A stretch of DNA of 32,630 nt from positions 1-32,630 of the forward strand of contig DATKMQ010000051.1 in the NCBI GenBank assembly GCA_035541755.1. Direction: 5' to 3'. The notes below the pieces were generated by a model. The model made no database searches. It was not told where the DNA came from and saw only the letters and a list, made by a program, of their open reading frames with translations. This stretch comes from Syntrophorhabdaceae bacterium. Its GTDB lineage: Bacteria > Desulfobacterota > Syntrophorhabdia > Syntrophorhabdales > Syntrophorhabdaceae. Position numbers and translations under genes: made by a program. This document shows, piece by piece, positions 1 to 32,630 of the stretch. Each line of letters begins with the position of its first letter. The stretch's first letter is position 1.

Positions 1-1
1 T

Positions 2-367
2 CTCGCTCTGGCAGGTGGTGAAGGGTTGGCCTTAGCCAAGGATATTTACGCCGAGGCGTATACGCGCAGAGAAGAACTCTCGGCGCCCTATGCATCGGTC
101 ATTGACATTGATTCGGGAAAACTTCCCGCCCCTGGTGAGCTCGCCCGATGGAGTTCCGCACAATATGCCGCTGCCGTCCGCCACGATCCACAATGCAGGG
201 AATTCAATCCGAGCTTGAGGCAACTCCTCCATGTGGGTTACAAGATCGCTGCGGAGAAAGGTGAGAGGTATCTCGGTCTTGTGCGCGCAAGTGAGGCAAC
301 TATCGCTCCCAACGTAACCCAAAATCTCTTCGAGCGCCACATCAAGCCTCTGTTTCTCGACAGCTAA
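2..367 (+). CDS. C-terminal end of a gene cut by the window edge; possibly tagaturonate-epimerase (UxaE)-like
   Basis: The reading frame is open from base 2 to the stop at 365-367, with no ribosome binding site before the TTG at 26, so this is most likely the last ~121 residues of a longer protein whose start lies outside the window. The visible part contains L-R-Q-L-L-H-V-G-Y-K and ends with N-V-T-Q-N-L-F-E-R-H-I-K-P-L-F-L. This ending resembles, from memory, the C-terminus of tagaturonate epimerase (UxaE) family proteins, in which a histidine-bearing helix and an E-R-H-x-x-P-L-F tail follow the TIM-barrel core. Those enzymes interconvert hexuronate ketoses in sugar-acid breakdown. The assignment rests only on this pattern and could be wrong; no catalytic site is visible in the fragment. 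Confidence 0.4.
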   Translation, partial: LALAGGEGLALAKDIYAEAYTRREELSAPYASVIDIDSGKLPAPGELARWSSAQYAAAVRHDPQCREFNPSLRQLLHVGYKIAAEKGERYLGLVRASEATIAPNVTQNLFERHIKPLFLDS

Positions 368-582
368 TGCAAAAGACAGCCTTCTGCGCTTCGGTTGTCA
401 GAGTCCGTTTGAGGCGAGCACAAAGCTTTTGCCTTGAAGTTTGACCTGCGTTGATGGAAAATAGGCTCGTGGGTGCAATCACCGATCGTGCGCCTGCGGA
501 CGGACCGGAGAAAGAGTCACCTAGACCACCTTGTTCGGAATCCGCTCATAGGTCCATCTCGCCGCAGGAAGGAGACAGTAAC

Positions 583-963
583 ATGGTAAAATTCATCTTT
601 TGTGCGAGGCGTCGATCCGATATGACTCGGGCCGAGTTCCAGGACTACTGGCTCAACCATCACGCCCCCTTGTTCAAAGAATTCGCTGACACATACAGGG
701 CCATCCGTTATGTGCAGAGTCACACAATCGACTCCCCGCTTAACGAGAACGTGAGGAAGATCAGAGGCTTGTCCGAGGCATACGACGGGGTGGGTGAAAT
801 ATGGTGGGAATCAGAGGAAGATTTTCTTGCCGCCATTAACTCTCCGGAAGGTCAGAAGCTTAGGGCCATATTTCTGGAAGATGAGGCGAGGTTCGTAGAT
901 TCTGCCCTGTCATCGGCCTTCTTTACTGTTGAGCATGTGATCGTTGACGGGAAAGTTGGATAA
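583..963 (+). CDS. EthD-domain protein
   Basis: A 126-residue protein starting at the ATG at 583, preceded by a good Shine-Dalgarno (GGAAGGAG, 567-574). The frame is open further upstream to 451, but that stretch has low-complexity, non-conserved residues, so the shorter start is preferred. The N-terminus reads M-V-K-F-I-F-C-A-R-R-R-S-D-M-T, followed by an F-x-x-Y-W-x-x-H-H-A-P segment near residues 20-30, the hallmark of EthD-like dimeric alpha/beta-barrel proteins. Family members are small ferredoxin-fold proteins. Some accompany ether or aromatic degradation and others are quinone or polyketide tailoring factors. The exact substrate cannot be read from the sequence. It lies 89 bases before the DUF488 gene on the same strand, and the two may be co-transcribed. 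Confidence 0.8.
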   Translation: MVKFIFCARRRSDMTRAEFQDYWLNHHAPLFKEFADTYRAIRYVQSHTIDSPLNENVRKIRGLSEAYDGVGEIWWESEEDFLAAINSPEGQKLRAIFLEDEARFVDSALSSAFFTVEHVIVDGKVG

Positions 964-1052
964 CGCAAAATCCGGCCCAACCCCCGGATGCAGTCCACAG
1001 TCGTGAGACGACTCGGGCTCACCGGCAGGTCGGGCGTGATAAGGGGTGATTC

Positions 1053-1445
1053 ATGGCTATAAGAATTGTCCAGCTTGGCACAGTAAGAGCCAAAGATGAA
1101 GGCACCCGCATCGGAACGGTCCGCCGCCCACCGAGGGGTGTGCCGAAAAGCGAGTTCGCGTCAGAGAACTGGTATGACGTCTGGCTCCCTAACCTGGCGC
1201 CAAGCGTGGAAACTATGAAACTCGGGCAGCAGGCTGAGACACCCGCCGAATGGGCGGCATTCACCAAAAAGTACCGCGCCGAGATGACCCTCCCCGAGAA
1301 TGCTCGAACCATCGAGCTACTCGCAGCTCTGTCCCACCAGACAAATTTCTCGGTGGGCTGTTACTGCGAAAACGAATCGCATTGCCATCGTTCCGTGCTC
1401 AAGGAACTTTTCGCCGAAAAAGGGGCTAAGCTGGCGCAGACGTAA
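1053..1445 (+). CDS. DUF488 family protein
   Basis: A 130-residue protein beginning at the ATG at 1053, with a purine-rich AAGGGGTG ribosome site 5 bases upstream. It has the N-terminal G-T-V-R-R-P-P-R-G-V-P-K-S block, the central Y-D-V-W-L-P-N-L-A-P-S block, and a C-terminal G-C-Y-C-E-N-E-S-H-C-H-R-S-V-L motif (around residues 104-118). All three are characteristic of DUF488. The cysteine/histidine cluster suggests a metal site or a redox-active thiol. Family biochemistry is poorly known, so no reaction is proposed. Its length is typical for the short form of the family. The downstream iclR-type gene appears to have its own promoter. Confidence 0.85.
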   Translation: MAIRIVQLGTVRAKDEGTRIGTVRRPPRGVPKSEFASENWYDVWLPNLAPSVETMKLGQQAETPAEWAAFTKKYRAEMTLPENARTIELLAALSHQTNFSVGCYCENESHCHRSVLKELFAEKGAKLAQT

Positions 1446-1534
1446 ATGTCCGCCGCAACATGATCGTTTGCGTCAAAGCGTGGCCTGAAATCCAGTCCTA
1501 TACTGGTCTATATCTAACTATTACAATGTTATAC

Positions 1535-1563
1535 TTGACATCAGACATGCCTCGGACTTAAAC
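1535..1563 (+). promoter_or_regulatory. Candidate sigma-70 promoter for the IclR-type gene
   Basis: A consensus -35 hexamer TTGACA (1535-1540) is followed, after a 17-base spacer, by TTAAAC (1558-1563), an imperfect -10. The spacing and the perfect -35 favour a real promoter. It lies about 57 bases upstream of the GTG start at 1620, in an AT-richer gap after the DUF488 gene. Confidence 0.45.
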
Positions 1564-1619
1564 TGCGAATCTTATGATACAGAAATAGTTTCTGCCTGCA
1601 GAAAGATGGAGAATCACCG

Positions 1620-2468
1620 GTGAAGTCCTCCAAGAAAAAGCAGAAAAAGAGCTATTCGCAATTCGTACCCGCCGTTGAGCAGGCCACGAGAATCCTTCAG
1701 TATCTTTCTTCGTCATCCGGACTAAAGGCAAATCTGACAAGTATCTGCAAGTATGTGGGTATCCACGCAAGCAAAGGCTATGCTCTCCTCAATACACTGC
1801 AAAAGTCGGGTTATGTCAATCGAGATCAAAGCACCAAACTATACTCCCTGGGCTTGAGCCTAATCTGGATCGGCCAGAAGGCGTTGGAAGGGGTCCACGT
1901 CAAAGAAGTCGCAAAGCCCTTTCTCGAGGGTCTCGCGGGAGAAACGCACAGCACGGCACTGTTTGGAATGATCGCGGCAGATCAGATTGTAATCGTTGGA
2001 AAGCACGACCCTGACCACGACGTGGGGGTTACCCTTCGTCTCGGATATGCCGTACCCCTCACCTATTCCGCCCCCGGTAAGGCCATAGTAGCGTTTCTTC
2101 CGGAGAGGGAACAGAAGGAGCTTCTTGGAGGGAGTACCCTCTTCTTTCACGGAGAATATCCATCTGACCTCGATCGTCAAAAGCTTACCCGGGAACTTGA
2201 TGAGTGCAGGCGAATAGGCTATGCAAAAGCCCCCGGGAAAGGAAATCCTTTGGTGAGGGTTCTCGCGTCACCCGTACTCGGCCCTACAGCTTACCCGCTC
2301 GGTGTCCTCTTCGTTATTGGCATTTTTCCAGAATCTATCGAGGCTTCCTATGGCGGAAAAATCGCGGAGGCGGCGCGACAACTTTCGGCGATCCTGGGGT
2401 CGGATGCAACCTGGCCTTCCGCAGAGGCGGTGGAGCACGCCGCGCGAGTACACGGTCGGAAACATTAA
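1620..2468 (+). CDS. IclR-family transcriptional regulator
   Basis: A 282-residue protein starting at GTG 1620, behind a weak GATGGAG site. After a lysine-rich N-terminus, residues ~15-80 form a winged helix-turn-helix: a V-P-A-V-E-Q-A-T-R-I-L lead, the recognition region H-A-S-K-G-Y-A-L-L-N-T-L, then G-Y-V-N-R-D and Y-S-L-G-L. Residues ~90-265 match the IclR effector-binding domain, including the S-A-P-G-K-A-I-V-A-F-L-P segment. IclR proteins bind small carboxylates or aromatic ligands and usually act on adjacent catabolic genes. Here the next genes, starting 249 bases downstream on the same strand, encode exported hydrolases, so they are the obvious candidate targets. That link is inference. 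No alternative ATG start gives a better ribosome site. Confidence 0.9.
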   Translation: MKSSKKKQKKSYSQFVPAVEQATRILQYLSSSSGLKANLTSICKYVGIHASKGYALLNTLQKSGYVNRDQSTKLYSLGLSLIWIGQKALEGVHVKEVAKPFLEGLAGETHSTALFGMIAADQIVIVGKHDPDHDVGVTLRLGYAVPLTYSAPGKAIVAFLPEREQKELLGGSTLFFHGEYPSDLDRQKLTRELDECRRIGYAKAPGKGNPLVRVLASPVLGPTAYPLGVLFVIGIFPESIEASYGGKIAEAARQLSAILGSDATWPSAEAVEHAARVHGRKH

Positions 2469-2579
2469 ATACACGTACCGTCGCTTCCCACGTCAAAGAC
2501 CGGCTGGAAGTGCCGGAACAAATCTATAAGGATATAAACCGCGTGGAACACAGTTTTCACAATGGTACAAAAAGCGGAA

Positions 2580-2621
2580 CCACAACCCTTAAGTGGCATA
2601 CATGCCTCTCAAGGGTTGTGG
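2580..2621 (+). promoter_or_regulatory. Nested palindrome in the leader of the first CocE-type gene
   Basis: Perfect 11-base arms CCACAACCCTT (2580-2590) and AAGGGTTGTGG (2611-2621) enclose a second perfect palindrome GGCAT-AC-ATGCC (2595-2606). In RNA this would form a two-stage hairpin ending about 95 bases before the start codon at 2717. No T-run follows, so it is not a normal terminator. It could be a double-stranded operator for the upstream IclR protein or a 5' UTR structure. The rest of the 2469-2716 gap shows no convincing promoter. Confidence 0.5.
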
Positions 2622-2716
2622 AGACAAAGGAGGTGGACAGGGCAAGTGTTATTCGTGTCAGCTTATTGGATCTTACGAAGAAACAGCAGGCGTTTTCATC
2701 AAGAAAGGAGGATCAG

Positions 2717-4858
2717 ATGAAGTTTAGACGTGCAATTGGTATCGGTATTATCACAACTCTTGTTTTAACATTTTGTTTCATATCATTGAGTTTAGCTGGT
2801 CCGGTCGTGCTGACCCAGCCGGGAGTATACAGCAGGTATAACACTCCGGATTATGATGGTTGGAAGAGGATCTCCGTGTATGTGCCCGTCCGAGACGGCA
2901 CAAAGCTCGCGGTCGATATCTACAGGCCGACCAAGGCCGGTGTGATGGAACAGGCTCCCCTGCCCGTCATCTTTCAGTTCACGGGATACCGCCGTGCCAC
3001 ATACACTTCCCTCACCAACAAAACCATACATTATCCCGACACAACCTTCACAAAATACGGTTATGTCATGGTATACGCCGACACGCGGGGCAAGGGCGCC
3101 TCTTACGGCACTCGCATGGAAATGTGTGACCGGACTGAAGCTATGGACGGCCATGATCTCGTCCAGTGGATAGGCTCACAGCCATGGTCTGACGGAAACG
3201 TCGGCATGTGGGGAGCCTCCTACACGGGGAATACGCAGGTTGAAACGGCAAGCAATACGCCGAAATACCTGAAAACCGTCATCCCCGAGTGGACCGATTA
3301 CGCCAAATATGATGCCACGTACCGGGGAGGCATGCACAGGACAACAGCCGGCGGAGGCGAAACTCAGGATGATTCCATTACGGTCCCTGTGGACGAAGAT
3401 ACGGTTGATGCGAACAACAACGGTATCACGGACATGCTCGAGGCAGCGATTGCGCAGCACGTGGCCCCTTATCTACCCACGTCATATCTCTATTTGAACT
3501 TTATCGCCAGAATGCCATACCGCGACAGCTATGATAGTGACGTAGGCAAACTGGGAGAATACTGGATCAATGCGGCCAATTACCCGTACTTCAAGGCCGA
3601 AAAAGAGGCAGGCATTGCCTTCTATCAGGTAGGCGGATGGTATGATCTGTTCGGGCGGGATACGCTCATCGGCTACAACAACTTGAAGAAACATGGAAAG
3701 ATGTTTCTGGCGCCATTTGGTCATTTCGGCGGGACAACCCCCGGCATCGTCCTGAACCAAGAATTCCTGCGCTGGTTTGACTACTGGCTCAAGGGCATCG
3801 ACGACGAAATAATGAGCGAACCCCCTGTGTACTACTATACAGTCAACGCCCCTACGGGAACAGAGTGGAGATTCTCGCCGCAGTTCCCGCTCGGCGAAGA
3901 GAAGTATGTGAAGTACTACCTGGCCTCAGGACCTTCAGGAAGCAATCCCGTTTCAGTGCTGGACGGAGGGCTCAGCACCGTTGCTCCGACGGCCAAGAAC
4001 GGCGGCCAGGACAGCTACAAGCAGAATTACAACCCTGTATGCACGGCAATGATGGGCAACTGCAGTTATGATCAATGGTCTTTGACCTATACTACGGATG
4101 TTCTCTCCAAAGACCTGCAAGTGACCGGTTCGCCGATCGTGCATCTCTGGGCCGCGTCAACCGCAACAGACCAGGATTTCTTCGCGGATCTGGAAGATAT
4201 CGATGCCAACGGTAAAGTCGTCAAGGTCGTGGCGACACAGGGGAGGCTTCGGGCCTCACATCGCAGCCTTGCTAAAGCCCCATTCGATAACCTGGGACTC
4301 CCCTGGCACCGCGAGTATCAGCAAGACATGGTCCCGCTCACTCCGAACGCTCCCACGGAACTTGTCTTCGACATTCTTCCCACCTCGTATATCTTCCCGG
4401 CGGGTCACAGGATGAGAGTGGTAGTCATGGCAGCGAGCAAGCAGGCATTGAATTATCTCACGCCCGACTCAACCGTAACCATTTACCATGACAAGAAACA
4501 TGCGTCGTACGTGAGCCTGCCGATTATAGACAAACTCAACGTCTTTCAGGGCACAGTCACAATGCACACCCGGCAGGATCAATACAGCGGTCCTGCGGAC
4601 CTCTATGCTTCCCCGGAAGGCATCTATCTTAGCTACGCCGGCAAATGGCTGAAATGGAAAACGGAAAGAGCCTGGGATGGGGATTGGAGAGGCTATTTCC
4701 TGCGTGATGCAGAGTGTTTCAAGGGTGATACAGAGCACTTCATGGGTGAGGGCAAATCGGGACACATATCCGTAGTCGTTTCATCCAATCCAAAAGGCCC
4801 CTTCAACGCTATTGCCGAGGGATGGGGGATAGACTTCAAAGGTACATTTAAGTATTAG
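2717..4858 (+). CDS. Exported CocE/NonD-family hydrolase (peptidase S15 fold), intact triad
   Basis: A 713-residue protein from ATG 2717 with a strong AAAGGAGG site; the open frame extends upstream to 2204, but only this start gives a signal peptide (residues 1-27, positively charged start, hydrophobic core, A-x-A-like cleavage before G-P). The alpha/beta-hydrolase core shows the nucleophile elbow G-M-W-G-A-S-Y-T-G (Ser168), the acid in G-G-W-Y-D (Asp310) and the base in P-F-G-H-F-G-G (His336), matching the Ser-Asp-His order of cocaine esterase and X-Pro dipeptidyl peptidases. Residues ~395-605 form the jelly-roll domain (G-S-P-I-V-H-L-W, D-x-D-F-F-A-D-L). The last ~100 residues are aromatic-rich and unrecognised. 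Likely an exported esterase, amidase or peptidase; substrate unknown. It is paralogous to the gene at 6320. Confidence 0.88.
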   Translation: MKFRRAIGIGIITTLVLTFCFISLSLAGPVVLTQPGVYSRYNTPDYDGWKRISVYVPVRDGTKLAVDIYRPTKAGVMEQAPLPVIFQFTGYRRATYTSLTNKTIHYPDTTFTKYGYVMVYADTRGKGASYGTRMEMCDRTEAMDGHDLVQWIGSQPWSDGNVGMWGASYTGNTQVETASNTPKYLKTVIPEWTDYAKYDATYRGGMHRTTAGGGETQDDSITVPVDEDTVDANNNGITDMLEAAIAQHVAPYLPTSYLYLNFIARMPYRDSYDSDVGKLGEYWINAANYPYFKAEKEAGIAFYQVGGWYDLFGRDTLIGYNNLKKHGKMFLAPFGHFGGTTPGIVLNQEFLRWFDYWLKGIDDEIMSEPPVYYYTVNAPTGTEWRFSPQFPLGEEKYVKYYLASGPSGSNPVSVLDGGLSTVAPTAKNGGQDSYKQNYNPVCTAMMGNCSYDQWSLTYTTDVLSKDLQVTGSPIVHLWAASTATDQDFFADLEDIDANGKVVKVVATQGRLRASHRSLAKAPFDNLGLPWHREYQQDMVPLTPNAPTELVFDILPTSYIFPAGHRMRVVVMAASKQALNYLTPDSTVTIYHDKKHASYVSLPIIDKLNVFQGTVTMHTRQDQYSGPADLYASPEGIYLSYAGKWLKWKTERAWDGDWRGYFLRDAECFKGDTEHFMGEGKSGHISVVVSSNPKGPFNAIAEGWGIDFKGTFKY

Positions 4859-4873
4859 ACCTGTTGATATTTG

Positions 4874-4920
4874 GTCTTTTCCGGGGGCATTCGGTTGGGG
4901 GGATTGCCTCCGGAAAAGAC
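4874..4920. terminator. Large inverted repeat after the first CocE-type gene
   Basis: Perfect 11-base arms GTCTTTTCCGG (4874-4884) and CCGGAAAAGAC (4910-4920) flank a G-rich 25-base loop, 15 bases past the stop codon. There is no T-run downstream, so termination would be weak or factor-assisted. It may instead protect the 3' end of the message. The remaining leader, 4921-5077, contains an isolated AAGGAGGT at 4982-4989 without a suitable start codon and otherwise nothing recognisable. Confidence 0.5.
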
Positions 4921-5077
4921 TTGCAGGAGCAAAAGTCGATATGGTCACGCGCATCAGATCTCAAAAGGATCGAATAAACTTAAGGAGGTACAAAAGAGAC
5001 AATTTCGCTGTGAATGAAACGAGGGTACACAAGATGTTTTGTGTTTTACAAGTGAAAAACATCAAGGAGGAATTACC

Positions 5078-6016
5078 ATGAACTTTTCTTTCCGCAAGAT
5101 TTACTTTTTTTTGATGATCCTGGCAGTTTGCATGCTTACCACTACCTCTTATGCTGCGGAGTGGGTAAAAGCACCGGAGCTGGCTATGGACAAGTATTAT
5201 GACGTCGTCCGCGAGGCGGCGCCAGGCCTGCCCGGCTGGACAGTCTATCGTCCGGACGATCAAGCATTGATATGGAGCACGCGGGAGAAGCTGCCGATCC
5301 TAATCTGGAGCAACGGCGCCTGCACCGAGACCAACGATGGTGCTTTCTACTTTCTGGAACAGATAGCCGCGCACGGATTCGTGGTTGTGGCCTTCGGTAA
5401 ACCGGATGTTCATGTTGGCGGGAATGGAATCGCCGTGGCCGCCAGGATGGAATCGGCAATAGATTGGGCGACTTCACCTCCCTGGCGTGGTGGACCGTGG
5501 TACTTTAATCAGGTCGATGTCAAGAAGATCGCCACTTCAGGATTTTCATGCGGAGGTGTGGATGCGGAGTATACAGCTGTGACCGACCGGCGAGTGAAAA
5601 CGTCCGTCATCGTGTCGAGCGGCTTCTATCCTGACCTCTTGCCAGGGCAGACCCCTAGTATGTCCGGCCCCCTTGCCCACTCCCGAGATTTGCTCCCGAA
5701 TCTATACGGTCCCATAATTTTCCTCCCAGGTAGTCCCCCGGGAGTTGGTACGACTTCTGATATTGCTTACCCCAATGCTATTGCAAACTACAACCTCATC
5801 TCTACTGTTCCCACTGTTCTTGCGTATCACGCGAATACCGCCCACGGCGGCTACTTAGGTACTGCTCCCACCAGTCTCCAGCTCCAAGCCGTGCAGACCG
5901 TGGTCGATTGGCTGGATGGTATCCTCAACAAAAATCAACAGGCACTCGATTGGGTGATCGGGCCTGATGGGCTCAGCACACTACAAGACTGGACAGTCCA
6001 GTCAAAGGGTTTCTAA
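5078..6016 (+). CDS. Exported alpha/beta hydrolase, polyesterase/chlorophyllase-like
   Basis: A 312-residue protein from ATG 5078, with AAGGAGG seven bases before the start. Residues 1-26 form a clear Sec signal peptide ending T-T-T-S-Y-A-A. The mature part reads as a single alpha/beta-hydrolase domain: strand P-I-L-I-W-S-N-G (73-80), H-G-F-V-V-V-A-F (99-106), nucleophile elbow S-G-F-S-C-G-G (Ser157), a possible acid at Asp228, and base in the T-A-H-G-G-Y block (His256). The layout resembles dienelactone-hydrolase-like and cutinase-like polyester hydrolases, but the family could not be fixed by eye. It sits between two paralogous CocE-type genes and is separated from both by hairpins, so it is probably co-regulated rather than strictly co-transcribed. 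Substrate unknown. Confidence 0.8.
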   Translation: MNFSFRKIYFFLMILAVCMLTTTSYAAEWVKAPELAMDKYYDVVREAAPGLPGWTVYRPDDQALIWSTREKLPILIWSNGACTETNDGAFYFLEQIAAHGFVVVAFGKPDVHVGGNGIAVAARMESAIDWATSPPWRGGPWYFNQVDVKKIATSGFSCGGVDAEYTAVTDRRVKTSVIVSSGFYPDLLPGQTPSMSGPLAHSRDLLPNLYGPIIFLPGSPPGVGTTSDIAYPNAIANYNLISTVPTVLAYHANTAHGGYLGTAPTSLQLQAVQTVVDWLDGILNKNQQALDWVIGPDGLSTLQDWTVQSKGF

Positions 6017-6027
6017 TAATCACCAAG

Positions 6028-6056
6028 GGAGAGGGCCGAAAGCCCTCTCCTCTTCT
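6028..6056 (+). terminator. Rho-independent terminator after the alpha/beta hydrolase gene
   Basis: Perfect 9-base stem GGAGAGGGC (6028-6036) / GCCCTCTCC (6042-6050) with a CGAAA loop, then a pyrimidine tail TCTTCTTTC. It starts 11 bases after the stop codon. The position and the stable GNRA-like loop make termination likely. Confidence 0.8.
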
Positions 6057-6269
6057 TTCAACTGGCGAGGAGGCTGCTCAGTTGATCGCTCACCGGAGAA
6101 TCACCCCCGGTCAGACCCCTACGGCAGTGAAAAGAGGGGGAATTTGTGCAAGTAAGACGGTAAATACCATCTGGACGGGAATGCACGCAACCCGGATACA
6201 TACAGTATAGATATGAAGTAGAACGTCGATTCTGGTGGTAAGCAATAGCACGTAAAGAGAATCATCGTA

Positions 6270-6303
6270 CTAAGCCGTGGATTTCGGCTTAGATCTATTT
6301 TTT
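6270..6303 (+). terminator. Terminator-like hairpin touching the ribosome site of the second CocE-type gene
   Basis: Perfect 8-base stem CTAAGCCG (6270-6277) / CGGCTTAG (6285-6292), then ATCTA and six T residues (6298-6303). The CAGGAGGA ribosome site of the next gene begins only about four bases later. Because a terminator already follows the upstream gene (6028-6056), this second one fits an attenuator controlling read-through into the gene at 6320. The rest of the 6057-6269 leader contains several short imperfect hairpins but no riboswitch class I recognise. Confidence 0.6.
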
Positions 6304-6319
6304 GCACAGGAGGATCAGC

Positions 6320-8443
6320 ATGAAAATGAGACGCACTTTTGGTATTGGCATTGTTGCTACACTTCTTTTGGTACTCTGTTTCATCTCTTTCGGTTCGGCT
6401 GATCCGCTGGTTTCCAAACCCGGCGTATACAGCGGCTATTCCAACGTACTCTATGATGGGTGGGTCCGTTCCTCCCAGTATGTCACAGTACGGGATGGGA
6501 CCAAGATCGCTCTCGACATCTATCGCCCCACATTGAAAGGCGCGGTTGCAAATACTCCTTATCCGGTTATCTTTCAACAGACCCAGTATCGCCGGTCATA
6601 CTATGCGAACGGCAAACTTGTACTCCAGGGCACCAATCAGACCTACGTGGATTTCTTGACAAAATACGGCTATGTTTTTGCTGTGGCGGACGCCAGGGGC
6701 ATAGGCGCCTCCTACGGGCAACGTCGAGGTCCTTGGTCCAGGGAAGAAGCCTATGATACCTACGATATCATAGAGTGGCTGGCGGATCAGCCATGGAGCA
6801 ACGGCAATATCGGTATGTGGGGCCTTTCTTATATGGGTGGAACACAGGTCATGGCCGCCAGCACCATGCCGCCCCACCTCAAAGCCATTTTTCCCGCGCA
6901 GACACCATTCGACAACTATGATGAACTCCTTACCATCATACCGGCGAACGGACCTTTTGGAGAGCTTTCAAATGCGGCGACCGACCTGACCGCGGCCCCT
7001 GTGGACGCAGATACGGTCATTAATAGCTATGGCTATCCATCAATGCTGTATGCGGCTGTGCAGGAACACCTGCCCTATTACAACAGCATCCAGCAACTCG
7101 CCTTAAGCCTTGGCCAGACTGCACCGCCTTACAGCTCCGTGGGGCCCGCTCCGTACCGCGACAGCTACGCTCCTCTGGCTCATAGTCAGTATTACTACGA
7201 GAATAGTGCAAGCACTTACCTGCCAGAGATCAAACACTCTCACGTTGCTGTCTATAATATGGGATACTGGAATAACTGGTTGAGGCGGGGCAGCATTTCG
7301 GCCTTCGAGAATTTTCGAAACCCGAGCAAACTGATACTGACAGCCACATCATCGACACCTTCATTCAGCTTCGTATCGGAACACCTTCGCTTCTTCGACT
7401 ACTGGCTGAAAGGTATCAATAACGGTATCATGGGGCAGCCTCCCATCTACTACAATACTCTGACCGATGGTGCGGAAGGCACAGGCTGGCACTATGCCTG
7501 GAAGTGGCCGCTACCTAACGAGAAGCGTACCAGATACTACTTACAGGCCGGTCCGTCGGGAAGTACAAACCCCGGCGTTAACGACGGAGTGCTGAGCCGA
7601 ACCGTTCCCACGGGAACCAGCGCGCAGGACGACTACACCGTCTTCTACGGCATCACCCCGGCAAATCAAGATGCCAAAGGCATTACCTACACCACCGATC
7701 CTTTGACTGCTGATATGGAGATAACGGGCCATCCCGTGGTCCATCTCTGGATTTCATCCACTCAGACGGACGGTGACTTTGTGGCTTCTCTTGAAGAAAT
7801 AACCGCCGCGGGAAAGGCTACCGTGGTTGCAAGCGGCTCTCTCAGGGCATCGCTCAGAAAAATCGTCTTCCCGCCTTACAACTACATGGGGCTTCCCTGG
7901 CGTCGTGCGCTTGAGGCCGACGAGCAAAAGCTCACCCCGGGCACTCCTGTGGAACTCAAATTTGACCTTTTGCCTCTCTCCAACGTGTTCAGCAAAGGAA
8001 ACCGTATAAGACTCACTATCGTCTGTGACTCCTCACCCAACACGCCGCACCTGTCACCTGTACCCGTTGTGAGTATCTATCGCAACATGGCCATGGCCTC
8101 TTACATCACTCTTCCAGTCACCACCGACCCCATCAGGGTTAGAGCCGATGTAAAGCCTGACATGATCAATCTCAAGAGCCACGGAGAGTTCACCGTTGCC
8201 ATTACGCCACCCTACAGGCTCGGGAAGGGGTATGGCGCGCGCGATATCGACATAAGTACTCTGCGGTGCAACGGCGCTCCCGCCGTCAGAGGAACCGTCG
8301 AACGTGACACCCTTATTGCAAAATTCAATACGCAGGATCTCGTCGGTACGTCAGCTGGACCGGCGGCTACCTTTAGCGTAACAGGCAAGTTCAACTATGA
8401 TATCCCCTTTTCAGGCACAGACAAGGTGAGGGTAATGAAGTAG
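6320..8443 (+). CDS. Exported CocE/NonD-family paralogue with a degenerate catalytic triad
   Basis: A 707-residue protein from ATG 6320 with an AGGAGGATCAG ribosome site nearly identical to that of the gene at 2717. Residues 1-27 are a signal peptide very like that of the first paralogue. The elbow G-M-W-G-L-S-Y-M-G-G keeps the serine (Ser170). In a gap-free alignment of the acid-to-base segment, the aspartate of G-W-Y-D becomes asparagine (Asn319 in G-Y-W-N-N) and the histidine of P-F-G-H-F becomes serine (Ser345 in A-T-S-S-T). The jelly-roll domain (~405-605) is well kept (H-P-V-V-H-L-W, D-G-D-F-V-A-S-L). Residues ~608-706 form an extra beta-rich module, with P-D-M-I-N-L-K-S-H-G and F-S-G-T-D-K-V-R-V, of a kind seen at the ends of extracellular proteins. 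It may be a non-catalytic binding protein or may use different residues. Confidence 0.85.
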   Translation: MKMRRTFGIGIVATLLLVLCFISFGSADPLVSKPGVYSGYSNVLYDGWVRSSQYVTVRDGTKIALDIYRPTLKGAVANTPYPVIFQQTQYRRSYYANGKLVLQGTNQTYVDFLTKYGYVFAVADARGIGASYGQRRGPWSREEAYDTYDIIEWLADQPWSNGNIGMWGLSYMGGTQVMAASTMPPHLKAIFPAQTPFDNYDELLTIIPANGPFGELSNAATDLTAAPVDADTVINSYGYPSMLYAAVQEHLPYYNSIQQLALSLGQTAPPYSSVGPAPYRDSYAPLAHSQYYYENSASTYLPEIKHSHVAVYNMGYWNNWLRRGSISAFENFRNPSKLILTATSSTPSFSFVSEHLRFFDYWLKGINNGIMGQPPIYYNTLTDGAEGTGWHYAWKWPLPNEKRTRYYLQAGPSGSTNPGVNDGVLSRTVPTGTSAQDDYTVFYGITPANQDAKGITYTTDPLTADMEITGHPVVHLWISSTQTDGDFVASLEEITAAGKATVVASGSLRASLRKIVFPPYNYMGLPWRRALEADEQKLTPGTPVELKFDLLPLSNVFSKGNRIRLTIVCDSSPNTPHLSPVPVVSIYRNMAMASYITLPVTTDPIRVRADVKPDMINLKSHGEFTVAITPPYRLGKGYGARDIDISTLRCNGAPAVRGTVERDTLIAKFNTQDLVGTSAGPAATFSVTGKFNYDIPFSGTDKVRVMK

Positions 8444-8456
8444 AAAGCTTTAACAC

Positions 8457-8494
8457 GTTTTGACCAGGGGCGTTAAAACGCCCCTGGTCAAAAC
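8457..8494. terminator. Strong 18-bp hairpin terminator
   Basis: A perfect 18-base inverted repeat, GTTTTGACCAGGGGCGTT (8457-8474) with its exact complement at 8477-8494, separated by AA. It starts 13 bases after the stop of the second CocE-type gene. The A- and T-rich outer ends could let it terminate from either direction. Confidence 0.85.
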
Positions 8495-8535
8495 AAAAAG
8501 TCAGGAGTGCAATCTGTAGCAGATAGCTATACAGA

Positions 8536-8559
8536 GGGGAACGGGACAACCCGTTCCCC
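8536..8559. terminator. Second hairpin downstream of the hydrolase locus
   Basis: Perfect 10-base stem GGGGAACGGG (8536-8545) / CCCGTTCCCC (8550-8559) with an ACAA loop, followed by TGTCATTTCTCATTTG on the plus strand. Together with the hairpin at 8457-8494 it insulates the plus-strand hydrolase locus from the convergent minus-strand genes. Confidence 0.65.
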
Positions 8560-8608
8560 TGTCATTTCTCATTTGTTCACAATCATCTTTTTCTGGTATG
8601 AAGTGAAT

Positions 8609-9061
8609 TCACAAAATACGAGGCGAAGGAGCATGGTTGTTATGCGTATGGACAAACGCGTGTTCGGGAACCGCATCTGCGGCGGGCTGTTTCGCCTCGC
8701 GCTGCTCCATGTATGCATATACACATCCGCGCCAGCAAGGCTCACAGTCCATCCACATCTGCTTCTTCCACTCCACGCCTTTGTCCATCCACTCCGCGAT
8801 TGCGGCGCTCTCCTGCAATCGCGGAATCGTCGAGGAATATACGTGGACTTTGCGCTCACGCGCTTCGATCAATACCATTGCATGGATTGTCGCCCTCGCC
8901 TCCCCTGGCTCGGCCGCCAAAAACAGCAAACGGCAAATGTTATCAAATGCACCTTGGTATGGGATCAACAACGCTCTCTGGCCGAAGCTATTTTCGATGG
9001 ATAACGCGAAAAGCGAAGGCCGGGGTTCGTAGGCGTACTGTTTCGTACGTCGAAGAATCAC
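8609..9061 (-). CDS. Doubtful orphan protein downstream of moaA
   Basis: A 150-residue minus-strand frame from a GTG at 9061, with no clear ribosome site. Overlapping frames on both strands are open in the same region, so coding is uncertain. This frame has the most protein-like composition: a charged middle (A-E-P-G-E-A-R, E-A-R-E-R-K-V-H-V) and a C-x2-C-x3-C cluster (D-C-E-P-C-W-R-G-C). It resembles no family I know. It would follow moaA in the same direction but lies beyond the inverted repeat at 9111-9161. The alternatives are a decayed gene or non-coding DNA; the plus-strand frames here are rich in Arg, Pro, Ser and His and look like shadows. Confidence 0.3.
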   Translation of the reverse strand: MILRRTKQYAYEPRPSLFALSIENSFGQRALLIPYQGAFDNICRLLFLAAEPGEARATIHAMVLIEARERKVHVYSSTIPRLQESAAIAEWMDKGVEWKKQMWMDCEPCWRGCVYAYMEQREAKQPAADAVPEHAFVHTHNNHAPSPRIL

Positions 9062-9110
9062 GGCCCGCTGATTGACAAAGTTAGCCGCGAAAAGAGCGAG
9101 GCCTTATGCG

Positions 9111-9161
9111 GATTACTCACTAATGGCGCGGAAATCATTTCGCGCAATTAGTGAGTAAATC
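9111..9161. terminator. Long imperfect hairpin at the end of moaA
   Basis: Arms of about 25 bases (9111-9135 and 9137-9161) pair with one mismatch and two single-base bulges; the core ACTCACTAAT / ATTAGTGAGT is perfect. It overlaps the moaA stop codon (9160-9162). On the minus strand it would end the molybdenum-cofactor transcript, although no good U-tract follows. A small mobile-type inverted repeat is the alternative. Confidence 0.55.
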
Positions 9162-10140
9162 AACCGCCAATGCTACGCAAGCTGCGCTGACATTTTCGGA
9201 TAAGCCCCATCTCCAGCTTCTTCTCCGGCTTCACCCGCACAACCTCTTTCACGAATTGAGCAATCTCGTCATCGGTCTCGCCGCTCCTCAAAAGCGCCTT
9301 CACGTTATACTCCGTATCGGAGAAAAGACAAGGCCGTATCATACCGCTGGAGGTGAGCCTGATCCTGTTGCATTCAGCACAGATGTGCGTAGATACGGGA
9401 CTGATGAAGCCTACCTTACCTGAACCTCCTTCGATATCGAACATGCGCGCCGGTCCCTTGTCCCGGCTCACAGAAGGTATAAGATTATAGGCGGTCCTTA
9501 TCACGTCCTCTATCTGCTGAGATGTAATAATCTCCGTACTGTTCCACAGTGAGGCATCGCCGAAAGGCATGAACTCGATGAAGCGCACGTGGTGGTTCCA
9601 CTTCTTAGCCGCTTTCACAAAATTGAGTATCTCGTCATCGTTGAACCCTTTTATAATGACCGTATTGATCTTGATCGGGTCGAGGCCCGCGTAGATGGCC
9701 TTCTCAATGCTCATGATCACCTCGTCGAAGGCGTCGACGCCGGTGATGTAGGCGAACCTGTCTTTCTTCATAGTATCGAGACTGATGTTGACACGCGTAA
9801 GCCCAGCCTCCCTGAGTTCCACGATCTTTTCACCGAGAAACACGCCGTTGGTGGTGAGGCTCACGTCCTCTATGCCCTCTACACTGTTTATCTCCCGTAG
9901 CAGGTAACCGATGCCTTTTCTCGCCAGGGGCTCGCCACCGGTCAACCGAACCTTCTTTACGCCGAGGCGTGCAGCGATTCTTACAAAGCGAAGTATCTCT
10001 TCATAGGAGAGAATCTCCGTGTGAGGGATGAAGTCGAAGGACCCGTCCACGCAATATTTGCAGCGCAGGTTACACCTGTCCGTCACCGATATCCTTATGT
10101 AATTTATCGTGCGATCATAGGTATCAATTAGATTACTCAT
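9160..10140 (-). CDS. moaA: GTP 3',8-cyclase MoaA
   Basis: A 326-residue radical-SAM enzyme that starts molybdopterin synthesis by converting GTP to 3',8-cyclo-GTP. The ATG at 10140 is chosen because the family begins L-I-D-x-Y-x-R-x-I-N-Y; the frame is open a further 17 codons upstream. The radical-SAM cluster motif C-N-L-R-C-K-Y-C gives Cys23, Cys27 and Cys30. The C-terminal GTP-binding cluster motif C-A-E-C-N-R-I-R-L plus Cys271 gives the C-x2-C-x13-C pattern (254, 257, 271). The chain ends in the conserved Gly-Gly tail needed for activity, so it is full length. It is the last recognisable gene of a minus-strand unit with two moeA genes. The product would supply Mo- or W-dependent oxidoreductases, which are common in anaerobes. 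Confidence 0.96.
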   Translation of the reverse strand: MSNLIDTYDRTINYIRISVTDRCNLRCKYCVDGSFDFIPHTEILSYEEILRFVRIAARLGVKKVRLTGGEPLARKGIGYLLREINSVEGIEDVSLTTNGVFLGEKIVELREAGLTRVNISLDTMKKDRFAYITGVDAFDEVIMSIEKAIYAGLDPIKINTVIIKGFNDDEILNFVKAAKKWNHHVRFIEFMPFGDASLWNSTEIITSQQIEDVIRTAYNLIPSVSRDKGPARMFDIEGGSGKVGFISPVSTHICAECNRIRLTSSGMIRPCLFSDTEYNVKALLRSGETDDEIAQFVKEVVRVKPEKKLEMGLIRKCQRSLRSIGG

Positions 10141-10265
10141 ACCAATTTGCCTTTTACACGCCCCGCCTTGCTTTTTTCCTCCCTCGTCCATCGTCCAAGC
10201 AAAGCGATCATCCCGGGTCTAGCCTTTTACTCTAATCCTTAATCCCCGGCCCCTGAACCGTGGTT

Positions 10266-12173
10266 TTATCCTTGCTCATATTTGATCTTTCCCGTCTGCC
10301 CCGTATTGTAACCTCCCAGGGCGTCCACCCTTTGCCTGAAAGCCTTGGAAGCGATGACGTCCATCAATACGGAAAACCTTCCGTCGCTTGCAAATTCCAT
10401 AGTCACGAGAAGATCATACTCCTCTTCAGCCAGGGGAATGAAATCAAGCGAGAAGGCTCTCGCCACCGAATAAATGCCTATTCCGACATCCGCTATGGAT
10501 TCTTTGATCAAGACCCCTACTGCGGTATGAGAAGATTCTTCTCTATCATACCCGCTGATCAGTTCTTTTTCAAGGCCCTGTTTGGAGCAGAGCGAATCAA
10601 AGAGAATTCTTGTGCCGGAACCGACCTGTCTATTTACGAACCGTATGTCTGATCTGACAAGGTCCCGTATGCCGGCGATACCCCTGGGATTACCCTTTTG
10701 AATCAAGAGTCCTTGTGTCCTCTTTGCCACATGAATCAGCCTCACAGCTTTATGAGGGAGGTATCGTTTAATGGCGGGCACGTTATAGATCTTTTCCTGT
10801 TCATCAAGGATATGGGTGGTGGCGAGCGGTGTGATCCCCTTCGCAAGCGCCAGGATGCCCGAGAGACTTCCCGTATGTGTGGAAATGAGGTCCATCCCCG
10901 GGTGGTCTGTCTTAATAATGTCCCGCATCACGTCAAGAGAAAGGTCGTGACTCCCGATAATATGAATCCGCTCCGCGATCTCTTCTTCATTTCTCAAAAG
11001 CTCGCAGGCTACCGTTTCGCCCTCTTCGTATCCTTCTATGTGCTCGGGTATCCTCACGATCCCGTCGGCTTTGGCCAGAGACGAAAAGGCGCTTGCTCCC
11101 CTGCTCAAAGGGATAGCGAAATATTCACCCTTATTTCTCATAAGGTTCACCCGAACAATCTCCTCGATACCGATGCGGGAGGCCATCTTGTAGGCTGTAA
11201 CACAGGCGATGCTCTTCGTGTATGTCTTGATGCGCATGAGTTGTTCGTAGAGCGGTACAAGAAAGGTTTTGAATGTCACGACCGCCGACACGGGATAACC
11301 GGGGATACCGAAGATGGGCTTACCGTGGGCCACGCCGAACAGGGCAGGCTTACCCGGCATCATGGAGACACCGTGGAACACAAGCGTACCCAGCTGACTC
11401 ACCACTTCTTCCGTGTAGTCTTCGCGGCCTGCGCTTGATCCGGCGTTAACGAGCACCACATCATGCGCGCCTGTGGCGTCCGTGACAGACTTCAGGAGCT
11501 CTTCCCTGCTGGAAGCGATGGGCCACAGGAAGGCCTCATAGCCTGTTTCTTCGGCAAGCTGTTTTAAGGTATAGGAGTTGAAATCAATGAGCCTTGGCTC
11601 ACCCCTCGGCTCAAGAGACTCTTTGAAAATGTCGATGAGTTCTTTGCCCGTGGGGATGATGGCGATACGGGGCCGTCTTCTCACGTGGACATGTGTTACA
11701 TCCGCCGAAATAATCATCCCGATATCAAGAATGGTGATTCTGTGATTGGAGGGCAAAAGCATATCGCCTTCGATAAGGTCTTCACCCACCATACGCACGT
11801 TCTGCCAGAGATGAACGGGCTTTCTCACAGTAATATGACCGGAATGCTCTTCGGCGTCTTCGACCATGATCACAGCGTTCGTTCCCTGCGGCAGAAGGTC
11901 GCCCGTGTTCACGGGGGTTGCGTCATTTTTTCTGTCAAGGTTCACCGGGTTTGAGAGATCGGCTCCACGGGTCTTTTCGAATAAGACCGCATACCCGTCC
12001 ATGGCCGCGCACATAAAAGGCGGGTTCGAAACCTTCACGTGGACCGGCCTCGTGGTTATCCTTCCCTTGCATGTATAGACCGGAAGATATTCTTCGTCAT
12101 CGATGGTCCCCACATTCTCGAGGACCTGTTTCACCGCTTCGTCTGACTTCAATGTTTTCAAATATCGTTTCAT
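10266..12173 (-). CDS. moeA: MoeA fused to a periplasmic-binding-protein-like domain
   Basis: A 635-residue protein. Residues 1-~400 are MoeA (molybdopterin molybdenumtransferase): N-terminal A-A-M-D-G-Y-A-V, the middle P-T-G-K-E-L and N-A-G-S-S-A-G-R-E-D-Y, M-P-G-K-P-A-L-F-G and G-I-P-G-Y-P, and a domain-IV tail. Residues ~410-620 form a substrate-binding domain of the PBP-like type (H-D-L-S-L-D, H-T-G-S-L-S-G, R-Q-V-G-S-G-T-R, D-V-G-I-G-I-Y). This fusion is known in archaea and anaerobic bacteria and is thought to bind oxyanion or cofactor. It follows the single-domain moeA by 58 bases. Two MoeA paralogues side by side may divide molybdenum from tungsten insertion, or adenylate binding from metal insertion; that is inference. 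In the usual G-G-S-S motif the first glycines read N-A-G-S-S. Confidence 0.93.
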   Translation of the reverse strand: MKRYLKTLKSDEAVKQVLENVGTIDDEEYLPVYTCKGRITTRPVHVKVSNPPFMCAAMDGYAVLFEKTRGADLSNPVNLDRKNDATPVNTGDLLPQGTNAVIMVEDAEEHSGHITVRKPVHLWQNVRMVGEDLIEGDMLLPSNHRITILDIGMIISADVTHVHVRRRPRIAIIPTGKELIDIFKESLEPRGEPRLIDFNSYTLKQLAEETGYEAFLWPIASSREELLKSVTDATGAHDVVLVNAGSSAGREDYTEEVVSQLGTLVFHGVSMMPGKPALFGVAHGKPIFGIPGYPVSAVVTFKTFLVPLYEQLMRIKTYTKSIACVTAYKMASRIGIEEIVRVNLMRNKGEYFAIPLSRGASAFSSLAKADGIVRIPEHIEGYEEGETVACELLRNEEEIAERIHIIGSHDLSLDVMRDIIKTDHPGMDLISTHTGSLSGILALAKGITPLATTHILDEQEKIYNVPAIKRYLPHKAVRLIHVAKRTQGLLIQKGNPRGIAGIRDLVRSDIRFVNRQVGSGTRILFDSLCSKQGLEKELISGYDREESSHTAVGVLIKESIADVGIGIYSVARAFSLDFIPLAEEEYDLLVTMEFASDGRFSVLMDVIASKAFRQRVDALGGYNTGQTGKIKYEQG

Positions 12174-12231
12174 ATTGGCATCCGCTCGACGAGGCCATCA
12201 AACCCCTGATTCGCGGCCCCACATCCGCCTA

Positions 12232-13446
12232 TCAAAAGAAGTAAACCTCAACGGTTTCTCCCTTCTCCAGGCCTTCGGTTCCCTGGGGCACGATGATATA
12301 CCCAGCGGCATGAGCCAGCGAGGAAACCACGGCCGATTTGGAGAAGATTGGCACGACGCTCACGCCCGCGGCCGCCCTTTCCAATCTCACCGGCACATAC
12401 TCTTCGATACCGTAGGACGAAGGCACGTTGGTTGCCAGTACGCCCTGCGTAGTGATTTCTTGGCCCCGGGTCTCACCCTGAAGCCTTGTCGCAAGCGGCG
12501 CGACGAAACGCACCGCCACCATGGCACATGAGGCGGGATGTCCCGGGAGTCCGAATATGGGCTTTTCCAAAAGCCTTCCGAATATGGTCGGCTTCCCCGG
12601 TTTTATATTGATTCCGTGGAAGAGAATCTCACCACCAAGCTTTTCAATGGAGTCAGTTATAAAATCTCTCTCGCCTTTGGAGCTCCCTCCCGAAATAAGT
12701 ATCATATCATAGGCTCCGGCCGATTGGAGCTTTTCCGTTATCTCGCCGATCTCATCCGCCACATGCCCCAGGAACTCGCAACGGGCTCCTGTCTTTTCCA
12801 CAAGGGCCGTTACTGTGTAGCGGTTAATATCCCGGACCTTCCCCGGTGAGGGTATCTCATCAACGGCGACAATTTCGTCACCCGTGGAGATAAGGGCAAT
12901 GCCGGGCCTCTCATAGACCGGGATGCTCGATTGACCGAGCGCCGCGAGTACGCCCAGATCGAAGGCTGTTAACTTCCTGCCCATCTCAAGGACAATGACG
13001 CCTTCCTTAATGTCTTCTCCCTCATGGCAGACATGTTCGCCCTCATAGACCGTTCTCGTTATCTCTACGCCGTCCGTAACCTGACGGGCGTATTCCTGCA
13101 TGACAACGGCGTTCGACCCAGAAGGCATCATGGAGCCGGTGCTTACATAAACACAATCGCCGCCACTTATCCTCCCCTCTGCCTGCTCGCCAATCCGCAC
13201 GGCCCCTGTCCTGATAAGAAAGAGAGGGTTCGTCTCTGTCGCCCCCTGTGTGTCCCTTGATCGCACAGCGTACCCGTCGACAAGGGAACGTGCAAAGGCA
13301 GGTATGGATTCGCTCGAAACAATATCTCGGGCAAGTACCCTGGCATAGGCATTATCGATATGGACCGTCTCCGTGCGCGGGCTCAGAGAAAAGGTATCGA
13401 GTATGCGGCAGGCCTCGCTTGCTGTTATTGCTTTGAGAAAATCCAT
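12232..13446 (-). CDS. moeA: Molybdopterin molybdenumtransferase MoeA
   Basis: A 404-residue protein of normal MoeA length; it inserts molybdate or tungstate into adenylated molybdopterin in the cytoplasm. It shows the N-terminal V-D-G-Y-A-V motif, the MoCF-biosynthesis core I-S-T-G-D-E-I-V and V-R-D-I-N-R-Y, then I-S-G-G-S-S-K-G-E-R-D-F, P-G-K-P-T-I-F-G and G-L-P-G-H-P-A-S, with a short domain IV at the end. It is the first gene of the minus-strand cofactor unit and has a consensus promoter 20 bases upstream. The Shine-Dalgarno is weak, and the short 5' UTR suggests modest translation. Confidence 0.95.
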   Translation of the reverse strand: MDFLKAITASEACRILDTFSLSPRTETVHIDNAYARVLARDIVSSESIPAFARSLVDGYAVRSRDTQGATETNPLFLIRTGAVRIGEQAEGRISGGDCVYVSTGSMMPSGSNAVVMQEYARQVTDGVEITRTVYEGEHVCHEGEDIKEGVIVLEMGRKLTAFDLGVLAALGQSSIPVYERPGIALISTGDEIVAVDEIPSPGKVRDINRYTVTALVEKTGARCEFLGHVADEIGEITEKLQSAGAYDMILISGGSSKGERDFITDSIEKLGGEILFHGINIKPGKPTIFGRLLEKPIFGLPGHPASCAMVAVRFVAPLATRLQGETRGQEITTQGVLATNVPSSYGIEEYVPVRLERAAAGVSVVPIFSKSAVVSSLAHAAGYIIVPQGTEGLEKGETVEVYFF

Positions 13447-13465
13447 AGAAAATACCGTTGCACTT

Positions 13466-13494
13466 AATATAGGTGATTAGGCCGGATAAGTCAA
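13466..13494 (-). promoter_or_regulatory. Sigma-70 promoter of the moeA-moeA-moaA unit
   Basis: Read on the minus strand: -35 TTGACT (13489-13494), a 17-base spacer, -10 TATATT (13466-13471). Five of six -35 bases and five of six -10 bases match consensus. Transcription would begin around 13459, giving a leader of roughly 13 bases before the ATG at 13446. Confidence 0.75.
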
Positions 13495-13521
13495 AAAGAT
13501 GGGTCGGTGTGCAATTCCATC

Positions 13522-13550
13522 TTGTTTATCACTGGCAAAACATGTATTAT
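13522..13550 (+). promoter_or_regulatory. Sigma-70 promoter of the PIN/NYN-like gene
   Basis: -35 TTGTTT (13522-13527), 17-base spacer, -10 TATTAT (13545-13550). It starts about 27 bases from the divergent moeA promoter, so the two could share regulatory sites. Confidence 0.6.
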
Positions 13551-13569
13551 AAAGATTAAAGGGGATTTC

Positions 13570-14172
13570 ATGAAGAGGGTAATCTTAGTTGATTTCGAAA
13601 ACATACAGAAACTCGACTTCGAGCACATAGACACCACGAATACGGATATTTTGATCTTTGTGGGCCGCTCCCAGACGAAAATACCTTTTCAGCTCGTGGA
13701 GAAGGCGCAGGGCTTCGGTGAACGTCTGAAGTGGCTGAAGATCGCGGGCGATGGCAAGAACAACCTCGATTTTCATCTCGCCTTCGAGTTGGGGAGACTC
13801 GTAGAACAATGGAACAACCAGGTCGAGCTTATCATCCTCTCCAAAGATAGCGGATACGATTCCCTGATCAGATATGTCAACGATATTGGCGTCCAGACAA
13901 AGAGGATCGCAAACCCGGCCGAACTGTCCGACAGTACCAAACAGCTTCCCACGTCAAATTTTACCGGCACCATCGTGGCGAACCTGCGTAAAATCAACGT
14001 GCAGAAGCTTCCCCGGACCAGGACCACATTAAAAAAGCATATCGCCTCACTTCTGCGGGATAAAGCCAACTCGGCCGAGATCGACCTGATCATCGAAGAA
14101 ATGTTTGTCAAAGGTCTCTTGACGCTCACCAACAATCGTCTCAAGTACTCCATGGACCCGGCGGAGTCTTGA
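13570..14172 (+). CDS. PIN/NYN-like nuclease domain protein
   Basis: A 200-residue protein from ATG 13570, preceded by AAAGGGGA. The N-terminal ~120 residues have PIN-fold acidic residues in order: Asp8 in I-L-V-D-F-E-N-I-Q, Asp67 in N-N-L-D-F-H-L-A-F-E-L-G, and Asp93/Asp97 in S-K-D-S-G-Y-D-S-L-I. This spacing is typical of PIN-like or NYN proteins, which are metal-dependent RNases or structure-specific nucleases. Residues ~145-195 form a helical tail resembling a small winged-helix or OST-HTH-like module. The gene stands alone, divergent from the cofactor operon, with no antitoxin-like partner next to it. A toxin-antitoxin role is therefore not supported, and its RNA target is unknown. Confidence 0.78.
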   Translation: MKRVILVDFENIQKLDFEHIDTTNTDILIFVGRSQTKIPFQLVEKAQGFGERLKWLKIAGDGKNNLDFHLAFELGRLVEQWNNQVELIILSKDSGYDSLIRYVNDIGVQTKRIANPAELSDSTKQLPTSNFTGTIVANLRKINVQKLPRTRTTLKKHIASLLRDKANSAEIDLIIEEMFVKGLLTLTNNRLKYSMDPAES

Positions 14173-14301
14173 GCCCCATGCTATCGACACGTTAAGAATA
14201 ATGAAGGGCAGGCAATAAGGAGCGCGGGATCAACCCGTAGCGGAACCGCCGCATCGCATTCATATCGGCATGTATGGACTAATCGGATAGAACAGGTTTA
14301 C

Positions 14302-14706
14302 TTAGCGCAGTATCCAGTGAATTGAAGCGAAACAGATAATAGTAAATGCAGCGATAGCGGCTGCGATTGTCTCCCACTCCCACTTATTTTCTTTAATGAT
14401 CTCTTTCCAATCGCAACTTGTGCAGTACACTATCTTACGTCCAATGAACTTGAGGAACCATTCCATTACGTGCCCTTTTGCGTTTCGCCTCGCCTCCTGG
14501 TTGCAGACCGGACACCGTAACGCGGTCAGCGCTGTCCTCAGGTACAAGGCGTCCATGGTCACTGTGTTCTCGGGCATATATTGCATCTTTCTTACAGGAG
14601 GCATATGGTCGGCAAAAAAATCCAGGTTCTTGAGGCCTCTATGCGACTCCTCTACGGATACACCAAGATTAACATGCTGGTCTTCAGACACGTTCTCTTT
14701 TCCCAT
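14302..14706 (-). CDS. Small zinc-ribbon protein with a C-terminal membrane anchor
   Basis: A 134-residue protein from ATG 14706, with GGGGGAG six bases upstream. Two CxxC knuckles (Cys65/Cys68 in C-P-V-C, Cys95/Cys98 in C-T-S-C) are spaced like a rubredoxin-type zinc ribbon. After a charged linker, residues ~113-133 form one hydrophobic segment (A-A-A-I-A-A-F-T-I-I-C-F-A). This predicts a tail-anchored protein with the ribbon in the cytoplasm. The first 60 residues are acidic and probably disordered. I recognise no family. The good ribosome site, intact motifs and low overlap with other frames favour a real gene. Confidence 0.6.
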   Translation of the reverse strand: MGKENVSEDQHVNLGVSVEESHRGLKNLDFFADHMPPVRKMQYMPENTVTMDALYLRTALTALRCPVCNQEARRNAKGHVMEWFLKFIGRKIVYCTSCDWKEIIKENKWEWETIAAAIAAFTIICFASIHWILR

Positions 14707-14890
14707 TCACTCCCCCACAAAATTATCGTCACACTGCGCGAGATAAGGCCTCGTCAGGCCAATCACCGATGAGAACCTAACGAACGTCACGTTCCCGATC
14801 CATATATTGCCTGACAAGCGCTCTTCCAATCTCTGTATTTCCCAATACTTACAGGGTACCGCAAAAACAATTAGGATGTCAAAGCAAAAA

Positions 14891-14962
14891 TTTTCTCACG
14901 GACAAATGGTGGCTGCATTTTTTCGTTCGCATCCGGTGACACTTTCTCGCCGCGTGAGAAAA
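14891..14962. repeat. Wide inverted repeat in the 14707-15062 gap
   Basis: Perfect 10-base arms TTTTCTCACG (14891-14900) and CGTGAGAAAA (14953-14962) lie 52 bases apart, followed by a GTTTTTTGTTG stretch at 14970-14980. The surrounding 356-base gap holds no gene I can support; a 76-codon plus-strand frame at 14807 has no ribosome site and an unlikely composition. The arms may form a long-range stem or mark a small decayed element. Confidence 0.35.
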
Positions 14963-15062
14963 ATAGATGGCGTTTTTTGTTGTTCGGGAAAGCTCGCACA
15001 CGCCAAAACAAAGGGCCTGGCGCATGCCGTAGCTTAAGCATTTGACGCTACTCAAGAGCGCC

Positions 15063-15653
15063 TCACATCCTGCTCCCTTTTTGCAGGGCCGCTATGAGCT
15101 CGTCTGTGGTACAGACTGTGCTTGCCCGGGGAAGAATTGTTATAAGTGCGACTTCATGTGCGCCCACGTCCGCATCCGAGCAACAATCCCCCAACACGAT
15201 GAGTCGAAAATCACGATCGAAGGCATCGCGGACGGTCGATTCCACGCTTACGAGCGTGCTCACCCCGGCAAGGATGAGCGTATCGATCTCAGCCGTACGC
15301 AGGATAATTTCCAGGTCAGTGCCGAAAAAGGCGCTGGTTCTCCTCTTGGTCACAACGATGTCTTCCGACCTGACCTCTATTTCGGGGCAGATCTTTGCAT
15401 CAGGGTTTTTTTCCAGAAGCCTTCCAGCATTCTTCGTTCTACTCACCAGGGTATTACGCGCTGAGACTTCAGGGTATCCGGGACGATAACCAACAGTCAC
15501 ATGCATGACAGGAACATGAGCGTTCCGTGCGGCGCTTATGGCCCTGCCGAGATTGGCAAGGACCTTGACCTGCTCTGAGTGCGGCAGCATGCCCACAATC
15601 CCCACTTGAATGTCTATCAGGATTAAAGCAGATGAACGAAGTTCAATCTCCAT
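15063..15653 (-). CDS. Isochorismatase-like hydrolase with serine at the cysteine position
   Basis: A 196-residue protein from ATG 15653, with AAAAGGAG seven bases upstream. The fold is clear: A-L-I-L-I-D-I-Q (catalytic Asp14), V-T-K-R-R-T-S-A-F (Lys103), and the strand-turn L-I-L-A-G-V-S-T-L-V-S-V-E-S-T. In the cysteine-hydrolase branch (nicotinamidase, N-carbamoyl amidohydrolases) this turn carries the nucleophilic Cys; here the codon is AGC, giving Ser136. True isochorismatases also lack the cysteine at this point, with glycine instead, so an enzyme acting on a vinyl ether or another non-amide substrate is possible, as is an inactive protein. It stands alone between the zinc-ribbon gene and the kinase, and no siderophore genes are nearby. 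The 254-base gap upstream (15654-15907) shows nothing I can support. Confidence 0.85.
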   Translation of the reverse strand: MEIELRSSALILIDIQVGIVGMLPHSEQVKVLANLGRAISAARNAHVPVMHVTVGYRPGYPEVSARNTLVSRTKNAGRLLEKNPDAKICPEIEVRSEDIVVTKRRTSAFFGTDLEIILRTAEIDTLILAGVSTLVSVESTVRDAFDRDFRLIVLGDCCSDADVGAHEVALITILPRASTVCTTDELIAALQKGSRM

Positions 15654-15907
15654 GCTCGCTCCTTTTAAAGAAAGAACAGTCTTCCCCGCCCAGTCTTTCT
15701 ATCAAGCACAGGTTGCAATTTCTTCGCCCGCGGCGCCTCATCCTCATCAATATAGCACAGCCGAAGAGCGCATGGAAGGGTTCCCGCGAGCCCTGAGATC
15801 AAACTTGACTGAATGAACATGCAAGAAGAAGCCTGATCGAGTGAGGATTTTACCTGCGAGGCAAGCATTGGGCTTTCGAAGGAAACGTGGATTATGATGA
15901 GAAATCC

Positions 15908-15937
15908 AGCGGGCTGCTTCTACGGGTAAAGCCCGCT
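15908..15937 (-). terminator. Possible terminator at the end of the kinase gene
   Basis: Arms AGCGGGCT (15908-15915) and AGCCCGCT (15930-15937) pair perfectly over 8 bases around a 14-base loop that contains the kinase stop codon. On the minus strand the downstream tail is GGATTTCTC, only weakly T-rich, so termination is plausible but not certain. Confidence 0.4.
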
Positions 15938-18900
15938 ATCCAGAACCTCTCTCACCTTCTGCAGGAGTGTGATGGGTGAGATTGGCTTCTGGAGAAAACT
16001 GAACTCCCCGTCCTGGATGCCTTTGTCGAGAACAACGTCCCTGGTATGTCCACTTATGAAGATCACCTTGACGCCTGGTTTGAGTGCAAGTATTTCATTA
16101 TAGGCTTCCCGCCCGTTCTTTTTCGGCATGACCGAGTCAAGAATGAGGAGGTGAACCTTATCGGCTTTTTTGAACTGTTCCACCGCATCCTGACCATCAA
16201 CTGCTTTAAGTGTCGTATACCCATAGTGCGTAAGTATCTTATCGATAAGCTCCCTCACTGCTTCGTTGTCCTCTCCGATCAGAATGATTTCGTTGCCTCC
16301 CTTAACGGATGCCGGTTTTGGTTGGTCTTCCCTTAAGGTTTCTTTTGCTGTTGGAAGGTAGATGTGGAAGGTCGTTCCCACGTGTGGTTCACTGTATACG
16401 GTGATATAGCCATCATGCTGTTTTACGATTCCATAGACGGTGGAGAGTCCGAGACCCGTTCCTTTTCCTGCTCCCTTGGTAGTGAAGAAGGGGTCAAAAA
16501 TTCTTTCCTTCGTGGCCTCATCCATGCCCATGCCCGTGTCCGAGACGGCAAGAAGCGCGTAGCACCCGGGTTTCCCGTAACCGTGGAGACGCTGGAACTC
16601 GTCGTCCAGGTCGATAAGCTGTGTCTCTATTGTAAAAGTACCGCCCTGCGGCATGGCATCCCTGGCATTGGTAGCAAGATTGAAGAGAATCTGATCGATC
16701 TGCGTTGCATCGGCCATGATGACAATATCCTGGCCTTCAAGGTGTGCGTTAACAGCAATATCCTCGGTGACAAGGCGTTTAAGAAGCTTCTCCGTCCCTC
16801 TGACGATCTCGTGCAGACTGACCGGCTCAAGCCTGATTCTCTGTTGCCTGCTGAAAGCGAGAAGGTTCTGCACAAGCTCTGCGGCCTTCTGTGAAGCCGC
16901 CAGAATCTGGTCCGCATAATCCCGTGACTTTCCGCGTTTAGCCTCCATCTGCAGGAGAGTGGCGTAGCCCACGAGGGCCGTAAGGATATTGTTGAAGTCG
17001 TGGGCAATGCCCCCGGCCAGGGTGCCAATGGCTTCCATTTTCTGTGCCTGGTGCAGTTGAGTCTCGAGGTGTGTTTTCTCCTGCTCGGCCCGTTTCAGAT
17101 CCGTTATGTCCACCAATGACGCCACGCTCCTGTCAGTACCCGGGATCACATCGACGACCACATATACATCCCGCACTTCTCCGGCTTTTGTCACAAACCG
17201 GAATCCGTATTGCTTTGAGGTGGCGTCAGGGCTCTTGCGGCGTAAATGATGAAAAGAGAGCATGTTTCCTTGATCGTCTTTGAACACAAACTCCATCCAG
17301 CTCTTTTTTCCTTCGACTTCATTTTTGGGATAGCCTGAAAGATGTTCAAACTCGACATTGCAAAGGCTGATTGTCGTGTCGTTTTCAATAATTACCGTCG
17401 CCGCTCCGGTATTCTCAAACACTGCGCGGTATCGCTTCTCAGACTGGGATAGTTCTGTTTGTGCCTGTTTCCGGTCCGTGATGTCCTGATTTATCCCATA
17501 CCTCATGATGACACGGCCCGAATCCTCTGTGGTGGCAGTCGCTCGTACCACAATATGCCGCACCTCGCCATCCCGCCTAATAATACGGTGCTCAATATCA
17601 GGCATGGATTCAGCGGTACCTCTCGCGATATTTTCCCTCACTGCCCGAGAGACAAACAGCTGATCGTCGGGATGGATAAATCGTTTTCTGTATTCTTCGA
17701 CTTCCATCCGGTATCCACCTTCCCGCTCCGCTGTGGTGCCGTAAAGGGCATAGAAGGGATCGTTGAGGATAAACACATTCTCTGCCGGGTCAAACTCCCA
17801 GTACACAACATTGGCAAGTTCCATGGCCTGGGACAATCGAAGTTCGCTCATGCGCAGGGCTTCTTCCGCCTTCTTCCGTCTGGTAATGTCTCTGGAAAAT
17901 ATTGATATTCCAAGGGTCCGGCCGTCCTGCTTCAGGAGATTAAAATTCATCTGCCTGACGTTGCCGGTAAACGTGACATCTTCTATCGTACAGGGAGCCT
18001 CCACGAGGCCTTTGCGGTAGAAACTCTGCCATTTTTCGATGACCCGTGATTCAGATTGCCACAGTTCGTCAAGCCCCATACCGACCTTCGGCTCGAGTCC
18101 CCGTTCAACCCTGAAGAAATCCTCAAACGCGCGGTTCCAGGTAAGCACGCGAAAAGACTCGGCGTCAACGGACCAGATTCTGTCGTCGGTGCTGTTGACA
18201 ATGGCAAGTGTCTGCGCCCGCGATTCGGCCAGCTCTTTAGTCATCTTGGCCCGCTCCGCCTGCATCCGAAGGAAGGTAATGCCGTAAGCCAGATCGCCCG
18301 TCAGTTCCTCAAGCAGGGTGATCTCGTCAGGAGTAAAAGAGCCTGCAACCCCGGAGTAAATGGTCAGGGCACCGAAAGCCTCTCCCTTCTCGTCTTTCAG
18401 CGGCAGAGCGATGGCGCAACGGTAGCCCCGGCTTAATGCCCTCTCGCGCCACGGGAGGACTTTCCCGTCTGTCGCAAAATCCTGCGTGTAAACCGGCTGC
18501 GCGCTTCGAATACTCGTTCCCGTAGGTCCCCGCCCTCGTTCAACGTCCGCCCACGTGACATGTGCATCGGATAGGTAATCATCTTCGGCCCCCGCCCACG
18601 CTATTGGACGGACGGACTTCTCCCCGTCTTTCTCGGCATACCCAACCCAGGCCATGCGATAGCCAGCCTCATCACAGATGATCCGACAGATGTCGGTGAG
18701 CAAAGTTTGTTCATCTTTTGCACGTAAGAGCGTCTGATTGCAGTTGGTGATGGCCCGTAATTCTCTGTTCAAGCGAAGAATCCTCTCTTCTGCTCGCTTG
18801 CGCTCGGTGATATCCTGGGCTATCCCGTATCTCTTGATGATACGGCCTGAATCGTCCCTGGCATTAGTCGCTCGGACCACGATATGTCGTACTTCCCCGT

Positions 18901-20044
18901 CGCGGCGGACAATACGGTGTTCGATAGGAGCTAAGAATCCGGAGTCGTATCCTGCTATAACGTGCTGTACAGCTTGATAGACAGGCAACTGATCGTCAGG
19001 ATGTACGAATCGTCTTCTGTATTCCCCCCTCTTCATCCTGTATCCACCTTCCTGCTCTGCTGTGGTGCCGTGAAAAGCATAAAAGGGATCGTTGAAGGTA
19101 TACACTTCTTGGGCAAGGTCAAACTCCCAGTAAACGATTTCAGCAAGCTCTATTGCCTGAGACAATCGAAGCTCGCTCCCGCGCAGGGCTTCTTCCATCT
19201 GTTTGCGTTCCGTGATATCTCGGGCTATGCCGATTACCTCTACCGCTTCACCTTTACTGTTGCGCACGGCTGACGTCTTAACCTCGGTCCATATGGTTGA
19301 TCCATCTTTGCAGTACAGTTCCACTTCCACAATCCGTGTCCGGTTCGGGTCTGCCGTTTTTGCCTTGTCAAGCTCCAGTTCCTCCCTGACAACCCTTTTC
19401 ACGGACTCTACGCTTTGAGCTGTCATAGAGCGGCTGATAGGTTGGCCGATAATCTCTTCGGGCGAAAACCCTCTTATTTTTGATACCGAGGGGCTGATAT
19501 ACCGGTACTTCATGTCCAGGCCAAAGGTGAAAATAACATCAGCGGTGTTATCGGCAAGCAGGCGGTATTTCTTCTCGTTTTCCTTTAATGCCTCTTCGGC
19601 GCGTTTGCGTTCGGTGATATCTACCAGGGTCCCCACTATTGCGGGCTCCCCTTCATACTCCGTGTAGGAACTATAGGCCTCAACATGCTTGATGTCCTGG
19701 TCTTTGGTAACTATCCTGAATTCATAATGGCGAGACGGCAATTCCCCCGATATCCTCTTAATCAGGCTCTCTCTCACTGTGGGCCAGTCTTCCGACAATA
19801 TTACGTCATTTACCCTCAATCTATCGATCACGTCCTCGACTCTGTACCCGAATATTTCGGCGCACCTCGGATTAACATATCTCAGTAACCCATCCTGTTG
19901 CATAAGATAAACACCGACAAGAGACTGTTTGGATAGCTCTCTGAAAATGATCTCAGATTTGGACCATTCCAGGTCTTTAATTCTCCGTCTTAATGCAGAT
20001 ATTTCTTCAAGGAGTTCCTGATCGGTTTTTGACGGATCATTCAT
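15920..20044 (-). CDS. Hybrid sensor histidine kinase with six PAS domains, GAF and receiver
   Basis: A 1374-residue soluble kinase (no membrane segment) from ATG 20044 with a GAGGAG site. Domains in order: short coiled coil (1-30), PAS (~32-148), PAS (~155-283), PAS_3 type (~288-418), GAF (~430-595), PAS (~608-725), PAS_3 type (~731-861), PAS (~868-985), dimerisation/HisKA with His1015 in G-G-I-A-H-D-F-N-N-I-L, HATPase_c (N-box N-A-R-D-A-M, D-T-G-M-G-M at 1169-1174, G-K-G-T-G-L-G-L at 1193-1200), and a receiver (~1252-1370) with Asp1303 in L-I-L-D-S-V-M-P and Lys1353. Each PAS ends in a D-I-T-x-x-K-x-A-E linker. The third and fifth PAS are near-copies. It is a cytoplasmic sensor, possibly redox or aromatic; no heme or flavin ligand can be assigned. 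No DNA-binding response regulator is adjacent, so the output must be elsewhere. Confidence 0.95.
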   Translation of the reverse strand: MNDPSKTDQELLEEISALRRRIKDLEWSKSEIIFRELSKQSLVGVYLMQQDGLLRYVNPRCAEIFGYRVEDVIDRLRVNDVILSEDWPTVRESLIKRISGELPSRHYEFRIVTKDQDIKHVEAYSSYTEYEGEPAIVGTLVDITERKRAEEALKENEKKYRLLADNTADVIFTFGLDMKYRYISPSVSKIRGFSPEEIIGQPISRSMTAQSVESVKRVVREELELDKAKTADPNRTRIVEVELYCKDGSTIWTEVKTSAVRNSKGEAVEVIGIARDITERKQMEEALRGSELRLSQAIELAEIVYWEFDLAQEVYTFNDPFYAFHGTTAEQEGGYRMKRGEYRRRFVHPDDQLPVYQAVQHVIAGYDSGFLAPIEHRIVRRDGEVRHIVVRATNARDDSGRIIKRYGIAQDITERKRAEERILRLNRELRAITNCNQTLLRAKDEQTLLTDICRIICDEAGYRMAWVGYAEKDGEKSVRPIAWAGAEDDYLSDAHVTWADVERGRGPTGTSIRSAQPVYTQDFATDGKVLPWRERALSRGYRCAIALPLKDEKGEAFGALTIYSGVAGSFTPDEITLLEELTGDLAYGITFLRMQAERAKMTKELAESRAQTLAIVNSTDDRIWSVDAESFRVLTWNRAFEDFFRVERGLEPKVGMGLDELWQSESRVIEKWQSFYRKGLVEAPCTIEDVTFTGNVRQMNFNLLKQDGRTLGISIFSRDITRRKKAEEALRMSELRLSQAMELANVVYWEFDPAENVFILNDPFYALYGTTAEREGGYRMEVEEYRKRFIHPDDQLFVSRAVRENIARGTAESMPDIEHRIIRRDGEVRHIVVRATATTEDSGRVIMRYGINQDITDRKQAQTELSQSEKRYRAVFENTGAATVIIENDTTISLCNVEFEHLSGYPKNEVEGKKSWMEFVFKDDQGNMLSFHHLRRKSPDATSKQYGFRFVTKAGEVRDVYVVVDVIPGTDRSVASLVDITDLKRAEQEKTHLETQLHQAQKMEAIGTLAGGIAHDFNNILTALVGYATLLQMEAKRGKSRDYADQILAASQKAAELVQNLLAFSRQQRIRLEPVSLHEIVRGTEKLLKRLVTEDIAVNAHLEGQDIVIMADATQIDQILFNLATNARDAMPQGGTFTIETQLIDLDDEFQRLHGYGKPGCYALLAVSDTGMGMDEATKERIFDPFFTTKGAGKGTGLGLSTVYGIVKQHDGYITVYSEPHVGTTFHIYLPTAKETLREDQPKPASVKGGNEIILIGEDNEAVRELIDKILTHYGYTTLKAVDGQDAVEQFKKADKVHLLILDSVMPKKNGREAYNEILALKPGVKVIFISGHTRDVVLDKGIQDGEFSFLQKPISPITLLQKVREVLDSGLYP

Positions 20045-20080
20045 ACTGGCTCCTCTCTGATGATCAACAATGCTGATAGA

Positions 20081-20108
20081 TTCAAGGTATTACACCTATT
20101 ACCTTGAA
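20081..20108. promoter_or_regulatory. Palindromic site upstream of the kinase
   Basis: Perfect 9-base arms TTCAAGGTA (20081-20089) and TACCTTGAA (20100-20108) with a 10-base spacer, 37-64 bases upstream of the kinase start. The size and symmetry suit a dimeric repressor or activator site, or a 5' UTR hairpin. I saw no second copy in the window. Apart from this site and the promoter at 20337-20365, the 20045-20405 gap holds nothing I recognise. Confidence 0.45.
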
Positions 20109-20336
20109 CACATGCCAGAATATACTATTTCATGGCCTCCTCAATACCGGACCACTGTTGACTGTATAACCGACAATGCTGTTTTTGTCAATGCGAATCG
20201 GGCGTGAACAAGTGCCGTGGATAATATGCGTCGTTCAATGCTGCAGTGGAGATACCGCTCGCGAGTGCCTTATTCGGGAATTGAACGATATCTGCATTCC
20301 GCAGGCATTGAGTCTCGTGCTGTAATGCGAAAGCGG

Positions 20337-20365
20337 TTGACGTCAAAGTCGCGTAAGGCTACAAT
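20337..20365 (+). promoter_or_regulatory. Sigma-70 promoter of the SnoaL-like gene
   Basis: -35 TTGACG (20337-20342), 17-base spacer, -10 TACAAT (20360-20365). Each hexamer matches consensus at five of six positions. The predicted start near 20372 leaves a leader of about 34 bases before the ATG at 20406. Confidence 0.75.
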
Positions 20366-20405
20366 TGACGTTGCAGGAACCAAATATCCAGGAAAGGAGA
20401 ACCAT

Positions 20406-21107
20406 ATGGGATTGGAGGAACTCGAGGCAAGGATCAGGCTTCTTGAAGAACGGGTCACGTCTCAAGAAAAAAAGCTTAGAACTTTAGAGGACATTGAAGA
20501 GATAGAGAGACTGCAGAGAGCATACGGCTACTATATAGAACATTGGATGGCCGGGGAGATAATCGATCTTTTCTCTGACGGACCCGATGCGTCATTGACG
20601 CTCGCTGCAGGCACATATCTCGGCAAGAGTCGGATCAAACAATATTTCGAACATTACAAGAACCAAAATAACGAATTCATGCATCAGGTGATGCAGCTTC
20701 AGGGCATCATCGACGTGAATCCGGACGGTCAAACGGCAAAGGGACAGTGGTATGGCTTCGGCGCAGTGGCCATACCTGTAGAGAAAGGAGTGATACAGGA
20801 GTTCTTTGGCGGGATATACGGTGTTGACTACGTGAAGGAGGGTGGCATATGGAAGCTTAAGAAACTCCGCTTCGATCAGGTGTTCAGCTGTACGCCGCTT
20901 AGAGGTTGGGTGAAACCGGAACGCGTGGTGGCGGCCCCGGACGGCCCGAGCGCCTCTCTGCTCAAGGCTGATATACCCCGCACCTTTAGCCTCCGTTACC
21001 CTTCGGGATATATCTTTCCCTTCCATTTCAAGCATCCCGTCACGGGCAAGGAAACGAGTGAGAGAGCACACAATGCGGCCATTGATGAGCAGAAGAAAAC
21101 GAGCTGA
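20406..21107 (+). CDS. SnoaL-like (NTF2-fold) protein with N-terminal coiled coil
   Basis: A 233-residue protein from ATG 20406, with AGGAAAGGAG directly upstream. The frame is open to 20217, but the promoter at 20337-20365 lies inside that extension, which decides the start. Residues 1-35 form heptads rich in Leu and Glu (coiled coil). Residues ~33-165 match the SnoaL-like cone fold: I-E-R-L-Q-R-A-Y-G-Y-Y-I-E, then L-F-S-D-G-P-D-A-S-L-T, G-K-S-R-I-K-Q-Y-F, H-Q-V-M-Q-L-Q, W-Y-G-F-G and W-K-L-K-K-L-R-F-D. Such proteins are cyclases, dehydratases, hydrolases or ligand binders. The C-terminal ~65 residues are proline- and aromatic-rich and not recognised. No metabolic partners are adjacent, so the function is open. 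Confidence 0.82.
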   Translation: MGLEELEARIRLLEERVTSQEKKLRTLEDIEEIERLQRAYGYYIEHWMAGEIIDLFSDGPDASLTLAAGTYLGKSRIKQYFEHYKNQNNEFMHQVMQLQGIIDVNPDGQTAKGQWYGFGAVAIPVEKGVIQEFFGGIYGVDYVKEGGIWKLKKLRFDQVFSCTPLRGWVKPERVVAAPDGPSASLLKADIPRTFSLRYPSGYIFPFHFKHPVTGKETSERAHNAAIDEQKKTS

Positions 21108-21197
21108 GAAGAGAAACTTAAAGCGGTTGGGGTTTGGAAAGGAACGTTTTCGAAAGAAAAGCCGGTAAAAGACTGTTTGATTTAAAGACATTTAAAA

Positions 21198-21279
21198 TGC
21201 CGAAGGCGGGATTTGAACCCGCACGAGTTTCCCCGCCACCCCCTCAAGATGGTGTGTCTGCCAATTCCACCACTTCGGC
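21198..21279 (-). tRNA. tRNA-Leu (anticodon GAG)
   Basis: Read on the minus strand, this is a class II tRNA of 82 nt: acceptor GCCGAAG / CTTCGGC with discriminator A, D-arm T-G-G-T-G-G-A-A-T-T-G-G-C-A-G-A, anticodon stem CCATC / GGTGG around loop TTGAGGG (anticodon GAG), a long variable arm, and a T-arm with GTTCAAATC. The 3' CCA is not encoded. It lies just downstream of secG on the same strand and may be processed from that transcript. Confidence 0.97.
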
Positions 21280-21281
21280 AA

Positions 21282-21593
21282 TTATTTCTGAGGCTGAGGC
21301 TGAGCCGGCGCCGCCGGCACATTCTCTCCTGCTTTCACGGGAACATTTCTCACGGTGCTTTCTCTATGCCCGTAAATGAACGCCAGAGATAAACTGGTCA
21401 GCATAAACACGATGATCGCGCCCGTAGTAAGTTTCGTCATGAACCCGGACGATCCCGAACTTCCGAAAAGCGTCTGGCTTGATCCTCCTCCGAAGGCGGC
21501 CCCAATCTCGGAACCCCTGCCCGTCTGGAGAAGCACGATCAGGATGAGGGCTATGGCAACCAGTATGTGCACCACTGCGATTACTGTTATCAT
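21282..21593 (-). CDS. secG: Protein translocase subunit SecG
   Basis: A 103-residue membrane protein, the small accessory subunit of the SecYEG channel. Two hydrophobic segments (about residues 2-22 and 54-74) flank the typical G-R-G-S-E-I-G-A-A-F-G-G-G-S-S-Q-T-L-F-G-S loop. The C-terminus is a proline/alanine/glutamine tail. Its ATG overlaps the tpiA stop by four bases, indicating translational coupling. The order tpiA-secG-tRNA-Leu is common in bacteria. Confidence 0.95.
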   Translation of the reverse strand: MITVIAVVHILVAIALILIVLLQTGRGSEIGAAFGGGSSQTLFGSSGSSGFMTKLTTGAIIVFMLTSLSLAFIYGHRESTVRNVPVKAGENVPAAPAQPQPQK

Positions 21594-22348
21594 CTTGTTT
21601 TCTCCATTGCGCTTTTTATTATAGCAACAAAGCTCTCCGATTTCAAGGATGCTCCGCCAACGAGCGCTCCATCAATGTTTTCCATAGCCATGAGCTCTCC
21701 CGCATTTTCAGCGGTCACGCTGCCGCCGTAGAGTATTCTCACGTTACCCGCGGCATCTGAATACTTCTCCCCCACCACGCTGCGTATGAAATGATGCACT
21801 TCCTCGGCTTCCATGGGGGTCGCGTTCTTGCCGGTGCCGATAGCCCACACAGGTTCGTAGGCTATGACCACATCATCGAGACTTTCTATACCGATGAGCG
21901 CTTTTTTCACCTGGATGCCTACAACGAATTCGGTAATCTGTTTTGTCCGCTCATCTTCGGTCTCGCCCACGCATATAATGGGTTTCAAGCCCGCGCTCAA
22001 GCTCTTTTTTGTCTTAAGATTCACCGCCTCATCGGTCTCATGGAAATATTTTCTCCTCTCCGAATGGCCGATGATCACATAGGTACAGCCGGCGTCCTTG
22101 AGCATGGCAGGTGATATTTCGCCTGTGTAAGCGCCCTTATCTTCATAGAAGATATTCTGCGCCGCAAGCTTGACCGGGGAACCCTTGATGATTTCATTGA
22201 CAGCTGCGAGCGAAGTGAAGGGCGGAGCAAGGACCACGTCACCTCCGGCAACCTGAGGCGTGGCGTCTTTGATGCTCCTTGCAAGCAGGACCGCTTCCTT
22301 CGTGGTATTGTTCATCTTCCAGTTGCCGGCAACCATGAAGCCTCTCAT
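21590..22348 (-). CDS. tpiA: Triosephosphate isomerase
   Basis: A 252-residue glycolytic enzyme of normal length that interconverts dihydroxyacetone phosphate and glyceraldehyde 3-phosphate. Catalytic residues are in place: Lys11 in G-N-W-K-M-N, His95 in I-I-G-H-S-E-R-R, Glu165 in A-Y-E-P-V-W-A-I-G-T-G, with the phosphate-binding L-Y-G-G-S-V and L-V-G-G-A-S near the end. It overlaps pgk upstream and secG downstream by four bases each, so the unit is tightly coupled. Confidence 0.98.
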   Translation of the reverse strand: MRGFMVAGNWKMNNTTKEAVLLARSIKDATPQVAGGDVVLAPPFTSLAAVNEIIKGSPVKLAAQNIFYEDKGAYTGEISPAMLKDAGCTYVIIGHSERRKYFHETDEAVNLKTKKSLSAGLKPIICVGETEDERTKQITEFVVGIQVKKALIGIESLDDVVIAYEPVWAIGTGKNATPMEAEEVHHFIRSVVGEKYSDAAGNVRILYGGSVTAENAGELMAMENIDGALVGGASLKSESFVAIIKSAMEKTR

Positions 22349-23538
22349 GATCTGCCTCCAGCCCCTTCAAGGGCTTCCACAGCCGGCATGGTCTTCCCCT
22401 CCAGAAGTTCGAGGAAGGCGCCGCCACCCGTTGAAATATAGGATATTTTAGAACTGACCCCTGCTTTGTGGACCGCCGAATCGGTGTCGCCGCCTCCGAT
22501 AATAGAAAGGGCTCCGGAGTCAGCCACCGCATTCGCTACCGCAAAAGTGCCTTTACTGAAGGCTTCAAGCTCGAACATACCCATGGGGCCGTTCCAGACG
22601 ATCGTGTTCACACCTTTCAGGGCTTCCGCAAACAGCGAAATCGTATCCGGCCCTATATCGAGCCCCATATAATCTTTGGGAATCTGATCAACCGGAATCA
22701 CCTTTGTCGCAACACCGGCTTCCGCCTTGTCCGCTGCCACACAATCACGGGGCAGATATATGCCGACCTCCTTCACCTTGGCCTTGTCCATGATCTCTTT
22801 CGCCTTGTCTACCATGTCATACTCGCAGAGGGACTTTCCTATTTCATTGCCCAGGGCCTTCAAAAACGTGAAAGCCATACCCCCTCCAATGATCAGTTTA
22901 TCCACCTTGTCTATCAGGTTCTCCAGCACGCCTATTTTATCCGAAACTTTGGCTCCGCCCACGATTGCAACGAGCGGGCGCGCCGGATTCTTCATGGCCT
23001 TGTTGAAATACTCAATTTCATCTTTTAATAGAAAGCCTGCCACGCTTACCGGGGCGAACTGCGTGATAGCTGCATTGGATGCAGCCTTTCGATGGGCAAC
23101 GGCGAAGGCGTCGTCCACGTAGACATCGCACAGCTTCGCGAGCTCTTTAGCAAACTCGGGATCATTCTTCTCATCGCCGATATGAAACCTGAGGTTTTCA
23201 AGCAGAATCACATCCCCCTGCCTCATGGCCGCCACGGCCTTTTCCACGGCTTCGCCCACGCAGTCATCCACAAAGGTTACATCCTTCTTGAGCAGCTTCG
23301 AGAGGACCGCGGTGACGGGCCGTAACGAGAGTTTATCGACCCGCTGTCCTTTGGGCCTTCCCATATGTGACATGAGAATCACCTTTGCGTTTCTCTCCAG
23401 GCAATAGCCGATTGTCCTCAAGTGCGCCTTTATCCGGGTGTCATCGGTAATGGCCCCGGCCTCATTCACGGGAACGTTAAAGTCCGTGCGCATGAGGATT
23501 CTCTTGTTGTTTATATCGACTTCGTCTATGCACTTCAT
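22345..23538 (-). CDS. pgk: Phosphoglycerate kinase
   Basis: A 397-residue enzyme that transfers phosphate from 1,3-bisphosphoglycerate to ADP. It has R-T-D-F-N-V-P near the N-terminus, S-H-M-G-R-P-K-G, L-L-E-N-L-R-F-H, the V-G-G-A-K-V-S-D-K hinge region, W-N-G-P-M-G-M-F-E and the nucleotide loop G-G-G-D-T-D-S-A. ATG 23538 is preferred over the GTG one codon earlier, because the GGAGGTG site is then five bases away instead of two. The stop overlaps the tpiA start. Confidence 0.98.
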   Translation of the reverse strand: MKCIDEVDINNKRILMRTDFNVPVNEAGAITDDTRIKAHLRTIGYCLERNAKVILMSHMGRPKGQRVDKLSLRPVTAVLSKLLKKDVTFVDDCVGEAVEKAVAAMRQGDVILLENLRFHIGDEKNDPEFAKELAKLCDVYVDDAFAVAHRKAASNAAITQFAPVSVAGFLLKDEIEYFNKAMKNPARPLVAIVGGAKVSDKIGVLENLIDKVDKLIIGGGMAFTFLKALGNEIGKSLCEYDMVDKAKEIMDKAKVKEVGIYLPRDCVAADKAEAGVATKVIPVDQIPKDYMGLDIGPDTISLFAEALKGVNTIVWNGPMGMFELEAFSKGTFAVANAVADSGALSIIGGGDTDSAVHKAGVSSKISYISTGGGAFLELLEGKTMPAVEALEGAGGRS

Positions 23539-23582
23539 CACGGCACCTCCGACCGAACGACTTGAATGTTCAGGTGTGACAT

Positions 23583-23641
23583 TAGCGAGCTAAGGGTACA
23601 GCACATTTCTTACTTCATGACGAACGATAATAGTTCGCACA
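23583..23641. repeat. Direct repeat copy A: duplicated 3' end of gap
   Basis: This 59-base segment matches 23711-23769 with two mismatches at an offset of 128 bases. It carries a second copy of the last ~10 codons and stop of gap plus the downstream GTACCCTTAGCTC sequence, but it is detached from the gene. It lies in the gap-pgk spacer. Confidence 0.9.
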
Positions 23642-23651
23642 ACCATACTCA

Positions 23652-23721
23652 GGGGCTCGCGTCGCCCCCTCCGGCAGCAAAGCTGTCGGAGCCACCCCCT
23701 CTCGCTCCCGTAGGGAGCTAA
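23652..23721 (-). repeat. Two-hairpin dispersed repeat, copy 1
   Basis: Read on the minus strand: TTAG, then hairpin I GCTCCC-TAC-GGGAGC (23704-23718), conserved GAGAGGGGG, hairpin II with CTCCGACAGC / GCTGCCGGAG arms, then GGGGGCGACGCGAGCCCC. The same plan recurs at 30838-30901 and 30946-31016 on the other strand. This copy sits between the two direct repeats derived from the gap 3' end. Confidence 0.8.
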
Positions 23722-23769
23722 GGGTACTGCACATTTCTTACTTCATGACGAACGATAATAGTTCGCACA
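23711..23769. repeat. Direct repeat copy B: overlaps the true 3' end of gap
   Basis: Partner of 23583-23641. Positions 23738-23769 are the real final codons and stop of gap; 23711-23737 are its 3' flank and include one arm of hairpin I of the dispersed repeat. The unit contains the short palindrome CGAAC-GATAATA-GTTCG. Confidence 0.9.
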
Positions 23770-24736
23770 TTCTGTTTGAAAAACCCCATTCATTGTCATA
23801 CCAGGAGAGTACCTTTGCCATGTTGCCGCCAATTACGTAGGTATTCTCGAGGTCAATTATTGAAGAGTGCTTGTTTCCGTTAAAGTCCTTGGATACAAGA
23901 GGTTCATCGCAGCAGGCGAGGATGCCTTTCATGGGTCCTTCAGCGTATGCACGAAATTTTGCATTGATTTCATCTTTTGTCGTCTTTGTCGAGAGCGTTG
24001 CAACGAAATCAACCACTGACACATTCGGGGTCGGCACGCGAATTGATATACCGTCCAGTTTGCCTTTGAGCTCCGGCATGACTTCCGACATGGCCTTCGC
24101 AGCTCCTGTAGTAGTCGGTATCATCGAAAGCGCTGCCGCGCGGGCTCTCCTCAAGTCGCTATGCGGCTCGTCATGAATTCGCTGATCATTCGTATAAGCA
24201 TGGATCGTAGTCATCAACCCGTATTCAATCCCGAACTCCCTTTGCAATATTTTTGCAACCGGCGCCAGGCAATTTGTCGTACAGGAACCCATGGAAATAA
24301 TGTTGTGTTTCCCCTTATCGTAAACTTCTTCATTTACACCAAACACGAAGGTCACATCCGGTTTTTTCGCCGGGGCCGACACGACAACCTTTTTCGCGCC
24401 CGCGCTCAGATGTTTCTCGCCCCCTTCCCTGTCAGTAAACTTTCCCGTGCTCTCAAGCACCACATCAATGCCCAAGTCTTTCCAGGGCAGTTTTTCCGGC
24501 TCCTTCGTCTGAAACGTCTTAATGTCAACCCCGTTGACGGCAATGGCGTTGTCTTTAGCCTTAATATCGGCATCGATGATGCCGTGAATGGAATCGTACT
24601 TCAGGAGATGGGCAAGCGTCTTCGGGTCCGTAATGTCATTGATGGCCACAAATTCAACGTCTTTGTTCTTGAGGCCTGCCCTGAGAACTAATCGTCCGAT
24701 TCTTCCGAAACCGTTTATCGCTACTTTTACGGGCAT
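23738..24736 (-). CDS. gap: Glyceraldehyde-3-phosphate dehydrogenase
   Basis: A 332-residue enzyme that oxidises glyceraldehyde 3-phosphate with NAD to 1,3-bisphosphoglycerate. The N-terminal I-N-G-F-G-R-I-G-R and A-I-N-D-I-T-D indicate NAD preference. The active-site block reads S-M-G-S-C-T-T-N-C-L-A-P (Cys152), slightly unlike the usual S-N-A-S-C-T-T-N-C. The base lies in T-T-I-H-A-Y-T-N-D-Q, and the C-terminus has W-Y-D-N-E-W-G-F-S-N-R. GGGGAGG lies seven bases before the ATG. It is the first gene of gap-pgk-tpiA-secG, although the 199-base spacer to pgk carries repeats that may alter read-through. Confidence 0.98.
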   Translation of the reverse strand: MPVKVAINGFGRIGRLVLRAGLKNKDVEFVAINDITDPKTLAHLLKYDSIHGIIDADIKAKDNAIAVNGVDIKTFQTKEPEKLPWKDLGIDVVLESTGKFTDREGGEKHLSAGAKKVVVSAPAKKPDVTFVFGVNEEVYDKGKHNIISMGSCTTNCLAPVAKILQREFGIEYGLMTTIHAYTNDQRIHDEPHSDLRRARAAALSMIPTTTGAAKAMSEVMPELKGKLDGISIRVPTPNVSVVDFVATLSTKTTKDEINAKFRAYAEGPMKGILACCDEPLVSKDFNGNKHSSIIDLENTYVIGGNMAKVLSWYDNEWGFSNRMCELLSFVMK

Positions 24737-24761
24737 ATCAACCTCCCCTGTTTTTGAGTTT

Positions 24762-24791
24762 ATAGTAATGCATGAAAGCCTTGATTGTCAA
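24762..24791 (-). promoter_or_regulatory. Sigma-70 promoter of the gap operon
   Basis: Minus strand: consensus -35 TTGACA (24786-24791), 18-base spacer, -10 TACTAT (24762-24767). It lies 26 bases upstream of the gap ATG, so the leader is about 20 bases. It follows the end of pgsA closely and separates the two housekeeping units. Confidence 0.65.
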
Positions 24792-24836
24792 CCACTTTCT
24801 CCGCAAACACGAGGTCTTTATTGCGACTATAAGCGG

Positions 24837-25379
24837 TCAGTTGGCCGGGGATTGATCTACCTTTCCGCTGCGCAAAAGACGTATGCCCACAAGCACATAG
24901 TGGCAACCGGAGATAACGGTGAAAAACGCAGCGGCATAGATGAAGGCCGCGTCAAACCTTCCGCTTACGAACCAAAGGAAATACAGGATCACGGCGATCT
25001 GACTTACAGTCGTGATCTTACCCAGGATCGTCGGAACAGGCTTGACCGTACGAGCAAGCCTGTAGAGGAACAAGAAGCCGCCGGCGATTACCATGTCCCT
25101 CAAAAGAACAAGGATGAGAAGCCATGAGGGAAGAATATTTTTGAAGCTCAGCATCACGAATGCGGCAATGAGCATGGTCTTGTCCGCCAGAGGATCAAGA
25201 AAGGCCCCGAGGGTTGTCTTGAGCCCGAAGACCCGGGCGATGAACCCATCGAGCAGGTCCGTAATACCCTGGAGGATAAAAAGGTACAGCGCGTAATTAA
25301 GTCTGTCGTGATAGACCGCGAGAATAAAGAAAATAGTAATAAAGAGCCGGAAAATGGAGAGGAGATTAGGAACGTTCAT
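24837..25379 (-). CDS. pgsA: CDP-diacylglycerol-glycerol-3-phosphate 3-phosphatidyltransferase
   Basis: A 180-residue inner-membrane enzyme making phosphatidylglycerophosphate, the first committed step to phosphatidylglycerol. It carries the full CDP-alcohol phosphotransferase signature: Asp41, Asp44, Gly45, Ala48, Arg49, Gly58, Asp62 and Asp66 within D-L-L-D-G-F-I-A-R and G-A-F-L-D-P-L-A-D. Four or more hydrophobic segments are visible. The N-terminus N-V-P-N-L-L-S-I-F-R is typical. Its ATG overlaps the dnaB stop by four bases. Confidence 0.93.
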   Translation of the reverse strand: MNVPNLLSIFRLFITIFFILAVYHDRLNYALYLFILQGITDLLDGFIARVFGLKTTLGAFLDPLADKTMLIAAFVMLSFKNILPSWLLILVLLRDMVIAGGFLFLYRLARTVKPVPTILGKITTVSQIAVILYFLWFVSGRFDAAFIYAAAFFTVISGCHYVLVGIRLLRSGKVDQSPAN

Positions 25380-26749
25380 TCTCTGTAAAGGTTTTTGAAG
25401 GTTGTAAGTTTGTCGATGAATGCCAGTTCAACCGTATCAGTGGGCCCGTTCCTTTGTTTGCCGATTATCACTTCGGCAATGCCTTTATTGTCTTCCTTGT
25501 CCTTATTATACACTTCGTCACGGTAAATGAACATAATAACATCGGCGTCCTGTTCGATGGCGCCCGATTCACGGAGGTCGGCGAGCCGCGGTCTCTTATT
25601 CTCTTTTTCTCTCTGCTCCGGGGCCCTGTTCAACTGCGATATGGCGATGATAGGGACGTAAAGCTCCTTTGCAAGGGCCTTGAGAAACCTCGATATCTCT
25701 GATATTTCCTGCTCGCGCCTGTCCGTCCCCGTTCTTCCCCGCATGAGCTGGAGATAATCGACCACAATGAGGCCAAGCCCGTGTTCCTTTTTAAGCCTTC
25801 TGGATCGGGCCCGCAGTTCCAATACGGAGAGCGACGGGGAATCGTCAATGTACATGAGGGCATCGCTCAAACGGCCCGCGGCTTCGGCAAGCTTGGGCCA
25901 TTCGGCCCGGGACAAAGTCCCCGTTCTCAGCTTCGAGTGCTCGATCTCCGATTCGGAGCTTAAGAGCCTTGTCACGAGCTGTTCTTTGGACATTTCCATG
26001 GAAAATATCCCCACCGGGACAGAAGCCTCTTTTATGGTCGCCACGTGCTGGGCGATGTTCATGGCGAAGGCAGTCTTGCCCATACTGGGCCTACCCGCCA
26101 CAACAATGAGGTCTGAGTTCTGGAGCCCGCTTGTGAGTCTGTCGAGCTCCGAGAATCCTGTGGGTATACCGGTGACGGTTTGTTTCTTCTCATAGAGGCG
26201 TTCTATGGTCTTAACGTTCTCCATGACAAAATCTTTGATCGAATAAAAAGCCGGTTTAAATTTGTTCTCGGCAACCTGAAAGATCATTCTTTCAGCTTCG
26301 TCGATATAGCCATCCACGTTCGCGTCTGTTTCGAAACCCTTTTCGATGATCTCCGTTGCTACGTTCATAAGGCTCCGAAGCAGCGCCTTCTCCTTGATCA
26401 TCTTGGCGTAGTGGGCGATATTTGCCGCGCTCGGCATGAGGTCCACAAGCGTGTTCAGGTAGGTCACGCCTCCGATGCCCTCCAGTATGCCTTTGTCACG
26501 GGCGAGACTGCTTACGGTAATGAGATCGATAGCGTCGTTGCGCTCGTAGAGATCGAGCATCATTTCGTAAATTTTCCCGTGGGCGTCACGGTAAAAATCG
26601 GCGGGACCGACGATGTCGGCAACCTTGTTTATGGCCTCTGCGTCCACAAGCACGCCCCCGAGAAGAGACTGCTCCGCCTCGATGTTCTGAGGCGGGACGC
26701 GGCTTGTCGTCTGATTCGTCTCCCTGGTGTTCTTTTGGGGCCTCGCCAT
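25376..26749 (-). CDS. dnaB: Replicative DNA helicase DnaB
   Basis: A 457-residue hexameric helicase that unwinds DNA at the replication fork. The N-terminal domain opens with P-P-Q-N-I-E-A-E-Q-S-L-L-G-G (about residue 19 on). The RecA-like C-terminal domain has Walker A G-R-P-S-M-G-K-T (219-226), Walker B L-I-V-V-D-Y-L-Q-L-M, and the D-L-R-E-S-G-A-I-E-Q-D-A-D motif. Length is normal and no intein interrupts the Walker sites. It follows rplI by three bases and overlaps pgsA. Confidence 0.98.
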   Translation of the reverse strand: MARPQKNTRETNQTTSRVPPQNIEAEQSLLGGVLVDAEAINKVADIVGPADFYRDAHGKIYEMMLDLYERNDAIDLITVSSLARDKGILEGIGGVTYLNTLVDLMPSAANIAHYAKMIKEKALLRSLMNVATEIIEKGFETDANVDGYIDEAERMIFQVAENKFKPAFYSIKDFVMENVKTIERLYEKKQTVTGIPTGFSELDRLTSGLQNSDLIVVAGRPSMGKTAFAMNIAQHVATIKEASVPVGIFSMEMSKEQLVTRLLSSESEIEHSKLRTGTLSRAEWPKLAEAAGRLSDALMYIDDSPSLSVLELRARSRRLKKEHGLGLIVVDYLQLMRGRTGTDRREQEISEISRFLKALAKELYVPIIAISQLNRAPEQREKENKRPRLADLRESGAIEQDADVIMFIYRDEVYNKDKEDNKGIAEVIIGKQRNGPTDTVELAFIDKLTTFKNLYRE

Positions 26750-26752
26750 GGC

Positions 26753-27205
26753 TTATTCTTCTTGTTTTTCTACCTCGATTTTTACGCTGGCGTTCACATC
26801 CTGAGTCAGATGAATCGACACCGTATGGCTTCCCGTCATCTTGATCGGCTCGTCGATTCTGATCGCCTTCTTGTCGATCTCCAGGCTACAGGCGTTCTTA
26901 ATTGCTTCTGCGATGTCTTTGTGAGTGACGGAACCAAAGAGCCTTCCGTCGCTTCCGGCTCTCATCTTCAAGACGAGGGAGAGTTCTTCCAGCTGCGCCC
27001 TCTGGTCTTCGGCATTCTTCATATCCCTCTTTCTTTTATTATCAAGGCCCCTGACGATACTGTCGAGGCGAGTCACATTGCCTTCCGACGCAGGGATCGC
27101 GAAGCCTCTCGGAATCAGGAAGTTTCTTCCATATCCGTCCTTCACACTCACCGTGTCTCCTTTTTTTCCGGTGCCCCGTACATCTTCGGTTAGTATAAGC
27201 TTCAT
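26753..27205 (-). CDS. rplI: 50S ribosomal protein L9
   Basis: A 150-residue ribosomal protein of normal length. The N-terminal rRNA-binding domain shows M-K-L-I-L-T-E-D-V and V-K-D-G-Y-G-R-N-F-L-I-P-R-G-F-A; a long basic helix (about 44-75) connects to the C-terminal domain with G-R-L-F-G-S-V-T. GGAGG lies seven bases before the ATG. Confidence 0.98.
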   Translation of the reverse strand: MKLILTEDVRGTGKKGDTVSVKDGYGRNFLIPRGFAIPASEGNVTRLDSIVRGLDNKRKRDMKNAEDQRAQLEELSLVLKMRAGSDGRLFGSVTHKDIAEAIKNACSLEIDKKAIRIDEPIKMTGSHTVSIHLTQDVNASVKIEVEKQEE

Positions 27206-27218
27206 AAAAAAACCTCCG

Positions 27219-27497
27219 TCATCTCGTTAATGTGGTGAAAGGAAGAAAGGCGATATGGCGCGCCATCTTTATCGCTTCCTTCAGTTTTCTCTGGTGATTG
27301 GCGCAGGTTCCCGTCATTCTTCGGGGCATTATCTTACCCCGCTCGGTGATATAAAACTTCAACATCTTCGGGTCTTTGTAATCGATGGCTAGGTTGGCGT
27401 CCTGGCAGAATCTGCAGACCCTCCTCCTTACATACATCCTCTTTTTTTGACCATCCTGAGATCTTGCCGGCCTTGCCGTTCTTGTCGGTCTTGGCAT
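27219..27497 (-). CDS. rpsR: 30S ribosomal protein S18, zinc-binding form
   Basis: A 92-residue protein with a basic, Arg/Pro-rich N-terminal tail and the core [12 protein letters not shown] and R-G-K-I-M-P-R-R. Cys28, Cys31, Cys65 and His68 form C-x2-C...C-x2-H, the zinc-binding variant of S18. Its ATG follows the stop of the ssb-like gene with no gap. Confidence 0.97.
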
Positions 27498-27767
27498 TTA
27501 CTCCTCCATCCAATAAATTTTATGCGCTTTCAACTTAAAAGCATCTTGTGACTTTGCCCTGGCTTTCATGAGCATCCCCGAAACCATGAGCACCTTACCC
27601 ACTTTCTCGCTCAAATGGACTTGAGCCTTGTTCGGTGTCCATTCAACATCGATGCGGAAGCCGCCGTCATCGACCCACAGGGGAAAAAGCACATACTTCT
27701 CGCCCCTTGGAGTATAGACGACTTCCGGCTTTGTCTTCATCGTTCCCGTGAGAAAAACCCTGTTCAC
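27498..27767 (-). CDS. Short SSB/PriB-like OB-fold protein
   Basis: An 89-residue protein starting at a GTG that overlaps the rpsF stop (GTGA). N-R-V-F-L-T-G-T-M, then P-E-V-V-Y-T-P-R-G-E-K-Y-V-L-F-P-L-W-V, resemble the first strands of bacterial single-strand DNA-binding proteins, and G-K-V-L-M-V-S-G-M-L fits strand 4. It is shorter than normal SSB (over 110 residues) and has no acidic D-D-D-I-P-F-type tail. The position between rpsF and rpsR is that of ssb in most bacteria and of priB in gamma-proteobacteria. It may serve replication restart or have lost the partner-recruiting tip; a full-length ssb would then exist elsewhere. Confidence 0.78.
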   Translation of the reverse strand: MNRVFLTGTMKTKPEVVYTPRGEKYVLFPLWVDDGGFRIDVEWTPNKAQVHLSEKVGKVLMVSGMLMKARAKSQDAFKLKAHKIYWMEE

Positions 27768-28117
27768 GCAAACTCGCCTTCCAGCTCGTCGAAGGAAACC
27801 TGATCGGGTGGTTTCTTCGGCCCTTCGTTCTTCTCATCCACGTTCACGAAAAGATGTCTCAAAACGGGATCAAGGGTCCGGTAGAACTTGCCCATAGTTG
27901 CCACGTTTCCCTCGTCCATATCGAGGAGAAAAAATATATAGTGGCCCCTGTCTTTCTTCTTGATGGGATACGCGAGCCTTCTCACGGCCCAATCGTCCTG
28001 CCGCACAATCGCGGCGCCCGCCTTCTCCAGGTTACCGAGTATCCTCTTGAGGAGCTCCTCTTCCTCTTCCTTGGCGAGGTCCGGGCTTAATATAACAATA
28101 TTTTCGTACCTTCCCAC
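27764..28117 (-). CDS. rpsF: 30S ribosomal protein S6
   Basis: A 117-residue protein with the S6 pattern: R-Y-E-N-I-V-I-L-S-P-D-L at the N-terminus, R-R-L-A-Y-P-I-K-K-K-D-R-G-H-Y in the middle, and R-T-L-D-P-V-L-R-H-L-F-V near the end. S6 binds S18, whose gene lies two positions downstream in the same unit. The C-terminal tail is acidic. Confidence 0.97.
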   Translation of the reverse strand: MGRYENIVILSPDLAKEEEEELLKRILGNLEKAGAAIVRQDDWAVRRLAYPIKKKDRGHYIFFLLDMDEGNVATMGKFYRTLDPVLRHLFVNVDEKNEGPKKPPDQVSFDELEGEFA

Positions 28118-28132
28118 TGTACTCTCCTTTCC

Positions 28133-28456
28133 TTATGATCTTTGTAGAGCTGCTACTGTGTTCTTGTCTACTTTGACTCTCACCTTCTCCGCGATCTCTA
28201 TGGTAACCGCGTCATCGGTAATGCCTGTTATTGTACCATACAAACCACCTGAAGTAATTATTTTATCACCCTTCTTCAGGTTCTCGAGAAAGCTCCGGTG
28301 TTCCTTGGCCCTCTTTTGCTGAGGCCTGATCATAAGGAAATAGAAAATCCCCACAATGGCGACCAAAAGAACAATCGACATGTACTGGCCTCCTCCGGCC
28401 TGACCTGAAGCCCCCGGATTAGTGCCCATTGCATACGCTACGTTCAACATTATCAT
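28133..28456 (-). CDS. yajC: Preprotein translocase subunit YajC
   Basis: A 107-residue single-pass membrane protein associated with SecDF. ATG 28456 is chosen because AAGGAGGTG lies seven bases upstream; the frame extends upstream into tgt without a ribosome site. The membrane segment is around residues 26-44, followed by the family motif F-L-M-I-R-P-Q-Q-K-R-A-K-E-H and the small beta domain G-D-K-I-I-T-S-G-G-L-Y-G-T-I. The first 38 bases overlap the end of tgt. secD and secF do not follow as they often do; rpsF does. Confidence 0.95.
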   Translation of the reverse strand: MIMLNVAYAMGTNPGASGQAGGGQYMSIVLLVAIVGIFYFLMIRPQQKRAKEHRSFLENLKKGDKIITSGGLYGTITGITDDAVTIEIAEKVRVKVDKNTVAALQRS

Positions 28457-29564
28457 CGTGTTCACCTCCTTCGTATCTGGTTTTAAATGCCTTGCAAAAT
28501 ACATCAAATGCGCCTTGACCAATGGCCTCGCGCATCCGTTTCATGAATTCCGTGTAGAAGAAAACGTTATGGATCGTATTGAGATAGAAGCTCGTCAATT
28601 CATGAGAAACGAGCAGGTGCCTCAAATAGGCCCTCGAATATGTCCTGCAAGTATAGCACGAACAGGTCGCATCGATAGGCCCCTGATCTTCTGTGAAACG
28701 GGCGTTCTTGAGGTTCATCCTGCCGTCCCAGGTAAAAAGGCTCCCATTGCGGGCAAGGCGCGTAGGAATGATGCAATCAAACATGTCGATGCCCCGTTTT
28801 ACGCCTTCGATGAGGTCCTCGGGCATGCCCACGCCCATCATGTAGCGGGGCTTCTCGTGAGGCAGAAGATCGATGATGGCATCGACCATGTCCCACATAA
28901 GGGTCTTGGGCTCGCCCACACTTAAGCCGCCCACGGCATAACCGTCAAAATCCATCGCAAGAAGCTCTTCAGCGGATCTAAGCCGGAGGTCCTCGAAAAA
29001 GCCACCCTGAATAATGCCGAAGAGCATCTGCGGACCCTGAGATTTTGCCTCCTTGCACCGCCTTGCCCACCTGGTTGTCAGATCAACAGAATTCTCCGTA
29101 TACTCGTAAGAAGAGGGATAAGGCGCGCACTCATCGAGACACATGGCAACGTCAGCGCCGATGTTCTCCTGCACCTTCACCATCTTTTCCGGAGTAAGGA
29201 AATGACGGGATCCGTCGATATGCGATTGGAAAAGAACACCGTCCTCCTTGATCTCCCTCAACACACCAAGGCTAAATATCTGGTATCCGCCGCTATCGGT
29301 GAGCATCGCCTCTGACCATCCGGAAAATGCGTGAATACCGCCCATGCGTCGGATCATCTCGTCGCCCGGTCGCAGGTACAGGTGATAGGCATTGGCGAGG
29401 ATCATCTGGACACCAATCTCCTTGAGTTCCCTGTGCGTCATGGCCTTGACGATGCCCTGAGTCCCCACAGGCATGAAGACCGGCGTCTCCACCGCACCAT
29501 GTCCGGTGACAAGTCTCCCTGAGCGGGCCATTCCATCCCTGGTATTAATCTCTATGGCTCTCAT
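28419..29564 (-). CDS. tgt: Queuine tRNA-ribosyltransferase
   Basis: A 381-residue enzyme that swaps guanine 34 of GU(N) tRNAs for preQ1. Key residues are present: Asp90 in T-D-S-G-G-Y-Q-I-F-S-L, the nucleophile Asp263 in F-D-C-I-I-P-T-R-L-A-R-N-G, G-I-I-Q-G-G and V-G-G-L-S-V-G-E, and a zinc site of Cys301, Cys303, Cys306 and His332. The last ~12 residues are encoded by DNA that is also the start of yajC. Its ATG overlaps the queA stop by four bases. Confidence 0.98.
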   Translation of the reverse strand: MRAIEINTRDGMARSGRLVTGHGAVETPVFMPVGTQGIVKAMTHRELKEIGVQMILANAYHLYLRPGDEMIRRMGGIHAFSGWSEAMLTDSGGYQIFSLGVLREIKEDGVLFQSHIDGSRHFLTPEKMVKVQENIGADVAMCLDECAPYPSSYEYTENSVDLTTRWARRCKEAKSQGPQMLFGIIQGGFFEDLRLRSAEELLAMDFDGYAVGGLSVGEPKTLMWDMVDAIIDLLPHEKPRYMMGVGMPEDLIEGVKRGIDMFDCIIPTRLARNGSLFTWDGRMNLKNARFTEDQGPIDATCSCYTCRTYSRAYLRHLLVSHELTSFYLNTIHNVFFYTEFMKRMREAIGQGAFDVFCKAFKTRYEGGEHDDNVERSVCNGH

Positions 29565-30589
29565 AGTATCAACATCGCGTCGCCGTAGCTATAGAATCGA
29601 TAACCCTGTGCTATGGCTTCGTCGTAGCATCCTAACAGTTCGTCGCGTCCGGCAAAAGCACTGGCGAGCGCAAGAGGCGTGGATCTGGGCAAATGAAAAT
29701 TCGTAATAAGGGCGTCGACCATCCTGAAACGGTAACCTGGATAGATAAAAAGCTCAGTACTGCCCCGAAGCGGCACATGTTCGTTCCCGGAAAAAACCGT
29801 CTCCAGTGTCCTCACCGCACTCGTGCCGCAGGCGACCACTCGTCTTCCCGCTTCCCTGGCGCTTCTTATAGATTCTCTTGCGGTTTCATCCACATCATAG
29901 TACTCCCGATGCATCCTGTGGGCCTCCACCGTATGGCTCTTCATGAGAGAAAAAGTACCTGTACCGATATGAAGCGTAATCTTGACGACCTCTACGCCCT
30001 TGCTCTCAATTGTGCGCATGAGCTCTTCGGAGAAATGGAAACCGGCGGTAGGGGCCGCAATTGAACCCTTTATTTCCGCATAGATAGTCTGATACCGCTT
30101 AATATCAAGCGCGCTATACGCGCCGTTTCCGTTATTTCTTTTGATATAGGGAGGTAGTGGCATCTTCCCGTATTCCATGACGATATCGTCGCTGTCGCCG
30201 TCATAGAGAAAGGTGACGGCAAAGGCCTCTTCCTGTCTCTGAAGAGTGGCCCGGTGCGACCCTATAGAGATTTCGAGACCATCGGCCCCGTTCTTCACAT
30301 TCTTCGCGAGGCAGAGCCACCTGTCGCGGTCCGTCTTCTCTACGAGGAGAATCTCCACCATACCACCCGTCTGTTTTTTCCCCACGAGCCTCGCAGGAAA
30401 TACCTTGCTGTTGTTGAGAACCAGAAGGTCGCCTTCGCGTAGATACTCTATGATGTCGCTGAAGCGCCTGTGCTCCATGGTCCTATGTTTCCTCTCAAAA
30501 ACGAGCAGGCGTGAACGGGTCCTGTCCTCAGGCGGATACTGCGCTATCATCTCTTTGGGCAAAGAATAGTCGAATTCTTCTATACGCAT
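29561..30589 (-). CDS. queA: S-adenosylmethionine:tRNA ribosyltransferase-isomerase
   Basis: A 342-residue enzyme that turns preQ1 in tRNA into epoxyqueuosine, acting after Tgt. The ATG at 30589 gives the usual start M-R-I-E-E-F-D-Y-S-L-P-K-E-M-I-A-Q-Y-P; upstream codons back to 30655 are not conserved. Further landmarks are R-S-R-L-L-V, L-V-L-N-N-S-K-V-F-P-A-R-L, A-A-P-T-A-G-F-H-F and the C-terminal I-T-N-F-H-L-P-R-S-T. It is the first gene of the nine-gene minus-strand unit. Confidence 0.98.
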   Translation of the reverse strand: MRIEEFDYSLPKEMIAQYPPEDRTRSRLLVFERKHRTMEHRRFSDIIEYLREGDLLVLNNSKVFPARLVGKKQTGGMVEILLVEKTDRDRWLCLAKNVKNGADGLEISIGSHRATLQRQEEAFAVTFLYDGDSDDIVMEYGKMPLPPYIKRNNGNGAYSALDIKRYQTIYAEIKGSIAAPTAGFHFSEELMRTIESKGVEVVKITLHIGTGTFSLMKSHTVEAHRMHREYYDVDETARESIRSAREAGRRVVACGTSAVRTLETVFSGNEHVPLRGSTELFIYPGYRFRMVDALITNFHLPRSTPLALASAFAGRDELLGCYDEAIAQGYRFYSYGDAMLIL

Positions 30590-30706
30590 AGACCTTTTTC
30601 TGATACCGCCAAATTGTCCTTTCTTAATAATCAGCCGGTCTCTACTCTCGCACACTACGGATCATCGGACCGATTGTTTCAATGAGACCCTATCAAACAG
30701 GCTAAT

Positions 30707-30735
30707 TTTATATCAGATTGTTCGTGGATAAGCAA
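30707..30735 (-). promoter_or_regulatory. Sigma-70 promoter of the queA-pgsA unit
   Basis: Minus strand: -35 TTGCTT (30730-30735), 17-base spacer, -10 TATAAA (30707-30712). The predicted start near 30700 leaves a leader of about 110 bases before the queA ATG; I see no known riboswitch in it. Confidence 0.6.
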
Positions 30736-30837
30736 ATTAATTTAACCAGTTACAAATAGGACTGGTAGACCCGTGACATTCATCAGCTTGCGGGGGTAAG
30801 ATAAGCCCGCTCATAACACGAAGCCAGGCTGTATATA

Positions 30838-30901
30838 TAGCTCATTCATGAGCGAGAGGGGGAAGCTCCGACAGCTTGGCTGGTGGAGGGGGCGACGCGA
30901 C
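30838..30901 (+). repeat. Two-hairpin dispersed repeat, copy 2
   Basis: TAG, then hairpin I GCTCAT-TC-ATGAGC (30840-30853), conserved GAGAGGGGG, hairpin II with CTCCGACAGC / GCTGGTGGAG arms, then GGGGCGACGCGA. It lacks the final GCCCC seen in copies 1 and 3. It starts 109 bases before copy 3. The 30656-31240 gap holds, besides the two copies and the two promoters, no gene that I can support. Confidence 0.8.
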
Positions 30902-30945
30902 GAAACAGGCGAATTCGGGAGCTTCAAGGCAGTTCTGAGCGGAGC

Positions 30946-31016
30946 TTAGCCCATTCATGAGCGAGAGGGGGAGGCTCCATCGAGCTCTCGCCCGTGGAGG
31001 GGGCGACGCGAGCCCC
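30946..31016 (+). repeat. Two-hairpin dispersed repeat, copy 3
   Basis: TTA, hairpin I GCCCAT-TC-ATGAGC (30949-30962, one mismatch), conserved GAGAGGGGG, hairpin II with CTCCATCGAGC / GCCCGTGGAG arms (one bulge, one mismatch), then GGGGGCGACGCGAGCCCC. The arms of hairpin II differ from copies 1 and 2 yet still pair. Confidence 0.8.
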
Positions 31017-31036
31017 GGTAAGTAGAAAGAATGTGC

Positions 31037-31065
31037 TTGTAAATGAAAACCTCTTATTTTAGAAT
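31037..31065 (+). promoter_or_regulatory. Sigma-70 promoter of the ion transporter gene
   Basis: -35 TTGTAA (31037-31042), 17-base spacer, -10 TAGAAT (31060-31065). It lies just after repeat copy 3. A start near 31072 implies a long leader of about 170 bases before the ATG at 31241. Confidence 0.6.
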
Positions 31066-31163
31066 TCCATCTGGGCCGTAGCCGAATATTATATTAATGG
31101 TTTCATTATTTACCTGGATTAAAGACCGACCGGAAGCCGGCCAACATCGAATACGAGTCCTCA

Positions 31164-31199
31164 AGCGATGAACGGATCAATACTCCGTTTCATTGCGCT
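31164..31199 (+). promoter_or_regulatory. Leader hairpin before the ion transporter gene
   Basis: GCGATGAACGGA (from 31165) and TCCGTTTCATTGC (31184-31196) pair over about 12 positions with one bulge and one G-T pair, around a short loop. It ends about 30 bases before the ribosome site. It resembles no riboswitch class I can name; a cis-regulatory or stabilising role is inferred only from position. Confidence 0.35.
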
Positions 31200-31240
31200 G
31201 AACCGCAAAGACGGCAATCTTTTATGGAGGAGATAGAACG

Positions 31241-32611
31241 ATGACGCAAGAAGTCGCCGCGACCACACGTCAGATCGCAACGGGCCATGCTTTCTGGATC
31301 GCAACAGCAGTTTTTCTTTTGGCCTATGCACTGATCATATACGAAAAGATCCATAAAACTATTATCGCCCTTTTCGGGGCTGCACTGCTTATCGTCCTCG
31401 GGATTGTGACACAGGAAGAAGCCTTTAGTTCGGTAGACATCGGCATTGACTGGAATGTCATGTTTCTCCTTATCAGCATGATGGTCATCATAAACATCAT
31501 GAAACCTACAGGCGCTTTCGAGTATCTGGCAATCAAGAGCGCCAAGATCGCTAAGGGGCGGCCTTTTCTCATCCTCGCTATCTTTGCATCAGTCACAGCC
31601 GTGGTTTCGGCCTTTCTCGATAATGTGACGACCGTGCTTCTCATCGCTCCCGTTACCGTGCTCATCTGCAAGGACCTGAAACTTGACGTAGTGCCCTTTC
31701 TCATTACCGAGGCGCTGGCATCGAACATAGGCGGCACAGCCACCCTTATCGGCGACCCGCCGAATATCATGATCGGGTCAAAGGCCCAGCTTGGTTTTAT
31801 GCCCTTCGTCCATCATCTGACACCTGTAATTATTCTTGTCATGATCGCTTTTATCGTTACTATTAAGTTTGTTTTTGGCCGAAGGTTCGTGGTTCATGAG
31901 GACCAGCGCGCATCGGTCATGGCCATGAACGAGAAAGAGGCGATCAAGGACCCTGTGCTCCTCAAAAAGTCGGTCGCGGTGCTCGCGGTGACGATCACCG
32001 GTTTTGTGATACACGAGACGCTCGGACTTCAGCCGGCAACGGTTGCTCTCTTTGGTGCGAGCCTTCTTCTTCTTATTTCAGGGATCAAGAGACCGCACCA
32101 CCTGTTCGCCCAGGCGGAGTGGAGCGCCCTCTTCTTTTTCATGGGTCTTTTTATTATCATCGGCGCCGTGGTCAAGGTGGGTCTCATACAGTGGATGTCC
32201 ATTCAGGTGCTCGCGCTGACGCAAGGCAATCTCCTCGGAACAAGCATGATCGTCCTCTGGTTCTCGGCCTTCGCATCGGCCTTCATCGATAACATCCCGT
32301 ACGTAGCCACCATGAACCCGCTCATCATCAATATGGCGCACCAGCTGTGGCCGAATCTTTCCGGCACCGCACTCCTCCATCATCCCGATCTCATGCCCAT
32401 GTGGTGGTCCTTGTCGCTCGGCGCCTGTCTCGGTGGAAACGGCACGGCCATCGGCGCTTCGGCCAATGTGGTTGTCGTGGGTATTGCTGAGCAAATGGGA
32501 AGGCCGATTTCTTTCAAAAGGTTCATGCTCTATGGCATGCCCCTCATGATCGAATCGGTTATCATCTGCGCTCTGTATATCTGGTTAAGATATTACGTTT
32601 TTAGGGTCTGA
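31241..32611 (+). CDS. ArsB/NhaD-type ion transporter (SLC13-like permease)
   Basis: A 456-residue inner-membrane protein from ATG 31241 with GGAGGAG upstream; about 11-12 hydrophobic segments. Two inverted halves each carry the family signature: S-A-F-L-D-N-V-T-T-V-L-L (near residue 130) and S-A-F-I-D-N-I-P-Y-V-A-T-M (near 350). After each comes a small-residue loop: N-I-G-G-T-A-T-L-I-G-D-P-P-N-I-M-I-G and L-G-G-N-G-T-A-I-G-A-S-A-N-V. Members of this superfamily export arsenite or Na+ or import carboxylates. No arsR, arsA or arsC is adjacent, so an arsenic role is not indicated; Na+/H+ exchange or anion transport is equally possible. The window ends 19 bases after the stop. Confidence 0.9.
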   Translation: MTQEVAATTRQIATGHAFWIATAVFLLAYALIIYEKIHKTIIALFGAALLIVLGIVTQEEAFSSVDIGIDWNVMFLLISMMVIINIMKPTGAFEYLAIKSAKIAKGRPFLILAIFASVTAVVSAFLDNVTTVLLIAPVTVLICKDLKLDVVPFLITEALASNIGGTATLIGDPPNIMIGSKAQLGFMPFVHHLTPVIILVMIAFIVTIKFVFGRRFVVHEDQRASVMAMNEKEAIKDPVLLKKSVAVLAVTITGFVIHETLGLQPATVALFGASLLLLISGIKRPHHLFAQAEWSALFFFMGLFIIIGAVVKVGLIQWMSIQVLALTQGNLLGTSMIVLWFSAFASAFIDNIPYVATMNPLIINMAHQLWPNLSGTALLHHPDLMPMWWSLSLGACLGGNGTAIGASANVVVVGIAEQMGRPISFKRFMLYGMPLMIESVIICALYIWLRYYVFRV

Positions 32612-32630
32612 TGCGGATATTCGACACACA

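Follow-up and report, generated by a model that had tools for sequence, protein, structure and literature searches.

Three short repeats in a 32,630-nucleotide stretch of DNA from a Syntrophorhabdaceae bacterium (the whole stretch is hereafter the window) carry hairpins whose arms differ between copies while remaining able to pair, raising the questions of whether selection acts on a folded molecule and of how such a repeat reached its sites. A sequence-only reading had placed these copies at 23652-23721 (minus strand), 30838-30901 and 30946-31016 (both plus strand), and all three were confirmed there by the sequence and by covariance-model hits. Copy 1 (23644-23722, minus strand; 91.3 bits with model R1, E = 6.8e-18 in the window's genome) is a complete element that contains hairpin I, GCTCCC-tac-GGGAGC (23704-23718; sequence, RNA and DNA folds), hairpin II, CTCCGACAGC-ttt-GCTGCCGGAG (23669-23691; sequence, folds and covariation), and hairpin III, GGGGC-gacgcga-GCCCC (23652-23668; sequence and folds), followed by a TnTAATAG-type tail. 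Copy 2 (30836-30909, plus strand; R1 56.4 bits, E = 9.2e-10) is truncated inside hairpin III, with its matching part extending to about 30901, and its hairpin I reads GCTCAT-tc-ATGAGC in the sequence (30840-30853). Copy 3 (30945-31024, plus strand; R1 69 bits, E = 1.0e-12) is complete, with a mismatched hairpin I, a degenerate inner hairpin II, and hairpin III as GGGGC-gacgcga-GCCCC (31000-31016; sequence and folds).

The unit had been described as having two hairpins, which overlooked the third, GGGGC/GCCCC; copies 1 and 3 have it in full, whereas copy 2 has it in truncated form. The arm changes that had been pointed out were read correctly from the sequence, both in hairpin I (GCTCCC/GGGAGC in copy 1 versus GCTCAT/ATGAGC in copy 2) and in hairpin II (CTCCG..CGGAG in copy 1 versus CTCCA..TGGAG in copy 3). 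In addition, hairpin I of copy 3 is GCCCAT/ATGAGC, with one C-A mismatch, and hairpin II of copy 2 is CTCCG..TGGAG, containing a G-T pair. A palindrome with 18-bp arms elsewhere in the window (8457-8494, GTTTTGACCAGGGGCGTT-AA-AACGCCCCTGGTCAAAAC) is unrelated to the element and is possibly a terminator.

Consensus and distribution of the family

Searching species-representative genomes with a sequence pattern yielded at least 120 stretches, from which a unit of ~79 nt was evident: hairpin I, the block GAGRGGGGA, a GGCTCC/GGAG hairpin II, a GGGGC/GCCCC hairpin III and TnTAATAG, with hairpin III (consensus GGGGC-GACGYRA-GCCCC) directly abutting hairpin II. When copies were aligned on the core, information climbed from ~30 nt before GGCTCC and ended sharply on the 3' side, ~8-10 nt past the CCCC of hairpin III (TnnAATAG), beyond which the flanks were random.

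The sequence-only reading had called for a genome-wide covariance-model search, against the possibility that only the three copies exist. A model built from 45 copies found 30-32 in the window's genome (3.85 Mb, 180 contigs), where a DNA query gave 23-27 matches. Within the window's family the element was present in 29 of 39 genomes, at 1 to 86 copies per carrier, and its distribution was patchy in a phylum sample, where it was found under stricter filters in 14 of 297 genomes. Copy numbers in 22 named genomes ranged from at least 2 to at least 131, counts that depend on the number of candidates scored. Among the matches listed, the record titles of carriers named Syntrophus sp., Syntrophorhabdus, other Deltaproteobacteria, Nitrospirae/Nitrospira/Troglogloeales and Bdellovibrionales, and all of the data are metagenome-assembled genomes. 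Two candidates, L117 (titled Methanomicrobiaceae) and L058, were excluded as not resembling the element, and a hit in an Acidobacteria MAG (L037) has exactly the sequence of a Syntrophobacterales copy (L107), which may reflect faulty binning. Searches of the Rfam covariance models gave no match to the element, those of viral contigs, plasmids and phages found no copy, and those of the open-access literature found no published description of this repeat family.

The composition of the unit was variable. In many copies from several genera, a second module, CCGGGTACCCGC..GCGGGTG, took the place of either the 5' arm of hairpin II or GAGRGGGG (for example L033, L034 and L035 of the window's genome, L053, L074, L112 and L120). 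Tandem element arrays, with units of 77-148 bp that include flanking host sequence, were seen at L074, L084, L095, L139, L143 and L156.

Fold and covariation

The 45 copies were aligned with MAFFT from sequence only, blind to the fold. In this alignment 93.0% of cells were paired; shuffles gave 83.2%, and sliding the 3' partners gave 37-55%. Double-sided changes were found in 107 cells, compared with 32.4 in shuffles. Eight pairs had both sides changed, and the score (0.276) was higher than in the shuffled (0.103) and slid (at most 0.063) controls. The compensating arm changes that had been claimed, of which the three window copies alone show little, became certain once these relatives were added, and the proposed selection on a folded RNA or single-stranded DNA was upheld, as the arms co-vary above both controls. 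The sense strand forms three hairpins, and this fold is maintained by compensating changes.

Variation was concentrated in hairpin I and the central part of hairpin II. Hairpin III and the outer CTCC/GGAG pairs were nearly invariant and hence uninformative, partly because the search pattern had fixed them. Hairpin I of many copies contained a G-A/A-G tandem in place of two Watson-Crick pairs (GCGAGC..GCGAGC). G-T pairs (82-93) were far more frequent than A-C mismatches (10-17), indicating that the listed strand is the folding strand, an asymmetry that does not discriminate RNA from single-stranded DNA. When single copies were folded with RNA parameters, the z values were -1.3, -0.6 and -0.8 for copies 1, 2 and 3; under DNA parameters the expected hairpins formed in copies 1 and 2 (z of -2.6 and -2.3), and the fold of copy 3 was degenerate with both parameter sets.

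Insertion at gene ends and inside genes

Copy 1 follows gap (GAPDH; 23738-24736, minus strand, from its translation), the 3' end of which is duplicated around the element. The duplicated host segment is seen as a direct repeat with a 128-bp period and a 54-55 nt match: its upstream copy, which comprises the gap 3' end and the element start, lies at 23715-23769, and its downstream copy at 23587-23641 (both minus strand); the latter begins exactly at the element 3' end, 10 nt after CCCC. Although gap was present in 39 of 39 family genomes, at 30 gap loci from the window's genome and its relatives the readable gap-pgk spacers were short and element-free, except in the window's genome and in the same-genus genome G342, which has its own copies in this spacer. 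The downstream duplicate (~55 nt) was missing from relatives.

The same arrangement recurred in the family. A duplication starting 5-12 nt after CCCC was found in 23 of 254 distinct copies, compared with 0.4 expected from swapped flanks, and duplications at other offsets in these 254 copies were few, tandem arrays aside. Copies arise through insertion, with a fixed 3' end and a variable 5' junction, a model that depends on the minority of copies (~9%) with a detectable duplication; no young example, caught in the act of moving, was found. The clear duplicated segments were 17-86 nt long and were nearly always the 3' end of a same-direction gene, including gap, acs, flgG (in two genera), an rplL-like gene, bacterioferritin, a tRNA and 5S rRNA, as named from sequence reading. 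At some 5' junctions the target and the element 5' end had 7-9 nt in common (CTTAGCTC, TAACGACT, CCCTTAGC), and a scan of all copies gave a weak excess of 4-6 nt target-duplication matches besides the ~20 clear cases. We regard these insertion scars as the most interesting feature of the family; any mechanism beyond the defined 3' end and variable 5' end is a proposal.

A larger island ending in the element was rejected as a candidate, as the duplicated segment was never more than 250 bases upstream, with the exception of one tandem array. Gene-specific integration was also rejected, since upstream genes common to several genera were few and, by a rough estimate, look compatible with chance.

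At four loci (L060, L082, L133 and L136) the duplicated gene end exists in two versions, which differed by 28 synonymous and 2 non-synonymous codons, although one version alone is translated as the gene's end and drift would give ~20% synonymous changes. Phages and islands that integrate at gene ends leave substitute 3' ends that are similar, but no cargo was present between the two versions here. Plain target duplication and subsequent drift do not account for this bias, to which recombination between lineages via the repeat, or the assembly of related strains into chimeras, may contribute. A more speculative idea, which we think rather unlikely, is that an element copied via a folded single-stranded intermediate carries a gene 3' end into the same gene of another lineage. 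If this were true, gene ends would be swapped for synonymously different versions by a shuttle of cellular gene ends, possibly RNA-templated, in bacteria.

The copies had been called intergenic, which holds for those in the window; the family as a whole also has copies inside genes. Open frames on the sense strand, with at least 50 codons on each side, contained 32 of the 254 copies, 25 of which read REGEAPxALPxEGATxAP; some of these 32 are not real genes, and several are beyond doubt. A single Pfam domain spanned the element in QueA, a pyridine nucleotide-disulphide oxidoreductase and a molybdopterin oxidoreductase; QueA could be aligned with structure 1yy3 on either side of its insert, which falls between residues 92 and 95, and LeuRS also aligned on both sides of its own. 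The element lay between domains in MetRS, RimP, PBP1A and a zinc alcohol dehydrogenase, and AmtB of the window's genome (L014) had two tandem copies between its signal peptide and first membrane segment. Every homology-supported case was on the same strand and in the same frame (..REGEAPxALPxEGATxAP..). A second-module variant in this AmtB also keeps the frame (..REGKAGYPLAGG..). Because one sense frame is free of stops, the element tolerates translation, and it is therefore found both beside genes and in frame within them. The upstream gene was co-directional for 45 of 65 copies in the genomes examined; an apparent bias to standing before genes, seen in a crude ORF analysis, was discarded when better gene calls showed a bias behind co-directional genes. 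Protein evolution thereby gains a ready source of in-frame inserts of ~26 residues, and the element will mislead the annotation of gene ends and linkers in carrier genomes.

Candidate mobilisers and known repeat systems

We consider it likely that these copies form a ~79 nt, non-autonomous, strand-specific family of hairpin mobile elements that is REP/RPE-like in its working and is mobilised in trans. An enzyme supplied in trans would recognise the folded single strand, either single-stranded DNA or RNA, and would attach the defined 3' terminus of the element to host DNA. Closure on the 5' side would follow at variable places, at times duplicating 20-86 bp from the 3' end of the upstream gene, and tandem arrays would form by slippage between the duplicates. 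Selection would purge gene-breaking copies, sparing those that are in frame or stand downstream of a co-directional gene. Single-stranded DNA is slightly favoured over RNA as the folded strand, because there are copy-rich genomes without a reverse transcriptase.

The enzyme could instead be a reverse transcriptase, as in a SINE-like element in which the 3' end of the RNA would serve as primer or acceptor for reverse transcription at the target, producing variable 5' junctions and variable target duplications. The fixed 3' end, the variable 5' junction with its 20-86 nt duplications, the 7-9 nt of common sequence at some junctions, and the origin of nearly all duplicated segments from 3' ends of transcribed genes, tRNA and 5S rRNA included, are all consistent with this possibility. 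However, RVT_1 was detected in no more than 10 of the 39 genomes of the family. It was missing from the 100% complete G344, which has 86 copies, and from G177 and G266, where copies with perfect duplications occur. A reverse transcriptase neither tracked copy number nor flanked copies and was rejected as the mobiliser, and a SINE-like origin is possible but, in our view, unlikely.

Mobilisation by a RAYT (TnpA-REP) HUH transposase, as in a REP/BIME family, is the link that had been suggested from the window, and it seems improbable. Small size, hairpins, high copy number and tandem pairs would suit such a family, as would the Y1_Tnp genes of 32 of 39 family genomes, but the only Y1_Tnp protein of the window's genome (L036) has no copies beside its gene, one 99% complete genome (G097) has 73 copies without any Y1_Tnp, and a copy was near only 1 of 50 Y1_Tnp loci examined. 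Furthermore, GGAG is paired within hairpin II, leaving no free tag. With copy number not tracked and no flanking copies, Y1_Tnp was also rejected, and no mobilising gene was found among the Y1_Tnp and RVT_1 genes checked in family genomes.

It is similarly improbable that the element is a host-useful RNA, such as a 3' UTR stabiliser or regulator, selected at each site. The strong covariation and the co-directional upstream genes described above would be expected of such an RNA, but its sites are not conserved (gap-pgk), few upstream genes are common to several genomes, mostly within one genus, and copies are also found within genes that are unrelated to one another and as tandem arrays. The idea that GC-rich hairpins arose by chance, or that sequence was simply copied with no structural constraint, can practically be dismissed: single copies fold as RNA just slightly better than shuffles, but the covariation beats both the shuffled and slid controls, and the wobble asymmetry and sharp boundary also argue against chance.

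The earlier suggestion of a REP/MITE-like family was borne out in that the element is dispersed in many copies, although it matches none of the GTAG/RAYT, CGTC or MITE definitions. GTAG REP/BIME sequences are high-copy hairpins, often clustered, mostly downstream of genes and occasionally intragenic (PMC3733652), all of which our element shares. They have an unpaired GTAG-type tag and a single palindrome of 20-40 bp, whereas the element has three stems, is about twice the size at ~79 nt, keeps GGAG paired and lacks a RAYT association. CGTC REPs resemble it in having some intragenic members and no dedicated transposase (PMC3733652); however, the CGTC tag, single 8-9 bp stem, AT first pairs and CCA tail that characterize them (PMC3733652) are absent from the three-stemmed consensus. 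Like MITEs, the element is short, non-autonomous and located near or inside genes, but terminal inverted repeats of the MITE type were not found around the window copies (the ends, CTTAGC and TAATAG, are not complementary), and its duplications, where present, are long and variable in length.

RPEs are small palindromic repeats without a known transposase that occur between genes and in frame in unrelated genes, where they code for a conserved peptide (PMC10969869, PMC3733652). The element likewise occurs in frame in unrelated protein genes (QueA, LeuRS, MetRS and others) with a conserved coded peptide. Compared by description, RPEs are ~150 bp long and belong to Rickettsia, whereas the element is ~79 nt long, with three separate hairpins and a defined 3' end, and its hosts are Syntrophorhabdaceae-type, other deltaproteobacterial, Nitrospirae and Bdellovibrionales MAGs. 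Our best reading is that of a new family among known small hairpin mobile DNA, with the RPE comparison being one of descriptions. In-frame palindromic insertions have so far been seen as an oddity of Rickettsia and a handful of other genomes, and to our knowledge no agent that moves RPE or CGTC-type repeats has been described. A fold, a strand, a 3' end and insertion scars across several uncultured lineages make this question testable.

Two further repeats were seen near element copies. In the copy-rich genome G344 (L243, L245, L246 and L253), another short repeat, of the CCAAAAGTAGGTGCCTTAAGCAGCG type, occurred beside and inside element copies. At L008 and in the flank of L022, a related tail variant, GGGGCTGATGACGAGCCCC, was present in place of GGGGCGACGYRAGCCCC, which suggests a sister subfamily.
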